Assembly: GCA_017548545.1 (NCBI GenBank)
Contig: JAFYZW010000156.1
Span: 1-64,000 of the forward strand
Length of the DNA: 64,000 bases
Reading direction: 5' to 3'
DNA from: Bacteroidales bacterium
Lineage (GTDB): Bacteria > Bacteroidota > Bacteroidia > Bacteroidales > UBA3663
Part shown: positions 1 to 64,000 of the stretch, in pieces
How positions within the stretch are numbered: the first letter of the stretch is position 1
Layout: every line of letters starts with the position of its first letter
Notes under the pieces: model-generated
The model's input: only the letters and a program-made list of their open reading frames with translations
The model's database searches: none
Told to the model about the DNA's origin: nothing
Translations under genes and position numbers: made by a program

Positions 1-104
1 ACATCTTCTCCCGTTTCAAGAGTTACTTCCTTGGAACAAGAAGACAGGAATAAAAAAAACAACGAAAGAATCGAGAAAGTTAGAGATAGATAATTAGGTT
101 TCAT
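1..104 (-). CDS. N-terminus of a lipoprotein (partial, runs off the window)
   Basis: The reverse strand opens with ATG, a short basic start and a hydrophobic stretch ending in the lipobox LSSC at about residues 20-23. It then continues as a polar mature part until the window edge. This is a lipoprotein signal peptide, so the product is expected to be lipid-anchored outside the cytoplasm. Only 34 residues are visible and the function cannot be told. It is the last of several short secreted-protein genes on the same strand. Confidence 0.7.
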   Translation of the reverse strand, partial: MKPNYLSLTFSILSLFFLFLSSCSKEVTLETGED

Positions 105-107
105 ATA

Positions 108-266
108 TTAATAGGGTGTGGCTACAACAATCATATCACTGAATGAAACATTTACTCCATTGAATTTAAAATCTGATCTTAAAGTATATCCTCCGACTGC
201 CCGATGAGTAGCAGCAAACATTTCTACTGATAATACAATAAAAATGGTAAGGATAAAAAATTTCAT
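108..266 (-). CDS. Small secreted protein of 52 residues, unknown
   Basis: An ATG-to-TAA frame of 52 codons lies between two other same-strand secreted-protein genes, 3 nt before the start of the downstream lipoprotein and 13 nt after the stop of the upstream gene. The first 19 or so residues form a typical signal peptide (MKFF, hydrophobic core, FAA-like cleavage site). The mature part of about 33 residues is rich in aromatic and beta-branched residues. The tight spacing and signal peptide support a real gene. No family is recognised. Confidence 0.55.
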   Translation of the reverse strand: MKFFILTIFIVLSVEMFAATHRAVGGYTLRSDFKFNGVNVSFSDMIVVATPY

Positions 267-279
267 ATCTTTCTCTTTT

Positions 280-966
280 TTATTTCAACATTTGCCAAAC
301 ACCAACCTCATTCCGTATCTGTAGGTCATATCCTCCAGTTATATTCCTCTTCAGACGTATGGGACGCATTTCCCGTTGATTATCCGCGCTGATAACCTTG
401 ATTACATTTTGTCCATTTTCCTTGCTATATAACTGGACTTCTCTGGTGAACTCCAAAAGGATGGTTTGACTACTGCCTTCAATTACTCCAAAATAGTATT
501 TCAGAATACTGTTAGTTCCTCCAACCCCACAAATGATATAATCACCAAATAGTTGCTCGGGTGCCCATATCTGGCATGTTTGACCATCTTCAAGTACTTT
601 CTCTTCTATATTTGTAATCACATCATGGAATCCATCGTAAGCGAATTCACATGCAGTGTACTCTTTCCCTTCCCACCAGTCAAAATCGTACAAGAGTCCC
701 TTTTCATTTTCAGATAACCAAATATAGACTAACGGTCCCTCTTCTCTGAGAAGGCAGTACCGTTTGCCATTGGCGAGCACTTCGTTGTAAACGATGCCAT
801 CTACATCTACTACATCTTTCACAACGTAAATAGTTGTGTCCCAATCTTCCCACCAATAGCCTCTTGTCACTTCAGTCCATGACGTTCCCGTTGGAAAATA
901 TTTATTCTCTCCCATCACTTGCATGCCGATGAGGATCAATGATAAAGCAAACAATATCTTTTTCAT
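280..966 (-). CDS. Secreted protein of unknown function
   Basis: The protein has 228 residues and an N-terminal signal peptide (about residues 1-19, ending near QVMG). The mature part is rich in Trp, Tyr and acidic residues and has a few cysteines (near CLL, ACEF, CQIW and IICGVGG). It looks like a small all-beta extracytoplasmic protein of the kind common in Prevotella. No catalytic motif is recognisable. It sits in a run of short secreted-protein genes on the same strand. Confidence 0.6.
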   Translation of the reverse strand: MKKILFALSLILIGMQVMGENKYFPTGTSWTEVTRGYWWEDWDTTIYVVKDVVDVDGIVYNEVLANGKRYCLLREEGPLVYIWLSENEKGLLYDFDWWEGKEYTACEFAYDGFHDVITNIEEKVLEDGQTCQIWAPEQLFGDYIICGVGGTNSILKYYFGVIEGSSQTILLEFTREVQLYSKENGQNVIKVISADNQREMRPIRLKRNITGGYDLQIRNEVGVWQMLK

Positions 967-1034
967 AATTGGAATTTATTAATTGATAATAAAAATTTTT
1001 TTAACAAAACTCATCGTGATTTCATAATCATGAG

Positions 1035-1665
1035 TTACTGAACTATCATCTGCCTTGAACTGACGGGTTGACCATCTGCTATCAAGGTATAAATATAGGC
1101 ACCCTTGCTTAACTTGCTTGTATCAACAGATAGTTTACCGTTGCCTAAAACGTCAATGTGGTGGCTCTCAATGAGTCTGCCAGAGATGCTGTAGATATAG
1201 AGCCTTGCTGCTTTGACTGCATCTGGTAGCGAGTACTCTATTACACAACTTCCATTGGTGGCGATTTGAACTTCTTGGGCGGGATTTACTTCAAAGTCAC
1301 CCGTTCCTGTTAAAAAGTACTCCATAGTTTAATCCATTAGTTGAGTTAGAAGCAGTTCCATAAACACCAATAGAACATCCCGTGTTAGATGCATAATTTT
1401 TTGTAGCCTTACCAAAAACACCAACATGAGTAGAAGCAGGAATATTATTAGTAGCAATATTTTCTGAATAAATACCATAATCTCGGTTTCCCGTATGGAC
1501 ATAAACTGTCGCATAATTAAGTCCTGCTCCATTGACGCTAAGTTGAGAATTGTAGCTCGTGATGGTATCACCAATACCGATGTTACCGTTGACATCAACC
1601 GTAAGCTGTGCTGATGTGTTCAGGGATAGAACGAAACTGAAGAGAAATAAAAATTGATTTTTCAT
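1035..1665 (-). pseudogene. Broken T9SS cargo protein gene (N-terminal and C-terminal parts in different frames)
   Basis: Two overlapping frames look like the ends of one gene. The upstream frame (1297-1665, 122 residues) has a signal peptide ending SLNTSAQ, then a Gly/Asn-rich region with GIGD, NSQLSVNG and repeated GVFGKA / GVYGTA motifs, as in tail-fibre-like Bacteroidetes surface proteins. It stops shortly after LNYGV. The downstream frame (1035-1325) has no signal peptide but carries a C-terminal type IX secretion sorting domain (YIYSISGRLI, LSKGAYIYTLIADGQ, ending RQMIVQ). The switch lies at a run of five T near 1317. Such proteins are usually much longer, so an internal deletion plus frameshift is the simplest reading. 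A sequencing or assembly error in the T run is the alternative. Confidence 0.6.
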
Positions 1666-1837
1666 AAATAATCAATTTAGTTGTTAGTAATGTAGTTCAA
1701 ATTTCTCTATAATATATTCTACGAACAATTACATCCTGGTTGTAGGCAGTATAAAACCATATTAAATAATTTTATACTAATGACAATCATCATTAATATT
1801 TCATTACCTAAATATCGTCTTTTTTTTTGTAAATTAA

Positions 1838-4096
1838 TCACAATCTTTTCCGCTCACTCTCACCTGCTCTGAGAGAACGTAAGGTATGGCGCGAAAGTGT
1901 TCCAAGATTGATTCGGAAAGTGAGTTGAATGCGCCTATTGTCTGAATAACATTTACGTGAATACTCTAATTCATTTCCATTATAGATGATTCGAGAGACA
2001 CCGGTGTGAAGCAAGTCATCGGCATTAAGTTGCAAAGTCCAGTTTTTAGTTTCTTTGGTTAAAGAAAAATCAACTTGACCAGAATGCTTCTGCCAAGTTA
2101 TTCCATCATTCCCCGAAGTATGACAAGAAACATTTAGCATTGCAATGAAGCTATAAGGGAATTGAACCTGATTGTTCCATTTGAATTCGAGAATAGGATT
2201 ACTATAAGATTGGCCATCAAATTCGATCTGTTGCCCTCGTAATGTAGAAATGACTTGTGCTCTCCAATTGCGTAATGAATAATGATAATTGATTGTAGCC
2301 GAAAAAAGTTTAGCTGAATCTATATTTTTGTAGTTAGCGAAGAACTCATTATTCTTGCTTTCCACAGTTTGAGCTATATAATCCGACACATATTGCCAGC
2401 CAATTACAGCATAAAATTTACCTTTTTGATACTTTAACTGCAAATGATGACTGATAGAAGGTCGTAGATTAGGCTCTCCCTCGACACCAAGCATTTCAAT
2501 ATTATGATAGGTAAATCCATTGGTTTGGTCGTATGTGGGCAAAGATGATCTCATGGCATAGGAGAAAGAAAGCTTCTGCTTTTCGCCAATAAAGCTCAGG
2601 TTAGCAAATGGATATGCTTTCTTGATGTCCGAAGCGGCATCAATTGCTTCAAGAAGCACACCCAAGGTTCCTTCAGTCCATCCAAGTCTCCTGCGATAGG
2701 AAATGCTGCCACTCCAGCATTTTTGTTTGCGAAGGAGACTTGACAATGCAGAATCTCCGCGTTGATAAAAGTCTTCACGTCCCGTATATGCATATTCGGT
2801 CATCACATGCAATCTCCCATTCCAAAGTGGTCGATGAGCATCGGCTTTTACTGCCCACAATGTATTCTTCACTTCATTATAACGTGGTTCATTAAAAGCG
2901 GATTCAATGCGATTGTCTTCGCTAATTCTTACTCCATCGTGATAAAAACTGGCAACCATATTGAGACTCCATTTATCGAAGGCTGACACATAATATATAT
3001 TCATGTTATGCATCGGCTTATAATCAAGTTGCCATTCATTAATACTCATCATCGTTTTCAAATTCGCTTCATTATTGGCCCATTTTATATTGTGGTAATC
3101 GAAGTCGAAGATGAGATTGTCACGGTTTTGTCGAATATTATTGAGCATGGCATAGTTCTGGTATTGTATGCCTATAGAATACTTATTTGATAATCTGTAT
3201 TCGCCTCCCAAATTCAGATGAAACGAATTCTGTTCATATCGGTCTTGAAATGAACACTGGTTGACAGAAAGGTCTTTGTCTATTCCGTCATAGCGATAGC
3301 AACCGCTTGCTTGCAAATCCATTCTATCCTGATGAAGATTGGTCTTAACGAGTTGCATAGCACGACCTCTTTCTCCCTGACTATATTGTGAAGCTGTGTG
3401 TATGCCGTAACCGTTTTCACGTTTCCGATTGGTTCGAATATCGATGATAATATTTTGTCGGGAACTGAATTGAGGTTGATCGCTATAATCTATACGGTCA
3501 ACATCTCCCGAATCAAGTTCGGTCAGTTCACTATAGCTGCTAACTGGTTTACCATCGATACGGATTACAGCACCTGTAGCTCCTATCTGAAATCCAGGTA
3601 TAAAAAATAGTAAATCGTATGCCGAACCTGTTACAGAAAGTGGAGTGCCAGAAATTCGAAAACTGGTAATAGATCCATCAAAGTCAAGAACAGGATACTC
3701 CTCCTTGACCATCACCTCATGCAAAATACGCGAAAAAGCTATATCATCATCATTATCTTTAATAAGCTTAGGATAATTAACAAACGTCAGTTTTTGATGT
3801 TGATACTCAACAAAGATATGATTTCCGAAAATCTTGATACAAATAGGATATCCACTAATGACGCGAGTAATATCTTCGAGAACATCCTGTCCTTTTAATG
3901 TAATATTGGAAACCAATAAAGTGTCCAATTCATTACGAACGAAGTGGATATTATTGTCTGGAAAATAATCGTTAATAGTGGTCAAGGCATCTGCCACCGA
4001 CACATTTTGAAAGCGAAGCACTTCCTGCTGTGCCATGAGTGAGACAGCTGGATGTAATAAGAATCCAAATATTATCAGAAAGATGCGTGGATTCAT
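1838..4096 (-). CDS. STN-domain outer-membrane receptor, TonB-dependent-like
   Basis: The protein has 752 residues. A signal peptide ending near LMAQ is followed by an STN (secretin and TonB short N-terminal) domain at about residues 25-75, a plug-like segment at about 115-225 containing IPGFQIG and VIRIDGKPV, and a long beta-barrel rich in alternating aromatic strands. No carboxypeptidase-like repeat and no clear TonB box are seen. The last predicted strand is followed by about 20 basic residues instead of ending in an aromatic residue. Its start overlaps the stop of the anti-sigma gene by 4 bp, so the two are translationally coupled. This is the FecA-type arrangement in which the STN domain signals to the anti-sigma factor. 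No SusD partner follows, and the ligand is unknown. Confidence 0.75.
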   Translation of the reverse strand: MNPRIFLIIFGFLLHPAVSLMAQQEVLRFQNVSVADALTTINDYFPDNNIHFVRNELDTLLVSNITLKGQDVLEDITRVISGYPICIKIFGNHIFVEYQHQKLTFVNYPKLIKDNDDDIAFSRILHEVMVKEEYPVLDFDGSITSFRISGTPLSVTGSAYDLLFFIPGFQIGATGAVIRIDGKPVSSYSELTELDSGDVDRIDYSDQPQFSSRQNIIIDIRTNRKRENGYGIHTASQYSQGERGRAMQLVKTNLHQDRMDLQASGCYRYDGIDKDLSVNQCSFQDRYEQNSFHLNLGGEYRLSNKYSIGIQYQNYAMLNNIRQNRDNLIFDFDYHNIKWANNEANLKTMMSINEWQLDYKPMHNMNIYYVSAFDKWSLNMVASFYHDGVRISEDNRIESAFNEPRYNEVKNTLWAVKADAHRPLWNGRLHVMTEYAYTGREDFYQRGDSALSSLLRKQKCWSGSISYRRRLGWTEGTLGVLLEAIDAASDIKKAYPFANLSFIGEKQKLSFSYAMRSSLPTYDQTNGFTYHNIEMLGVEGEPNLRPSISHHLQLKYQKGKFYAVIGWQYVSDYIAQTVESKNNEFFANYKNIDSAKLFSATINYHYSLRNWRAQVISTLRGQQIEFDGQSYSNPILEFKWNNQVQFPYSFIAMLNVSCHTSGNDGITWQKHSGQVDFSLTKETKNWTLQLNADDLLHTGVSRIIYNGNELEYSRKCYSDNRRIQLTFRINLGTLSRHTLRSLRAGESERKRL

Positions 4097-4656
4097 TGTG
4101 CCACAATTGTATTGTCTTCGGTCAATGAAAGGTTAACTCGTTCGAAGTGATTCAGGAAGTCAATACATTTTTTCAAACTCCAGGACTTTTCAAGCTTTAC
4201 ATAAAGGAATATATCTTCCTTGCATCTGTAATCTACTTTTGCATCATGCAATTCAGCTATATCTTTTAGGATAGATTTCAATTCAGCATTCTCATAGACA
4301 AATTGCGTCGAATCATCAAATGTTGAACGCTCCGATAGCGTTGAATTAGCTTGGTTTTCGATATTTTGACGCTTCGAAAGATTCCACTCTTTCAGATAGG
4401 GCCATCCCAAAGCAATACCGATACCGAACAAAAGGAGCATAGATGCAGCAACGACCCATCTGCGCCAACCGAAAGCAGGACTTGTTTGAAGATGCTTTGA
4501 TTGGAATTGTTTCCATTCCTTCTCTACATCGATATTTGGAGTAGTAGCATCATGATTTTTATGAGCATATGCACCCCTTACATCATTGGCCATCTCTGAC
4601 AACTCCTGTGCATCAGGTTCATTTTGCCAAGCCGTTTTATAGTCTTGATCCGTCAT
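4093..4656 (-). CDS. Minimal FecR-like anti-sigma factor with DUF4974 domain
   Basis: The preferred start is the ATG 5 nt after the sigma-factor stop (MTDQDYKTAW), giving 187 residues. An earlier in-frame ATG would overlap the sigma gene. The N-terminal half is hydrophilic and presumably cytoplasmic. One membrane segment (VVAASMLLLFGIGIALG) follows, and the C-terminal part (FVYENAELKSILKDIAELHD onward) resembles the DUF4974 domain that ends Bacteroidetes FecR proteins. The central FecR beta domain normally found between these parts is missing. It is expected to hold the neighbouring sigma factor inactive until signalled by the STN domain of the receptor. Confidence 0.72.
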   Translation of the reverse strand: MTDQDYKTAWQNEPDAQELSEMANDVRGAYAHKNHDATTPNIDVEKEWKQFQSKHLQTSPAFGWRRWVVAASMLLLFGIGIALGWPYLKEWNLSKRQNIENQANSTLSERSTFDDSTQFVYENAELKSILKDIAELHDAKVDYRCKEDIFLYVKLEKSWSLKKCIDFLNHFERVNLSLTEDNTIVAQ

Positions 4657-4660
4657 AGTC

Positions 4661-5152
4661 TTAGTTTTTTTTGAATCTATCACGCAGCATACGAAGGCCT
4701 TTTACAATATGTTTATTGATGGCTTCTATACTAACATTCATCTTTTCAGCAGCTTCCTTATAACTCAATTGTTCACCAAAGCATAAATCAAGGGCTTGTC
4801 GTGTCCTGGGTGGTATTTCAGTTTGAATGAATTGTAGAATCTGATTCCATAATTCCCAGTCAAAATCATTGTTTAACAAGTCATACCTCAACTCATTGAG
4901 GTATGACTCTTGCATGGCATCAAATATACCTTTATGCTTGATACTGTTTAAACAACGGTTATAGGTAGCTCGTAAAAGGTATTCGCGGATTTTTTCGGCT
5001 TCAATCTGAGGCTGCTTCTCCCATATCTGAGCAAAGACCTCATGAACAACATCACGACTCTCTTCTACATCATCGAGCATAAAATTGGCTAACTTGAAAA
5101 GCTGATCAAAATATGTACGGAAAAGCTGTTCGAACTCGGATGTTGTAATCAT
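4661..5152 (-). CDS. ECF sigma-70 factor (FecI/RpoE type)
   Basis: The protein has 163 residues. Region 2 lies at about 5-75 (FRTYFDQLFKLANFML and DVVHEVFAQIWEK). A region 4 helix-turn-helix lies at about 105-158 (LSYKEAAEKMNVSIEAINKH). It leads a three-gene unit with an anti-sigma factor and an STN receptor, so it should direct transcription of this unit and perhaps other genes in response to the receptor. No standard housekeeping promoter is evident before it, which fits autoregulation, but its own recognition sequence cannot be assigned from one copy. Confidence 0.88.
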   Translation of the reverse strand: MITTSEFEQLFRTYFDQLFKLANFMLDDVEESRDVVHEVFAQIWEKQPQIEAEKIREYLLRATYNRCLNSIKHKGIFDAMQESYLNELRYDLLNNDFDWELWNQILQFIQTEIPPRTRQALDLCFGEQLSYKEAAEKMNVSIEAINKHIVKGLRMLRDRFKKN

Positions 5153-5259
5153 TCTATATATATTTTCTTATAGTGACAATCAAAAAGACAATTACATTAC
5201 CAAAATTAAGAAAAATATATAAACTCAGTAATATGATTCAGCTGTGTGGAGGCAAAAAA

Positions 5260-6522
5260 TCAGCAGAGAAGTTCGTGGCTTGGGATGAAGCGCTGTTGGA
5301 TGAGGGCGGCGATGGATTGGGCGACTTCCATTTCGCTGAGGGCGATGCTTTCGCCAAATTCGTAGAGAAGATCAATTTCTTCCTTGGTAATGCTCTTGTC
5401 GCTCATCACGATGGTGATAAGGTAATTGAGCATGGCCTCGCGAAGACCAGGGTTGATGTTGATCATCTTGGTTACTGACTCATGGAAAATCTCGCCCACA
5501 TCACCATTGGCAATATCTTCGAGGAACTGACGCGGGAAGATCTTCAGCGAAGAGAGTTCGGTCAATATATCATCGACTTCATCCTTATTGATTTCACCGT
5601 CGGCATTAGCGACAATCAAACCTGCGGCTGCGACAAATCGAGCCGTATATTCATCGAGTTCGCTATCGCCCACCTTCAAAAGGATTGTGATAAGTTCGTC
5701 CATACCCTTCTGCAGTTCCTCTTGTGTCTTTGAAGTGGCAAAAAGGTTAAGAGCCTGCACACGAATGGGGTTCACGGGATGCGACGCACGGCTGGTACCC
5801 TTATCATGCAAGAAATAATCCAGACGTTTCTGATTGTCGGCAATCAACGCATCGATGCTTACGTTCATCTTCTCAAGGTCAAGACCCGAAGCCATCTTGA
5901 AGAACGCTGTGACACAAACGCCTAAATCCTCGATGGCCATATATCCATATCGATCGGCTACAAGTTCGGCAAGTTGGTCATGCAAACGAATCTTATATTG
6001 CAACAATACGGGCGACTTTGTCTCAGGCGGGAAAACAAAGGTAATAAGACGAGCTAAGGCTGTATCCTTATTGATAAGATGGCCCAATTCATGACCGATC
6101 ACAAAACGAAGCTCATCCTTCGACATAAGGTCGAAGAGTCCCGAATTGATGTTGACGATATTGGGTTCATCCTCATCTTCCGAAGCAACAGAAAAGGCAT
6201 TGACCGTTGAATCACCGGTAATATAGAAATCCACCTTACCTTCGAAGCCCAGTTTATTCTTCACTTCATGGCACAAAGCGTAGATGTCGGGAAGCAGTTC
6301 CTCATCAACTTTTAAGCTATGGCCTTCCATATTGCTGCGCCAATAGGCATCGCTGCTGGATATGCGGATTTTGCGCATCACCTCTTCCACAACGGGCCCT
6401 TGCAGGGCATTGTAGATTTGCTCTGCCAATTGGCGCTCGATCTGTATCGATGGCTCAAGCTTGTAGCTTGTTTTAACCTTCAGATTGTCCGGCTTTTCAA
6501 ATAATGATAATAGTTTATTCAT
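5260..6522 (-). CDS. M48-type zinc metalloprotease with C-terminal TerB-like domain
   Basis: The protein has 420 residues and no signal peptide or membrane segment, unlike HtpX or BepA-type M48 enzymes. The zinc motif HELGH is at residues 144-148, and a Glu-containing helix (LAELVADRYG, near 190) supplies the likely third ligand. The C-terminal third (LIVANADGEINKDEVDDIL and what follows) has the acidic helical look of TerB tellurite-resistance domains. It lies 22 nt after a small lipoprotein gene and at the end of an operon led by the FAD/Fe-S dehydrogenase. A soluble cytoplasmic protease role is inferred, with unknown substrate. Confidence 0.75.
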   Translation of the reverse strand: MNKLLSLFEKPDNLKVKTSYKLEPSIQIERQLAEQIYNALQGPVVEEVMRKIRISSSDAYWRSNMEGHSLKVDEELLPDIYALCHEVKNKLGFEGKVDFYITGDSTVNAFSVASEDEDEPNIVNINSGLFDLMSKDELRFVIGHELGHLINKDTALARLITFVFPPETKSPVLLQYKIRLHDQLAELVADRYGYMAIEDLGVCVTAFFKMASGLDLEKMNVSIDALIADNQKRLDYFLHDKGTSRASHPVNPIRVQALNLFATSKTQEELQKGMDELITILLKVGDSELDEYTARFVAAAGLIVANADGEINKDEVDDILTELSSLKIFPRQFLEDIANGDVGEIFHESVTKMININPGLREAMLNYLITIVMSDKSITKEEIDLLYEFGESIALSEMEVAQSIAALIQQRFIPSHELLC

Positions 6523-6544
6523 GAGTTTGTGCTATCGATAGCAA

Positions 6545-6925
6545 TTATTCTTCTTTATCCTCGTCAGATTCCAAAATGCCCTTCAAGAACTCCGAGCCTT
6601 TCTTGATCAATTCATCGGCAGCCTTGCCGAAGTCCGACATGGAATGCTTGACAAACGCCTTGCCAATCTTGCCTTCCAACTTGCCGAGCTCGCGCATCTG
6701 CTCGTCGGTAAAGTTGTATTCCTTGTTGAGAATCTTGGCGTGGATGTCGGAATACTCCTTATACAACTTCTCCCAATCTTCTTTCGAGAAGTTATCGCCG
6801 TTCTTCTGGATCTGTTCGCTCATGGTTTGGAGACGATCCAAAACCCTTTCCTCTTTCGACTTGCAGGAAACTAATAGCATTACTGCAACAAGTGCTACCA
6901 ATAATGTACGTAAGTAGTGTTTCAT
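6545..6925 (-). CDS. Small helical lipoprotein
   Basis: The protein has 126 residues. The signal peptide ends in the lipobox LLVSC at about residues 17-21. The mature part is charged and predicted helical (many Glu, Lys and Leu), with a possible coiled coil. It sits 9 nt after the dehydrogenase stop and 22 nt before the M48 protease, so the three are probably co-transcribed. No enzyme motif is seen. Confidence 0.65.
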   Translation of the reverse strand: MKHYLRTLLVALVAVMLLVSCKSKEERVLDRLQTMSEQIQKNGDNFSKEDWEKLYKEYSDIHAKILNKEYNFTDEQMRELGKLEGKIGKAFVKHSMSDFGKAADELIKKGSEFLKGILESDEDKEE

Positions 6926-6934
6926 TGTTATATT

Positions 6935-9900
6935 TTAATCATGTTTAGCCGTAGTAGCTTCATTAACAAGATAAGCGATGCTCATGTAGGGAACACCAGA
7001 ATGTGTCTGAAGGCCAATCTCACAGGTGCGACTGTTGGAGTAGCCATAGGTCACATGATTCTGCTCGATTGCTGGTTTCAATTTACGCAGAGCATACTTG
7101 TTCATCTCAGGATGCGTGAAGCCCTTGTCGCCAGCAAAACCGCAGCAACCAACGCCTTCAGGAACAATAACCTTCGTGGCACACATACTTGCAAGTTCGA
7201 CAAGACTGTCGCCCAAACCCAATTCTCGCGTTGAGCAGGTGATATGTACTGCAACCGTGCGATCGAGCTTCTTGAAATTGAGATTATCCTTGAGGAACTT
7301 GAGGATGAACTCTACTGGTTCATAGAGTTTAAGTCGTGGCATCACCTTGCGCATACGGTGCAGACATGGGCTCTGATCGCAGAGGATGGGATATTCGCCT
7401 TCTTTGCTTGCTTCCCATAATGCCTTTTCAAGTTCTGCACTCTTGCGGTCGGCAATATCAAGCATTCCCTTCGACTCCCAAATCTGGCCGCAGCACATCT
7501 TGTTCATGCCATTCGGGAAAATCACCTCATAGCCTGCCTTGTTCATAAGCTGTACCATCTCATCGACGACACTCTGCTTGATTGGAGCGCCCTTGGCCAA
7601 TCCCAAAGTCTGATTCAGGCAGCTGGGGAAATAAACCACCTTCTTGGCCTGCTGGTGTGTCTTGTCGTATTTGGCCTCTTGTGCCATGAGTCGTTTAATA
7701 TCCACACGATTCGGCTTTGGCATCGATGGCGTCCAAAGAGGAACACCCATCTTGTGAAGACCATTACACAAGCCACTCATCACGGACGAGCCAAGGATCG
7801 AATGACCGAAATTGGCAAGGCCAAGCACGCCTCGTAGCGAATTCTCGATGCCACCCATGTGTTTGGCAGCAAATTCGCCGACGTTGTACAAACCTTTGTG
7901 CTTATTCATATTCAACTGGCGAATCAGGTGCGTAAGATCGCCGGTATTGATCTTCATCGGGCAAGAGGTTGAGCAAAGTCCATCGGCAGCACAGGTCTGA
8001 TTGCCATAATACTCATATTGCTTCTCCAAGCGATTGGCACGAGCCATTGCCTCGGTGGTAGCTTTCTTGCGAAGATATAATATTTCACGTTGTATGGCAA
8101 TACGCATACGTGAACTCAATGTGAGACCGCAGCTCAAGCAGTTGAACTCGCAAAAACCGCATTCGATACACTTGTTGGCCTTTTTGACACCTTCGATCAT
8201 CTCTTCGGTCGAAGACTTCACCTTGCCCATATAGGCAAGATACTTGGCGCCATCAGGCACTTCGTCGAAATTGTATGCCAATTCCGGCAAATGCTTCAGG
8301 TGCTCGATGAAGCAATTCGGATTGTCGTTAAAGATAACGCCCGGGTTCAACAGGTATTCGGGATCGAAAATCTCCTTCAGCTCCTTCATCGTATTGTAGG
8401 CATCCTCGCCCCATTCATACTTGACAAAGGGTGCCATGTTGCGACCCGTGCCATGCTCGGCCTTCAACGAACCATCGTATTCTTCAACTACAAGTCTGGC
8501 GACCTCATGCATCAAACGGGCGTAGCGCTGAATTTCCTTCTCTTCGTTGAAGCTCTGGTTGATAATGAAATGATAGTTGCCTTCGAAGGCATGGCCATAG
8601 ATACAGCCGTCGGAATATCCGAAGTCAGCAATGATCTTCTGCAGTTTAACGGTTGCTTCAGGAAGGTCGTTCACTGGGAAGGCAACGTCCTCGATCAGGC
8701 ACGAAGTGCCAATGGGACGCATAGCACCCACGGTCGGGAAGATGCCCGAACGGATGGCCCAATACTTGCCGTAAATCTTGGGATCGTCGGTGAATTCTGT
8801 AGGAATATACAGACGGAACTGGCTCAAAGTCTTCTTGATGGTATCGATCTTGAGCTGCAGGTCCTCATGCGTCATGGCCTTTGTCTCGGTGAGGATGGCG
8901 GTGAGGTTGTGGTAATCACCAGGTTTAACACCATCGATCTTGCCGGCATCGACATCTTTCTTGTACTGAAGGAAGACAGGATCATCGACCGAAGCGAGAG
9001 AGAGATAGTCGAGCATCTCGGCACTCTTCACCATGAGGTTCTCGGCACTCATCTTGATGTCATCGTCCGACGATTTCAGCTTCTTCAAGGCAACTACGCC
9101 TTCGCAGCTCTCCTTCATGGTCATGAAATAGACCATGGCAGAGGCACGATAAGGATATTCATGCAACGTACGCATCGTAACACTGGCAATGAATCCCAGT
9201 GTACCTTCCGCACCGACCATAGAGTGAGCGATGATATCGAACGGATCATCGTAGGCGATGAGCGGACGGATATTCAAGCCCGTTACATTCTTGATGCTGT
9301 ACTTTTTCTTGATACGCTCGGCAAGCTTGGTGTTTGCACGTACTTTGTCGCGCAAAGCCTCGATCTTCTTCAGGAATTCGGGATGAGACTTACGGAATGC
9401 TTCACGACTCTTCTCATCACCCGTATCGAGGATGGTACCATCGGTGAGAATTAACTTTGCTGAGATAAGCATGCGGTCGGAGTTGGCATGAACACCGCAG
9501 TTCATACCCGAAGCATTGTTGCCGACGATACCGCCGACCATCGCGCTATTGATGGAAGCCGGATCGGGTGGAAATACGCGACCGTATGGTTTCAGAATCT
9601 GATTGACGCGACCACCAAGGATACCTGGTTGCAACGTAATCTGTTCCTGGTCGTCGCTGAGTGACCACTCCTCCCAATTCTTGCCAGCAACAATCAGCAC
9701 CGAGTCACTCATGCTCTGGCCAGACAATGCTGTACCTGCTGCACGGAAGGTAAATGGGATGTGGTTATCATAACAAGTCTTCACGATACGTGACAACTCC
9801 TCCTCTCCTTTCGAACGAACCACAATGTGTGGAATCATGCGATAGAAGCTGGCGTCTGTGCCCCATCCAAGGGTGCGCAGTTCATCAGTATAGATACGGT

Positions 9901-9961
9901 TCTCAGGGATGAACGACTTCAACTGCTGAAGAAGTAGTTCGTAGTTTTTAGGATCGTTCAT
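6935..9961 (-). CDS. FAD-linked oxidase fused to Fe-S/CCG domains (D-lactate or 2-hydroxyacid dehydrogenase type)
   Basis: The 1008-residue fusion starts with a PCMH-type FAD-binding domain (AAGTALSGQS at about 75-83, then GGIVGNNASG) and an FAD-oxidase C-terminal region (ending HGTGRNMAPFVK). A ferredoxin-like segment follows with CxxCxxCxxxC (CIECGFCEFNC) and CxxxxxCxxxCP (CAADGLCSTSCP). Two GlpC/heterodisulfide-reductase CCG domains follow (CCGQIWESKG and CCGFAGDKGF). This layout joins GlcD-like and GlcF/GlpC-like functions in one chain and fits oxidation of D-lactate or a similar 2-hydroxyacid with electrons passed to the quinone pool. The substrate cannot be read from sequence. A consensus promoter lies 32 nt before the start, and the gene leads the lipoprotein-protease operon. 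Confidence 0.85.
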   Translation of the reverse strand: MNDPKNYELLLQQLKSFIPENRIYTDELRTLGWGTDASFYRMIPHIVVRSKGEEELSRIVKTCYDNHIPFTFRAAGTALSGQSMSDSVLIVAGKNWEEWSLSDDQEQITLQPGILGGRVNQILKPYGRVFPPDPASINSAMVGGIVGNNASGMNCGVHANSDRMLISAKLILTDGTILDTGDEKSREAFRKSHPEFLKKIEALRDKVRANTKLAERIKKKYSIKNVTGLNIRPLIAYDDPFDIIAHSMVGAEGTLGFIASVTMRTLHEYPYRASAMVYFMTMKESCEGVVALKKLKSSDDDIKMSAENLMVKSAEMLDYLSLASVDDPVFLQYKKDVDAGKIDGVKPGDYHNLTAILTETKAMTHEDLQLKIDTIKKTLSQFRLYIPTEFTDDPKIYGKYWAIRSGIFPTVGAMRPIGTSCLIEDVAFPVNDLPEATVKLQKIIADFGYSDGCIYGHAFEGNYHFIINQSFNEEKEIQRYARLMHEVARLVVEEYDGSLKAEHGTGRNMAPFVKYEWGEDAYNTMKELKEIFDPEYLLNPGVIFNDNPNCFIEHLKHLPELAYNFDEVPDGAKYLAYMGKVKSSTEEMIEGVKKANKCIECGFCEFNCLSCGLTLSSRMRIAIQREILYLRKKATTEAMARANRLEKQYEYYGNQTCAADGLCSTSCPMKINTGDLTHLIRQLNMNKHKGLYNVGEFAAKHMGGIENSLRGVLGLANFGHSILGSSVMSGLCNGLHKMGVPLWTPSMPKPNRVDIKRLMAQEAKYDKTHQQAKKVVYFPSCLNQTLGLAKGAPIKQSVVDEMVQLMNKAGYEVIFPNGMNKMCCGQIWESKGMLDIADRKSAELEKALWEASKEGEYPILCDQSPCLHRMRKVMPRLKLYEPVEFILKFLKDNLNFKKLDRTVAVHITCSTRELGLGDSLVELASMCATKVIVPEGVGCCGFAGDKGFTHPEMNKYALRKLKPAIEQNHVTYGYSNSRTCEIGLQTHSGVPYMSIAYLVNEATTAKHD

Positions 9962-9992
9962 AGGATTTAGATTTTTTGGGTATTATTTGTTG

Positions 9993-10024
9993 CAAATATA
10001 TGTATTTTCTTGTGAATAATCAAA
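9993..10024 (-). promoter_or_regulatory. Promoter of the FAD/Fe-S dehydrogenase operon
   Basis: On the minus strand TTTG (10021-10024) is followed after exactly 20 bp by TATATTTG (9993-10000). This matches the Bacteroidetes primary sigma consensus at -33 and -7. The start codon lies 32 nt downstream of the -7 box. Confidence 0.75.
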
Positions 10025-10189
10025 TTTTGTTTCAAAAAAAAGGAATATCATATCCAAATATGCTGATAATTGCATAATAAAGGTGCTAATATTTAATATA
10101 ATCTATCTCAAGTATCGCTTTTGCTCAACTTGTTGATATAGGGGAGTAAACAGATGAAACCCATTAATATGCAAGTTTATTTCGCATGT

Positions 10190-10551
10190 GTCCAATTCTC
10201 AATCCTAAATTGGACACATACGATCGGAAACGTCCAATTCTCAATCGTAAATTGGACACATACAATAAGAAACGTCCAATTCTCAATCCTAAATTGGACA
10301 CATGCAATAAGAAACGTCCAATTCTCAATCCTAAATTGGACACATACGATCGGAAACGTCCAATTCTCGATCGTAAATTGGACACATACAATCGGAAACG
10401 TCCAATTCACAATCGTAAATTGGACACATACAATCGGAAACGTCCAATTCTCGATCGTAAATTGGACACATACAATCGGGAACGTCCAATTCACAATCGT
10501 AAATTGGACACATACGATCAGAAACGTCCAATTCACAATCGTGAATTGGAC
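10190..10551. repeat. Tandem array of nine 42-bp units, each with an invariant inverted repeat
   Basis: Eight full units and a final 26-bp part start at 10190, 10232, 10274, 10316, 10358, 10400, 10442, 10484 and 10526. Each begins with GTCCAATT, a 10-nt loop and AATTGGAC. These 16 arm positions are identical in all nine copies, while the loop and the 16-nt linker vary. In the last copy the stem extends to a perfect 11 bp with an AATC loop. The period equals four turns of B-DNA. Because 42 is divisible by 3 and the unit lacks stops in several frames, it gives long but meaningless reading frames. The array lies 47 nt after the stop of the EF-hand gene and about 190 nt upstream of the dehydrogenase promoter. 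It fills most of the 637-bp gap between those genes. Confidence 0.95.
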
Positions 10552-10598
10552 GCAATAATAATTATACTAAATACTAACCTTTAATAATATCTGATTAA

Positions 10599-12560
10599 TC
10601 AGTTCACATTGGCAGGAGCTGAAGAACCTGTAAATAATCCCTTGCAATATGCCATCCAGTCGAAACCAAGGGCATTGCATATAAAGTAAGCAATGATGAG
10701 GATAAGCAACAGGATGAGGAAGAAGTTGCGAATACGGTGCGTCTTCTCAGGATATGGATCCTTCACATCAAACTTGGCGGGGAAGTTCACAGCCTGCGTC
10801 AATACATTGCCGAATGGGATATTGATCTTGGCAGCAGCATTAATAGCCCAACCCTGTGCATTAAGAATTGGAGCAAGATTGCGCTTGCGGAGCTTGAGCC
10901 AAGCCATGAACATCGATGGACCGGAAATGATGAGGAAGATAGCAAGGATGACGAGGATAAGTTGCCAGATGCTGAGTTTTACCAAACCGCTGAAAATTGC
11001 AACCAAACAAGAGCCCAACATACCAAGTCCTAAGCCGATGGCAGCAAACACACCAGAGAACTTGGCGATGTCGAATCCTCCAGCGGCAGTCTTGCCTGCC
11101 TCCTTGGCGGCAGCTGCATTGGTGAGGTCAACTGACTTCACTTCAGCAGTCTTAGCGTTGAACTTGGCAGTGGCATCAGCCATCACAGCATTCTCTTTCT
11201 CAGCGGCAAACTTGCTGACCTGCTCGCTGACGAAGTTCGAGAACTTGCGATAAGGGCTCCACATGGCCTGCTTGATGGAAATAGGATTATCGATAATGCT
11301 GACAATCTTTGCGTCATAATCCACACCATATACGTCGTAGAAGATACAGTTCTTGCCCACGAAGAGATCACCTACTTCACCCACGGTGACAGCAGCAATG
11401 ATCTTCATAGTATTGCCTGTCGATTTGCTGACGCAGTCGCAAGTAAGAAGATACATACCACTCTTGGCAGCTTGTGCAGCCATGGCAGCAGCATCGGTTA
11501 CACGTACGCAAAGGTCGCATGTGCGTTGATCAACCACGAGGGTACCTACTTGGAAGATGGCCCACTTTTGCGTATTGTAGAGGTCCTGCAGCGTGATGTA
11601 GTTGCGAAGCAGTGTGAAGAAGTCGCGTGTCAGGTGCAAGAGTTTGTCAACCGACTGCTTGGCAGCCTGTTCCTCATCAACAGTGATGTCATCCTCTGTG
11701 ATGGAAATGCTCTTCTGATAGTCTTCGAAAGCTTTCAACTTGGCACCAATCTCATTCCATTCGGCTTCGGTAAGTTTTTTGGCCTTCGGATCGAGCGCAC
11801 CTTTAACGGTTTCGAACTGAGCAGCCCATGCCGGGTTGATGGGTTCGTCGAGAGCGATGGCTTCTACACCTTCCTTGATACGAGCGATAGGATAAGAAGC
11901 TATCTCGGCAAGTTTGTCGGTCAGATTGGCAGGTGATATGCCTTCGATGCTGGCCACCTGCACATCAAGGGCTGGAGCGCTCTCCTTCGAATACTTGGTG
12001 AGCTTTCCACGAAGGAAGAAGTCCTTCACCTTGGCATCGAGAGCCTTGTAAGCAGCATCAATGTCAGCCGTCTTGTCGCCGTATGGAGCAGCCACCTCAG
12101 CTTCCTTCTTTGCAGCCTCAAGAGCTGCTTCGAACTTGTTCTTGCGATAGGCATCGAGGCAACCCTTACTGTCGGCCAAAGAGATGGCGGTGGGTTCTTT
12201 TCCGAGTTGGTTGAGGATATCGGCAGCTACATCATAGAGCATCTTGCCTTCCTCGTCTTCCTGGTTGATAGCGCTGAGTGGCAGCGTATCCTTTCCTTCA
12301 ACGACGGGCTGCAGGTCCTTCAAAACCTTGCAAAGCCACTTGGAAACACCGATAACTTCATCGATACGGATGTGTCCATCGCCATTGGTGTCCATATACT
12401 TGAGCGATTGCTCGTCAATTTCGAGACCACTCACTGGACAAGACAGCACTGTCCACATCTTCTTGTCAAGTTCATCGAGGTGCTTGATGTCCTCGGCAGA
12501 ACTGATGTACACGCGGGTGACACCACCGATGCGTGCAAATTTCCATTTGTAATTTGACAT
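10599..12560 (-). CDS. EF-hand membrane protein of unknown function
   Basis: The protein has 653 residues. A canonical 12-residue EF-hand calcium loop lies at residues 57-68 (DTNGDGHIRIDE, acidic or polar at 1, 3, 5 and 12, Gly at 6, Ile at 8). A long Ala/Lys/Glu-rich helical region follows, then a cysteine pair CDLC at 348-351 with CDC at 374-376 that could bind metal. Hydrophobic membrane segments are at about 503-528, 532-555 and 612-633. There is no signal peptide, so the large N-terminal part is probably cytoplasmic. It follows hisC after 53 nt and may be transcribed with the his genes. It resembles EF-hand-domain proteins annotated in Bacteroidales, but no function is known to me. Confidence 0.7.
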   Translation of the reverse strand: MSNYKWKFARIGGVTRVYISSAEDIKHLDELDKKMWTVLSCPVSGLEIDEQSLKYMDTNGDGHIRIDEVIGVSKWLCKVLKDLQPVVEGKDTLPLSAINQEDEEGKMLYDVAADILNQLGKEPTAISLADSKGCLDAYRKNKFEAALEAAKKEAEVAAPYGDKTADIDAAYKALDAKVKDFFLRGKLTKYSKESAPALDVQVASIEGISPANLTDKLAEIASYPIARIKEGVEAIALDEPINPAWAAQFETVKGALDPKAKKLTEAEWNEIGAKLKAFEDYQKSISITEDDITVDEEQAAKQSVDKLLHLTRDFFTLLRNYITLQDLYNTQKWAIFQVGTLVVDQRTCDLCVRVTDAAAMAAQAAKSGMYLLTCDCVSKSTGNTMKIIAAVTVGEVGDLFVGKNCIFYDVYGVDYDAKIVSIIDNPISIKQAMWSPYRKFSNFVSEQVSKFAAEKENAVMADATAKFNAKTAEVKSVDLTNAAAAKEAGKTAAGGFDIAKFSGVFAAIGLGLGMLGSCLVAIFSGLVKLSIWQLILVILAIFLIISGPSMFMAWLKLRKRNLAPILNAQGWAINAAAKINIPFGNVLTQAVNFPAKFDVKDPYPEKTHRIRNFFLILLLILIIAYFICNALGFDWMAYCKGLFTGSSAPANVN

Positions 12561-12613
12561 GATTTTGTGAATTAATAATTAATAATTTACAATTAACAAT
12601 TAATCATTTATAA

Positions 12614-13669
12614 TTAGATTGTTTTTAAGGTTTCGTATAAAGACGCAATCTCGTCGGATGTGCCCACAGTAATACGCAAGCAACCCTGACATAGATGTAC
12701 ACGTGTGCGGTTTCGAACAATAATTCCTTTGTTTTGCAGATAGCGATAGATATAATCAGCCGATTGGCCGTTATCCATACCATCGAGCTTCACGCGAACC
12801 AACAGGAAGTTGGCATCACTCGGATAGACATGCTCGACAAAGGGTAGCGAACCAAGAAGGATGCGAAGTATCTCACGCCCTCCAAGAATCTCCTCGACAT
12901 GACGGTCGTGAACCTCAGGATGACTCAGTGCACGAATGGCAGCCTGCTGCGTCAACACGTTGATATTATAGGGATATTTAACGCGATTGAAATACCTGAT
13001 GATCTCTGGATTGGCGAATGCAATACCGCAACGGATAGCAGCTTGTCCCCAAGCCTTGCTGAAGGTCTGAAGAACGATCAGGTTATCATATTGGTCCAAT
13101 AAAGTCAGCATCGAACCTTTATCGGAAAAGTCGATATAGGCTTCATCTACAACGACGATGAGATCACGATATGTCTTTACCAAAGATTCCAACTCCCGAA
13201 GTTCGAAGGCATTGCCCGAGGGATTATTGGGCGAACATATCCAGAGAACCTTGGTATGTTCATCGACTTTCGAAGCGATAGCAGGTAGGTCAAGCTGGAA
13301 GTCGTCGGTAAGACTTACCGGACGATAATCGATATCGTTCACATCGGCACAAACCTGATACATGCCGTAGGAAGGCGAAATAGCTACTACGTTATCGATG
13401 CGTGGTTCGCAGAAGATTCGATAAACAAGATCGATGGCTTCGTCGCTGCCATTACCCAGGAAAATCTGGTCTTCACTCACTCCCTTTCTTGCTGCCAAAA
13501 GAACTTTAACCTCATGTTGCAAGGGGTCGGGGTAACGATTGACTCCATTGTTATAAGGCGACTCATTGGCATCGATATAGACACTTGCCTCTCCCTTGAA
13601 CTCGTCGCGAGCACAAGAGTATGGGGCAAGTGCCAGAATATTACGTCGAATGACTCTTGACAAATCCAT
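12614..13669 (-). CDS. hisC: Histidinol-phosphate aminotransferase
   Basis: The protein has 351 residues of the class I/II PLP aminotransferase fold. Visible motifs are CSPNNPSGNA, DEAYIDFSD and the PLP-lysine segment TFSKAWGQAAIRCG near residue 205. It catalyses transamination of imidazole-acetol phosphate to histidinol phosphate. The start lies 1 nt after the hisD stop, so translation is coupled in the order hisG-hisD-hisC. hisB, often the next gene in related genomes, is not here. An EF-hand gene follows instead. Confidence 0.95.
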   Translation of the reverse strand: MDLSRVIRRNILALAPYSCARDEFKGEASVYIDANESPYNNGVNRYPDPLQHEVKVLLAARKGVSEDQIFLGNGSDEAIDLVYRIFCEPRIDNVVAISPSYGMYQVCADVNDIDYRPVSLTDDFQLDLPAIASKVDEHTKVLWICSPNNPSGNAFELRELESLVKTYRDLIVVVDEAYIDFSDKGSMLTLLDQYDNLIVLQTFSKAWGQAAIRCGIAFANPEIIRYFNRVKYPYNINVLTQQAAIRALSHPEVHDRHVEEILGGREILRILLGSLPFVEHVYPSDANFLLVRVKLDGMDNGQSADYIYRYLQNKGIIVRNRTRVHLCQGCLRITVGTSDEIASLYETLKTI

Positions 13670-13670
13670 G

Positions 13671-15008
13671 TCAGAACGTATTTTTGAAGGTTTCCTTCAG
13701 TCGTTGAACGAAGGGTAAACGCTCGTTCTTCATATCCTGAAGGCGAAGGGTGACAGCATTCTTGTGTGCATCGAGTTGTTCGTTCTCGGCCATGACTTCG
13801 ATGATGGGTCCAATACCGCTCAATCCCTCGCGTGTCAGATGCTGAAAAGTAACCTTGCGCATATAGGAATCGAGATTGACTCCATTATAAGCCTTGGCAT
13901 ATCCATTGGTTGGCAATGTGTGGTTGGTGCCACTGGCATAATCACCTGCACTTTCCGGGCTGTAGGGGCCCAAGAATACAGAACCTGCATTGCGTACCAT
14001 ATCGGCCAACTCCTCATAGTTCTCAGTGTTGATAATGAGATGCTCGGGTGCATATTCGTTGACCAATTCCATAATCTCCTGCTGGTCGTGTAGTAAAACG
14101 AGCTTGCTATACTCCAACGAATGACGGGTCAAAGCTTGGCGACTGAGTTTCTCAAGTTGGAGGTTCATAACTTCTTCGAAACGCTTCACCACTTCTTCAC
14201 TATCGGTAAAGAGTATCGATTGCGAATCGGCACCATGTTCCGATTGGCTAAGGAAGTCAGAAGCCACATACTCAAGGTTGGCCGAAGCATCGGCAATGAC
14301 AGCTACTTCGGATGGACCAGCAGGCATATCGATGGCAACATCGCGAAGGGAAACCAGTTGCTTGGCCATCTGGACATACTGATTGCCCGGGCCGAAAATC
14401 TTATAAACCTTGGGAACAGTTTCTGTACCATAGGCCATTGCACCAATGGCCTGAACACCTCCACACTTATAGACTTCGGTGACACCAGCCACTTGTGCAG
14501 CAAAAAGAATGGCAGGATTGATTTTCCCTTCAGCATTGGGAGGAGTGCAAAGAACAATCTTTTTGCATCCCGCAATCCTGGCAGGAATGCCCAACATCAG
14601 CACAGTGCTGAACAAGGGTGCTGTACCTCCTGGAATATAAAGTCCGACGCGGTCGATGGGGATAGACTTCTGCCAGCAAGTCACACCAGGCTGTGTCTCT
14701 ACTTTATAGGATGAGCTACGCTGTGACTCGTGAAACAAGGATATATTATGTGCAGCCTGTCGAATGGCGAAAGCCAAATCTTCGCTGATGATTTTAGCGG
14801 CTTCGTCAAACTCTTCGTTCGAAACGCGAATATCAGCAAGCTCGCAATGATCGAAACGTGCTTCAAGTTGACGAATCATCTTGTCGCCTTCCTGACGAAT
14901 GTCGTCAAGGAGTTTGGCTACCAAACTGCGAAGCTGGCTGTTATCAAATGTGGGTCGTTCGATGATTTCGGCCCAGGTATCACGCGTAGGATATTGATAT
15001 ACTGTCAT
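13671..15008 (-). CDS. hisD: Histidinol dehydrogenase
   Basis: The protein has 445 residues, the normal length. It has the zinc and substrate region SQSEHGADSQS, the catalytic PEHLII segment and the C-terminal GTNHTLPTNGYA motif. It performs the two-step NAD-dependent oxidation of histidinol to histidine. It starts 5 nt after the hisG stop and ends 1 nt before hisC. Confidence 0.97.
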   Translation of the reverse strand: MTVYQYPTRDTWAEIIERPTFDNSQLRSLVAKLLDDIRQEGDKMIRQLEARFDHCELADIRVSNEEFDEAAKIISEDLAFAIRQAAHNISLFHESQRSSSYKVETQPGVTCWQKSIPIDRVGLYIPGGTAPLFSTVLMLGIPARIAGCKKIVLCTPPNAEGKINPAILFAAQVAGVTEVYKCGGVQAIGAMAYGTETVPKVYKIFGPGNQYVQMAKQLVSLRDVAIDMPAGPSEVAVIADASANLEYVASDFLSQSEHGADSQSILFTDSEEVVKRFEEVMNLQLEKLSRQALTRHSLEYSKLVLLHDQQEIMELVNEYAPEHLIINTENYEELADMVRNAGSVFLGPYSPESAGDYASGTNHTLPTNGYAKAYNGVNLDSYMRKVTFQHLTREGLSGIGPIIEVMAENEQLDAHKNAVTLRLQDMKNERLPFVQRLKETFKNTF

Positions 15009-15013
15009 AATCT

Positions 15014-15865
15014 TTACATTACCATCTTCTCAATATTCAACGCGAGGATCCCTTCTGCACCAGCAGCTTTCAGGCGGCTGATGAGTTCCCAAAACAATTT
15101 TTCGCTAATAACGGTATGCACAGCGTGCCACCCTTCGGTCGAAAGCTTGATGACAGTGGGTGCCTTGGTCGAAGGAAGCATGTTGAGCACTTCTTCCAAC
15201 GAAGAATCAGGAACGTTCATCATGACATACTTCTTGTCTTCTGCTGTACGAACAGCATCGAAGCGGAAGAGTAGTTCTTTCAGAATCTCTTCCTTTTCTT
15301 CGTCAAGCTGGTTGTTGGCAATCAATACAGCTTCACTCTTGACTACAACTTCGACTTCCTTGAGGCGATTGCTGACAAGTGTGGAACCAGAACTAACAAT
15401 ATCGAAGATTGCATCACCAAGGCCAATGTTCGGACTGATTTCGACCGACCCGGTGATAACATGAATGTCAGCTTTGAGATGATGTTCATCAAGCCATTGC
15501 TGCAGAATGACAGGATAAGAGGTAGCAATGGTTTTGCCATTGAACCATTCGATACCTGGATAATCAATCAATTTGGGGATAGCAAGAGACAGACGACATT
15601 GTGAGAAACCCAAAAATTTCATGATGCGTGCGTCCTTGTTTCGTTCCTTGAATTCATTCAGTCCAACAATGCCGACATCGGCGACACCTTTCGCAACACA
15701 CTCGGGGATATCATCATCGCGCAAATACAATACCTCAATGGGGAAATTGCTGGACGGGATCAGCAACGTTCGTTTGGCGTTGCTCAGCTTAATGCCAGAT
15801 TCTTTAAGTAGTTCCATGCAGTCCTCGAAGAGACGGCCTTTCGATTGGATAGCTATGCGTAACAT
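15014..15865 (-). CDS. hisG: ATP phosphoribosyltransferase, long form
   Basis: The start is placed at MLRIAIQSKGRL, the conserved N-terminus, rather than an ATG 13 codons upstream. This gives 283 residues. The length and the C-terminal regulatory domain (SSLEEVLNMLPSTKAPTVI, ending ILALNIEKMVM) mark the long form, which is feedback-inhibited by histidine and needs no HisZ. It catalyses the first committed step of histidine synthesis. A promoter lies about 65 nt upstream, and a LacI-type palindrome lies between promoter and gene. Confidence 0.95.
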   Translation of the reverse strand: MLRIAIQSKGRLFEDCMELLKESGIKLSNAKRTLLIPSSNFPIEVLYLRDDDIPECVAKGVADVGIVGLNEFKERNKDARIMKFLGFSQCRLSLAIPKLIDYPGIEWFNGKTIATSYPVILQQWLDEHHLKADIHVITGSVEISPNIGLGDAIFDIVSSGSTLVSNRLKEVEVVVKSEAVLIANNQLDEEKEEILKELLFRFDAVRTAEDKKYVMMNVPDSSLEEVLNMLPSTKAPTVIKLSTEGWHAVHTVISEKLFWELISRLKAAGAEGILALNIEKMVM

Positions 15866-15907
15866 AATTGCCTTCTTGATAAAAACAATGCACTGGATGA
15901 CCAATTG

Positions 15908-15921
15908 TGCAAACGTTTACA
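15908..15921. promoter_or_regulatory. LacI/GalR-type operator-like palindrome in the hisG leader
   Basis: The minus strand reads TGTAAACGTTTGCA, a near-perfect palindrome centred on CG, the hallmark of LacI-family operators. It closely resembles the sites before the LacI-family gene in this window. It lies about 10 bp downstream of the hisG -7 box, where a bound repressor would block early transcription. Confidence 0.5.
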
Positions 15922-15931
15922 TTAATCGCGG

Positions 15932-15962
15932 CAAATATAGCGTAAAAATAGCAGAAAACAAA
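15932..15962 (-). promoter_or_regulatory. Promoter of hisGDC
   Basis: On the minus strand TTTG (15959-15962), a 19-bp spacer and TATATTTG (15932-15939) match the Bacteroidetes -33/-7 consensus. The -33 element overlaps the tail of the terminator of the upstream gene. Confidence 0.65.
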
Positions 15963-15993
15963 ATAAAACGGGGATTTTTTTGCAAAATCCTCG
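15958..15993 (-). terminator. Terminator after the GH106 gene
   Basis: An 8-bp hairpin (CGAGGATT paired with AATCCCCG on the minus strand, one wobble pair, A/T-rich loop) is followed by TTTTATTTTG. It lies 27 nt after the GH106 stop. The plus strand side also has a T run, so it may work both ways. Confidence 0.7.
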
Positions 15994-16020
15994 TTTTTTT
16001 GATAATAATTTGCGAAAATG

Positions 16021-19000
16021 TTACTTGTGCACTATTTCAACAGGTCCGAAGAGTCCGGCAGGAAGCAAATCGGGTGACTTTTTGCGATAACGTGCATAGG
16101 TCCAAATGTTGGGAAATGGATCCTTTCCCTCGTCGTGCCCTTGTATGGCATTGCTCCAAGTGTTCACCACTTCGAGAACAAGTCGATTCTCGCCTTCCTG
16201 TAAAGCATCGGATATCTCCACTTCGTAGGGTGCTGTCCACGCAATACCACAATCCTGGCCATTGAGGTTCACTGAAGCAAGATTGTTGATATTGTTTAGC
16301 TTCAAATATAGATTCCCATTAACCTCCGAAAGCGAATCCAGATTGAACGTGGTCGTGTAAGTCACGTGTCCAGAATAATAACGTACAGCATCGATATCGC
16401 TCTTGCTCCAATCGAACAATGTATCAGATGTTAAAGAAATATTGGTGTCGTGGAAATGGAGAAGCCACGGCGTGTTCAAAACAAGTATCTTTGCAGGAGA
16501 TTTCTCATTGACGAAAGGACGGCTGAGCATCTCGTCATTTGTTGGAGTGACTGGGAAAACGACGAAAACAGAACCATAGGGTTGCAGGACAATCTCTTCC
16601 TTCATCTTGCGGATGCTACCATCAAGCGGATTCCATAATTCCGCCATACGTCCCTTCGCATCACGAAATTCAGGTCGCATTACGACAAGAGAAGATGTTT
16701 GGTTAGAAAGGAAATAGATTTCGGCGAAAGAACTGGAGCGATGGCAATAGGCAACCCCCTCAGGAAGATAGTTAATGTCGCGTTTCAATCCAAGTGCTTC
16801 GAAAGTGGGTTCGGACCAAGGAAGTTCCTTCGCTGAAAGGATGTTGACACCTTGGTTTTCGAGCTCTTCTATCTTTTTCATTGCCTGGTCGCTTAGTGGA
16901 AGACAATCGGGGTCCATCTGATGGGCAGTTGGAAGAACGAGCAGAGAGTAGATGGGGGCGACATCTCCGTCACAATCGAAAGTGAATTGACCATGTTGAA
17001 CATGGCATTTGTTAAGAGCTTCTTCATTGAAGCTGTCATATTGATAACCATGCAAAGGATTGATCCAATCTTCAGCAACCAAGGTATTCTTGACATATTT
17101 TACACCCACTGGACGTTCTACGACAGGTACGCCCACATTGGCCAAACGCAGCTTTTCGGATTCGACACGTTCAGGACCAAAGATACCAGGGAGCATGGGC
17201 ACAAGACGGTCGGGTTGGAAAGCACGGCGCGGCATCTCCTGTCCGGTATAGACGGCTATATCCACCACGGGGCGCCCCATCTGTAAGAGATATTGACAAC
17301 GTGTGAGATATTTGGTCAGCTCGCTGGCTTCTTCAAACCATGTATTGCCTTTTTGGAAGAAGAATCCGATACCATCGAGCGTCATGCCAGGACGCAACCG
17401 AGGATTGGGATTGAGGCAATAGACGTGATAAAAGAGGCGATTGATGCCCAAACAGAAGTTGCGGTCGATAAGCGGTTTGACCATGGCAGGATCTTCATCA
17501 AAGACACCACGCAACTCGGTACAGCCTTCAGCTTGAATGATTCGCTTTCCATAGACATGAGCTCCACTGATGGCATCGAGCATGTCGTTGATCTTGTCGT
17601 GCGTAGGACTGTTCAACCAAAACTCTCCCATCGGAAGATCGGCATAACGGAAATGTGACATTCCATCACTTACCATCGTGGGGCAAACATTCTCGGCCGA
17701 GAGTTGGCAACCCATCTCATCTGCATTGCGTCGTAGTTCGTCAAAGAAAATATCGTCTATCAGTTCGTTAATGGTAATACGAACATCGCGTAGAACTCTT
17801 TCGGAAGTTTCTTCATTGGCAATCGGCAACCCAACCATCAAGGGCAAATAATCAGTGATGTCATATCCGCGACGTGTCTTGAACTCCTCAGCAAAATTGG
17901 CGCTCCAGTTCTGACTGCCACATTCCCACGAATCGACGTGCATGTATTTGAGCACACGACGCGCCAGATCAAGGTGTTCCAGGCTATCACGACCTGGAAC
18001 AGGTGCATAAAAATGACTATTGAACCAGTGATTCAATTGCTTCTGTATTGCAGCACGGTTAAATTTGTCGCATTCCAAACCACGACCATCGCCACCCGTG
18101 GCATTCACTTGACCAGTACTTGTGGATGCAATACGGAAATAGAATCTTGACTTGTCTTTGGTATTGATACTATAGCGCGAAGCATACTCGCGTATTTGCG
18201 ACAAGGGGATATAGTCCTCGTCAGCCACAGTATTCTGTTCGGTGCTGGAGATACGCCATACGAGTCCGGCTTTGCCTTCCCACTGGTTGATACGAGGAGC
18301 TGCATGGAAACGTATTTCGTTGACTTTGAGAGAAGGCGACCATTTGGCATGGTCAAGGTCTTCACTTCCTACGGGAGAGCCTTCTGGTGTCCAAGTGAAG
18401 CGCCAAATGCGGGCTTGTGTAGTAGGTATAGCGTGAGTAGTATTATAGTCGTAGTTTTGCCAGCCTGTTCTTGCAGGTATCAGTTGCTTGACATGTTCAA
18501 AGTTGAGACCATCGGCACTGGCATATACGTCCATCCGATGGGCTTGGAATTGCGTGGCAGGTAGTATCAGTTCGAGAGCACTGACAGTAATAGACTTGGG
18601 GAATTTATATTCGATGACAAAAGGTTTCTTCGCTGAAAAACCACCTTTAAGAGTATCTATCTTTAAATCTTCTCCTTCACCGGAAATCGTGGCATTAGAA
18701 ATGGATTCAGGATCAGGTTTGGTGCTAGGGATTGTGCCGAAGATTTGTTCTCCCTTTAAATATTTTAAAGGTATGGAATAATAGCCGATGGTTGTGCCTG
18801 TAGTATCATCGATTGCGGTCATAACAACTTTCTGCATCGACTCCTCGGGTGAAATCCAAGGTCCACCGGCCAAAGCAAAACCATCGCAGATGTGCATACC
18901 CAACTTCAAGCCAAGGCGGTCGGCTTCCTGCATGGCCCAATCGACCATCTCGTACCATTGGGGAGATAGTTGATGAATTGAACCTCCGAGACTGGGATTC

Positions 19001-19236
19001 ATATCGACACTCTTGATCGGCATGAGATAGGTGCCACCGAGACCATTCTGTGCCATTGCCTCAAGATCGGTCGTAATACCATCTTTGGTGACAGCGCCAT
19101 ACATCCAATACCAAAAGCACCAAGGCTTGGCATCAAAATTGTCGGGGTTCTTGAAATTATCGGAAACATCTGCCCAAGCAGACTGAATGACAAATAATGT
19201 CAAAAGAAGGATAGATAATGGTCGGTGGGTATTCAT
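16021..19236 (-). CDS. GH106-type alpha-L-rhamnosidase, secreted
   Basis: The start is placed at MNTHRPLSILLL, which gives a proper signal peptide ending QSAWA. An upstream in-frame ATG would add 37 residues encoded by a 9-bp repeat. The mature protein has about 1050 residues. The N-terminal catalytic region carries the family-like signature WFWYWMYGAVTKDGITTDL-type block and GLGGTYLMPI. A Glu-rich central part (SAENVCPTMV, IIQAEGCTEL) follows, and a C-terminal galactose-binding-like beta-sandwich (YLKLNNINNLASVNLNG, then EGENRLVLEVVNTWSN). GH106 enzymes release L-rhamnose from rhamnogalacturonans. It stands alone between hisG and valS with a terminator on each side. The family call rests on recalled motifs. 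Confidence 0.75.
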   Translation of the reverse strand: MNTHRPLSILLLTLFVIQSAWADVSDNFKNPDNFDAKPWCFWYWMYGAVTKDGITTDLEAMAQNGLGGTYLMPIKSVDMNPSLGGSIHQLSPQWYEMVDWAMQEADRLGLKLGMHICDGFALAGGPWISPEESMQKVVMTAIDDTTGTTIGYYSIPLKYLKGEQIFGTIPSTKPDPESISNATISGEGEDLKIDTLKGGFSAKKPFVIEYKFPKSITVSALELILPATQFQAHRMDVYASADGLNFEHVKQLIPARTGWQNYDYNTTHAIPTTQARIWRFTWTPEGSPVGSEDLDHAKWSPSLKVNEIRFHAAPRINQWEGKAGLVWRISSTEQNTVADEDYIPLSQIREYASRYSINTKDKSRFYFRIASTSTGQVNATGGDGRGLECDKFNRAAIQKQLNHWFNSHFYAPVPGRDSLEHLDLARRVLKYMHVDSWECGSQNWSANFAEEFKTRRGYDITDYLPLMVGLPIANEETSERVLRDVRITINELIDDIFFDELRRNADEMGCQLSAENVCPTMVSDGMSHFRYADLPMGEFWLNSPTHDKINDMLDAISGAHVYGKRIIQAEGCTELRGVFDEDPAMVKPLIDRNFCLGINRLFYHVYCLNPNPRLRPGMTLDGIGFFFQKGNTWFEEASELTKYLTRCQYLLQMGRPVVDIAVYTGQEMPRRAFQPDRLVPMLPGIFGPERVESEKLRLANVGVPVVERPVGVKYVKNTLVAEDWINPLHGYQYDSFNEEALNKCHVQHGQFTFDCDGDVAPIYSLLVLPTAHQMDPDCLPLSDQAMKKIEELENQGVNILSAKELPWSEPTFEALGLKRDINYLPEGVAYCHRSSSFAEIYFLSNQTSSLVVMRPEFRDAKGRMAELWNPLDGSIRKMKEEIVLQPYGSVFVVFPVTPTNDEMLSRPFVNEKSPAKILVLNTPWLLHFHDTNISLTSDTLFDWSKSDIDAVRYYSGHVTYTTTFNLDSLSEVNGNLYLKLNNINNLASVNLNGQDCGIAWTAPYEVEISDALQEGENRLVLEVVNTWSNAIQGHDEGKDPFPNIWTYARYRKKSPDLLPAGLFGPVEIVHK

Positions 19237-19272
19237 GGGGATAAGAAATAATGAAATTTTGCTGTTTAATTT

Positions 19273-19317
19273 TCTAGAGATTCTAGAGTTTCTAGATACT
19301 CTAGAGAATCTAGAACA
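19273..19317. repeat. Five 9-bp tandem repeats TCTAGAnnn
   Basis: TCTAGA occurs five times at exact 9-bp steps (19273, 19282, 19291, 19300, 19309), with variable triplets between. Each hexamer is itself a palindrome. The array fills the gap between the valS terminator and the GH106 start, in the GH106 leader. Confidence 0.9.
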
Positions 19318-19352
19318 AAATGAGGTGGTAAGGTCAATCCTCACCACCTCAT
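19312..19352 (-). terminator. Terminator after valS
   Basis: A 14-bp stem (ATGAGGTGGTGAGG with its complement, one wobble pair) and a 5-nt loop is followed by TTTTGTTC on the minus strand. It starts 4 nt after the valS stop codon. Confidence 0.85.
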
Positions 19353-19356
19353 AAGT

Positions 19357-22128
19357 TTATGACTTGAGCGCAGCAATTGCCTCTTTGATGGCGGCAATCT
19401 TTTGCTCGGCATCAGCTTTCTTCTTTTGCTCGTTGGCTACAACCTGAGCAGGAGCACTATTGACAAATCGTTCGTTGCCAAGTTTCTTCATGACGCTTGC
19501 AAGGAAGCCTTCATTATACTTAAGGTCGGCCTCGAGTTTCTTGAGTTCCTCTTCGACATTGATGCTATCGCCAAGAGGAATTGCATATTCAGTGGTTCCA
19601 ACCATAAAGCTGGCGCAAATACCTCGTTTTTCGCTGACGAAATTGATAGCCGAAGTATTTGCGGACTTTTCGATGATGGCAGCGAGTAAGTTAGCCACAT
19701 TGTTCTTACCAGCATTGACAACAAGTAATTCGACTGCAGTCTTGGGAGACATCTGTTTCTGAGCACGGATGGTGCGAATACCAGCAATCACTTCTGTTAC
19801 GGCCTGGAAATCGGCAATCCATTTACGTTCCTCATCCGAAGGTTCCGTATATTTGGGAAGAGTCTGGAACATGATACTCTCACCTTTCTTACGCTCGGTG
19901 ATGTTCTGCCATAAAGCTTCAGAAATGAATGGCATGAACGGATGCAGCATCTTCAGCACAGTATCGAAATACTCAATGGTCTTATCGTATGTGATGCGGT
20001 CGATAGGTTCGCCATAAGCAGGCTTGATGAGTTCAAGATACCATGCAGAGAAGTCATCCCAGAATAACTTATAGACGAGCATCAAAGCTTCTGACAAACG
20101 ATACTTGCCAAAGAGGTCCTGCAATTCGTAGCCTACACTCTTGACTTTCGCATCGAACCATGTACATGCCTGACGGGAAGCTTCAGGCTGTGCAATATCA
20201 GCAACTGTCCATCCCTGAACAAGACGGAAGGAGTTCCAGATCTTGTTGTTGAAGTTACGTCCTTGTTCGCAAAGAGACTCATCGAAAAGGATGTCGTTGC
20301 CAGCAGGTGCCGACAACATCATACCCATACGTACACCATCGGCACCAAAGCGATCGATGAGATCAAGTGGATCGGGCGAGTTACCCAAAGACTTGGACAT
20401 CTTACGTCCCAACTTATCGCGCACGATACCTGTGAAATAAACATGGCGGAAAGGCATATTACCCATGTACTCGTATCCTGCCATGATCATGCGAGCAACC
20501 CAGAAGAAAATGATATCGGGGCCAGTAACAAGATCGGAGGTTGGATAATAATACTGGATCTCCTTGTTGTTGGGATCAAGAATACCATTGAATAGCGAAA
20601 TAGGCCAAAGCCAACTAGAGAACCAAGTGTCAAGAGCTCCTTCGTCCTGGATAAGATCCTCAGCCTTAAGATTTTCATAGCCAACAATTTTCTGGGCTTT
20701 TGCCAAAGCCTCTTCACGAGTGGGAGCAACGACATATTTCTTGTCCTCGTCCTTGACATTTTCCTGACCTGGCAAGAAATATGCAGGAATACGATGACCC
20801 CACCATAACTGGCGACTAATACACCAGTCCTTGATATTCTCAAGCCAGTTGCGATAGGTCGATTTGTACTTGGCAGGATAGAACTGAATGTCGTCATTCA
20901 TCACAGGAGGAAGTGCGATGTCAGCAAAATGTTGCATGCTGATGAACCACTGCAAAGAGAGACGTGGCTCGATGGGCACATTGGTACGCTCGGAATAACC
21001 CACCTTGTTGTCATAGTCCTCTTCCTTTTCAAGCAAACCGGCATTGGTCATGTCAATCGTAATCTGCTTGCGACAGTCGAAACGATCCATTCCAACATAC
21101 AAGCCAGCTGCATCGCTTAATGTGGCATCGGGATTGAAGATGTCGATAGCCTCCAAGTCATATTTCTGACCCAATGCATAGTCATTTACATCATGCGCAG
21201 GTGTCACCTTCAGACAGCCTGTACCGAACTCAATCTCAACGTAACGATCCTCAATGATAGGAACAACACGATTGACCATCGGCACAATGACACGCTTGCC
21301 TTTGAGCCAAGTATTCTTTGGGTCCTTAGGATTGATGCAGACAGCCACATCTCCCATGATGGTTTCGGGACGGGTGGTAGCGACAACGGCATAACGACGG
21401 CCCTTCTCATCACGATGAATAACCTGACACTTTACAGTCGGGTCGAAAGGTTTGTCATTGTTACAAATAACGATAGCACCTGGCTCTTCACCATCTGTAC
21501 TGCCAGCAGGCTCATCAACATAATACTTCATGTAATAGAGCTTGGAATGCTCGTCGTGGTAGATAACCTCCTCGTCGGAAAGAGCTGTCTGACGCTCGGG
21601 GTCCCAATTCACCATACGCAGACCGCGATAGATGAGTCCTTTGTCATAAAGATCACAGAAGACCTTAATCACCGACTCAGAGCGTAATTCATCCATAGTG
21701 AATGCTGTGCGATCCCAGTCGCAGGAGCATCCCAGTTTGCGAAGTTGCTTAAGAATGATTCCGCCATGTTCGTCGGTCCAAGCCCAAGCATGCTTCAAGA
21801 ATTCATCACGAGTAAGGTCGGATTTCTTGATTCCCTGTTCAGCCAAGCGTTTGATAACCTTGGCCTCAGTGGCAATACTTGCATGGTCGGTGCCTGGTAC
21901 CCAACATGCATTCTTGCCTTCCATACGGGCACGACGCACCAAGATATCCTGTATAGTCTCGTTTAGGACGTGACCCATGTGAAGAACACCCGTCACGTTG
22001 GGTGGTGGGATTACCACAGTGTAGGCCTCACGGCCGTCGGGCTTGCTGCTGAACGCCTTGTTGTCAAGCCAATATTGATACCATTTGTCCTCTACTTCAG
22101 AGGGGTTGTATTTTGATGCTAATTCCAT
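19357..22128 (-). CDS. valS: Valyl-tRNA synthetase
   Basis: The ATG at [17 protein letters not shown] is preferred over a TTG three codons upstream, giving 923 residues. It is a class I synthetase with the HIGH-type motif HMGH in [13 protein letters not shown] near residue 55 and KMSKS in [11 protein letters not shown] large editing domain lies between them, and a C-terminal coiled-coil arm starts at about residue 860. It charges tRNA-Val in the cytoplasm. A strong terminator follows. Confidence 0.97.
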
Positions 22129-22142
22129 TGTTAACAAATTTG

Positions 22143-22165
22143 CGGCGGGGCAATGTGTCCCGCCG
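22143..22165 (-). promoter_or_regulatory. GC-rich hairpin between the DUF349 gene and valS
   Basis: CGGCGGG and CCCGCCG form a 7-bp stem with a 9-nt loop, 15 nt before the valS start. There is no U tract after it, so it may be a weak terminator of the upstream gene or a leader structure of valS. Confidence 0.4.
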
Positions 22166-22180
22166 TATTAGTTAGTTTAA

Positions 22181-23968
22181 TTATTCGCCGTCTTCGATAC
22201 GTTTCTTCAATTCCTCGATCTCGGCCTTAAGTTCGTCCATCTTGCTTTGCATGAGTGCTACAAGACCATTGCCGCTCTTCGACTTGGCATTGAGGAATCC
22301 AAGGTTGTTCTCGTAAGTCTTAAGATCGTTCATCAGTCGTTCGAGCTTTCGCTGCAGTGAATTCGAATCTTTGATGTTTGTTACACGCTCCTTGAAGTTA
22401 TCGAGGCGACGACGCTGACCTTTCATATCGAGTTTGTCGAAGAAGAAATCAATCAGTTCCTTATACTTGGCTTGAAGTTTGTCCTTCTCCTTGAATGGAA
22501 CATGTCCGATCTCTGCCCACTGGTTCATCAGTTCGCGTACACCCTTGGCTGTAGCATTCTCGACATCATCCTTCATATTATTAAGGGCGAGGATAATCTC
22601 CTGTTTGCGCACGAAGTTAGCACGTTCGGTAGCACGTTCACCACCCACAGCATCTTCCTTGGCCTTGAAGAAGGCATCACAAGCCGACTTGAAACGCTCC
22701 CAGATTTGCTGGGAATACTTACGAGGAGCAGGACCGATGGTCTTCCACTCGTTCTGAAGGGCAATGAGCTGATCGGTGGTCTTACGCCAATCGGTGCTAG
22801 TGCTGAGTGCTTCGGCTCGTTCACAAAGGGCGATTTTCTTCTGAAGGTTGTCGGACTGCTCTCCACGTACGGACTTGAAGAATTCAGCTTTCTGATTGAA
22901 GAAATTGTCACATGACTGGCGGAAACGCTCGAAGAGTTGTGTGTTGACACGCTTGGAAGCAAAGCCAAGCTTACGCCATTCCTCCTGGAAGGCGAGGATA
23001 ACCTTTGTGGCGTCATCCCATCCCTTCACGCTGTTGATCTGCGAGAGATCAATAGCCTCGACTTTCTCGCAGATTGCAGTCTTGCCAACCTCATTGGCAT
23101 GCTCTTGTGCCTTGAGTTGTTCGAAATGTACCTGATGACGTTTGTTGATTTCGGTGGATGCAGCCTTGAAACGATTCCAGATTTCCTCGCGAACAGAGGG
23201 AGAAACAGGACCTATGATGCGCCATTGCTCATGCATCTCCTGGAGTTTGCGGAAAGCTTCGACGACATCGGGAGCCTGGGTAAGCTTTTCTGCCTCCTCA
23301 CATATCTGCAACTTGGCTTCAAGATTTTTGCGGAAATCATAATCACGAAGCTCCTTGTTGATTTTAAGGGCATCATAGAACTGCTCTGTCAACTGGGTAT
23401 AACGCTTCCAGAGTCCTGCGACCTCCTGTTGATCGACGGCACCAATTTCCTTAAACTGCTTCTGCAGCTCTTGGAATTCGTTGTACTTCTGCCCCACTTC
23501 TTCGGCATTGCCTGCAATGGTCTCCATCTTGTCCAGTATTTCGCGTTTCTGAACAAGATTATTGGCATACTCTTCATCGCGTGCCTTCACCATAGCTGCC
23601 CGAGCCTCCTTCTGAATATTGAGGAGGTCCTTGAGACGTGGTTCAAGTTCGTCGGGTTTGGATTCAAACGAAGCCGGATCGCCATTACCGTCAATGAAGG
23701 CCTGCATCTCGGCATCGGTCTCCTGCTGACGCATCTTGTAATAGAGCAACTTGAGATAATTCAATTCGCCTTTGACTGATTCGCTGGCAATGCCTGCAAT
23801 CTCAGCCATGCGTTCAAGAATCTCTGCTCGGCTTGCAAAAATCTTTTTTTCAACAGTATTCTCCGCTGATTCTGTTTCAGCAGTAGATTCAGCAACTTCA
23901 GGAGCTGCTGCGGGTTCCATAGGAAGTTCATTGTCTTCCATCTGGATAGGATCGAGGATCTCTGACAT
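22181..23968 (-). CDS. DUF349 repeat protein
   Basis: The protein has 595 residues. After an acidic, low-complexity N-terminus (rich in Glu and Ala) it consists of about five DUF349 repeats, each with a W-K or W-R core as in LWKRYTQLTEQFYDAL, EIWNRFKAASTEIN, QLFERFRQSCDNFF and QIWERFKSACDAFF. The C-terminal 60 residues are a predicted coiled coil. It is highly charged and predicted all-helical, with no signal peptide. The molecular function of this domain is not established to my knowledge. It probably has its own promoter (TACCTTTG on the minus strand at 24013-24020). Confidence 0.85.
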   Translation of the reverse strand: MSEILDPIQMEDNELPMEPAAAPEVAESTAETESAENTVEKKIFASRAEILERMAEIAGIASESVKGELNYLKLLYYKMRQQETDAEMQAFIDGNGDPASFESKPDELEPRLKDLLNIQKEARAAMVKARDEEYANNLVQKREILDKMETIAGNAEEVGQKYNEFQELQKQFKEIGAVDQQEVAGLWKRYTQLTEQFYDALKINKELRDYDFRKNLEAKLQICEEAEKLTQAPDVVEAFRKLQEMHEQWRIIGPVSPSVREEIWNRFKAASTEINKRHQVHFEQLKAQEHANEVGKTAICEKVEAIDLSQINSVKGWDDATKVILAFQEEWRKLGFASKRVNTQLFERFRQSCDNFFNQKAEFFKSVRGEQSDNLQKKIALCERAEALSTSTDWRKTTDQLIALQNEWKTIGPAPRKYSQQIWERFKSACDAFFKAKEDAVGGERATERANFVRKQEIILALNNMKDDVENATAKGVRELMNQWAEIGHVPFKEKDKLQAKYKELIDFFFDKLDMKGQRRRLDNFKERVTNIKDSNSLQRKLERLMNDLKTYENNLGFLNAKSKSGNGLVALMQSKMDELKAEIEELKKRIEDGE

Positions 23969-23990
23969 AATGGTAGATTTATTTAATATT

Positions 23991-24008
23991 CCGTTATATT
24001 TATAACGG
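23991..24008. promoter_or_regulatory. Perfect inverted repeat in the DUF349 leader
   Basis: CCGTTATA, two bases and TATAACGG form a perfect 8-bp inverted repeat just downstream of a TACCTTTG -7 box (24013-24020). It could be an operator or a 5' stem-loop. Confidence 0.45.
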
Positions 24009-24055
24009 CCCGCAAAGGTACAAATAATTATTGAATTACAGTTATTTTTTTTAAA

Positions 24056-24100
24056 AAAAATGATAAAAGAGGCGAAAAAAGCGCCTCTTTTATCATTTTT
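24056..24100 (-). terminator. Terminator after cas6
   Basis: A near-perfect stem of about 15 bp (ATGATAAAAGAGGCG with its complement, extended by A/T pairs) with an A-rich 7-nt loop lies 31 nt after the cas6 stop. T-rich sequence follows on both strands. Confidence 0.85.
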
Positions 24101-24130
24101 GGTGTGAATAGTTAGATTTTTTGAGGATAA

Positions 24131-24913
24131 TTACTTCTTTTTCTTAAGAAGTTCAATATAGCCGAAACCATAACAGATGTCATCACCCAGTCCACATACG
24201 TAGGCAAATTCCTGAAGAACCGGTGACATCTGAAGTCTGAACTTAAGCATATAACCCACCACTTTCTGTCGATGAGGAGTATCGGTGAATATGCTGACAG
24301 CCTTACGACGAGGTTGAGCTAAGAGTGTGAACTGAAAAGCTCTATCACCTTCATACGGACGTTTGTAGAAAGACTCCCAACGCTCAATAAGATCTTCAAT
24401 CATAAATTGCGAAAAGTACGGATTGTCGGGTGACAAATAATCCAGAGTATTATTAGGACGAAGAGCTTTGACAACAACCGGTGATATGGACTGATATTCC
24501 ATAACATCGTAGAAAGAAACTGGAGAAATGTCGTCGATAGCAGTAATCACAAAAGTAACCGCAGACTTACAGTCACCAATAGAGAATTGTTTCTCGAGCA
24601 ACTGCTGCGTGAGGAACGAACGTGTCTCGACTTCCGGCAAGAAAGATACCCAGAATTGTATTCGAGGTACGTTGACATAAAGTCGATCAGTCTCGACATA
24701 CACCTTTGGCACATAAAGGTTACTCAATGAATAAACTTTCTGACGAATGTTGTCGAGAGGACTAAGTCCATTGGCCGACAACCATTTCTCGTAGGCTTGC
24801 TTGTCAGATGTAATCAAACGATGAAAAGCAGCAGCCAACTCAAACTGATAGCTAATTGGAAGAATATTACCACTCACTAGTGGCAACACTTCAAGTGTAA
24901 TTTTAAGACGCAA
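24131..24913 (-). CDS. cas6: Orphan Cas6-type CRISPR endoribonuclease
   Basis: The protein has 260 residues with a TTG start, 29 nt after the rsmE stop. No in-frame ATG lies between. Cas6 features are the N-terminal MRLKITLEV strand, the helix YQFELAAAFHRLI carrying His31, and the C-terminal glycine-rich RNA-binding loop GLGDDICYGFGYIE, together with the RAMP-like layout. Cas6 cuts CRISPR precursor RNA within its repeats. No other cas gene and no CRISPR array are seen in the 64 kb, so this copy either serves an array elsewhere or has another RNA target. It appears co-transcribed with rsmE. Confidence 0.8.
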   Translation of the reverse strand: MRLKITLEVLPLVSGNILPISYQFELAAAFHRLITSDKQAYEKWLSANGLSPLDNIRQKVYSLSNLYVPKVYVETDRLYVNVPRIQFWVSFLPEVETRSFLTQQLLEKQFSIGDCKSAVTFVITAIDDISPVSFYDVMEYQSISPVVVKALRPNNTLDYLSPDNPYFSQFMIEDLIERWESFYKRPYEGDRAFQFTLLAQPRRKAVSIFTDTPHRQKVVGYMLKFRLQMSPVLQEFAYVCGLGDDICYGFGYIELLKKKK

Positions 24914-24942
24914 AGTGTAAAAAGATTTAGGAAAATGATTAA

Positions 24943-25644
24943 TTAAATATTATTAATAAGATGTACTGTGTGAACCGAGACCAACGCAGCAGTTTCGGTA
25001 CGCAGTCTTTGATCGCCAAGCGAAACAGGAAGAAAACCGTTTTGAATGGCATAGGATACCTCATCAGGACTGAAATCTCCTTCGGGTCCGATAAGGATAC
25101 GGACGTTACAGCCTTTATGCACTGAATGTGCTAAAAGATGTCGCGTCTGATCATCCATACAATGGGCAATAAACTTTTGACCGTCGAAAGGCTCCTCGAT
25201 GAAACGGTGGAAATCAGTCATCTCATCAATCTGTGGAATTGTAGCTTTCAGACTCTGCTTCATGGCAGAGATAGCAATTTTACGTAATCTGTCAGTCTTC
25301 AAATCCTTGCGTTCAGAGAATCTGCAACGTAGCGGAGTAAAACGATCAAGACCTAATTCAACCGACTTTTCGAGACACCATTCCATGCGATCAAGATTCT
25401 TGGTCGGTCCAATGGCTAACTCCACCTTATAAGGCAAGTGTTGTTCTTTCTGAACTGATAGAATCTCTATCCCGCAATGTTTAGGATGGGCAGAAGTGAT
25501 ACGGCAATGATACCACGTTCCATTTCCATCGACGATATCTATTTCATCACCTTCTGTATGTCGTAAAACACGCACAACATGTCCCGACTCTTCTTCTGGA
25601 AGGTCGGAACATGTCAGTATATCAGGTGAATAGAAGATAATCAT
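24943..25644 (-). CDS. rsmE: 16S rRNA m3U1498 methyltransferase
   Basis: The protein has 233 residues, normal for RsmE. It has the N-terminal PUA-like part (VVRVLRHTEGDEIDIVDGNG) and the SPOUT knot motifs IGPEGDFSPDEV and LGDQRLRTETAA that bind S-adenosylmethionine. It methylates N3 of U1498 in 16S rRNA. It precedes cas6 by 29 nt. Confidence 0.95.
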   Translation of the reverse strand: MIIFYSPDILTCSDLPEEESGHVVRVLRHTEGDEIDIVDGNGTWYHCRITSAHPKHCGIEILSVQKEQHLPYKVELAIGPTKNLDRMEWCLEKSVELGLDRFTPLRCRFSERKDLKTDRLRKIAISAMKQSLKATIPQIDEMTDFHRFIEEPFDGQKFIAHCMDDQTRHLLAHSVHKGCNVRILIGPEGDFSPDEVSYAIQNGFLPVSLGDQRLRTETAALVSVHTVHLINNI

Positions 25645-25699
25645 TTAAGTGAATAGAAATTGAAATGAGGATTAAGAAATAATTGATAAACGATTATTC

Positions 25700-27019
25700 T
25701 TAATGTTGTTGAGGAACGTGTTTATATTTGAAGAGGATTGCGAACAATACCGCAACCGTCAAAGCAAAGCATGCGAAGACAAACCAGCAAGTAGGCCAAT
25801 CGCCTAAAAGGTAATCGCCTTGCCAGGAGCAGAAATGATTAACTACCTCACCAGCAGCTAATGTTCCAACTGTTGCACCGATACCATTGGTCATCATCAT
25901 AAACAGACCTTGGGCCGAAGCTTTGATGTCTGGATCACATTCCTGATCAACAAAGATGCCACCCGAGACATTGAAGAAGTCAAAAGCAACACCATAGACG
26001 ACGCACGAAAGGATGAAGAGCAACACACCTGGCATCGCAGGATTACCCAATCCAAAGAACCCGAAACGGAAGACCCATGCAAACATCGACATAAGCATAA
26101 CAACCTTGATGCCGAATCGTTTGAGGAAGAATGGGATCATCAATATGCAGAGAGCTTCGCTAATCTGAGAAATAGAAGTAAGCAAGGTGGCATTGTTAGC
26201 CGCAAACGAGGAAGCGATGACAGGATCGGCACTGCCCTTGAAACTTGTGATAAACGGGCCGGCATAGCCATTGGTAACCTGCAAACTCATTCCCAACAAA
26301 GCAGAGAAGATGAAGAACAATGCCATCTTTTTTGTCTTGAAAAGCTTGAAAGCATTCAGTCCCAACGCCTCAACAAGAGAAGTCTTTTCTTTCTTAGCAC
26401 CAAGCTTGCATTCCGGTAAGGAGAAGCTATAGAGGAAAAGTACCATGCTAAGAATACCAGACACAAAGAACTGCATATAGGTATATTGGAACTTGTATGC
26501 ATTGTCAGCAAAGGTGAAGAAGAACGAACCTTCTTCCCATACGGCACAATTGACGAACCACATGGTTGCGATGAAGCCAATAGTTCCCAAGACACGGATA
26601 GGCGGAAAGTCCTTGACGGTGTCCATTCCTCTTTCTTTCAGAATTGTAAATGCAGTGGTGTTGGCCAGAGCAATTGTAGGCATGAAGAATGCAACACTCA
26701 TAGTATATGAAGCGATGAACAAGCCCTTGTTGGGAAGTTCATTGCCAAAACCGGCCTGAACACCCATATACCAACAACCCAACATAAATCCACCGGCGAG
26801 CAAATGGCAAATACCAAGAAGACGCTGAGGCTGGATATACTTGTCAGCCACAATGCCCATCAATGTAGGCATAAAGATTGATACGATACCTTGAATGGCA
26901 TAGAACCAGGCAATATTCTCGCCAAGTCCTGCCTTTCCAAGATAGTTGCCCATACATGTGAGGTAGGCACCCCAGACAGCGAACTCCAAGAAGTTCATCA
27001 CTGCCAAACGTATTTTCAT
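25700..27019 (-). CDS. Nucleoside permease, MFS NupG/XapB type
   Basis: The protein has 439 residues with about 12 hydrophobic segments. The N-terminus (RLAVMNFLEFAVWGAYLTC), the loop GIVADKYIQPQRLLG and the segment FFNVSGGIFVDQECDP are typical of the nucleoside:H+ symporter family. It should import nucleosides across the inner membrane. It has single-gene spacing from rsmE downstream (55 nt) and follows the DUF4301 terminator. Confidence 0.85.
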   Translation of the reverse strand: MKIRLAVMNFLEFAVWGAYLTCMGNYLGKAGLGENIAWFYAIQGIVSIFMPTLMGIVADKYIQPQRLLGICHLLAGGFMLGCWYMGVQAGFGNELPNKGLFIASYTMSVAFFMPTIALANTTAFTILKERGMDTVKDFPPIRVLGTIGFIATMWFVNCAVWEEGSFFFTFADNAYKFQYTYMQFFVSGILSMVLFLYSFSLPECKLGAKKEKTSLVEALGLNAFKLFKTKKMALFFIFSALLGMSLQVTNGYAGPFITSFKGSADPVIASSFAANNATLLTSISQISEALCILMIPFFLKRFGIKVVMLMSMFAWVFRFGFFGLGNPAMPGVLLFILSCVVYGVAFDFFNVSGGIFVDQECDPDIKASAQGLFMMMTNGIGATVGTLAAGEVVNHFCSWQGDYLLGDWPTCWFVFACFALTVAVLFAILFKYKHVPQQH

Positions 27020-27035
27020 AATTCTTATGATACTT

Positions 27036-27069
27036 AAAATTGGGCGTCGTGGTGACGACGCCCAATTTT
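27036..27069 (-). terminator. Terminator after the DUF4301 gene
   Basis: A perfect 15-bp stem (AAAATTGGGCGTCGT and its complement) with a 4-nt loop starts 4 nt after the DUF4301 stop. The symmetric A/T ends could let it work on both strands. Confidence 0.85.
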
Positions 27070-27072
27070 TAA

Positions 27073-28596
27073 TTAATACTGATGCATTGGACGAAGCAAA
27101 TCGTTGACAGTCTTCACAGGATTGAATGTCAGAAGATCTACATCAACGAATACGGTATTCCAGTTGGACATAGCACCATTCCAGAGACCCGGCAATTCAA
27201 GTGCTTTGAGTTCCTTACCATTCTTGGACTTGTAGGAAATGAAGCCAGTTTGTGGATCAACGAACTTCAGAAGGTCGAAAGGCTTGCCATTCTTATCCTT
27301 CACTGCGCAAACAAGATCGACAGGATTGAAGTGAGTGCCCTCCTTGAACATAGCAACATAATCGGCATTGTTCTTATCAATCTGGCTGGATTCAAGAATC
27401 TGTAGCTGATAGGTGCCATCAGGAGACTGAGCAACAAATGGACCGCCACCTGGTTCTCCGACATTCTTCACCATACCACAGACACGGAGAGGACGGTTGA
27501 GTTTGCTCTTGATATATAGAGCAAGTTCGGTATCGTCGAGTTGCTTGGTGTCGGGATTCTTTACAAACAAGTTCTTCTGGAGGAAGTAGAGCATATCAAT
27601 GAGGTTCTCATGTTGATATTTTCCACCTTCAAGCTGCTGAAGATAAGAGAAAATCTTCTGTTGCAGGCTAACAAGTACACCACCGATGATTTGCTTATAG
27701 GCAATGGTTGGACTCTTCTTCTTCTCAGGAACAACGTTGTCGATATTCTTGATGAAGATGACATCGGCATCCTGTTCGTTGAGGTTCTCGATGAGTGCAC
27801 CATGTCCACCAGGACGGAAAAGAAGATTACCCTTCTCGTCGCGGAAAGGAGTATTGTCCATGTTGGCAGCAAGCGTATCGGTGCTGGCCTTTTGAACAGA
27901 GAACGAAATCTTATACTTCACACCATAGCGCTGCTCGTAAGCTGCCTGCTTCTCTTTGACTAATGCTTCGAAGAGTGGCAGATGATCGGGGCTTACTGTG
28001 AAGTGGAGCTTCACCTGACCTTTACCATTGGCTGCATAGAGTGCACCTTCTTCAAGATGCTCTTCGAACGCCTTGCGAACGCCATGTGATGAACGATGGA
28101 AGGTAAGGAGCCCCTTAGGAAGCTGTCCATAGTTAAGGCCTTTCGCAAGAAGAAGATTCGCAACAACAGGTTTGTACTGCCCGGCAGCTACAAGATCTTC
28201 GATGCCTTTTCCTTCATTCTTGACACAGACCGCATCAAGCTCAGGATAGAAAGCGAACTGCTTAATGCCGGAAAAGAACTTCTTCTCAAAATCAGTGGTC
28301 GGCACTTCATAGTCAGCATCAAGGAACTCAAAAAGATTCTTGAACATACGGCTAGCAGCACCCGAAGCTGGGACGAACTTCAAAATCTGATTGTCAGCCT
28401 GCAGATACTTCTGCCAGAGATCCTGATAATACTTGGCAGCGTCGTCGTCAATAACAAGGATGCCATATTCCGGAGAGGCAGCTCCCTTAAGCTTTAAATA
28501 AGGGAAGCCAGTTTCAAATGACTTGAGCTGGCTTTCGGCCTTTTCTAAACTAATGCCACGTTTGGCAAGAACTTCAAGGTCTTCTTGTGTAAACAT
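27073..28596 (-). CDS. DUF4301 family protein
   Basis: The protein has 507 residues and is soluble, with no signal peptide. It carries the conserved blocks FVPASGAASRMFKNLF, LTFHRSSHGVRKAFEEH, LLFRPGGHGALIENLN and GEPGGGPFV typical of the Bacteroidetes DUF4301 family. The GAASRM and GGHGA loops look like nucleotide or phosphate-binding loops of a sugar-nucleotidyltransferase-like fold, but this is inference. A TAAATTTG -7 box lies at 28641-28648 on the minus strand. Confidence 0.85.
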   Translation of the reverse strand: MFTQEDLEVLAKRGISLEKAESQLKSFETGFPYLKLKGAASPEYGILVIDDDAAKYYQDLWQKYLQADNQILKFVPASGAASRMFKNLFEFLDADYEVPTTDFEKKFFSGIKQFAFYPELDAVCVKNEGKGIEDLVAAGQYKPVVANLLLAKGLNYGQLPKGLLTFHRSSHGVRKAFEEHLEEGALYAANGKGQVKLHFTVSPDHLPLFEALVKEKQAAYEQRYGVKYKISFSVQKASTDTLAANMDNTPFRDEKGNLLFRPGGHGALIENLNEQDADVIFIKNIDNVVPEKKKSPTIAYKQIIGGVLVSLQQKIFSYLQQLEGGKYQHENLIDMLYFLQKNLFVKNPDTKQLDDTELALYIKSKLNRPLRVCGMVKNVGEPGGGPFVAQSPDGTYQLQILESSQIDKNNADYVAMFKEGTHFNPVDLVCAVKDKNGKPFDLLKFVDPQTGFISYKSKNGKELKALELPGLWNGAMSNWNTVFVDVDLLTFNPVKTVNDLLRPMHQY

Positions 28597-28784
28597 ACGT
28601 ATTATTTTGGTTATGTTTGTAGATTGCTACTTTTCGCGGGCAAATTTAATAACTTTTTCAATATGTTGTACTTTTTTCTCTAAAAAATTTGTGTTTTTTG
28701 TCAAAATCTAGATGAAAATGCTTTAAAAAGCAAAAAAATAAAAGAAATTGCAGTTTTTAAGTTACAACTATAAATAAAAATGTT

Positions 28785-28792
28785 TAACTTTG
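28785..28792 (+). promoter_or_regulatory. -7 box of the relA promoter
   Basis: TAACTTTG fits TAnnTTTG and lies 44 nt before the start codon. No convincing TTTG is found at the usual distance upstream. The rest of the 240-bp gap between the divergent DUF4301 and relA genes shows nothing else I can support. Confidence 0.5.
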
Positions 28793-28836
28793 CAGCGCAA
28801 GCAATTATTTGTTTCACGATATGTAAACCATAATAC

Positions 28837-31068
28837 ATGAAGATACCCAAGATCACACAATTTACCCCCGAAGAGATGACTCTCTTTTTATCCGACTACC
28901 GCATATTATATGCTGTGGTAGGGAGTAAATTGTCGGTCGATGATTGGAAATTTATCAAGCAATATATTTTTAAAGGTATAGATGCCGGATTCTACGGACG
29001 TGATGCGCATGGAGTGCAACAACTCGTTCACACACTCGAAACCTGCCGAGTTTTGCTCGAACAAGTCGGATTGGGCCGTCGTTCCATCTTGATGGCTCTG
29101 CTCTACCCTCTTGCAGAACATAAAGTCATCAGCCAAGAGGAGATGAATCTTAACTTCGGATCCGAAGTTGTCAAACTTGTCTCGAATATGGCCAAGGTCC
29201 AGCATCTTTATGCCGACCATGACAGTCTCGAAGATGAGAACTTCAGCAAATTAATGTTATCGTTTGCTGAAGATATCCGTGTGATCATTTGTATGATTTG
29301 TGACCGATATACCTTAATGAAGGCATTGAATCATACTAAAGATATCGAATATCGCCACAAGGTAACCCAGGAATGTCGTCTTCTCTACACTCCCATCGCC
29401 CATCGCCTCGGTCTATATGTCATCAAGGGCGAACTGGAAGACATGGCTGTCAAGTATGATTATCGTGAGGTTTATGATGATATTGCTCACCAGTTGCAAC
29501 AAACCAAGCGTTCGCGCGAAGAATACATCCAACAGTTCATCACTCCCCTGGAGGCAAGACTTAAGGAGGTACTTCCCGTATCTTTCCACATCAAAGGCCG
29601 CACGAAGAGTATATCTTCAATTTGGTCGAAGATGAAGAGGCAACAAAACCGCATCGACCAGATTTATGATCTATTCGCCATACGTATCATCATCGATGTC
29701 GAAGGACCCAACGAGAAAGCACTCTGTTGGCAGGCTTACAGCGTCGTTACCGATATGTATCAGCCCAATCCGAAGAGATTAAGGGATTGGCTCTCAATTC
29801 CCAAATCCAATGGATACGAATCATTGCATATTACTGTGTATGGACCGAGCGATCGATGGGTAGAAGTGCAGATCAGAACAAAGAGAATGGATGAGATTGC
29901 CGAACGCGGTCTTGCAGCTCATTGGAAATATAAAGGTGTCAAGAGCGAAGGTAACTCGGCCGATCAACTCATCGCTGCCATTCGTGAAGTACTTGAAAGT
30001 GGTGCACCCAAAGGTGAATTGATGAAAGATTTCTCAATGGGTCTATATAATGAAGAAGTCTTTGTCTTCACCCCAAAAGGAGAAGTACATAAGTTTCCCA
30101 AAGGCGCAACAGTGCTCGACTTCGCATTCAGCATCCATACAAAATTGGGCATGCAGTGTGTAGGAGCTCGCGTAGGTGGTAAGAATGTCAAGATCAATTA
30201 CCAGTTGAACAGCGGAGATACCGTCGAGATTCTCACGTCCTCACAACAGACACCGAAGCTCGACTGGTTGAATATTGTGAAGACATCAAAGGCCAGAAGT
30301 CGCATCAAGTCAGGCATCAAGGAGATTGAGAACCGTGAGGCGCAGACTGGCAAGGAAATGCTGCAGCGACGATTCAAGAATCGAAAGATCGAGCTTGATG
30401 AAGCAGAGATGTCAAGGGTTATCATTAAACTGGGATACAAGACTCAAACTGCTTTCTACCATGACCTTTCGGTGGGTGACATCTCTGTAGATGAAGTATT
30501 GAAAGAATATGAACAGATGCAGACGCCTCAAATACAAGGCGAACAAGCATCTCATTCTGCAGCAGATTTCACGGCAACACCTGAAATCGCCGCAGAAACA
30601 GAAAAGAAACAAGCTGGCAATGATGTACTTGTCATTGATCGCGACCTGAAGGGAATAGAATACAAATTAGCAAAGTGTTGTCATCCCATTTATGGCGACG
30701 ATATTGTAGGTTTTGTATCAATAGCCAGAGGTATCACTATCCATCGTGCTGATTGCTCCAATATTAAAAGCCTTGAGAAGCAGTATCCTTATCGCATTCA
30801 GCGGGCACGTTGGAGTGGCAAGAGTGCAGGACAGTACTTCATCACATTGCGTGTTGTTGGCAATGATGACATTGGTATTGTAACAAACATTTCTTCGGTC
30901 ATCAATAAGGAACCCAACACCCTCCTTCGTTCCATTTCAATAGATACCGAAGGAGGTCTGTTCCAAGGTCATCTTACCGTAAGCGTTTCTGACCTTTCTT
31001 CACTCAACACACTCATCCGCAAGATACAATCCGTGAAGGGGGTGAAAAACGTATCAAGAACTAACTAA
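28837..31068 (+). CDS. relA: RelA/SpoT-family (p)ppGpp synthetase, hydrolase domain degenerate
   Basis: The protein has 743 residues with the full RSH layout: HD region at about 45-200, synthetase at about 235-360 (YDLFAIRIII, PKSNGYESLH, VEVQIRT), TGS at about 385-450 (VFVFTPKGEVHKFPKGAT), a Cys-rich helical part (CCHPIYGDDIVG) and an ACT domain at about 660-740. In the HD region the motif that reads LLHDVxED in active hydrolases reads LLYPLAEH here (residues 88-95), so the metal-binding His-Asp pair is gone. The synthetase motifs are intact. It is therefore likely a RelA-like synthase without hydrolase activity, as in genomes that keep a separate bifunctional SpoT. It leads a plus-strand cluster. 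Confidence 0.9.
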   Translation: MKIPKITQFTPEEMTLFLSDYRILYAVVGSKLSVDDWKFIKQYIFKGIDAGFYGRDAHGVQQLVHTLETCRVLLEQVGLGRRSILMALLYPLAEHKVISQEEMNLNFGSEVVKLVSNMAKVQHLYADHDSLEDENFSKLMLSFAEDIRVIICMICDRYTLMKALNHTKDIEYRHKVTQECRLLYTPIAHRLGLYVIKGELEDMAVKYDYREVYDDIAHQLQQTKRSREEYIQQFITPLEARLKEVLPVSFHIKGRTKSISSIWSKMKRQQNRIDQIYDLFAIRIIIDVEGPNEKALCWQAYSVVTDMYQPNPKRLRDWLSIPKSNGYESLHITVYGPSDRWVEVQIRTKRMDEIAERGLAAHWKYKGVKSEGNSADQLIAAIREVLESGAPKGELMKDFSMGLYNEEVFVFTPKGEVHKFPKGATVLDFAFSIHTKLGMQCVGARVGGKNVKINYQLNSGDTVEILTSSQQTPKLDWLNIVKTSKARSRIKSGIKEIENREAQTGKEMLQRRFKNRKIELDEAEMSRVIIKLGYKTQTAFYHDLSVGDISVDEVLKEYEQMQTPQIQGEQASHSAADFTATPEIAAETEKKQAGNDVLVIDRDLKGIEYKLAKCCHPIYGDDIVGFVSIARGITIHRADCSNIKSLEKQYPYRIQRARWSGKSAGQYFITLRVVGNDDIGIVTNISSVINKEPNTLLRSISIDTEGGLFQGHLTVSVSDLSSLNTLIRKIQSVKGVKNVSRTN

Positions 31069-31112
31069 TTTATTCTAAAAAGATTCACAAAATACTAATA
31101 ATCCAAATAATT

Positions 31113-31928
31113 ATGAAATCCAACCTCATCTTCATTGCCATAGCACTTGCATTGGTATCATGCTCTGGCTCGAATGCTCCTTCAGCTAAACAACGTAGAG
31201 CCGAACAACTAGAAAAATATCGGACGCAACTGCAGACCGAACGTCAGACATTGAAAGCCACCGATTCAATCATGGCATCCTTGATGCCCGAAATCAATAC
31301 GGCCAAAGGCAAAGGTTTTGAATATGAGAAAACTCAATATGACGACCTTGGAAGATTCCGTCCCATAGGAATGGATCCAAGCGAAAACCTGAATAAGTCG
31401 TATCTGCGCTGTGCAGTCGATGATTATGGCCGCACGCAACTTATCGCCACTTATTGCGGACCCAAAACATTTGTCGTGCATCAAGTTCGAATCAATGCAA
31501 GCGATGGTACAGAAATAACTACAAAAACAATAGAGCCTAATGACGGCACCAACTATAGCTATGACATCGGTGGCACTCATTACCAAGCTGTCACTTTCAC
31601 ATTCGCAGGAAAGATCACCGAAGGGATGACGAAGGACAGCACTGTTTTGGCAAACGCCGATACCGACAACGGTGCTTTAGGCTTCATTGCTCAACATGTC
31701 GATGACAAGAATCTGAAAGCCAACTACATTTCGACCGATGGTAAGGAACAAATGGTTAACATCGGTCCTAAAACTCGTGCTCGTATGGCTGCAACCTATG
31801 AACTGGGTGTACTCTTACGCGAATTCACTCGTCTTCAGCAGGAAAACAAGACAGCAGGTCTTAAGATCCAATATCTTGAGCAGATGATTCTCAGAAAGGA
31901 AATTGAAGAGGAATCGGATAGTGATTAA
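31113..31928 (+). CDS. Lipoprotein of unknown function
   Basis: The protein has 271 residues. The signal peptide ends in the lipobox ALVSC (residues 13-17), and a charged, coiled-coil-like segment (about 25-50) follows. The middle looks beta-rich (LIATYCGPKTFVVHQVRI), and a second helical segment is near the C-terminus (LLREFTRLQQENKTAGLKIQYLEQ-like, shared with the acidic end). It resembles small Bacteroidetes periplasmic lipoproteins, but I recognise no family. It lies 44 nt after relA and 57 nt before the mscS-like gene. Confidence 0.65.
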   Translation: MKSNLIFIAIALALVSCSGSNAPSAKQRRAEQLEKYRTQLQTERQTLKATDSIMASLMPEINTAKGKGFEYEKTQYDDLGRFRPIGMDPSENLNKSYLRCAVDDYGRTQLIATYCGPKTFVVHQVRINASDGTEITTKTIEPNDGTNYSYDIGGTHYQAVTFTFAGKITEGMTKDSTVLANADTDNGALGFIAQHVDDKNLKANYISTDGKEQMVNIGPKTRARMAATYELGVLLREFTRLQQENKTAGLKIQYLEQMILRKEIEEESDSD

Positions 31929-31985
31929 TATACCGCATAAAATAAGAACAATCAACCATTATTAACCTCTAAAAACTCAATTACA

Positions 31986-32822
31986 ATGAACAACTTACTT
32001 ACAAATTACGCAGTATTTAAGACCATAGTAGTAGCCCTTTTCTGGAAACTGGTTGCTGCACTCGTCGTTTACTTAATCGGCAAATGGATAATCAACAAGG
32101 TCTGCAAAATAAGCACCAAGATGATGGATAAGAAAGGCGTTGACAACTCATTGCAAGGTTTTCTTGAAAGCATCATCAAAGTAGGTCTTTGGCTTTGCCT
32201 GATTATCGCCATCATCAACATTCTTGGTGTCGATACCGCTGCCTTCGTCGGCCTATTTGCCGGTGCGGGTGTGGCCATCGGTATGGCTATGTCGGGCACA
32301 CTCGGCAATTTTGCCGGAGGTGTGATGATTCTACTTTTCAAGCCCTATAAGATTGGAGATTTTATCGCAGCCCAGGGTTATGAAGGTATAGTGAAAGATA
32401 TTCAAATCTTCAACACAGTCCTTGTAACCACCGACAACAAGACCATCATCATTCCCAATGGCGGTCTCTCGACCGGTTCGATGGTGAACTACTCGAAACA
32501 GCCTTATCGTCGTGCCGATGTCAATTTTGATTTCTGCTATGGAACAGATTATGAAAAGGTGAGAGAAGCTATCGAAAAGATCCAGAACGAATGCCCCCTC
32601 ATCCTGAAGGAACCAATCGAAGGAGAACCTGTTGCAGGTCCCTGGCAAGGTCTGGCCAATATGGGAGAAAGCGGTTGTACAATTGCCACACGTTCTTGGT
32701 GCAAGAGTTCCGACTACTGGGCAGTGGTGGGATATATGAACCATGAAGTATATCAGCAACTCCGCAACTCCGGCTTCATGTTCCCGTTCAACAAACTCGA
32801 TGTTAACATCATTAAGGAATAA
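31986..32822 (+). CDS. Small-conductance mechanosensitive channel, MscS family
   Basis: The protein has 278 residues, near the length of E. coli MscS. Three membrane segments are followed by the pore-lining helix region GLFAGAGVAIGMAMSGTLGNFAGG, written here as two overlapping Gly/Ala-rich blocks, then the beta domain (FKPYKIGDFI, TTDNKTIIIPNG). It opens under membrane tension to release solutes during hypo-osmotic shock. It is 3 nt before the aminopeptidase gene. Confidence 0.92.
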   Translation: MNNLLTNYAVFKTIVVALFWKLVAALVVYLIGKWIINKVCKISTKMMDKKGVDNSLQGFLESIIKVGLWLCLIIAIINILGVDTAAFVGLFAGAGVAIGMAMSGTLGNFAGGVMILLFKPYKIGDFIAAQGYEGIVKDIQIFNTVLVTTDNKTIIIPNGGLSTGSMVNYSKQPYRRADVNFDFCYGTDYEKVREAIEKIQNECPLILKEPIEGEPVAGPWQGLANMGESGCTIATRSWCKSSDYWAVVGYMNHEVYQQLRNSGFMFPFNKLDVNIIKE

Positions 32823-32825
32823 TCA

Positions 32826-34151
32826 ATGAATCTGATAGAATTTCTGAATTCAAGTCCTGTCAATTATCTAGCGGTCGCAACACTCGAGGAGCAGTTGCAA
32901 GCTTCCGGGTTCAAGAAGATTGATCCGACAAGACCAATGCCTGAAGTTCGTGCTGGCGACAAGATCTATGTTACCAAAAACGACTCTTCACTCTATGCGA
33001 TTCGCCTCGGTTCCAAGTCTTTGGGAGATGGTGGAATACGTATCATTTGCGCACACTGTGATTCTCCGACATTCCGCATCAAGCCCAACCCCGAGATAAA
33101 GATGGAACAGGGCTTTGTGAAGCTGAACACCGAACTCTATGGTGGAGCAATAATGAGCACATGGTTCGATCGTCCTCTTTCCTTGGCAGGACGCGTTATC
33201 CTTCGAACCAGCGATCCTCTGCATCCACAAACGCGCCTACTCCACATCAAGGAGCCTATACTCATCATCCCCAATCTTGCCATTCATTTCAATCGCCAGG
33301 TTAACGATGGTGTAAAGTTGTCGAAACAGAAAGATATGCTACCGATATTGGGTATCATCGATGAACAATTGAGTGCCGACAATCTCTTGCTAAACACTAT
33401 TGCTACTCACCTTGACGTCTCCACGGATGACATTCTGGATTTTGATCTTTATCTTTATGACACCACACCTGCCTGCGAAGTAGGTCTGAATAAAGAATTC
33501 ATTTCGGCAGGACGCCTAGACGACTTGTCGATGGTTCATGCTGGACTCCAAGCAATGTTGGGTAGCAAGGTAGAAAACAAAAAGAGAAATAAGGCTCAGG
33601 AACAGACGATGGTATTAGCCATCTTCGACAATGAGGAAACTGGAAGTGGCACCAAGCAAGGAGCTGGGTCTCCATTCCTTGCGAAGATACTCCAACGACT
33701 TGTACTGGCACAAAGTAAGGCGCTTGGTCTCGAAACAGATCCTAATGATGATTTCTGTCGGATGATTGAGAACAGTTTCATGGTTAGTGCCGACAATGCG
33801 CACGCCTGGCATCCCAACTATGGAGAGAAAATGGATCCGACAAATCATCCGGTTCTCGGAGGCGGTCCTATCATCAAGGTCAATGCTGCACAGAAATATG
33901 CATCAGATGCCGATGGTGCTGCCGTATTCAGCGAAATTTGCCGTCGTGCAGGAGTGCCTTACCAACGTTTCGTCAATCACAGCGACATTGCTGGAGGCAG
34001 CACATTAGGCAACATCCTCACCAGTTCACTACCCTTCAGAGGTGTGGATATGGGTAATGGCGTTTGGGGAATGCATTCCATCCGCGAAACCGGCAGCGTC
34101 AAGGACCAGGAGTATGTGATCAAGGCATTCACCGAGTTCTTCTGGGGATAG
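32826..34151 (+). CDS. M18 family aspartyl aminopeptidase
   Basis: The protein has 441 residues, soluble. Metal-binding motifs of family M18 are present: CAHCDSPTFRIKP (His and Asp), SAGRLDDLSM (bridging Asp), DNEETGSGTKQGA (catalytic and ligand Glu) and SADNAHAWHPNY. A C-terminal His in NHSDIAGGSTLG completes the set. It removes N-terminal acidic residues from peptides in the cytoplasm. It starts 3 nt after the mscS-like gene, so the two are coupled. Confidence 0.93.
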   Translation: MNLIEFLNSSPVNYLAVATLEEQLQASGFKKIDPTRPMPEVRAGDKIYVTKNDSSLYAIRLGSKSLGDGGIRIICAHCDSPTFRIKPNPEIKMEQGFVKLNTELYGGAIMSTWFDRPLSLAGRVILRTSDPLHPQTRLLHIKEPILIIPNLAIHFNRQVNDGVKLSKQKDMLPILGIIDEQLSADNLLLNTIATHLDVSTDDILDFDLYLYDTTPACEVGLNKEFISAGRLDDLSMVHAGLQAMLGSKVENKKRNKAQEQTMVLAIFDNEETGSGTKQGAGSPFLAKILQRLVLAQSKALGLETDPNDDFCRMIENSFMVSADNAHAWHPNYGEKMDPTNHPVLGGGPIIKVNAAQKYASDADGAAVFSEICRRAGVPYQRFVNHSDIAGGSTLGNILTSSLPFRGVDMGNGVWGMHSIRETGSVKDQEYVIKAFTEFFWG

Positions 34152-34170
34152 TCAAACCTAACTTGAGATA

Positions 34171-34207
34171 AATAAAGGCATGATTCTTTATGAACCATGC
34201 CTTTATT
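34171..34207 (+). terminator. Terminator after the M18 peptidase gene
   Basis: AATAAAGGCATG and its complement form a 12-bp stem with a 13-nt loop, 19 nt after the stop codon. The A/T-rich base could serve the convergent minus-strand gene as well. Confidence 0.65.
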
Positions 34208-34212
34208 TGTTG

Positions 34213-34392
34213 TCACACAAATCGAAGGAAGAAACGAACCAACGATGCACCAATGGCTCCCAACCCGCACCAAATCCAATAGGTATTGGGGCTATCGAAC
34301 CAATGATCTTGGGCAAAACCAATCAACGCTGCTACAACCAACACGTAAAAAAGGATGCGCAGCACTTTCTGCATAACATCAATAGGATCCAT
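34213..34392 (-). CDS. Small inner-membrane protein of 59 residues
   Basis: An ATG-to-TGA frame starts 35 nt after the stop of the M23 peptidase gene. After MDPIDVMQKV there are two hydrophobic segments (LRILFYVLVVAALIGFA and WIWCGLGAIGASLVRFF), so the product is a two-pass membrane protein with both ends on the same side. It ends 5 nt before the terminator base. Its position and its clean membrane pattern support a real gene. Function is unknown. Confidence 0.65.
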   Translation of the reverse strand: MDPIDVMQKVLRILFYVLVVAALIGFAQDHWFDSPNTYWIWCGLGAIGASLVRFFLRFV

Positions 34393-34427
34393 ATCGTTGA
34401 GTATTTAAGTATTGTGAACACATCAGA

Positions 34428-35381
34428 CTATTTAATCCTTAATCGTTTACCTAATTGTAGTTTAGTATTGGCTCTTATGCCATTCAACTTGCAGAGACGA
34501 TTGACAGTTGTACCATATCGACGAGCAATGGCACCTAATGTATCGCCTTTTCTAACAACATGTACCGTGGGGGAAGACCGTCTGGCAGCATTTGACTTTC
34601 CAGATGAGGCGTTTCTCGAACTTGCCATGGCTCCACGCTTGCCCTTGTTCTCCTGCTCCCATTGTGCTCGTTTGCGATCGAGTTTATAGATTTGTGAACG
34701 AGGCTGGAACGTCACAAAATCAATTAAATCTGCCGGATCGAGGGCAATGCCCATGTATCGCATCTCGAAATGAAGATGAGGGCCGGTGCTTCGTCCAGTG
34801 CTTCCTCCCAAGCCAATGGCCTGTCCTGCCTTCACATATTCATCCTGTTTGACAATATGCTTTGAAAGATGACCATATATAGTCTCAAGCCCATTGTCAT
34901 GACGAATGACATAGAAGTTACCATATCCGCGTCGGTCACTTCGACAGATTCTGACTCTGCCATCAAATGCAGCACGTACGGTATCGCCGATATACAATTT
35001 CAGGTCCTCACCTTTATGCATTCTTTCTTTACGCCAACCAAAAGGAGAAGTAACCATTCCCTTGATTGGGGGATACCATCCTGAAAGATCAATCTCTACA
35101 TTATTAGGAATATTGGCTGGTATCTTGCCATTCGTCGGGTCGAAATTGTCATTCCAATCGCTATAGAGATCAAGTTCGGGTCGCAGTTCGAAAGGTTTTT
35201 CACCTTCAAGGGTATTGACTGAGTCAGACATTGTTTGGAAAAAACGCGCTACATCCTGCTGTTCTTGCAGTGTGCGATGAATGTCACGATGTACCTGCGG
35301 TACCACATCTCCTTTTGCCCAAATACAGTCAGTCAAAATAAATGTCGCAATCAGCGACAATAATAACTTATCAAATTTCAT
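34428..35381 (-). CDS. Secreted M23 peptidase with C-terminal LysM domain
   Basis: The protein has 317 residues. After a signal peptide (about 1-22), the M23/LytM domain at about 100-225 carries the zinc motif HxGxD (MHKGEDLKL), YGHLS, and GPHLHFEMRY. A LysM domain occupies the last 45 residues (VVRKGDTLGAIARRYG, ending KRLRIK). The metal-binding set is complete, so it should be an active peptidoglycan endopeptidase acting in the periplasm. The promoter lies directly against the start codon, which suggests a very short or absent leader. Confidence 0.92.
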   Translation of the reverse strand: MKFDKLLLSLIATFILTDCIWAKGDVVPQVHRDIHRTLQEQQDVARFFQTMSDSVNTLEGEKPFELRPELDLYSDWNDNFDPTNGKIPANIPNNVEIDLSGWYPPIKGMVTSPFGWRKERMHKGEDLKLYIGDTVRAAFDGRVRICRSDRRGYGNFYVIRHDNGLETIYGHLSKHIVKQDEYVKAGQAIGLGGSTGRSTGPHLHFEMRYMGIALDPADLIDFVTFQPRSQIYKLDRKRAQWEQENKGKRGAMASSRNASSGKSNAARRSSPTVHVVRKGDTLGAIARRYGTTVNRLCKLNGIRANTKLQLGKRLRIK

Positions 35382-35385
35382 GTTG

Positions 35386-35417
35386 CAAAAATACGCAATC
35401 TTTTTGGAATAACCAAG
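35386..35417 (-). promoter_or_regulatory. Promoter of the M23 peptidase gene, adjacent to the start codon
   Basis: On the minus strand CTTG (35414-35417), 20 bp and TATTTTTG (35386-35393) resemble the -33/-7 consensus. The -7 box ends only 4 nt before the ATG, so transcription should begin at or near the start codon. The promoter overlaps the terminator hairpin of the upstream gene. Confidence 0.55.
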
Positions 35418-35427
35418 AAGATTGCGT
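35386..35427 (-). terminator. Terminator after the TSCPD gene
   Basis: ACGCAATCTT and its complement form a 10-bp stem closed by an inner TTGG/CCAA pair, followed by ATTTTTG on the minus strand. It lies 22 nt after the stop of the TSCPD gene. Confidence 0.7.
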
Positions 35428-35449
35428 ATAATTTAACGAAATTTGTCAT

Positions 35450-35716
35450 TTAAAGCGCTGATTCAATGGCTTTGGCAAGTGCTTTTGACAATTGATCAGG
35501 ACAAGAGGTGGGTTTATCGCCGCACCTTATCCCCTTGACTTTGCCAATCACATCTTCGGCTTTCTGACCTTTGATTAGCGAACAAATACCTTGCAGATTG
35601 CCATTGCAACCGCCCATGAACTGGACATTCTCGATTACATTGTCGTCATTAAGAACAACATGAATAAACTTAGAACATGTTCCCTGTGTTTGATACCAAA
35701 TATCTTTCATGATCAT
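35450..35716 (-). CDS. TSCPD domain protein (TIGR03905 type)
   Basis: The protein has 88 residues, or 86 from the second ATG ([15 protein letters not shown]). It carries Cys motifs [30 protein letters not shown] and the TSCPD signature itself, as in a short stand-alone version of the domain found at the end of class II ribonucleotide reductases. Four cysteines suggest metal binding. Its start overlaps the DnaJ stop (ATGA), so it is translationally coupled to grpE and the DnaJ gene. Confidence 0.88.
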
Positions 35717-36789
35717 TCCTGTTTTGTAAAGAAATACTTGATTCTGCTGAAAAGCGACTGTCGATTATCCTCCGTAGGCGTGCAATTCTTGCTGTTTGTC
35801 AATTTCTCGATTGCCTTGCGTTCGTCGGAATTGAGTTTCTCGGGCACATAGACAAGGATATTGACAATCAAGTCGCCAATGACTCCTGTATCCTTCGAAG
35901 GAAGACCTTTGCCCTTCAGACGCAGCATCTTGCCTGGTTGTGTGCCAGCTGGCACATTGATTCTCACACGACCGTTAAGGGTCGGTATCTCAACGGGACC
36001 ACCAAGAGCCGCAACCGGGAATGAAATAAGACAGTTGTAAACCAAATCCTCATGATCACGAAGTAACTCAGGATGAGGTATCTCCTCGATATTGACAATT
36101 AAGTCGCCAGGGATTCCCTTACCGCCAGGAGCTGCATTTCCTTTGCCTTTGGCCTTGAACTTCTGACCTTCCATGACGCCTTTAGGTAATTGAATCGGTA
36201 TAACTTCTTCAATCTGACGTACAGTGCCACTTTCATCAGAAACAGAATGTTTAATTTTTACTTGTTTATTAACACCATTCATAACATCATCGAGCGATAC
36301 ACGCAACGTGATATTGATGTCCTGGCCTTTGACCTCTTGTTGGAAGGGATTGAATCCAGAACCATCACCTCCAAAGCCAAAACCAAAACCACCGAATGGA
36401 TTATCAGTAGTGGAGTATGTATATCTTCCAGTACGAGTGCGAGTCTTTGCACTTCCACCAAAGAATTCCCTGAAGATCTCGAAAGGATCGAAATCCATTC
36501 CGTCGAAACCATATCCTCCAGCGTTTCCGCCGCCTCCACCGAAGCCTCCGTTCATGCCTGCATGTCCGAACTGGTCATAGCGAGCGCGTTTTTGTTCATC
36601 ACTGAGTACAGCGTATGCTTCGCCGATCTCCTTGAAGTTCTGCTCAGCGGTCTTTTTCTCAGCCTCACTCGCCTGCTGCCATTTGTCTGGATGCCATTTG
36701 AGCGCAAGCTTGCGATAAGCTTTCTTGATATCGTCGGCTGAAGCCCCCTTTTGGAGGCCCAGCACCTCATAATAGTCTCTCTTTGCCAT
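35713..36789 (-). CDS. DnaJ-family chaperone lacking the zinc finger
   Basis: The protein has 358 residues. An N-terminal J domain (about 1-72) contains the HPD motif in LKWHPDKW. A Gly/Phe-rich linker (about 78-155) and a DnaJ C-terminal substrate domain ([33 protein letters not shown]) follow. The four CxxCxGxG repeats of a type I DnaJ are absent. The only cysteines are outside that position, and the segment is replaced by a short linker ([11 protein letters not shown]). It is thus CbpA-like in layout yet sits 26 nt after grpE, where the type I dnaJ gene is usual. It should stimulate DnaK ATPase in the cytoplasm. Confidence 0.88.
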
Positions 36790-36815
36790 AATCAGTCATT
36801 TTCTCCTATAAAAAA

Positions 36816-37403
36816 TTATTGACCTACAACTACTTTCGCATAACGAACAACCTTGTCATAAAGCTTATAACCCTTCGTCGGACAATCGACAATCTTTCCT
36901 TTAAGTGAAGGATCGGGTGCAGGAAACATGGTGATGGCTTCATGGATCTTGTCGTCGAAGTCATCTCCTGGATTAGCGGGAATAACGGTGACCTGCTGTT
37001 GTTTAAGGAAGCCTTGAAACTTCTGCATAATCAACGCGACTCCTTCTTTCACGCTTTCGATATCTTCTGCTTTATCGATATGTTGCATGGCACGTTCCAG
37101 ATCATCAAGGACAGGTAAAAGAGCTTCAATGGCCTTTTGACTACCATATTTGATCAAGTCTGCCTTTTCTTGAATGGTACGCTTACGATAATTGTCAAAC
37201 TCTGCGGCACGATAGAGTGCATCCTTTTGTAGTTTTTCAATCTGAGCTTCTAGATCAGCAATACGTTGTTCTGGAGATGGCTCAGACTGTTCCACTTCAT
37301 CAGGTTGATTTGCTTCTTGTGCAACAGATTCGTTCTCTTGCTCAACAACAGTTTCATTGTTCTCCAACTGTTCGTTTTCGAACTTTTCTTCATTCTCTTC
37401 CAT
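36816..37403 (-). CDS. grpE: Nucleotide exchange factor GrpE
   Basis: The protein has 195 residues. An acidic, disordered N-terminus (rich in Glu, Asn and Gln) and a long helix (AEFDNYRKRTIQEK) lead to the C-terminal beta domain (DPSLKGKIVDCPTKGYKLYDKVVRYAKV-type end, here shown in parts as KGYKLYDKV and AKVVVGQ). It promotes ADP release from DnaK. It is first in an operon with a DnaJ-family gene and a TSCPD gene. A LacI-type operator-like site lies 20 nt before the start. Confidence 0.95.
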   Translation of the reverse strand: MEENEEKFENEQLENNETVVEQENESVAQEANQPDEVEQSEPSPEQRIADLEAQIEKLQKDALYRAAEFDNYRKRTIQEKADLIKYGSQKAIEALLPVLDDLERAMQHIDKAEDIESVKEGVALIMQKFQGFLKQQQVTVIPANPGDDFDDKIHEAITMFPAPDPSLKGKIVDCPTKGYKLYDKVVRYAKVVVGQ

Positions 37404-37422
37404 AATATATATAGTTTTTGTA

Positions 37423-37436
37423 AATAATCGTTTTCA
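37423..37436. promoter_or_regulatory. LacI-type operator-like site upstream of grpE
   Basis: The minus strand reads TGAAAACGATTATT. Thirteen consecutive bases equal those of the site overlapping the promoter of the LacI-family gene 1.1 kb away. It lies 20-33 nt before the grpE start. Confidence 0.4.
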
Positions 37437-37534
37437 ATAATATAGCAAAAACTATGCCATGACATTTTTTCAAATTATTTACAAAAAATATCTTTTTTTT
37501 AGCCTAAAGGTTTTATTTATTCCAAATTAATAGT

Positions 37535-37542
37535 TATATTTG
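37535..37542 (+). promoter_or_regulatory. -7 box of the ispE promoter
   Basis: TATATTTG fits TAnnTTTG and lies 45 nt before the chosen ispE start. The -33 region is A/T-rich without a clear TTTG. Confidence 0.5.
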
Positions 37543-37587
37543 CAGCGCATTTTTGTCACACTACCTCTATATACATTTATAATATAT

Positions 37588-38487
37588 ATGATACTCTTTC
37601 CAGAAGCCAAGATCAACATAGGTCTGAACGTAATCCGTCGTCGGGAGGATGGTTACCATATCCTTCAGACTCTATTCTATCCTATCGATTGGTGCGATGC
37701 TCTTGAAATAATTCCTATGTCTGAAAGAGCAGAATCACACTTCATAAATACCAAAGATAATAGAATCCATTGGTATCAAACGGGTATAACTGTCGATTGC
37801 GATCCCGAGCAGAATCTTTGTGTGAAAGCATACAGATTATTACAAGAATTATTTCCCGAACTACCACCAGTTGAGATGCATCTTGAGAAACAAATACCAT
37901 TTGGAGCTGGTTTAGGTGGTGGATCGTCCGATGGTTCTCATACTTTACTATTGCTTCGAGAATTGTTCAAATTGCAAGTTTCAGATGAAGACCTCGAATC
38001 AATGGCAGCTCGTTTGGGTGCCGACTGTGCCTTCTTCTGTCGGTGTGGCAATAGACTGAATACAGCAAGCAACCATGGGACGATGCAGGCACAATACTGC
38101 GAAGGAATTGGCCATGAACTTGTTCCACACACCTTATCCCTAAAGGGTAAGTATTTCGTTATCGTCAAACCTCCTTTCGGCGTGAGCACAAGAGAAGCAT
38201 ATAGCGGAGTTCATCCCAAATATCCCGTAGAATCCCTTGATAAGATTCTGAATCGAACGATATACAAATGGAAGGATTGTATCCACAACGATTTCGAGGA
38301 ATCAGTTTTCCCTCTCTATCCTCAACTAGGCGAGATAAAACAATCACTCTATGACAAAGGAGCCATCTATTCCAGTATGTCTGGATCGGGCTCTGCACTG
38401 TTCGGAATATTTGAAGATGAGCAACCCGATTGCACAACCTGGTTTGACAAGGAATATATCGTTCGAGGGCACTGTGCATTAGTGTAA
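37588..38487 (+). CDS. ispE: 4-diphosphocytidyl-2-C-methyl-D-erythritol kinase
   Basis: The start is placed at MILFPEAKINIGLNV, the conserved N-terminus, giving 299 residues. A frame start 16 codons upstream would lie inside the promoter. GHMP-kinase motifs are visible: AKINIGLNVIRRREDGYH, the ATP-binding loop PFGAGLGGGSSDG and the C-terminal SMSGSGSALFGIF. It phosphorylates CDP-ME in the methylerythritol pathway to isoprenoids. The regulator gene follows, and an operator-like site overlaps the ispE stop codon. Confidence 0.95.
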   Translation: MILFPEAKINIGLNVIRRREDGYHILQTLFYPIDWCDALEIIPMSERAESHFINTKDNRIHWYQTGITVDCDPEQNLCVKAYRLLQELFPELPPVEMHLEKQIPFGAGLGGGSSDGSHTLLLLRELFKLQVSDEDLESMAARLGADCAFFCRCGNRLNTASNHGTMQAQYCEGIGHELVPHTLSLKGKYFVIVKPPFGVSTREAYSGVHPKYPVESLDKILNRTIYKWKDCIHNDFEESVFPLYPQLGEIKQSLYDKGAIYSSMSGSGSALFGIFEDEQPDCTTWFDKEYIVRGHCALV

Positions 38488-38496
38488 ACGATTGCC
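38483..38496. promoter_or_regulatory. LacI-family operator-like site 1 upstream of the regulator
   Basis: TGTAAACGATTGCC is a CG-centred imperfect palindrome of LacI/GalR type. It overlaps the ispE stop codon and lies about 95 bp upstream of a second similar site, a spacing that would permit looping by a tetramer. Confidence 0.5.
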
Positions 38497-38563
38497 TAAA
38501 AATAGTCAATGAATGTAATTTTATGCAATTTTTTTGTTTATTGCACATTTTTTTAAGAAAAAA

Positions 38564-38595
38564 TTTGGAGTATATCGTGAAAACGATTATCTTTG
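38564..38595 (+). promoter_or_regulatory. Promoter of the LacI-family gene and kduD
   Basis: TTTG (38564-38567), exactly 20 bp and TATCTTTG (38588-38595) match the Bacteroidetes consensus. The start codon lies 49 nt downstream. Confidence 0.75.
38578..38591. promoter_or_regulatory. LacI-family operator-like site 2, overlapping the -7 box
   Basis: TGAAAACGATTATC overlaps the promoter spacer and the first half of the -7 box. Binding here would block RNA polymerase, which suggests autorepression by the adjacent LacI-family regulator. Confidence 0.55.
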
Positions 38596-38644
38596 CACCC
38601 GTTCAATAATTTATAAAAAGCACTCATCACCTATCATATTCAAT

Positions 38645-39667
38645 ATGGGCGAAAAAGGAAAAGTCACTATTTACGACCTGGCACAAAGACTCCATACAAC
38701 GGCTTCAACGGTTTCTCGAGCCTTGCAGAACAATCCTCGTATCAGTCTTAAAACCCGCGAAGCAGTGCAGAAGCTGGCCAAGGAATTAAACTACATTCCA
38801 GATCCAATAGCACACCACCTACGCACAGGTAAAGGTAATGTACTTGGCATCATAGTTCCACGTATTGACCGAAACTTCTTTGCAACCATCATTTCTTCGT
38901 TCCAAAACCAAGCACAAAAGCACGGGTTCCAGGTCATCATTGCCGCCAGTGGCGAGAGTGAAGAACAGGAGGCCAATGCCATCAAGGCAATGATAGCGAA
39001 GAAAGTGGATGGTGTCGCTGTCTCATTATCAACAGAGACAGAGGACCCTGTCTATGCTGAAATGCTTTCACAACACAAAATTCCACTCGTATATTTCGAT
39101 CGCTTACCAAAAAATATCCAGGATTGCGATTCGGTGTGCAATGACAATTATCAAATTGGCTATGATGCAGTTGTTCAGTTATATAAACTAGGATGCCGTA
39201 AAATCTGCCATTTTGCCGGGCCGTTTGTTCAACCCTCTTACGCAGACCGCTACAATGGTTATCGCAAGGCTCTTGAAGACTATGGTTTACCTTTCCGTGA
39301 CGAATGGCTCTTCCAAAGTTCTATCACCATAGAAGCCGGCACCGAAGCCGCACAACGTATCCTTCAAATGGAAGATCGTCCTGATGGCATTTTCTCGGCA
39401 GGTGATTTTCCTGCCATTACTGCGCTCGACATTTTCCGTCGCAAGGGCATCAAAGTACCAGATGAAATCGCCATCATCGGTGTTGCTAATGAACCATTCG
39501 ACAACTACTTATCTACTCCTTTAGCTTCGTTCGATCTACATCAGCAGCGCATCGGAGAGATGGCTGCTAAACTTCTTCTCTCCCATCTCGGGGAGATACC
39601 CGACATGAAGCATCCATCCCATCTCATTGTTAATCACAATCTGATTCTTCGCGATTCGGCAATATAA
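38645..39667 (+). CDS. LacI-family transcriptional regulator
   Basis: The start at MGEKGKVTIYDLA is set by the promoter 49 nt upstream and gives 340 residues. An N-terminal helix-turn-helix (VTIYDLAQRLHTTASTVSRA) and hinge helix (about residues 50-60) precede a periplasmic-binding-protein-like sensor domain (LGIIVPRIDRNFFA, IPLVYFDRLP, DGIFSAGDFPA). It is followed after 30 nt by kduD and then a terminator. It therefore probably controls uronate catabolism in response to a sugar-acid ligand. The ligand is inferred from context only. Confidence 0.9.
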   Translation: MGEKGKVTIYDLAQRLHTTASTVSRALQNNPRISLKTREAVQKLAKELNYIPDPIAHHLRTGKGNVLGIIVPRIDRNFFATIISSFQNQAQKHGFQVIIAASGESEEQEANAIKAMIAKKVDGVAVSLSTETEDPVYAEMLSQHKIPLVYFDRLPKNIQDCDSVCNDNYQIGYDAVVQLYKLGCRKICHFAGPFVQPSYADRYNGYRKALEDYGLPFRDEWLFQSSITIEAGTEAAQRILQMEDRPDGIFSAGDFPAITALDIFRRKGIKVPDEIAIIGVANEPFDNYLSTPLASFDLHQQRIGEMAAKLLLSHLGEIPDMKHPSHLIVNHNLILRDSAI

Positions 39668-39697
39668 AAAATCCTCTAACCATAAATTTTTAACAAC

Positions 39698-40507
39698 ATG
39701 ACAAGTTTGAAAGATTTCTCATTGGAAGGTAAGAACGCATGGATCACTGGTGCATCTTACGGTATCGGATTCAACATCGCCAAGGCTTTCGTCGCTGCCG
39801 GTGTTAAAACCATTATCTTCAACGACATCAACGAAGCTGCTCTCGAACGCGGTTTGAACAACTACAAGGAGGCTGGCATCAGTAACGTGAAGGGCTACGT
39901 TTGCAATGTCACCGATGAAGTAGCTGTAGCCGAGCTCGTCAAGAAGATTCATGAAGAAGTGGGCCAGATCGATATCCTCGTCAACAATGCCGGTATCATC
40001 AAGCGTATCCCCATGCATGAGATGAAGCGCAGCGAGTTCCAGGCAGTCATCGACGTTGACCTTGTGGCTCCCTATATCTGTGCAGCTGCCGTTATCCCCG
40101 AGATGATGGAGCGCAAGGAAGGCAAGATCATCAACATCTGCTCGATGATGTCCGAGCTCGGCCGTGAGACCGTCAGCGCCTACGCTGCAGCCAAGGGCGG
40201 TCTGAAGATGCTCACTCGCAACATCTGCTCCGAGTACGGCGAGTACAACATTCAGTGCAACGGCATTGGCCCTGGGTACATAGCTACCCCACAGACTGCA
40301 CCTCTTCGCGAGCGCCAGCCCGACGGCAGCCGTCACCCATTCGACAGTTTCATTTGCGCCAAGACTCCCGCAGGTCGTTGGCTCGATCCAGAGGAACTGG
40401 GCGGCCCCGCCGTCTTCCTCGCTTCGCATGCTTCCGACGCTGTCAACGGGCACGTCCTCTATGTCGATGGCGGCATCCTTGCATACATTGGTAAGCAGCC
40501 AAAGTAA
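39698..40507 (+). CDS. kduD: KduD-like short-chain dehydrogenase (2-dehydro-3-deoxy-D-gluconate 5-dehydrogenase / gluconate 5-dehydrogenase)
   Basis: The protein has 269 residues of the SDR fold. It has the NAD(P)-binding TGASYGIG at about residues 18-25, NNAGI, and the catalytic Ser with YxxxK (SAYAAAKGG). The C-terminal YVDGGILAYIGKQP resembles KduD and gluconate 5-dehydrogenases. In pectin catabolism KduD reduces the product of KduI to 2-keto-3-deoxygluconate. kduI is not adjacent. Context (LacI-family regulator upstream, pectin enzymes elsewhere in the window) favours KduD, though related polyol or sugar-acid dehydrogenases cannot be excluded. Confidence 0.8.
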   Translation: MTSLKDFSLEGKNAWITGASYGIGFNIAKAFVAAGVKTIIFNDINEAALERGLNNYKEAGISNVKGYVCNVTDEVAVAELVKKIHEEVGQIDILVNNAGIIKRIPMHEMKRSEFQAVIDVDLVAPYICAAAVIPEMMERKEGKIINICSMMSELGRETVSAYAAAKGGLKMLTRNICSEYGEYNIQCNGIGPGYIATPQTAPLRERQPDGSRHPFDSFICAKTPAGRWLDPEELGGPAVFLASHASDAVNGHVLYVDGGILAYIGKQPK

Positions 40508-40533
40508 ACCTATTTTGCCAAGTAAAAGTATCA

Positions 40534-40575
40534 AACCCTACTGCAACCATTCAGCAGTGGGGTTCTTTTGTTTAA
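40534..40575 (+). terminator. Terminator after kduD
   Basis: AACCCTACTGC and its complement (one wobble pair) form an 11-bp stem with a 9-nt loop, followed by CTTTTGTTT. It lies 26 nt after the kduD stop. Confidence 0.8.
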
Positions 40576-40591
40576 ATAAAACAAAACTGAT

Positions 40592-40621
40592 TTTGAATTT
40601 AAATATTTTTCACTATCTTTG
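40592..40621 (+). promoter_or_regulatory. Promoter of the nqr operon
   Basis: TTTG (40592-40595), an 18-bp spacer (slightly short) and TATCTTTG (40614-40621) lie 63 nt before nqrA. Confidence 0.65.
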
Positions 40622-40684
40622 CAAGCGTATAAATCATTTTTGAAAAACATTACACAACCAACAATCAAATAAACATCATTTTTA

Positions 40685-42040
40685 ATGGCAAATGTTATTA
40701 AGCTCAAAAAAGGCTTGAACATCAACCTGGAAGGCACGCCCGAAGAGAAATTCGTGAGTGTCAAGGAGGCCAAGAAGGTCACCCTTGTTCCCGACGACTT
40801 CGTAATGTGCACCCCCAAGATTGTGCTCAAAGCCGGTGATGCTGTTAAGGCTGGAGACGAAGTTTTCCATGACAAGCAGTATCCAGAGATTAAGTTCGTG
40901 AGCCCTGTGAGCGGCACCCTAGAGGAGGTCGTTCGCGGTGACCGACGCAAAGTGCTTGGCATCGTCATTTCGAACGATGGCAAGGACACCAGTGCAAAAC
41001 TGCCTATCGTTGATCCCAAGACTGCTACAGTCGATGAGGTCAAGCAAGCGATGCTCGATGGTGGCGTATGGCCGTTCCTCACACAGCGTCCCTACGGCGT
41101 TCTCGCCAATCCTTCCCTGCGTCCACGGGACATTTTCGTGACCGCACTCAACACCGCCCCCCTTGCCCCTAGCTTCGATCTTATCGTCAAGGGACAGGAG
41201 GCCGACTTTGAGACTGGTCTCGCCGCTCTCGCTAAGCTCAGTGCAGGCAAGGTTTATGTAGGCGCCGCTGCATCTACCGCCATTCCTGCAGTAGCAGGAG
41301 TGGAAAAGGTGACTGTGGAAGGTCCGCATCCTGCCGGCAATGTCGGCGTCCAGATCAACAACTTCAAGCCCATCAACAAGGGCGAGATCGTCTGGACCGC
41401 CAATGCACAGGACGTGATCGTCATCGGACGTATCCTCAATGGCAAGTGCGATTTCAAGCGCATCATCAGCATTGCTGGCTCAGAGGTCGTTGCTCCCGCT
41501 TACGCCAAGGTACAGGCAGGCCAGTCACTGGCCGACATCCTTGACGGCAAGGTGAAGCATGTCGAGTACAAGCAGCGTGTCATCAACGGTGACGTCCTGA
41601 CCGGTGTAGCAACAGGTCTTGCAGGATCGCTCAACTTCAAGGGACAGACCATAACCGTCATTCCTGAAGGCGACACCACCGACGAGATTTTCGGCTGGAT
41701 CACTCCGGGTCTCACCCGTTACTCCACTTCCAACACAGGTCTTGCCGGCCTGTTCGGACTTTTCAAGTCGAAGAAGTGGAAGCTCGACGCCCGCCTGAAG
41801 GGTGGCCCGCGTGCCCTCATCGTCAGCGGTGACTGGGAGCGTGTATTCCCGATGGACATCTATCCAGAGCACCTCTACAAGGCTGTCCTGGCCTACGACA
41901 TCGACAAGATGGAGCAGCTTGGCATTTACGAGGTACTGCCTGAGGACTTCGCTCTTTGTGAGTTTGTTGACGTCTCGAAGAATCCTGTGCAGCAGGTTAT
42001 CGCCGACGGTCTGGTTAAGCTTCGCAAGGAGATGGAATAA
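40685..42040 (+). CDS. nqrA: Na+-translocating NADH:quinone reductase subunit A
   Basis: The protein has 451 residues, typical for NqrA. It is a soluble peripheral subunit with a biotin-carrier-like N-terminal part (KAGDEVFHDKQYPEIKFVSP) and RnfC-like middle. Characteristic blocks are RPYGVLANPSLRPRDIFVTA and HPAGNVGVQINNF. It is first of six genes in the standard nqrABCDEF order. The complex couples NADH oxidation by menaquinone to sodium export. Codon use in this operon is markedly C/G-ending compared with flanking genes, which fits high expression. Confidence 0.95.
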   Translation: MANVIKLKKGLNINLEGTPEEKFVSVKEAKKVTLVPDDFVMCTPKIVLKAGDAVKAGDEVFHDKQYPEIKFVSPVSGTLEEVVRGDRRKVLGIVISNDGKDTSAKLPIVDPKTATVDEVKQAMLDGGVWPFLTQRPYGVLANPSLRPRDIFVTALNTAPLAPSFDLIVKGQEADFETGLAALAKLSAGKVYVGAAASTAIPAVAGVEKVTVEGPHPAGNVGVQINNFKPINKGEIVWTANAQDVIVIGRILNGKCDFKRIISIAGSEVVAPAYAKVQAGQSLADILDGKVKHVEYKQRVINGDVLTGVATGLAGSLNFKGQTITVIPEGDTTDEIFGWITPGLTRYSTSNTGLAGLFGLFKSKKWKLDARLKGGPRALIVSGDWERVFPMDIYPEHLYKAVLAYDIDKMEQLGIYEVLPEDFALCEFVDVSKNPVQQVIADGLVKLRKEME

Positions 42041-42070
42041 TTGTCAAACTGTAAATTATCCGATTGTCCA

Positions 42071-43243
42071 ATGAAACTGAACGATTATATCAACGAAAAG
42101 ATTGACCCCCTGTTCCAAAAGGGTGGCAAGTATGAGAAGTTCTGGTCAATCTATGACAGCTTCCATACCTTCCTCTTCGTTCCACGCCACACCGCTGCCC
42201 GCAAGGGTGTGCAGGTTCACGACTCGGTCGATTCCAAGCGTGTCATCATGATGGTGATCCTTGCCCTGATGCCCGCTCTGCTCGTCGGCATGTGGAACGT
42301 AGGTTATCAGCACGACCTGGCCCTCGGCATCAACGACGGCTGGTTCATGCAGTTCCTCTATGGCCTCGTAGCTTTCCTGCCCAAGGTTGTCGTTAGCTAT
42401 GTGGTTGGTCTGGGTATCGAAATGACCGTTGCCTGCATCAAGCGCGAAGAGGTGGCCGAAGGCTTCCTTGCCACCGGTCTTCTCATCCCGATGATCGTGC
42501 CCGTCAACACTCCTCTCTGGATGATTGCCGTAGCTACCGCTTTCTCGGTGATCTTCGCCAAGGAGATCTTCGGCGGCACAGGCATGAACATCTTCAACCC
42601 CGCATTGATCACCCGCGCCTTCCTGTTCTTCGCTTATCCGAAGGCTATGTCGGGCGACGAGGTGTTCGTACGCACCGGTTCTGCACTCTGCAACTCTCCC
42701 ATCGAGGGCACTGCAGTGGTTGATGGCTTCTCGGGCGCTACCCCATTGGCAGCCGTTGCCGATGGCACGTTCGATCCTGCCACCTATTCCACGCTCGATG
42801 CGTTCCTCGGTTGCATCCCCGGTTCGATTGCCGAAACCTCTACCCTCGCAATCCTCCTCGGTGCATGTCTGCTCCTGCTGACCCGCGTGGCCTCCTGGCG
42901 CATCATGCTCTCCGTATTCGTCGGTGGTGCTGTGATGTCTGCCATCATCGCTGCCTTCTCCGAGTCAGCACCCACTGTTGCCCAGCAGCTCTGCCTCGGC
43001 GGCTTTGCCTTTGCAGCAGTCTTCATGGCTACCGACCCGGTTACAGGTTGCCGCACCAATACCGGCAAGTACATCTACGGCTTGTTCATTGGTGTGATGG
43101 CCATTCTGATCCGAATGTTCAATACGGGCTATCCCGAAGGCGCTATGATGGCTGTCCTCCTCGGCAATGCCTGTGCTCCTCTCATCGATTACTGTGTTGT
43201 AAATTCTAATATTTCAAAGCGTGCAAAACGCGTAAATGCATAA
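42071..43243 (+). CDS. nqrB: Na+-NQR subunit B
   Basis: The start is placed at MKLNDYINEKIDPLF, 30 nt after the nqrA stop, giving 390 residues. It is a membrane protein with about ten segments and covalent FMN, expected at the Thr of a SGAT-type motif (DGFSGATPLAAVADG). GTGMNIFNPALITRAFLFF is a conserved stretch. It contains the riboflavin/FMN and quinone-reactive part of the complex. Its stop lies 4 nt before the chosen nqrC start. Confidence 0.95.
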   Translation: MKLNDYINEKIDPLFQKGGKYEKFWSIYDSFHTFLFVPRHTAARKGVQVHDSVDSKRVIMMVILALMPALLVGMWNVGYQHDLALGINDGWFMQFLYGLVAFLPKVVVSYVVGLGIEMTVACIKREEVAEGFLATGLLIPMIVPVNTPLWMIAVATAFSVIFAKEIFGGTGMNIFNPALITRAFLFFAYPKAMSGDEVFVRTGSALCNSPIEGTAVVDGFSGATPLAAVADGTFDPATYSTLDAFLGCIPGSIAETSTLAILLGACLLLLTRVASWRIMLSVFVGGAVMSAIIAAFSESAPTVAQQLCLGGFAFAAVFMATDPVTGCRTNTGKYIYGLFIGVMAILIRMFNTGYPEGAMMAVLLGNACAPLIDYCVVNSNISKRAKRVNA

Positions 43244-43247
43244 GACT

Positions 43248-44165
43248 ATGAATCGTAATTCAAATGTTTATACTGTCATCTACGCAACCGTTTTGACAGT
43301 ATTGGTAGCCATCCTGCTTTCTGCAGCCGCCTTGGGTCTCAAGGACAAGCAGAAAGCCAACATGGACAACGAGAAGAAGCAGCAGATCCTGCAGTCCGTA
43401 GCCACCAAGTTGGGCAAGGCTGTAACGTTCGAGAATGCTGCCGACCTCTGGAAGGAGCTCAACATGGACGACGCCATGTTCTGCGTCAACACCAAGGGTG
43501 AGAAGGTCGAAGGACAGACCGCTTTCGACATTGCTTCCAAGATTCTCTTCGACAAGGGCAAGATCAAGGAAGATGCTACGCTGCCCGTCTATGTAGCCAA
43601 CATCGAAGGCGTACCCTACCGCATCGTGAGCCTCTATGGTGCAGGTCTGTGGGGACCCATCTGGGGTTATCTTTCAGTCGATCCCGAAGGCAAGGTGGCC
43701 GGTGTATCCTTCGACCACGAGTCTGAGACCGCTGGCCTCGGTGCCAAGATCAAGGACGATCCCGCCTTCGCTGAGGCCTTCATCGGCAAGAGCCTCTTCA
43801 CCGATGGCAAGTTCACTTCTGTCTCTGTCACCAAGGCCGGCAAGCCTGCCAACCATGGCGGCGAGAAGGTCGATGCCATCACGGGTGCCACCAAGACATC
43901 CGACTATGTAGGCGACATGATTTGGGAATCCTTGCTGGGCTATGTTCCATTCCTCCAGGGCGCTACCTCTCCTGCCGGCGGCTGCAAGAAGCATGAAGGC
44001 TGCAAGAAGCATGAAGGCTGCGAGAAGCCCTGTGATATGGAAGGTTGCCAGAAGGAAGCCTGCACCCCCGAAGCCTGTGGCAAGCCGGAGTGCAAGGCCC
44101 AATGTGGCGAAAAGGCCGAATGCGCCGACAAAGCTGAGTGTGATGCCTGCAAAAAGGCTGAGTAA
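43248..44165 (+). CDS. nqrC: Na+-NQR subunit C with a cysteine-rich C-terminal extension
   Basis: The start MNRNSNVYTVIYATV matches the usual NqrC N-terminus, giving 305 residues. One membrane helix (about 8-30) precedes a periplasmic FMN domain ending with the flavinylation motif TGATKTS (Thr attachment). Normal NqrC ends soon after LGYVPFL. Here about 60 more residues follow, with 12 cysteines in a Lys/Glu/Ala-rich context, beginning with two near-identical CKKHEG units and ending CDACKKAE. The tail would lie in the periplasm. It resembles a metal-binding, metallothionein-like tail, but that is inference. The reading frame is open to the stop and nqrD follows normally, so it is not a frameshift product. 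Confidence 0.92.
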   Translation: MNRNSNVYTVIYATVLTVLVAILLSAAALGLKDKQKANMDNEKKQQILQSVATKLGKAVTFENAADLWKELNMDDAMFCVNTKGEKVEGQTAFDIASKILFDKGKIKEDATLPVYVANIEGVPYRIVSLYGAGLWGPIWGYLSVDPEGKVAGVSFDHESETAGLGAKIKDDPAFAEAFIGKSLFTDGKFTSVSVTKAGKPANHGGEKVDAITGATKTSDYVGDMIWESLLGYVPFLQGATSPAGGCKKHEGCKKHEGCEKPCDMEGCQKEACTPEACGKPECKAQCGEKAECADKAECDACKKAE

Positions 44166-44203
44166 TTGTCAATTGTTAGTTATCGATTGTCAATTGTAAA
44201 AAA

Positions 44204-44224
44204 TTAATTGTTAATTGTTAATTG
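44204..44224. repeat. Three 7-bp repeats TTAATTG in the nqrC-nqrD gap
   Basis: TTAATTG occurs three times head to tail, ending 8 nt before the nqrD start. Further ATTGT and CAATTG elements fill the rest of the 67-bp gap. Similar A/T-rich heptamer repeats precede the EF-hand gene and coaD. Confidence 0.8.
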
Positions 44225-44232
44225 TAACAGTT

Positions 44233-44865
44233 ATGGCAAATGAAAAGAAACCCGGTGTTTTCACCGGACCGCTCTGGACCAATAACCCCGTGGTTGTCCA
44301 GGTGCTTGGTATCTGCTCGGCCCTTGCGGTTACTACGCAGATGAAGCCCGCACTCGTCATGGGTATCTCCCTGACCTGTGTGCTCGCTTTCGCCAACGTG
44401 ATCATTTCTGTGCTCCGCAACACCATACCCAACCGAATCCGTATCATCGTTCAGTTGGTAGTCGTTGCCGCCCTTGTTATTATCGTCAACCAGATTCTGA
44501 AAGCCTACGTCTATGATGTCAGCAAGGCCCTCTCTGTATATGTTGGTCTGATTATCACCAACTGTATTCTGATGGGTCGTCTTGAGGCGTTTGCCCTCGG
44601 CAACAAGCCCTTCCCTGCCCTCCTCGACGGTCTCGGCAATGGTATCGGCTATGCCCTCATCCTGTTCATCACCGCCACCCTGCGCGAGCTCTTCGGCAGC
44701 GGCACACTCTTTGGCTACGACGTGCTTGCACGTTTCGTCAACGAGGCAGGATACGACGGCTATCAGAACTGCGGCTTCTTCACGATGCCCGCAGCAGCCC
44801 TCATCATCATCGGCTGCATCATCTGGTATCAGCGTGCTAAGAACCCTGATCTTCAGGACAAGTAA
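44233..44865 (+). CDS. nqrD: Na+-NQR subunit D
   Basis: The start is at MANEKKPGVFTGPLW, giving 210 residues with about six membrane segments. Conserved parts are NNPVVVQVLGICSALAVT and GRLEAFALGNKPFPALLDG. With NqrE it forms the inverted-repeat membrane pair holding an iron centre. The gene follows an A/T-rich repeat leader. Confidence 0.95.
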   Translation: MANEKKPGVFTGPLWTNNPVVVQVLGICSALAVTTQMKPALVMGISLTCVLAFANVIISVLRNTIPNRIRIIVQLVVVAALVIIVNQILKAYVYDVSKALSVYVGLIITNCILMGRLEAFALGNKPFPALLDGLGNGIGYALILFITATLRELFGSGTLFGYDVLARFVNEAGYDGYQNCGFFTMPAAALIIIGCIIWYQRAKNPDLQDK

Positions 44866-44886
44866 TACCCTTAAAACAACTGCAAA

Positions 44887-45486
44887 ATGGAATATCTAAA
44901 TCTATTCATCAAGTCAATCTTCATTGACAACATGATCTTTGCACTGTTCCTGGGTATGTGTTCTTACCTGGCAGTGTCGAAGACTGTGAAGACGTCGGTA
45001 GGTCTTGGCTGTGCAGTAACCTTCGTGTTGCTCATCACCCTTCCTATCAACTACTTGCTCGACAAGTACGTGCTTCAGCCCAATGCGCTCGTCGAAGGCG
45101 TTGACCTCAGCTACCTGAGCTTCATCATCTTCATCGCCAACATCGCCGCTATCGTACAGATTGTCGAGATGGTGGTCGAGAAGTTCTTCCCGGCGCTCTA
45201 TGGCTCCCTCGGTATCTTCCTCCCGCTCATCGCCGTGAACTGCGCCATCCTCGGTGGCTCACTCTTCATGCAGCAGAAGGAGTTCGAGAACGTAGGCTAC
45301 GCCATCACTTACGCCCTTGGCGACGGTATCGGGTGGCTCTTCGCCATCGCATGTATCGCAGCCATCCGTGAGAAGCTGTCCTACAGCAACATTCCCGCTC
45401 CTCTGAAGGGCCTCGGCATCACGTTCATCGTGACCGGTCTGATGGCCATCGCCTTCATGAGCTTCTCTGGTATTCAACTTGGTTAA
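44887..45486 (+). CDS. nqrE: Na+-NQR subunit E
   Basis: The protein has 199 residues with six membrane segments. Typical blocks are [21 protein letters not shown] (read as [12 protein letters not shown] and CSYLAVSK) and [15 protein letters not shown]. It is homologous to NqrD with opposite topology. It is spaced 21 nt from nqrD and 18 nt from nqrF. Confidence 0.95.
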
Positions 45487-45504
45487 AAGAAAGGAGACTG
45501 CAAT

Positions 45505-46794
45505 ATGTTGACAACTTATATTTATGCAATAGTAGTATTCCTCATTGTAATACTCTTACTCGTAGCGCTCCTGCTCTTTGTCAAGGCCAAGCTCGTTCCG
45601 TCGGGCAACATCAGCATCGACGTCAATGGCAAGAAGACCATCGAAGCCGGCATTGGCACCACAGCCCTTGCAGCCCTGCAGCAGGGTGGCATCTTCCTGT
45701 CATCCGCTTGTGGTGGTGGCGGCAAGTGCGGCCAGTGCAAGTGTATCATCGAATCGGGTGCCGGCAATATCCTGCCCACCGAGGTAGGTTTCTTCACCCG
45801 CAAGGAGATCAAGAAGAACTATCGTCTGGCCTGCCAGTCGAAGATCAAGGAGAACGCCAAGATCGTCGTTCCCGACGACGTATTCGGCGTAAAGGAATGG
45901 GAATGCACCGTGATTGGCAACAAGAACGTGGCAACCTTCATCAAGGAGTACAAGGTGGCTCTGCCTCCTGGAGAGCACATGAACTTCGAACCCGGTTCCT
46001 ATGCACAGATCAAGATCCCGACATTCGAGATCGACTACAAGGACTTCGACCGCGACCTTATCGGCGAGACCTATCTGCCCGCATGGGAGAACTTCCACAT
46101 GTTCGAACTGCATTGCTCCAACACCGAGCCTACTGTTCGTGCATACTCGATGGCCAACTATCCCGACGAGGGCGATATCATCACGCTCAACGTACGTATC
46201 GCTACCCCACCGTTCAAGCCGCGTGAGCAGCAGGTTAAGGGCGCCAACAACTTCATGCCCGTCAACCCGGGTATCGCTTCGACCTACATCTTCAACCTCC
46301 GTCCAGGCGACAAGGTTATCATGTCAGGTCCTTACGGCGAGTTCCGCCCACAGTACGGCACAGGTCGCGAAATGATTTGGGTAGGTGGTGGTGCCGGTAT
46401 GGCTCCTCTCCGTGCACAGATCATGCACATGCTCAAAGGCAACGGCGTGAAGGACGAAGATCGCAAGCGCCCAATGCACTACTTCTATGGTGCACGCGCT
46501 TTGGAGGAGATTCCATTCCTCGACGACTTCCTCCAGCTCCAGAAGGACTTCCCCAACTTCCACTTCCATCTTGCCCTCGACCGTCCCGATCCGAAGGCCG
46601 ATGCAGCTGGAATTGCCTACACACCAGGCTTCGTAGCACCCGTGATGGGCGACACCTATCTGAAGGCTCACGAAGCTCCAGAAGATTGCGAATACTATCT
46701 TTGCGGACCTCCAATGATGGCAAAGACCGTCCTTGACCTCCTCCACTCTCTCGGAGTTGAGGATGACATGATCCGCTTCGATAACTTCGGTTAA
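45505..46794 (+). CDS. nqrF: Na+-NQR subunit F, NADH dehydrogenase subunit
   Basis: The protein has 429 residues. One N-terminal membrane helix is followed by a plant-type [2Fe-2S] ferredoxin domain (SACGGGGKCGQCKC and later LACQSK), an FAD domain (RAYSMANYP) and an NADH-binding domain (GGGAGMAPLRA, YYLCGPPMM). It accepts hydride from NADH and passes electrons into the complex. It is the last gene of the operon, followed by a bidirectional terminator. Confidence 0.96.
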   Translation: MLTTYIYAIVVFLIVILLLVALLLFVKAKLVPSGNISIDVNGKKTIEAGIGTTALAALQQGGIFLSSACGGGGKCGQCKCIIESGAGNILPTEVGFFTRKEIKKNYRLACQSKIKENAKIVVPDDVFGVKEWECTVIGNKNVATFIKEYKVALPPGEHMNFEPGSYAQIKIPTFEIDYKDFDRDLIGETYLPAWENFHMFELHCSNTEPTVRAYSMANYPDEGDIITLNVRIATPPFKPREQQVKGANNFMPVNPGIASTYIFNLRPGDKVIMSGPYGEFRPQYGTGREMIWVGGGAGMAPLRAQIMHMLKGNGVKDEDRKRPMHYFYGARALEEIPFLDDFLQLQKDFPNFHFHLALDRPDPKADAAGIAYTPGFVAPVMGDTYLKAHEAPEDCEYYLCGPPMMAKTVLDLLHSLGVEDDMIRFDNFG

Positions 46795-46816
46795 TCAGAT
46801 TAATTCTTTAAAATTT

Positions 46817-46848
46817 AACTCCCCGCCAGTTTATTCTGACGGGGAGTT
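46817..46848. terminator. Bidirectional terminator between nqrF and the GH9 gene
   Basis: AACTCCCCG and its complement plus an inner CAG/CTG give a stem of about 13 bp with a 6-nt loop. On the minus strand the one mismatch becomes a G-U pair. It lies between two convergent operons. Confidence 0.85.
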
Positions 46849-46871
46849 ATTTCAAATGAAATAGCCAAGGG

Positions 46872-49388
46872 TTAATGGTTAGCTGCCAACACGAGGAACA
46901 TGTAGTGTGAGGAACCGCCACCAAGCACGTACTCGGTCTGTTGCCAGAGGAAGGGGAACTCGAGCAATTCTGGGAAGTCGGGACGAATGAGGGCGGTACC
47001 CGAAACCACACCACCGGGGATGTAGCTCCAATCGGCACGGTTCAGTCCGTAGGCAACGGTGGCTGAACGAGCACCGACACCGGAGGCAAACGATGCGTTG
47101 TTGCTGCCCGGGTGACAGCCGAGGACGAAGTTCAGGGCATCATAGACAGGGTCTTTGGAGAAGATCTCGGGATAGGCATCTACGAGGAAGTAATACTGGA
47201 AGCCAAAGCGCTGGATGTCCCAACCTGCTCCCCAGATGCTTGGGCGATAAGGTACACCGTAGGGTGTCTCGGCCGACTGTTTGTCGAGCTGTAACTTATA
47301 TGCGGCAAGGGCTTCACGGTAAGCTTTCACGAAGGCCTTCGATTGCTTGTCTTTCCTGGTCTCAAGTCGTTTGGCTACACGGGCAGTGTACCATCCTGAG
47401 AAGCCGACTCCTCTGGTAATCATCTCCTGATTAGCGAAGATGAAGTCGAGATACTCCTTCTCACCCGTCGTCAGATATAGTTCGACGGCAGCCTGAAGCT
47501 TCATGCCGGCCATACGCCCATCAAGGTTCGTCTGGTTAAAAAGCGTCCTGGCAATATCAAGACACTCCTCCCCCAACTCATCGTTAAAACCACGGAGCAC
47601 ACGGGACGCACCAGCCAGCTCAGCAGCGGTGGAGATGGCACGCATGGGGTTGTCCTCAGTGAAGATCCAACGATCGTCGGCATTGCCGATTATACCATCA
47701 GTCATGGCTGCAGCGTCACCCAACATGGCATACTGACGCAAGGAATTGCAAATGATGCCTCGATAGAGACGACCCAATGCCTGATAGGAACGCACCACGG
47801 TGAGCGCACCGTTCTCGACCTGCTGCAGGATATCGTTCTTGCCGTCGGGTTCGTGTATCTCGACGCGATGGTGCTCCTGGTCGATGGAAGTCACATCGAT
47901 TTCGGGATGGAAAAGCTCGTAGGCCAAAGCAAGGATATAGGCTTCGCCAGCCTGCGATTCGACACGAAGGTCGAAGTCGCCGGCATCGTGCCAACCTCCG
48001 ATATTTACCCCAGGCACAATCTCGCCTTCCTTATATTTCGAGAGTCCGGGCATCTGGTTATACCCATCGATATGGTTACCAACATGAGCCATTAGCGCAT
48101 CATCGAGGTGGCAGGCATCGTGCCAGATGCGATACTTCTCGGCCACGCGCATGTGACACATCTGCACAGGTAGGAAATATTCGATGACGGGTTGCCATAC
48201 ACCACGGTCGTAAACGTCGTCGGCAATACGGAAGACGCTAGAAAAAGACGTTCCGTAACGAATCTGATAGAGACCGGGCTCGGTGAAGTCGCTGAAGTCG
48301 GCGATGAGATATCGGTAGCGCAGGAAATTGCCCCAAATGGTTGGTTTGATAGAGCGAACCACTTCCTTCCCATTCGCGTCGATGCGCACAAGCTGTGCTT
48401 CGTAGAAATCCTTGCTGCGCGGATCGGTTTCGATAACCACGCGTTTGGGCTGTTGTGGCAGGTAACCCACTTGTGAGGTCTGGATAACGGGACGATACTG
48501 CCAAAGCTGATCGACATGAGGCGTGATGAGCCAACGTACAGCGCCTTTGGTGGCACCTGGAGCAATCTCGCTGCGAAGCACGAACCAGCCGTTGTTGTGG
48601 TTCATGCGTCCGTCGTAGAGCTTGAGGTCACCGGTGAGCGATTCGACGGTCAGCATCTGAGAAGGATCGTCGGGACGTGAGGTGAACTTGCGACCCACAG
48701 CGTAGGGTTCGGCAATGATGTCGTCGGCACGTAGCGGGCTGTAGCCCTCACCGTCGAGCTGCATCAGGTCGGTCAGTTGTCCGCGCCCAGCGTAGAAGTC
48801 GCCGTCGTGGCCACGGTTGGTGGAAAGCTGGAGCAATGGAGCATTGGGCTGCTGTGGATAGATGCCCGTCTGCTGATCCATCATCCACGGTTTGCCGAAC
48901 AACAATCCCGGGAAGAACTCGAGGTTGAAGCCGACCTTGCCGAGCAGGAAGTCGGGCACGGGTGTGTCGAGATCGACAGTAACAAGGATGCTTTTGTCCT
49001 GAGGCTCGACGTTGACTGTATAGGTCACGTTCCAGTTGGGATAAACCATAGGGTTGAATCCCGTCAGATGACGCGAGGAATCGGGGTAACAAAGCGTCGT
49101 GGTGATACGACCATCAGCAACCTTGCGGTCGAGCTGCTTGGGCACGGGTTGCCACTGTCCAGGCGTGGCTTCCAGACGAATGTCGCCATTGGTGGCGATA
49201 CGCTGTCCATTCATGATGACGCACACACCACCCTGATGGCCCTCAGGATAAAAGTCGCTGAAGGCCATCACGTCGGTACCACCGGCGTTGAAGTATCCGT
49301 TGTCGTTCAGCTGGAAGGTCTGAGCAGTGACGGCCTGCACCAATAATATAGTACAGGCTATCACGAAATGCATTCTGAAATATTTCAT
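46872..49388 (-). CDS. Glycoside hydrolase family 9 (cellulase-type), secreted
   Basis: The protein has 838 residues. A signal peptide (ending AVTAQ) is followed by a beta-rich N-terminal region of about 300 residues and a CelD-type Ig-like domain (IQTSQVGYLPQQPKRVVIET). A GH9 catalytic (alpha/alpha)6 domain then has the Asp motif GGWHDAGDFDLR and the C-terminal GCHPGSNNASFASGVGARS. The likely general acid is Glu in QQTEYVLGGG near the end. GH9 enzymes cut beta-1,4-glucans, and some act on xyloglucan or short oligosaccharides. It is the last gene of a minus-strand operon with GH5, GH13 and a TIM-barrel-like protein. Confidence 0.85.
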   Translation of the reverse strand: MKYFRMHFVIACTILLVQAVTAQTFQLNDNGYFNAGGTDVMAFSDFYPEGHQGGVCVIMNGQRIATNGDIRLEATPGQWQPVPKQLDRKVADGRITTTLCYPDSSRHLTGFNPMVYPNWNVTYTVNVEPQDKSILVTVDLDTPVPDFLLGKVGFNLEFFPGLLFGKPWMMDQQTGIYPQQPNAPLLQLSTNRGHDGDFYAGRGQLTDLMQLDGEGYSPLRADDIIAEPYAVGRKFTSRPDDPSQMLTVESLTGDLKLYDGRMNHNNGWFVLRSEIAPGATKGAVRWLITPHVDQLWQYRPVIQTSQVGYLPQQPKRVVIETDPRSKDFYEAQLVRIDANGKEVVRSIKPTIWGNFLRYRYLIADFSDFTEPGLYQIRYGTSFSSVFRIADDVYDRGVWQPVIEYFLPVQMCHMRVAEKYRIWHDACHLDDALMAHVGNHIDGYNQMPGLSKYKEGEIVPGVNIGGWHDAGDFDLRVESQAGEAYILALAYELFHPEIDVTSIDQEHHRVEIHEPDGKNDILQQVENGALTVVRSYQALGRLYRGIICNSLRQYAMLGDAAAMTDGIIGNADDRWIFTEDNPMRAISTAAELAGASRVLRGFNDELGEECLDIARTLFNQTNLDGRMAGMKLQAAVELYLTTGEKEYLDFIFANQEMITRGVGFSGWYTARVAKRLETRKDKQSKAFVKAYREALAAYKLQLDKQSAETPYGVPYRPSIWGAGWDIQRFGFQYYFLVDAYPEIFSKDPVYDALNFVLGCHPGSNNASFASGVGARSATVAYGLNRADWSYIPGGVVSGTALIRPDFPELLEFPFLWQQTEYVLGGGSSHYMFLVLAANH

Positions 49389-49421
49389 CGTGTGATAAAT
49401 TAATAAAGGTATGATCTATTA

Positions 49422-50555
49422 TTAGTAATCGGCCATCAAGATATCCACCAGACCTTTATCCTTGAAGGCGTGCTTCTGCTGATCCCAGAAGCCGAAGTCG
49501 GCATCATAGCACCAGGTGGTCCAGGCGATATTGTTCTCCGTGAACACTTTCATCATGTCCTTGGTCCAAGCGTAAGCGAGGTCACGCTCAACAGGTTCAT
49601 AGACACCCCATTCACCGCAGAAGAGTTGGAGGTCGTACTTCTTGGCGGCTGCAATGGCATCGGCAAAGTCGGCACGAATCTTGTCGATGTTCCACTCCTG
49701 GGTGAGATATTGCTCAAGATCGGGCTTGATGGCTTCGGGAGCAGCATCGAAATCCTCCTTCGTAATCATGATGCCTGGATATGTGATCTTGCCCTTATAC
49801 TGTCCAAGAGGAGTCCACCAGGCTCCACGGTGCGTGAGGATCATGGGGTTGTAGTAGTGGAACGACAGAATGATGTTCTTGTCACCCTCGGGAACCTTGA
49901 GGTACTTCATGGTCTCATAGCCCTGCCAACGGTTGCTGCCGATGACCAGTGTGCGCTGAGGCTCACGTTCGCGCAGTGCCTTGTGAACCTTGGCAACCAA
50001 GGCGTTCCACTGCTCATGATCGTCGGCCACGGGCTCGTTCATGAACTCGTAGGCAACGGAGTCGTTGCTATAGCCCTTGAGCACGTCGGACAGCTGGTAC
50101 CAGAGATTGATAAGACCCTGCTGAGCCTCCTCGGAGGTGAAGAGCGTATTCGCATTCTTATCATTTTCGTTCACGGCATTGAAGTAATGCGAGCGGATGA
50201 TATGGAGATCGACGATGGTGCGCAGGTGATGCTTCTCAGCCCAGTTGATGGCGTTGATCATCAACTCCCAAGCTTCGGGCAGCTTGTTGCCGTCCTCGTC
50301 CCAGAACTGTACCTCGTCGATGGGCAGGCGCACGAAGTCGAAGCCCAGCGAATCGAGACGTGCAAAGTCGTCCTCCTGGATGTGGAGCCTGCGGGCTTCG
50401 CCACGCTCTTCGCTTTGCGAGAGCCAGTGGCTCACGTTGGTGCCACGACAGATCTTGAAGTCGTTAACTACGTCGGTTGTCACACTCTTGTTGGTGCAGG
50501 CGGTCATAGCCAGCAACGTGGTGGCAATAAATGCCATGGAAATGGTCTTTTTCAT
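49422..50555 (-). CDS. Glycoside hydrolase family 5 endoglucanase-type lipoprotein
   Basis: The protein has 377 residues. The signal peptide ends in the lipobox LAMTAC, so it is lipid-anchored. The GH5 barrel shows RGTNVSHWL near the start, the acid/base Glu in YEFMNEPVAD and the nucleophile Glu in FCGEWGVYEP. It should hydrolyse beta-1,4-glucan or a related beta-glycan. It lies 8 nt after the GH13 gene and 33 nt before the GH9 gene. Confidence 0.9.
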   Translation of the reverse strand: MKKTISMAFIATTLLAMTACTNKSVTTDVVNDFKICRGTNVSHWLSQSEERGEARRLHIQEDDFARLDSLGFDFVRLPIDEVQFWDEDGNKLPEAWELMINAINWAEKHHLRTIVDLHIIRSHYFNAVNENDKNANTLFTSEEAQQGLINLWYQLSDVLKGYSNDSVAYEFMNEPVADDHEQWNALVAKVHKALREREPQRTLVIGSNRWQGYETMKYLKVPEGDKNIILSFHYYNPMILTHRGAWWTPLGQYKGKITYPGIMITKEDFDAAPEAIKPDLEQYLTQEWNIDKIRADFADAIAAAKKYDLQLFCGEWGVYEPVERDLAYAWTKDMMKVFTENNIAWTTWCYDADFGFWDQQKHAFKDKGLVDILMADY

Positions 50556-50563
50556 TTTAGATA

Positions 50564-52309
50564 TTATTTTAGTTTAATGATTGCGTAGGAAGTGGCAGGC
50601 ATGTGGATGGTCACATCGCCGGTCTTCTTGTTGTGGGCGATGGGGATCTTGTCGCCAGCGAGGAGATTCGTGCGACTGAACTTTACATCGACCTTGAACG
50701 TAGCATCGGAGGCCTCTGCCCTGGGATTGAGCATCACCAGCACCACGTCTTTTCCCGCAGCGCGTGCATAAACGAAAGGATAAACCGATGGAGCCTCCTG
50801 ATTGGGATAGATGGGCACGAACTCGGCATAATTGGCCAGGGCGGGCTCGCTGTGGTGAAGGGCAATGAGGCGACGTGTCCTGTTGAGCAGCGACTGAGGG
50901 TCATTCTCCTGCGCTGCCACGTTGGGAGCATCGGGCGAAGGATCGACAGGCAGATAGAGCTTTTCGGCATCGGCTGACGAGAAACCGAGGTTCTTGCCGC
51001 TGCTCCATTGCATGGGTGTACGAGCGCCATTGCGCGGCTGGTAGGCACCTTCGACCTGCGGCCAGTTGTTGGGCAGTTGCTTCATGCCGATTTCGTTGCC
51101 ATAATAGAGAAAGGGCACGCCGGGCATGGTGAAGCCGAAGGCATAGATGATTTCGAGTTCCTTGTCGGTGCGGCGATTGCCCAGGCGGGCATTGTCGTGA
51201 TTGCCCAAGGGCAGACTGATATATCCCTTGCCGATGGTCTTGCTGTACTGATCCATATAGCTGGCGAGGAAAGCACGGATATCGCCTTTGCCTTCAGCAT
51301 CGAAGTAACTGTGGCCTTCGCTTACGCCGTTAAGGATGCGCCAGCTCTCCTTCTGGAAGAGGTCGTTGTAACCATTGAACCAATGGAAGAAATCGACGTG
51401 GAAGCAGTTGTCGAGCGCATCGGCAGGATAGGACCATTCGGCCACCATGAAGCCCTGCGGGTATTCCTTTTCGAGCAACTGACGAATCTCGCGCCAAAAG
51501 AGCTTGGTGGCGTTCTCGTTGGTATTGAAGAACTGTTCGTTGCCCCTCACCCGCCGTGTCTTGACCAAGGCACCAGCCATGTCGGCACGGAAACCGTCGG
51601 CACCCATATCCATCCAGAAACGCAGAACGTTCTTCAAGTCCTCACGCATGGCCAGAACGTCAGGATGGTCGGTGGGAAGCTGCCACTTCTGTTCGGGGTC
51701 GGGATTGGCGAAGCCGAAATTGAGAGCAGGCTGACACCAGTAGAAGTTGCGCATGAACTGACCGTTGCGCTGGCCATAACCCTTGATGAACTGTCCAGCG
51801 AACTCCCGTGGGGGATCGACCCAGTTGGTCTCGGTCCAGATGTAGTAGTTGGAGTACTTGTTCGGCTCCTGTTTCTGCGAAGCGATGAACCAGGGATGGT
51901 CGATGGCGGTGTAGCTGATGACATAGTCAAAGATGACGTGCATGCCGCGCTTGTGGGCCTCGTCGAAGAGCTGCCTTGCATCCTCGTTGGTGCCGTAGCG
52001 AGGGGCTATGCGGTAATAGTCGCGGATGTCATAGCCGGCATCGTTGAAGGGCGAGTCGAAGAAGGGATTGAACCAGATGGCATCGACACCGAGGCTCTTC
52101 ACATAGTCGAGCTTGCTGATTATGCCCTGCAGGTCACCGATGCCATCGCCATCGGAGTCGCAGAAGGTCTGCGGATAGATCTGATAGAACACGGCATTCC
52201 TGGCCCAATCGGGCACATTGGGAATGTCATATTTTCCAGTGATGGTCTGTGCCGTGGAAGTGATGGACAGCAGGGCGGTGGCAAGGAGGAATATTCTTTT
52301 GAAGTGCAT
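50564..52309 (-). CDS. Glycoside hydrolase family 13 alpha-amylase-type enzyme, secreted, with altered region I
   Basis: The protein has 581 residues with a signal peptide ending STAQ. The barrel has the nucleophile Asp in ADGFRADMAG, the acid/base Glu in FMVAEWSYP and the transition-state Asp in LGNHDNARL. Conserved region I, normally DxVxNH, reads DYVISY, so its Asn and His are replaced by Ser and Tyr. The N-terminus (VFYQIYPQTFCDSDGDGIGDL) resembles alpha-glucosidase/trehalose-synthase-like members. A C-terminal beta domain follows. It lies between GH5 and the TIM-barrel-like gene with gaps of 8 and 14 nt. Confidence 0.88.
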   Translation of the reverse strand: MHFKRIFLLATALLSITSTAQTITGKYDIPNVPDWARNAVFYQIYPQTFCDSDGDGIGDLQGIISKLDYVKSLGVDAIWFNPFFDSPFNDAGYDIRDYYRIAPRYGTNEDARQLFDEAHKRGMHVIFDYVISYTAIDHPWFIASQKQEPNKYSNYYIWTETNWVDPPREFAGQFIKGYGQRNGQFMRNFYWCQPALNFGFANPDPEQKWQLPTDHPDVLAMREDLKNVLRFWMDMGADGFRADMAGALVKTRRVRGNEQFFNTNENATKLFWREIRQLLEKEYPQGFMVAEWSYPADALDNCFHVDFFHWFNGYNDLFQKESWRILNGVSEGHSYFDAEGKGDIRAFLASYMDQYSKTIGKGYISLPLGNHDNARLGNRRTDKELEIIYAFGFTMPGVPFLYYGNEIGMKQLPNNWPQVEGAYQPRNGARTPMQWSSGKNLGFSSADAEKLYLPVDPSPDAPNVAAQENDPQSLLNRTRRLIALHHSEPALANYAEFVPIYPNQEAPSVYPFVYARAAGKDVVLVMLNPRAEASDATFKVDVKFSRTNLLAGDKIPIAHNKKTGDVTIHMPATSYAIIKLK

Positions 52310-52323
52310 ACTGATGTCAGGTA

Positions 52324-54222
52324 TTAATAGCCCAATCCGACATAGCTATGGGCAGGCAGCTGGATGCTGAATACCGAAGCGTCCTGAGCATAGCCGAAGA
52401 AACGGTTGTAGCCCCAACGGGGAACGGGTTGTTGCTCCTTGGGTTGATAGCTCTCGCCGGTGAGGAGGTTACGGAGGCTGCCAACCTTCTCGTTCACCAC
52501 GACATTGATGCTGACGGCCTCGTCGTTGAAATTCTCGACCACGAGCGTACGATTGTCATAGGGGAACAGGGCGACCTTGGCCGGACCTTCGATATAGGCT
52601 CCGACGTCCTTGCTCATGGCACGACGGATGACATTCAGTGCACCAGCCGGATAGTCGTAGAGATTGCCGAAGTCGTCGGGGATGGTGAGCACGAAGAGCA
52701 TACCCTTCGAATAGGTGTCGCGCAGAAGGATGGGATAACCCGAGACGCCACCCGTGAGAGGACGGCCGGCGCTGACCACTTCCCAGGCATCGTTGGTGAA
52801 ATACTTCACTTGCGGGATGATAAACTCGCGTTCGGACTTACCAGCCATACCGAAATCGTTGACGATAGCCTTCAAATCGCCGCAATACAGTTCGCAGATA
52901 TCGGCCACCTTGTCACGAATGGCCTTCAGGAGACCTGTGGTGATGATGACATCGCCGCCGTTGCGCAGGAGTTCCTTCATCTTCTCGACAATCTGAGGAT
53001 CGCAAGCGGCCTGTTCGGTGAGCAGGATCTGCTTACGGCCGTTGACCCACTGGGGATGCATGTCCATGGGCAGACCAATCATGCCGAGGTAGTTCTGCAG
53101 GAAGTCTTCGCCCGAGGAATGATAGGGCTTATAGGAAATGAGTCCGATAGGCTGGCCAAGCTTGCCCATGAGCTCGTCGGTCTGACGAAGGGTAACACTG
53201 GCGAAGCGTGCCATGGTTGTGGGGGTGATGGTCTTGCCGTCCTTCTGGAACGGAGCCACCATCTCGTCGTAGCGGAAGCTGTTGCCACCGAGGTCCTGCC
53301 ACGGCTTGCGCATCATCTGCGGCATGATCTTAACATCAGCCAGCTGCATGTAGTTCCAGAGAATGATCTCGGGTGTCTTGGCCAACATGGTGAGGTGAAG
53401 CTGTTCGGCATAGCGGTCCATACTCATGTTGATGCCGCCGGCATCAACCCAACCTCCACCATTGCGACTGGGGGCGATGTTGTCGAAGTAACGGATGATG
53501 TTATAGCTGAGATAGTTCTGCAGGTGCTGGGCAGAACCTGGGTCACGCGTCTCGGTGCCTGTCCAAAGGCCATCGAAGTAAAGCGGCTCCTCCTCAAGGT
53601 TAAAGCCGAGGCCATGGAAATGGTCGTACCAGTTGGGATATTTGATGATGACCTTTACCTTCGGATTGACGGCTTTGGCGGGATCGACCACGAGTTCGCG
53701 GCCGGCATCGGCCATCAGCCGCAAGCGGTATTCGGTCCAGCTCTTCGTGCCTTTGGCGGCAATCTCGTCGTCGTTCTTCAGGTCGATGAAGAAGAAGTCG
53801 TCGAGGATGAAGTCGTCGAAGAGCTTCGCCGTATATTCAGAGACTTCGCGTACCTGCTGGCGTTCGTTCTCGCGAGCATAACTGTAGGTTTCGAAGTCGG
53901 TGGGTTCCGAACGGGTATAAGTGATACCGCCTCCCACTTCAAGTCCTTTCGAAAGGAAAAACTGTTTCACTTTCTTCATCGTTTTCTCATCCACCGTGAA
54001 GGCATCGCGATGCGTCTCGAGGTAAATCTTGTCCAGATCGATTTGAGAACTTACCGTCTCCCACGTCTCGTTCAGAAACTTGTCATCCGCCATCCTTGCT
54101 ACGTCCTGAGCACGAATGTAAGTCGACACCTTAAAATTTTGATACTTTCCAGCAAATACAAAAGTGTTTGACGTAACTATCAAAGTTGCAAAACACAGTA
54201 ATTTAATAAAGTATTTTTTCAT
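52324..54222 (-). CDS. Secreted TIM-barrel-like protein, possible uncharacterised glycosidase
   Basis: The start is placed at MKKYFIKLLCFAT, which gives a signal peptide (ending FVFAG) and 632 residues. The N-terminal part looks like a glycosidase TIM barrel: DFFFIDLKNDDE, VKVIIKYPNWYDHFHG and WVDAGGINMSMDRY. A class I amidotransferase-like segment follows, as in beta-galactosidase trimerisation domains (NGRKQILLTEQAAC, NGGDVIITTG), then a C-terminal beta domain (LVVENFNDEAVSINVVV). I cannot assign it to a named CAZy family. As first gene of a GH13-GH5-GH9 operon it probably acts on the same glycan. An 11-bp hairpin lies 30 nt upstream. Confidence 0.65.
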   Translation of the reverse strand: MKKYFIKLLCFATLIVTSNTFVFAGKYQNFKVSTYIRAQDVARMADDKFLNETWETVSSQIDLDKIYLETHRDAFTVDEKTMKKVKQFFLSKGLEVGGGITYTRSEPTDFETYSYARENERQQVREVSEYTAKLFDDFILDDFFFIDLKNDDEIAAKGTKSWTEYRLRLMADAGRELVVDPAKAVNPKVKVIIKYPNWYDHFHGLGFNLEEEPLYFDGLWTGTETRDPGSAQHLQNYLSYNIIRYFDNIAPSRNGGGWVDAGGINMSMDRYAEQLHLTMLAKTPEIILWNYMQLADVKIMPQMMRKPWQDLGGNSFRYDEMVAPFQKDGKTITPTTMARFASVTLRQTDELMGKLGQPIGLISYKPYHSSGEDFLQNYLGMIGLPMDMHPQWVNGRKQILLTEQAACDPQIVEKMKELLRNGGDVIITTGLLKAIRDKVADICELYCGDLKAIVNDFGMAGKSEREFIIPQVKYFTNDAWEVVSAGRPLTGGVSGYPILLRDTYSKGMLFVLTIPDDFGNLYDYPAGALNVIRRAMSKDVGAYIEGPAKVALFPYDNRTLVVENFNDEAVSINVVVNEKVGSLRNLLTGESYQPKEQQPVPRWGYNRFFGYAQDASVFSIQLPAHSYVGLGY

Positions 54223-54251
54223 ATCATTATAAAAAGAAGAACTTTCGAATA

Positions 54252-54279
54252 AAGCACTCTTACATCGGTAAGAGTGCTT
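54252..54279 (-). terminator. Hairpin between the 95-residue protein gene and the glycanase operon
   Basis: AAGCACTCTTA and its complement form a perfect 11-bp stem with a 6-nt loop, followed by TTTATTC on the minus strand. It lies 48 nt after the small gene's stop and 30 nt before the next start, with no separate promoter visible in between. It may be a terminator or an attenuator. Confidence 0.7.
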
Positions 54280-54327
54280 CCACAATTTTTTAGTAATATA
54301 ATTAAAAAAGAATTGAGAAAGGAAATT

Positions 54328-54615
54328 CTATTTTTTACCGCCCAAGATACCCTTAAGAATGCTCCCGGCTGCTCCGCTCTTGAGAACTGTACTAGCAATG
54401 TCACCCGCAGCACCACTCTTTAAGACAGTACTTGCAACGTCTCCTATATTGACGTTCTTGGCTATATAGTCTTGTAGCTCGTTTTTGGCGATATCAACAC
54501 CTTTACTTTTTACTAGATTGAAGACTGTGTCGATGTCAACCGAAGATACCAACATTTTTGCGATCTCTGGATTGTTTTTTAAGAGCTGGATAAGCTGCTC
54601 AATGCCTGTTGCCAT
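54328..54615 (-). CDS. Small protein of 95 residues with a 13-residue tandem repeat
   Basis: The start at MATGIEQLIQLLKNN is set by a consensus promoter 35 nt upstream. A longer frame would begin upstream of the promoter. The first 55 residues look helical and amphipathic. Residues 59-71 (DVASTVLKSGAAG) and 72-84 (DIASTVLKSGAAG) are a tandem duplication, followed by SILKGILGGKK. Codons differ between the copies, so the protein repeat is maintained. There is no signal peptide. Function is unknown. It is divergent from parE. Confidence 0.65.
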   Translation of the reverse strand: MATGIEQLIQLLKNNPEIAKMLVSSVDIDTVFNLVKSKGVDIAKNELQDYIAKNVNIGDVASTVLKSGAAGDIASTVLKSGAAGSILKGILGGKK

Positions 54616-54649
54616 AGTAAATGAATTTATGAAGGTTAATAATACGCTG

Positions 54650-54681
54650 CAAAAATAAAGATAATCTTGATAATATCCAAA
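54650..54681 (-). promoter_or_regulatory. Promoter of the 95-residue protein gene
   Basis: On the minus strand TTTG (54678-54681), exactly 20 bp and TATTTTTG (54650-54657) match the Bacteroidetes consensus. Confidence 0.7.
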
Positions 54682-54747
54682 AAAATGAGGAGAAAAAATA
54701 CGATATAGCGTAATTTTATTCAAATATAACTGATTTTTGGCGTTAAA

Positions 54748-54779
54748 TTTGGTAATTTGGGAAAAAAACTCTATCTTTG
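54748..54779 (+). promoter_or_regulatory. Promoter of parE
   Basis: TTTG (54748-54751), exactly 20 bp and TATCTTTG (54772-54779) lie 40 nt before the parE start. The promoter excludes the in-frame ATG found inside it at 54757. Confidence 0.75.
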
Positions 54780-54819
54780 TGCCCAAATAAATAGACATCT
54801 ACGACACTACGATAGATAT

Positions 54820-56715
54820 ATGGCAGAAACACAAACTAATCTTGACGACCAATTAGCCCAAGCCAAAGCTATTGCCGACTACGGCGATGACAAGATTCAG
54901 CACCTCGAATGGACGGAACACATCCGTCGTCGTCCTGGTATGTACATCGGCAAACAAGGCGATGGTTCTCATGCCGATGACGGCATCTATATTCTCTTGA
55001 AAGAGGTAATCGACAATTCCATTGATGAGTATGCGATGGGCTTCGGTAAGATGATCGATGTCAAGGTGAGCGAAGAGGGACATGTCTCTGTGCGTGACTA
55101 CGGACGCGGCATCCCCCTCGGCAAAGTGGATGCTTGCGTGAGTGAAATCAATACAGGTGGAAAATACGATACCTCTGTTTTTAAAAAATCTGTAGGCTTG
55201 AATGGTGTGGGCCTAAAGGCCGTTAATGCCCTCTCCAGTTTCTTCTTTGTCCGCTCCTGCCGGAATGGAGAAAAAAAGGAGATTACCTACGCTGCTGCAA
55301 ACAAAATACAAGAGAGCGAGATCCTGCCTACCAACGAACCCAATGGCACATACATCGAGTTTGTTCCAGACAACACAATCTTCACCAACTACAAGTTTCG
55401 CATGGAGTTTGTGGAGACGTTACTTCATAACTATTGCTACTTAAACATCGGCCTTGCTCTTATCCTAAATGGCAAGCGGTATATCTCGAAAAACGGGTTG
55501 GCCGACCTGTTGAATGCACGTATGGAGATGCAGCCCCTTTATGAACCAATTCATCTATTAGGCGACGACATCGAGGTGGTAATAACGCATTGCAACAGCT
55601 ACGGTGAACAATACTATTCGTTTGTCAACGGACAATACACCAGTCTTGGTGGAACCCATCTTGCAGCATTCAAAGAAGCAACAGCACGCGTCATTAAGGA
55701 GTTCTTCAGCCAGAAGAATTTCGAATTCAGCGACATTCGTAACGGCATGGTGGCTGCTATCGCCATCAAGGTGCAGGAACCCGTGTTCGAAGCTCAAACG
55801 AAGACCAAATTGGGTTCTACTCGTATGTCCCCCAACCCTGAAGATATCACCATCCAGAAGTTCGTAGGCGATTTCTTGAAACGCGAGCTAGACAATTTCT
55901 TGCATCGCGAACCTGAGATAGCCGAAGTAATGCTCACGAAGATACAATCAAATGAACACGAGCGTAAAGAGCTTGCAGGCTTATCGAAACAAGCCAAGGA
56001 ACGAGCCAAGAAAATTAGTCTTCATAATCGCAAGCTACGCGACTGCCACATCCACTACAATGATGTCAAAGGTGATCGGCAGGACGAGTCGTGCATTTTT
56101 ATCACCGAAGGCGACTCTGCTTCAGGGTCAATCACAAAAAGTCGAAATGTAGAGACCCAGGCCGTTTTTTCACTTCGCGGGAAACCACTCAATTGCTTCG
56201 GGATGACGAAGAAGGTATGTTACGAGAACGAAGAGTTCAATCTCCTCCAAGCAGCTCTTAACATCGAAGATGGCCTCGACGGCCTGCGTTACAACAAAGT
56301 GATTATTGCCACTGATGCCGACGTAGATGGCATGCACATCCGTTTGCTCATGATGACCTTCTTCCTTCAATTCTTCCCCGAACTAGTACGTAAGGGTCAT
56401 GTGTTCATACTCCAGACTCCGCTCTTCAGGGTGCGAAATAAAAAAATCTGCCGCTATTGTTATACCGAAGAGGAACGTGAAGCAGCGATCAAGGAATGTG
56501 GAACTACTGCCGAAATTACACGTTTCAAAGGTTTGGGTGAAATCAGTCCCGACGAGTTCAAGAACTTCATCGGCGATGACATGAGACTCGATACTGTTAT
56601 GCTTCGCAAGGAAGATGCCGTCCACGAAATGCTCGAGTACTACATGGGGAAGAATACGATGGAGCGTCAAGAGTTTATCATCAACAATCTGGTTATTGAG
56701 CTCGATGAAGCTTGA
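54820..56715 (+). CDS. parE: DNA topoisomerase IV subunit B
   Basis: The start is at [14 protein letters not shown], downstream of the promoter, giving 631 residues. GHKL ATPase motifs are present ([34 protein letters not shown]). The TOPRIM domain has EGDSASGS and the metal-binding DADVDGMH. It is shorter than GyrB and carries the ParE-type C-terminal end ([13 protein letters not shown]). With ParC it unlinks daughter chromosomes. parC is not in the window. coaD follows after 46 nt. Confidence 0.92.
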
Positions 56716-56761
56716 AAAATAACAATTAACAGTTAACAATTATCAATTTTGGCGGGAAGTC

Positions 56762-57256
56762 ATGAAGCTAATATTCCCAGGGTCATTTGACCCATTTACC
56801 AAAGGACATGAGAGTATTGTGAGAAGAGCGCTCGACTTCAGCGAGGAGATTGTCATCGCTGTGGGTTATAACGGATTGAAAGGCAACACTGGCATGTTCA
56901 CTGTAGAAGAACGCGTGAAAATGATCAGCGACTTCTATGAGGAGGAACCACGCGTTTCGGTTATTTCCTATTCAACGCTGACGACTGACATCGCCAACGA
57001 ATTGGGATGCTCCCATATCCTACGTGGCGTTCGAACTGTAATCGACTTCGAGTATGAACGTTCGCTGGCCGACGTAAACCGCCACTTAACAGGCATCGAA
57101 ACAATCCTGCTCTTTAATGAACCAGCTATGGCGCATATCACATCGACAACTGTGCGCGAACTTCTTTCGTTCGGCAAGGATGTCTCCGACTTCATGCCCG
57201 AGGGTTTCCCCCCGCTCCCAAATATCAAATCACAAAACGAACCATTCTTCGGATAG
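56762..57256 (+). CDS. coaD: Phosphopantetheine adenylyltransferase
   Basis: The protein has 164 residues. It has the nucleotidyltransferase motif PGSFDPFTKGH (TxGH) at residues 6-16 and the conserved LRGVRTVIDFEYE and ISSTxVRE-type ending (ITSTTVREL). It performs the fourth step of coenzyme A synthesis. The leader contains AACAATTAAC-type A/T repeats. It follows parE directly. Confidence 0.96.
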   Translation: MKLIFPGSFDPFTKGHESIVRRALDFSEEIVIAVGYNGLKGNTGMFTVEERVKMISDFYEEEPRVSVISYSTLTTDIANELGCSHILRGVRTVIDFEYERSLADVNRHLTGIETILLFNEPAMAHITSTTVRELLSFGKDVSDFMPEGFPPLPNIKSQNEPFFG

Positions 57257-57363
57257 TATCCTTATCTTTTTTCACGTATTATTGAATAAGTATTTGACAT
57301 TTTCAGTCAACCTAAAGTTATTAATTCCATAAATGCATGAAAAAAGAAATAAAATAGAATTAA

Positions 57364-58968
57364 ATGAAGCGACATCAACAGCTGATATTACTATTATGTT
57401 TCATGCTGTCGGCTTTTAGCTCTTTAAAGGCCGATATTTATAGCAGCATGAAAACTTTTAATAGCGCATTACTCTGCCTTGACAACCGTTATGTCGATAC
57501 GGTGAACGTAGATGCACTGACTGAATCTGCCATTAAGGCTATGCTTAAGGAGCTTGATCCCCATTCGACCTACCTCTCTGCCAAGGAGGTTGAGCAAATG
57601 AATGAGGGTCTGGGCGGATCGTTCGAAGGTATCGGAGTGAGATATCAGATGGAGAATGACACCTTGCTAGTTATAAACACAGTGAGTGGAGGGCCATCGG
57701 AAAAGGTCGGTATCTTGGCTGGCGACCGCATCATAATGGTGGGTGATTCAACAATTGCCGGACAGAAATACAACACCAATGAGATACAGCGCAGACTACG
57801 AGGCCCAAAAGGATCAGTCGTTGATTTAGGCGTGATGCGACAGGGCGAACAGCAACTATTATGGTTCAAAGTTGAACGAGACAAGATTCCCGTTTATAGC
57901 GTCGATGCTTCATATATGGTTTCACCAAATATCGGCTATATTCGTTTAGCTCGCTTCGCGCAAACTACTCCCGAAGAAGTTGATAAAGCAATGGGTAAGC
58001 TAGACCAGTTGGGAATGAAGCACCTGATTATCGACCTGCAGGACAATGGCGGAGGATATCTGAACTCAGCTGTCGATTTAGCCAACCTTTTCCTTCCTTC
58101 GTCAGAACTCGTCGTCTATACCCAAGGGCGCAGCGATGGACACCGCAAATACCTCACCCGTCACCTCTTCGACCACTTCAAGGGACGCATCGTAGTTCTC
58201 ATCAACGAACAGAGCGCTTCGGCATCGGAGATCCTGGCAGGATGCCTGCAAGACTTGGACCGTGGTGTGATTGTGGGACGACGTTCCTTTGGTAAGGGTC
58301 TCGTACAAAGTCCTATCCGTCTGCCCAACGGCGGAATGATACGACTTACAATATCACACTACTATACTCCCTCAGGACGTTGTATCCAAAAACCTTACAC
58401 CAAGGGTGATCAAAAGAGCTATAACGAAGACATCCTTAATCGCTTCAAACAAGGAGAACTGCAATATGCCGATAGCATAGACTTCGCCGACTCACTCAAG
58501 TTCTATACTCGAAACGGACGCACCGTCTATGGTGGTGGTGGCATCATGCCAGACTTCTTTGTCCCCCTCGATACGACGAGCTATACAAAACCTCATCGTG
58601 CCGTCAATGCAAAAGGATCGCTTAATAAATTCGTGGTTCATTATTTCAAGAACCACCAACGGGACTTACATCTGCAGTATCCCACCATCGAAGACTTTGC
58701 GAACAGCGAGACAGGATTCAAAGTAACCGACGAAATGATTAGCGGCATCATCGAACAGGCCAAGAGCGATAGTGTTCAGAGTGACGAACTCGACTCGCTC
58801 TACACCAACAAATTGTTCCGAAGTCAAGTGGCCGCATATCTAGCTAATGACCTTTATGAGAACGGCGCTTACAATCGCATCATGAACCCAACCTCTGATA
58901 TGTTCAACGAAGCGTTGGCTATCATCAATGACGAACGCAGATACAACGAACTTCTTAAATTGAAATAA
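57364..58968 (+). CDS. S41 family C-terminal processing peptidase
   Basis: The protein has 534 residues with a signal peptide (ending SSLKA). A PDZ domain is at about 95-175 (VSGGPSEKVGILAGDRII). The S41 catalytic domain has the Ser in EQSASASEILAG and the Lys in GRRSFGKGLVQ, a Ser-Lys dyad. It acts in the periplasm as a tail-specific protease. Its stop lies 1 nt before the CE12-CE8 start. The 107-bp gap before it shows no clear promoter or terminator. Confidence 0.93.
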   Translation: MKRHQQLILLLCFMLSAFSSLKADIYSSMKTFNSALLCLDNRYVDTVNVDALTESAIKAMLKELDPHSTYLSAKEVEQMNEGLGGSFEGIGVRYQMENDTLLVINTVSGGPSEKVGILAGDRIIMVGDSTIAGQKYNTNEIQRRLRGPKGSVVDLGVMRQGEQQLLWFKVERDKIPVYSVDASYMVSPNIGYIRLARFAQTTPEEVDKAMGKLDQLGMKHLIIDLQDNGGGYLNSAVDLANLFLPSSELVVYTQGRSDGHRKYLTRHLFDHFKGRIVVLINEQSASASEILAGCLQDLDRGVIVGRRSFGKGLVQSPIRLPNGGMIRLTISHYYTPSGRCIQKPYTKGDQKSYNEDILNRFKQGELQYADSIDFADSLKFYTRNGRTVYGGGGIMPDFFVPLDTTSYTKPHRAVNAKGSLNKFVVHYFKNHQRDLHLQYPTIEDFANSETGFKVTDEMISGIIEQAKSDSVQSDELDSLYTNKLFRSQVAAYLANDLYENGAYNRIMNPTSDMFNEALAIINDERRYNELLKLK

Positions 58969-58969
58969 T

Positions 58970-60904
58970 ATGAAATCCATACCACATATCTTTCTCCGAC
59001 TTGCAAGTTCGACCAAGACGCTGCTGATATGGATAGCAGCGGGTTTGATTTTGCTGTCGCTCACTAGCGCTAACACCAAGCGTCCTGTCACAATATTCAT
59101 GATTGGTGATTCCACCATGGCCAATAAACCATTGGAGGGAAATAACCAGGAACGCGGTTGGGGGCAGATGTTGTCGGGCTTTTTCACCGATGATATACGT
59201 GTGGATAATCACGCGCTGAACGGCCGCAGCTCCCTGTCATTCATCTTAGAAGGAGAATGGCAAAAAGTCTATGATTCCATCCAACCTGGAGACTACGTCT
59301 TTATCCAGTTTGGACACAATGACGAAAAGATAAAATCGGAACATCGCGGCACACGACCTGGTACACCTGAACCCACACCCTGTCCTGACCAATGGGGAAG
59401 ACCCGCCTCTTTTGATGACAATCTGCGCAAGTTCGTTAACGAAACCCGAGAAAAAGGCGGCATACCTGTACTTTTCAATTCAATCGCTCGTCGCAGCTTC
59501 TTTGAGAACAAGAATGCAGCAGAGGAGGATGACCTTTTCGGAAAGGGAATCACTCTGAAGACAGAAGGCGACACGCTAATCGAAACCCATGTCATCGTGC
59601 GCGGCGATGGCATAGTTGATGATTATTTGGAGGCACCTCGTCGCATTGCCAAAGAGATGAACGTACCGTTCGTGGAAATGAATGCCATTTCAAAAAAAGT
59701 CATAGAGGAACAAGGTGTGGATGGCTCAAAAAGCCTCTTTTGCTGGCTTCCTGCCAATGCATACGCCGCTGCTCCAAAGGGACGTGAAGACAATACACAC
59801 TTGCGCATCAACGGTGCACGTAAACTGTGTGCTGCCACAATCGATGCAATCGGCGAAGCCGTTCCAGCACTTAAACCCTTCATCCGCAAATATGATTTAG
59901 TAGTAGCTAAGGATGGTTCTGGCGACTTCATGACCGTACAAGAAGCCATAAATGCAGTACCCGACTACAATAGCGAAGAACTCTCAATTTTGATTGCTCC
60001 AGGCACCTACAAAGAGAAACTGGTTGTCCCTGAGTCGAAAAGCCACGTAACGTTGATAGCTCGTACCGAAGGTAAAGTGATCATCACCTACGACGATTTC
60101 GCCAATAAGGTTTCACCAATCACAGGACGCAGATTGGGCACATCAGGTTCCTCGACCGCATATATCTATGCTCCCTATTTTGAAGCTGATGGCATTGTTT
60201 TCGAGAATACAGCTTCCAACGATTCATTCGTCCATGGCGGACGAGGCGTGGGTCAAGCGGTGGCAGTGCTTGTAGCCGGTGATTGTGTTGTGTTTCGTCG
60301 CTGCAAATTCCTTGGGCATCAAGACACGCTATATGCCTATGGTCGCAAATCCGACCCCAAAACCGATGATGCAAAAGAAGCAGCCAAGACACAACACATC
60401 CCCGAAAACTTGCAGTCGCGCCAATATTATGAGGACTGTTATATCACGGGCACCGTGGACTTTATCTTCGGATGGGCCACTGCCTACTTCAATCGTTGCG
60501 AGCTGCATTGCTTGGGCAATGGTTACGTGACGGCAGCCGCAACCCCACAGGGACAGACTTATGGTTACGTCTTCAACGACTGCCACATAACTGCTACTCC
60601 CGGCACAGATGTTTACTTGGGTCGCCCTTGGAGACACTACGCACAAACCGTTTTCATCAATTGCACTTTGGACGAATGCATCAGGCCGCAGGGCTGGCAG
60701 ACATGGGGAGACAAGGAAACCGGCCTTGATGGATCTACCACCGCCTTTTATGCCGAATATGGTTCAAAAGGCCCAGGAGCTAATCCCAAGGGACGTGTCG
60801 CCTGGTCAAAACAACTAACCGACAAAGAGGCCCTGCGCTATACAGCTGCAGAAGTGTTGAAAGGATACGACCATTGGAATCCTGTCAATGAGCAAGGAAA
60901 GTGA
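58970..60904 (+). CDS. Double pectin esterase: CE12 acetylesterase fused to CE8 pectin methylesterase
   Basis: The protein has 644 residues with a signal-like hydrophobic segment at about 17-35. The first half is an SGNH esterase of CE12 type: Ser in FMIGDSTMA, Asn in FGHND, and Asp/His in REDNTHLRINGA. The second half, from about residue 310, is a CE8 pectinesterase beta-helix: GQAVAVLV, the catalytic Asp in GTVDFIFGWA and Arg in LGRPW. Together they remove acetyl and methyl groups from pectin. The start is 1 nt after the S41 protease stop and the end overlaps a GTG of the GH105 frame, so all three may be one transcript. Confidence 0.93.
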   Translation: MKSIPHIFLRLASSTKTLLIWIAAGLILLSLTSANTKRPVTIFMIGDSTMANKPLEGNNQERGWGQMLSGFFTDDIRVDNHALNGRSSLSFILEGEWQKVYDSIQPGDYVFIQFGHNDEKIKSEHRGTRPGTPEPTPCPDQWGRPASFDDNLRKFVNETREKGGIPVLFNSIARRSFFENKNAAEEDDLFGKGITLKTEGDTLIETHVIVRGDGIVDDYLEAPRRIAKEMNVPFVEMNAISKKVIEEQGVDGSKSLFCWLPANAYAAAPKGREDNTHLRINGARKLCAATIDAIGEAVPALKPFIRKYDLVVAKDGSGDFMTVQEAINAVPDYNSEELSILIAPGTYKEKLVVPESKSHVTLIARTEGKVIITYDDFANKVSPITGRRLGTSGSSTAYIYAPYFEADGIVFENTASNDSFVHGGRGVGQAVAVLVAGDCVVFRRCKFLGHQDTLYAYGRKSDPKTDDAKEAAKTQHIPENLQSRQYYEDCYITGTVDFIFGWATAYFNRCELHCLGNGYVTAAATPQGQTYGYVFNDCHITATPGTDVYLGRPWRHYAQTVFINCTLDECIRPQGWQTWGDKETGLDGSTTAFYAEYGSKGPGANPKGRVAWSKQLTDKEALRYTAAEVLKGYDHWNPVNEQGK

Positions 60905-60921
60905 ATACCTATAATATAGTT

Positions 60922-62211
60922 ATGAACATGAAGAAAAAACTTATTTCCTCTATGGGGCTAAGGAGAACACTAGGACAACTTGGGCTACTGGGAATAGTAG
61001 CAGTTCTGGGATTTACCCTGAACAGCTGTACGGGTAAACCAGCTGAACCTGAACCCTACTCCGTACGCATGGTGCGTTCGGAATTGGCTCGCAATCCCGA
61101 TTGCGTAACAATCGACTACAACACACAGCTAAAATGGAACTATACCCATGGACTGCTGATGCAATCTATGCTGATGGCAGAACAACAATATCCCGAACTC
61201 ACCAAGGAGGTGGATTCATACGTGAAGCACTATATTGATACAATCATCCATGAAGATGGCAGCATAGAGCGATATAAGATGACCAACTACACGCTTGATC
61301 ATATCAATGCAGGCAAAATGCTCATGATAGCATATGACAAGTGGCAAGAGCCTCGAATGCGTCAAGCATTAGACACTCTATTTACACAGCTTCAAAGTCA
61401 TCCTCGTGTCAGCGAAGGTGGATTCTGGCATAAGAAAGCCTATCCTTGGCAGATGTGGCTCGACGGCATCTACATGGAAGCTCCCTTCTACGCAGAATAT
61501 GCCAAGCGATTTCTCAAGGGCGAAGCACAAATAAAGGCATACGACGATGTGGTCAACCAGTTCATGGTCGTAGCACGCCACACATACGATCCTGCTAATG
61601 GACTCTATCGTCACGCATGGGATGAGAAACACGAGCAGAAATGGGCAGATCCGGTCACAGGACAAGCACCCCACGTATGGGGCCGAGCTCTCGGTTGGTA
61701 CATGATGGCCATGGTTGATGTGCTTGGGTTCCTTCCAATGGACTATAGCGGTCGTGACAGCATCATCCAACTGCTTCAACCTTTGTGCGAGACGATCCTC
61801 CCCTTGCAGCAACCATCAATGGCATGGCAACAGGTAATTGATCAAACTGGTCGTGAGGGTAATTACGATGAAGCATCATGTACGGCCATGTTCGCCTATA
61901 CCTTCATGAAAGGGGCTCTCCTCGGAGTTTTACCCAATGAGTATTGGGAACGTGGCTACAAGACCTGGGAGGGCTTAAACCGCAACTATATTTGTGAAGA
62001 CGTTGATGGGAATGGGCAAGCCACGGGCACCATCAGTCTCACACGTATTTGTGGAGTTGCTGGACTCGGAGGCACACCCTACCGCAGTGGCGACTATGAC
62101 TACTATATCAACGAAATCATCCGCGACAACGATCCAAAGGGTGTCGGACCCTATATTATGGCATCTCTGATGGCTGAAAAATATGGGGAGACAATTAACT
62201 CACAAGAATGA
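60922..62211 (+). CDS. GH105 unsaturated rhamnogalacturonyl hydrolase, lipoprotein
   Basis: The start is taken at ATG 17 nt after the esterase stop (MNMKKKL). A GTG at 60901 and an ATG at 60928 are alternatives. A lipobox (TLNSC) follows a hydrophobic stretch. The (alpha/alpha)6 domain has the catalytic-region motif WQMWLDGIYMEAPFYAEYA and WGRALGWYMMAMVD. It hydrolyses the delta-4,5-unsaturated galacturonyl residues left by pectate or rhamnogalacturonan lyases. This places it downstream of the esterases and upstream of KduD in pectin use. Confidence 0.92.
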   Translation: MNMKKKLISSMGLRRTLGQLGLLGIVAVLGFTLNSCTGKPAEPEPYSVRMVRSELARNPDCVTIDYNTQLKWNYTHGLLMQSMLMAEQQYPELTKEVDSYVKHYIDTIIHEDGSIERYKMTNYTLDHINAGKMLMIAYDKWQEPRMRQALDTLFTQLQSHPRVSEGGFWHKKAYPWQMWLDGIYMEAPFYAEYAKRFLKGEAQIKAYDDVVNQFMVVARHTYDPANGLYRHAWDEKHEQKWADPVTGQAPHVWGRALGWYMMAMVDVLGFLPMDYSGRDSIIQLLQPLCETILPLQQPSMAWQQVIDQTGREGNYDEASCTAMFAYTFMKGALLGVLPNEYWERGYKTWEGLNRNYICEDVDGNGQATGTISLTRICGVAGLGGTPYRSGDYDYYINEIIRDNDPKGVGPYIMASLMAEKYGETINSQE

Positions 62212-62245
62212 TAATATCTTCATTTATATAAAAAACTGTTTTATT

Positions 62246-62470
62246 ATGTTCAAATTTTTCAAAGCACGCCATCGCAAAGCCTACACTAGCTTAGCGTGGA
62301 AATACAAAGTATGGCCTGAAAAAGTCTATAAACTTGCTCATGGCAAACATGCACACTCTAAGAAAGAGCGTGATATAGTTCACGAACTTCTAGCTCTCGG
62401 AATTATCCATCGTCATTCGAGTGCCAGCTTGTCAAGTGATGACAAGGTGATTTTCGATAAAGATGAATAA
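62246..62470 (+). CDS. Small basic protein, unknown
   Basis: The start is at MFKFFKARHRKAYTSL, 34 nt after the GH105 stop, giving 74 residues. It is rich in Lys, His and aromatic residues (KVWPEKVYKLAHGKHAHSKKERD), predicted helical with an acidic end, and has no signal peptide. The size and charge would suit a nucleic-acid-binding protein, but there is no recognised domain. A strong terminator follows, so it closes the transcript. Confidence 0.65.
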   Translation: MFKFFKARHRKAYTSLAWKYKVWPEKVYKLAHGKHAHSKKERDIVHELLALGIIHRHSSASLSSDDKVIFDKDE

Positions 62471-62473
62471 AGA

Positions 62474-62507
62474 AATCCCCCGCCACCACAGTGACGGGGG
62501 ATTTTTT
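62474..62507 (+). terminator. Terminator after the small basic protein gene
   Basis: AATCCCCCG and its complement form a 9-bp stem with a 12-nt loop followed by six T. It lies 3 nt after the stop codon and separates two convergent genes. Confidence 0.88.
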
Positions 62508-62521
62508 AGGTCGATTAATGT

Positions 62522-63361
62522 TCAACGACGTCCTCCGCTTGAGTGACCTGCGCCACCCTTAACAACACCAGATTGAGTAGAAGAAGGCTTGTTGTTATTA
62601 GGTTTGGTTGTATTAGGCGCAGCGGGAGCATTGCTGCCGCGAGTTGCGGGACGGTTGTTAATCTGCGGGGTATTCTTGTTCTGACCCTTTCGCTGATCTT
62701 GATAGCGACTATCTTTCTCGCGATTGTCCTGATTGCGATTATTGTAGCCGTTCATCGGGGTCTTGGCGCCATGCTCACGATGGTTGTTGCCAAAGTCAAG
62801 ACGCTGATGATCCTTCTCATTGTGAGAACCGTGGATATTATGAGGTTTGGGCTCAATCTTATGACTGTAGCGATGATCACGATGATAGAATCCATCCGAG
62901 AAGTGATGACGGCTGTGTCCACCAGCATAAATCTTGAAGATGCTAGGAGCATCGAAGTAGAAGAACTTCGGGTTGTTGTAAATCTGATATACCCTGAATG
63001 TCCAACTGTTGCGATAGGTATAAACAGGACGATAGAAGTACTCTAGCTGGAGGAAACGATTGTACTGAGCAGCGTTCAAAATGTAACGCATGTCTTCATT
63101 ACGCCAATCCAGATAGGTGTAGTACATATTGATGGCGGACAAATAGCCTCTTGCCACATCGCCCATAATAGGATTGATGGCAAAGATGAAGTCATAGTTG
63201 ATCTCGTAGCAATCGTCATACTGCTGAGGAGTCATGTCGAGCTCCCAAGCCATTCGGTCGCTAAGGAAACGTGCTGTCTCACGGATCTTGCTAGTTGACA
63301 TGGCGAAGGCCTGTGAAGCTACCAGCATCGTAATTGCGAGGGATACAAAAAGCTTTTTCAT
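62522..63361 (-). CDS. Secreted low-complexity protein, unknown
   Basis: The protein has 279 residues with a signal peptide (ending SQAFA). The first 140 mature residues are rich in Tyr and Phe and look helical (DMTPQQYDDCYEINYDFIF, LDWRNEDMRYILN). From about residue 145 the chain becomes low complexity, rich in His, Asn, Arg, Gln and Pro, ending with SGGAGHSSGGRR-like sequence. It may be an envelope protein. No catalytic motif is seen. Confidence 0.65.
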   Translation of the reverse strand: MKKLFVSLAITMLVASQAFAMSTSKIRETARFLSDRMAWELDMTPQQYDDCYEINYDFIFAINPIMGDVARGYLSAINMYYTYLDWRNEDMRYILNAAQYNRFLQLEYFYRPVYTYRNSWTFRVYQIYNNPKFFYFDAPSIFKIYAGGHSRHHFSDGFYHRDHRYSHKIEPKPHNIHGSHNEKDHQRLDFGNNHREHGAKTPMNGYNNRNQDNREKDSRYQDQRKGQNKNTPQINNRPATRGSNAPAAPNTTKPNNNKPSSTQSGVVKGGAGHSSGGRR

Positions 63362-63487
63362 AATAGTAAATATTTAGTGGTTAATATTGGTTTTTCTATA
63401 ATTCTCGATTTTAAGACGAGTATTCACGAATATAGTTTAAACGTATTACTCTTATAGGATTGATTTATGAGAAGAAAAGGAATAAAA

Positions 63488-63543
63488 GAAGGGACGATGC
63501 AGTCGTCTGCTGAAAAAGAGACACACGATAAGTTCGTCCCTTC
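63488..63543 (-). terminator. Large hairpin after asnA, probable terminator
   Basis: GAAGGGACGA and TCGTCCCTTC are perfect 10-bp arms around a 36-nt loop that holds a small GCAG/CTGC stem. TTTTATTCC follows on the minus strand. It lies 28 nt after the asnA stop. The rest of the gap to the next gene shows only A/T-rich sequence. Confidence 0.55.
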
Positions 63544-63571
63544 AATTCCAAAAATATACTTAGTAATCACC

Positions 63572-64000
63572 TTAGATTAAGGGGATTCCTGACTGGGCAC
63601 AAGACCTGCGCATCTCAAGGGGCCAAATGCTAGACTGAGTCTCTCCGATATGTGCCTTATGGAGCAATATCATGCAGAGACGACTCTGACCGATACCTCC
63701 ACCTATCGACAGAGGCAATTCTCCTTCAAGCAGACGATGGTGAAAATAGAGACTCATTCTCTCTTCCTTTTCGGTCAATTTCAACTGACGTAATAGAGCC
63801 TCTGCATCCACTCGAATGCCCATCGAAGATAGTTCCATAGCAGCACCGAGCACAGGATACCAAACCAATAAGTCTCCGTTGAGTCCAAAATATCCCTCTT
63901 CGTTTTCCGTCGTCCAGTCATCATAATCAGGCGCACGCATGTCGTGTGGCTTGCCATCGGCCAACTTGCCACCGATACCCATGATGAATACTGCACCATG
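63572..64000 (-). CDS. asnA: Aspartate-ammonia ligase, C-terminal part (runs off the window)
   Basis: The visible 142 residues carry blocks typical of Asn[37 protein letters not shown] and the end [11 protein letters not shown]. The fold is class II synthetase-like, and the enzyme makes asparagine from aspartate, ammonia and ATP. The N-terminal part lies beyond the window edge. The stop is followed by a probable terminator. Confidence 0.93.

Follow-up and report, generated by a model that had tools for sequence, protein, structure and literature searches.

Intergenic palindrome arrays with a 42-bp step in some rumen Bacteroidales

Some uncultured rumen Bacteroidales carry a previously undescribed set of arrays of approximately 400 bp, in which palindromes are repeated at a step of 41-42 bp. 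One of these arrays is located in the window, i.e., the whole stretch of 64,000 nt that was analysed. To our knowledge, no described bacterial repeat combines a four-turn step, a near-constant length, interchangeable palindromes with a related linker core, and a wide, even spacing, and a search of open-licence PMC papers for literature on 42-bp palindrome arrays found none.

The features of the window array are listed in Table 1. The original prediction, of nine identical-arm palindromes with a 42-bp period at positions 10190-10551, is borne out by exact pattern matches, shuffles and TRF. Nine exact GTCCAATT-N-AATTGGAC matches are found where 0 are expected (100 dinucleotide shuffles), and TRF reports positions 10190-10551 with a period of 42, 8.6 copies, 92% matches and zero indels; zero units are found beyond these coordinates. 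The arms are invariant in 9/9 units and variation is confined to the loops and linkers. The linkers, described beforehand as differing, are present between all units and are indeed variable in form (CAATAAG occurs in two of them), but they are not featureless, as a CGATYG-type core is present in most. The name “EF-hand gene”, given earlier to the 653-aa neighbour, is unconfirmed, this gene having no Pfam match. The FAD-linked oxidase gene on the other side is not considered a component of the array system. Short 7/21-bp repeats (AATTAAC and TAATTGT types) are also present in intergenic AT-rich DNA of the window, at 12570-12616 and 44163-44225; similar AATTAAC/AATTG heptamers are found near the arrays of relatives, and are possibly unrelated to the arrays.

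Table 1. Features of the window array and its neighbours, and loci of type-A arrays
Feature	Position	Strand	Remarks
Type-A array	10190..10551	.	nine GTCCAATT-N10-AATTGGAC palindromes; step exactly 42 bp
Palindrome 1	10190..10215	.	26 bp
Palindromes 2-9 (start positions)	10232, 10274, 10316, 10358, 10400, 10442, 10484, 10526		
Linker 1	10216..10231	.	ACATACGATCGGAAAC; contains CGATYG-type core 21 bp from both flanking palindrome centres
653-aa gene	10599..12560	-	no Pfam family; stop 48 bp from array
1008-aa FAD-linked oxidase carrying FeS domains	6935..9961	-	start 229 bp from array
A-array locus dnaE/typA			all six species
A-array locus 3′ of polA-YgjP			all six species
A-array locus 3′ of DUF2851			four species
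A-array locus GH97/HTH-GH95			five species
A-array locus glycerate kinase/DUF6057			three species
A-array locus laccase-like/acyl-ACP thioesterase			two species

Conservation of the type-A unit was assessed with 265 units from 35 arrays. Mismatch to the consensus is 1.9% in the arms, 22% in the loops and 38% in the linkers, and across loci and species the arms are 10-20-fold better conserved than loops and linkers. A comparison of arms with the rest of the unit on array consensuses gives a Fisher P of 2e-47, although the arrays are partly related and not fully independent, so that the true significance is weaker. The figures uphold the proposal that selection acts on the palindrome; arms that vary like loops in relatives, or absence of the array from relatives, had been named as outcomes contrary to it, and neither was found. 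Most of the variation in type-A arms is a single change, A6 to T, which never affects both sides of a unit. At this pair 68 units show a one-sided change and 0 a compensated one, and at pairs 8-10 of type B 138 changes are one-sided and broken while 5 are compensated. Such uncompensated, one-sided changes indicate recognition of half-sites and not base pairing.

When oriented, the type-A site is GTCCAWTT-TAC-N6-G-AATTGGAC, with an asymmetric, partly conserved loop, and thus consists of two unequal half-sites. Loop orientation is constant inside nearly all A arrays and is conserved between species at nearly every A-array locus. The linker core CGATYG is centred 21 bp from each dyad and is common to A and B arrays; a core resembling it is found in D/E/F linkers in a survey of all types, which is approximate because the palindrome/linker phase is swapped in some arrays. 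The predicted helical phasing holds, with 333/343 centre-to-centre steps between A and B palindromes at exactly 42 bp and 7 at 84.

At least six palindrome types (A-F) are found in these genomes, in arrays that are pure or alternating. Type B is a 32-bp palindrome, GCATACAGATTTG-N6-...CTGTATGC, that alternates with A in some arrays, with 42 bp between centres, and forms pure arrays in most of the six species. Further types, which also appear in mosaics, are D (AAGCACTCTGACGGCCGACAGAGTGCTT), E (GCATAACCAATCTTGGCCAAGATTGGTTATGC) and F (GCATGTCC-N16-GGACATGC); A/B and D/E combinations are among the mosaics. The type at one locus can differ between species. The window locus has A in G000 (the window's own genome), C in G006 and G003, and D in G004. 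In G006 the type C array (GCACAATNTTGGCCGAGATTGTGC) has a step of 41, 8.7 copies and the same two neighbours, while in G003 and G004 the array is downstream of the 653-aa gene orthologue, past one intervening gene. Further type swaps are A vs mixed A/B (L026/L125) and mixed vs B (L049/L124).

Among tandem arrays 120 bp or longer, an unbiased sample of G000 (446 kb) and G003 (397 kb) shows a step of 41, 42 or 84 in 17 of 19. The same sampling gives 5/5 in G012 and 2/2 in G005 (step 41, only about 3 copies), and 0/4 in 339 kb of other families. In G012, a more distant member of the same genus, the 42-bp-step arrays (L084 3577-3725, L187 and L191) have quite different palindromes, CTAACCAA..TTGGTTAG and CTCAGAACATTGTTCTCAG; one of the five G012 arrays is apparently inside an ORF.

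The window's own genome is a 3.33-Mb MAG with more type-A arrays on contigs C28, C103, C133, C137 and C153, of which those of C133 and C153 appear to be a single locus that the assembly split in two (compare L028). About 4-7 type-A arrays per genome are found in G000 and its sister species G003, G004, G006, G007 and G011; all genomes are incomplete MAGs, probably short-read, some contigs stop within arrays, and array lengths and copy numbers could be compressed. At the BLAST level type-A arrays are absent from nine other genomes of the same genus and from 45 genomes of other families. The palindrome doublet, sought in 84,980 species genomes, is found only in MAGs of this rumen Bacteroidales group (Reindeer_1_mag_244, RGIG7607, RGIG8089, RUG465 and Tb.RUG.418). 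The earlier assignment to Prevotella is not established, since the relatives are rumen Bacteroidales MAGs, one of them labelled Prevotellaceae. In G000, G003, G006, G007 and G011 more than 90% of A sites are inside arrays, and there are hardly any solitary type-A copies. A plasmid or phage origin was rejected on zero blastn matches in plasmid and phage collections and zero matches to the palindrome in a pattern search of IMG/VR viral contigs. G006 has a second dnaE/typA and a second polA-YgjP array locus (L035, L037; contigs C50, C31), with a 92% identical TypA fragment on C50, which suggests that this MAG is mixed or contaminated.

Orthologous intergenic positions repeatedly hold A arrays, either pure or mixed with B, and most of the A-array loci are shared, by 2-6 species each (Table 1). 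No such array is present in the typA regions that are readable among the other nine genomes; the one in G012 has about 3.5 copies of a 42-bp repeat that is unrelated. At the DUF2851 position, where G000, G003, G006 and G007 have a whole array, G011 has a single type-F palindrome (GCATGTCCTCCTTGGAACCTTGGGGGACATGC; G011:C10:5267-5298, L233) approximately 40 bp past the stop codon, a possible array seed or remnant. The genes that adjoin arrays are unrelated to each other (dnaE, typA, polA, DUF2851, GH97/GH95, glycerate kinase, laccase-like, oxidase), and no ParA/ParB, cas gene or transposase is found among the Pfam-scanned neighbours. In a set that mixes sampled and targeted loci, 56 arrays comprise 13 between divergent, 30 between co-directional and 13 between convergent genes, compared with 64, 140 and 30 array-free gaps, respectively. 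The intergenic class does not matter to array placement, and the divergent share is about equal to that of the background. Start codons facing arrays are typically 110-300 bp away, and many arrays start 1-60 bp past a stop codon.

Linker orientation opposes GC skew at 8/9 A loci but is inconsistent for B and D/E/F; polarity set by replication direction therefore fails as a general rule, the consistency being limited to A arrays. A defence island was also rejected, as the only PADLOC matches among seven neighbours were to generic helicases or ATPases. In G007 a 1566-aa fusion of a DEAD/RecQ-like helicase and a UvrD-type helicase (L026 6726-11426) adjoins an array.

Spacing was measured in 1.38 Mb of contiguous sequence, a sample of 13-15 gaps only. 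The 15 gaps, with the adjacent pair on G003:C39 set aside, are 29.8-72.5 kb (mean 49 kb, CV 0.28). Equally even placement occurs in 0 of 50,000 random placements, although part of the test data is not independent, as the spacing idea came from contig C23 and most of C38. Contigs fetched afterwards (C30, the rest of C38, and C39) have no short gaps except the adjacent pair. A stricter set, from which weak arrays and G012 are dropped, has 13 gaps, including one that may be 117 kb, with a minimum of 29.8 kb (P = 1e-4 for the minimum). G006 and G007 add three more array pairs, separated by 26-38 kb. Excluding one adjacent pair, arrays are at least 26 kb apart and are spaced more regularly than chance. 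The sole close pair seen is at G003:C39:1542-2405 (L261), a type-F array followed by a type-D array with 100 bp between. The sampled stretches have 18-23 arrays per Mb, from which several dozen arrays per chromosome are estimated. Arrays run about 300-450 bp, and their lengths cluster at 362, 404 and 446 bp.

The arrays may be multivalent protein-binding DNA, similar to sopC in form and to BIMEs in dispersal, and their role is probably in chromosome organisation; this reading is favoured here, but tentatively. The conserved half-sites, the uncompensated asymmetry, the divergent contexts and the scarcity of solitary A sites point to a double-stranded DNA target and not to an RNA hairpin. Since ten dyads share one helical face, cooperative binding of a homodimer is the natural reading, and the F plasmid centromere offers a precedent. 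The dispersal on the chromosome with wide spacing, among unrelated housekeeping and catabolic neighbours, suggests chromosome organisation over local control. In this reading each unit of approximately 42 bp carries a strong dyad (P), whose sequence is one of several types, and a weaker one (L) at a distance of two helical turns, whose core in A and B arrays is CGATYG. About ten P sites on one face of the helix would be bound cooperatively by a putative homodimeric DNA-binding protein, or by a few paralogues with different P specificities. Binding would compact each array into a nucleoprotein focus of about 400 bp, and foci every 30-70 kb or so may organise or anchor the chromosome. An operator or nucleoid-anchor array, as originally predicted, is the best form of explanation; the protein, its cooperative binding and the chromosome-organising role are what we infer from it. 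Counting for protein-binding arrays are the orthologous loci in 3-6 species and the exchange of palindrome type at one locus. Counting against them, no binding protein was found, the presence of multiple types per genome would call for more than one protein or for a single one with relaxed specificity, and homologous repeats dispersed by some mover would also explain much. A more ambitious form of the proposal, which we consider rather unlikely, is a new chromosome-organising system. It would consist of dozens of arrays of approximately 400 bp with a four-turn step, about every 50 kb, which retain their step, length, linker core and locus although the palindrome is exchangeable between species, and a co-evolving DNA-binding protein family would partition the chromosome into domains. 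Provided that the arrays bind protein, they offer natural, easily recognised domain landmarks on Bacteroidales chromosomes, whose organisation is poorly known.

The main rival is a selfish or neutral BIME-like repeat family, i.e., a palindromic minisatellite of 42-bp units that spread to numerous intergenic sites in the distant past and has stayed uniform through slippage and gene conversion, with a step that is inherited and not selected. The linker core common to A and B and similar in D/E/F implies that the arrays are probably homologous, each array is homogenised internally and differs between loci, the A/B and D/E mosaics resemble BIME mosaics, and the same-genus G012 and G005 have 41-42-bp arrays of other sequence. 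Such a family explains homology and mosaics, but not the conservation of arms or the spacing, and the constant array length and orthologous retention in up to six species also argue against it. RAYT transposase is thought to mobilise REPs. This Y1-type transposase (PF01797) was not found in 4/6 genomes (77-90% complete), and beside the two PF01797 matches there are no A, B or F palindromes and no 42-bp arrays. A selfish or neutral origin is possible but somewhat unlikely, and would mean a repeat family that apparently spread without a RAYT transposase. Placement similar to transposition with target immunity should also be considered, with arrays as remnants or ends of a mobile element that avoids other copies of itself. 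It would fit the minimum spacing of about 26-30 kb and the dispersal of related arrays, but the lack of transposases among the scanned neighbours and of plasmid, phage or viral-contig matches makes it scarcely probable, and at the DUF2851 locus without an array in G011 and G004 a clean empty site is not shown.

Arrays could instead act locally, each as an operator cluster for its adjoining genes. Cooperative operator arrays are known in bacteria, and the distance to the facing start codons leaves room for a promoter. However, the neighbouring genes are unrelated, 13/56 arrays are between convergent genes, and single operators outside arrays hardly exist, which renders local regulation improbable. 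At the RNA level, a string of hairpins at mRNA 3′ ends, as originally suggested, might serve as stabiliser, attenuator or terminator. The folding energy of single units is -8 to -10 kcal/mol, two terminator-like matches are found within the window array, and the frequent start of arrays shortly after stop codons would agree with this role. Against it, arrays lie between divergent genes as often as expected, and the presence of arrays between divergent, co-directional and convergent genes indicates that they are not a 3′-UTR feature. Moreover, arm changes break pairs with compensation nearly absent, and Rfam has no match over the window arrays and four G003 stretches; an RNA element is therefore very improbable. 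An intrinsic terminator or structured RNA was likewise rejected, compensatory stem changes being absent at A pair 6 and few (5, against 138 one-sided and broken) at B pairs 8-10. The period equals 14 codons and frames are open on both strands at the window array; a coding repeat was discarded because 85- and 125-bp steps and stops in related arrays break any frame.

Among known systems, REP/BIME, ParB-parS and CRISPR each differ from the arrays in at least one tested feature. Similar to CRISPR, the arrays are regular and their repeats are partly palindromic; however, both parts of the unit repeat here and unique spacers are absent, and CRISPR was rejected on the repetition of linkers within arrays and the absence of cas genes among scanned neighbours. 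The family of repeats in EBV oriP is a set of tandem palindromes on which a dimeric protein tethers DNA. By analogy the present arrays may be similar, as tandem palindromes bound in EBV by a dimeric protein; the likeness is drawn from form and not sequence, and oriP differs in being a viral single site with a 30-bp step. REPs and BIMEs, especially BIME-2, are palindromes dispersed in extragenic regions of the chromosome, with tandem units and two-type mosaics (PMC2817692), and the arrays resemble them in these respects, many imperfect palindromes being found in extragenic space. The arrays differ in being direct repeats of constant orientation, with no alternation in nearly all A arrays, and in their exact step and wide separation. 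For type A, solitary copies are rare in 5/6 genomes; for type F, one solitary copy is present in G011. A RAYT-driven REP was rejected on the lack of PF01797 in 4/6 genomes. The F plasmid centromere sopC (parS), bound by ParB, has twelve 43-bp repeats with ten 16-bp inverted repeats (PMC6238139). Unlike sopC, which is one plasmid site beside sopAB, the arrays are estimated at dozens of chromosomal sites, have several palindrome types and an additional dyad at a distance of 21 bp, and no parAB-type operon is found beside them among the scanned neighbours (dnaE, typA, polA, DUF2851, GH97 and others). Important is the similarity in form: in both there are about ten direct repeats with a four-turn step, 43 bp in sopC and 42 bp here, and each unit has an inverted repeat (palindromes of 26 or 32 bp here) suited to a dimeric HTH protein (PMC6238139).
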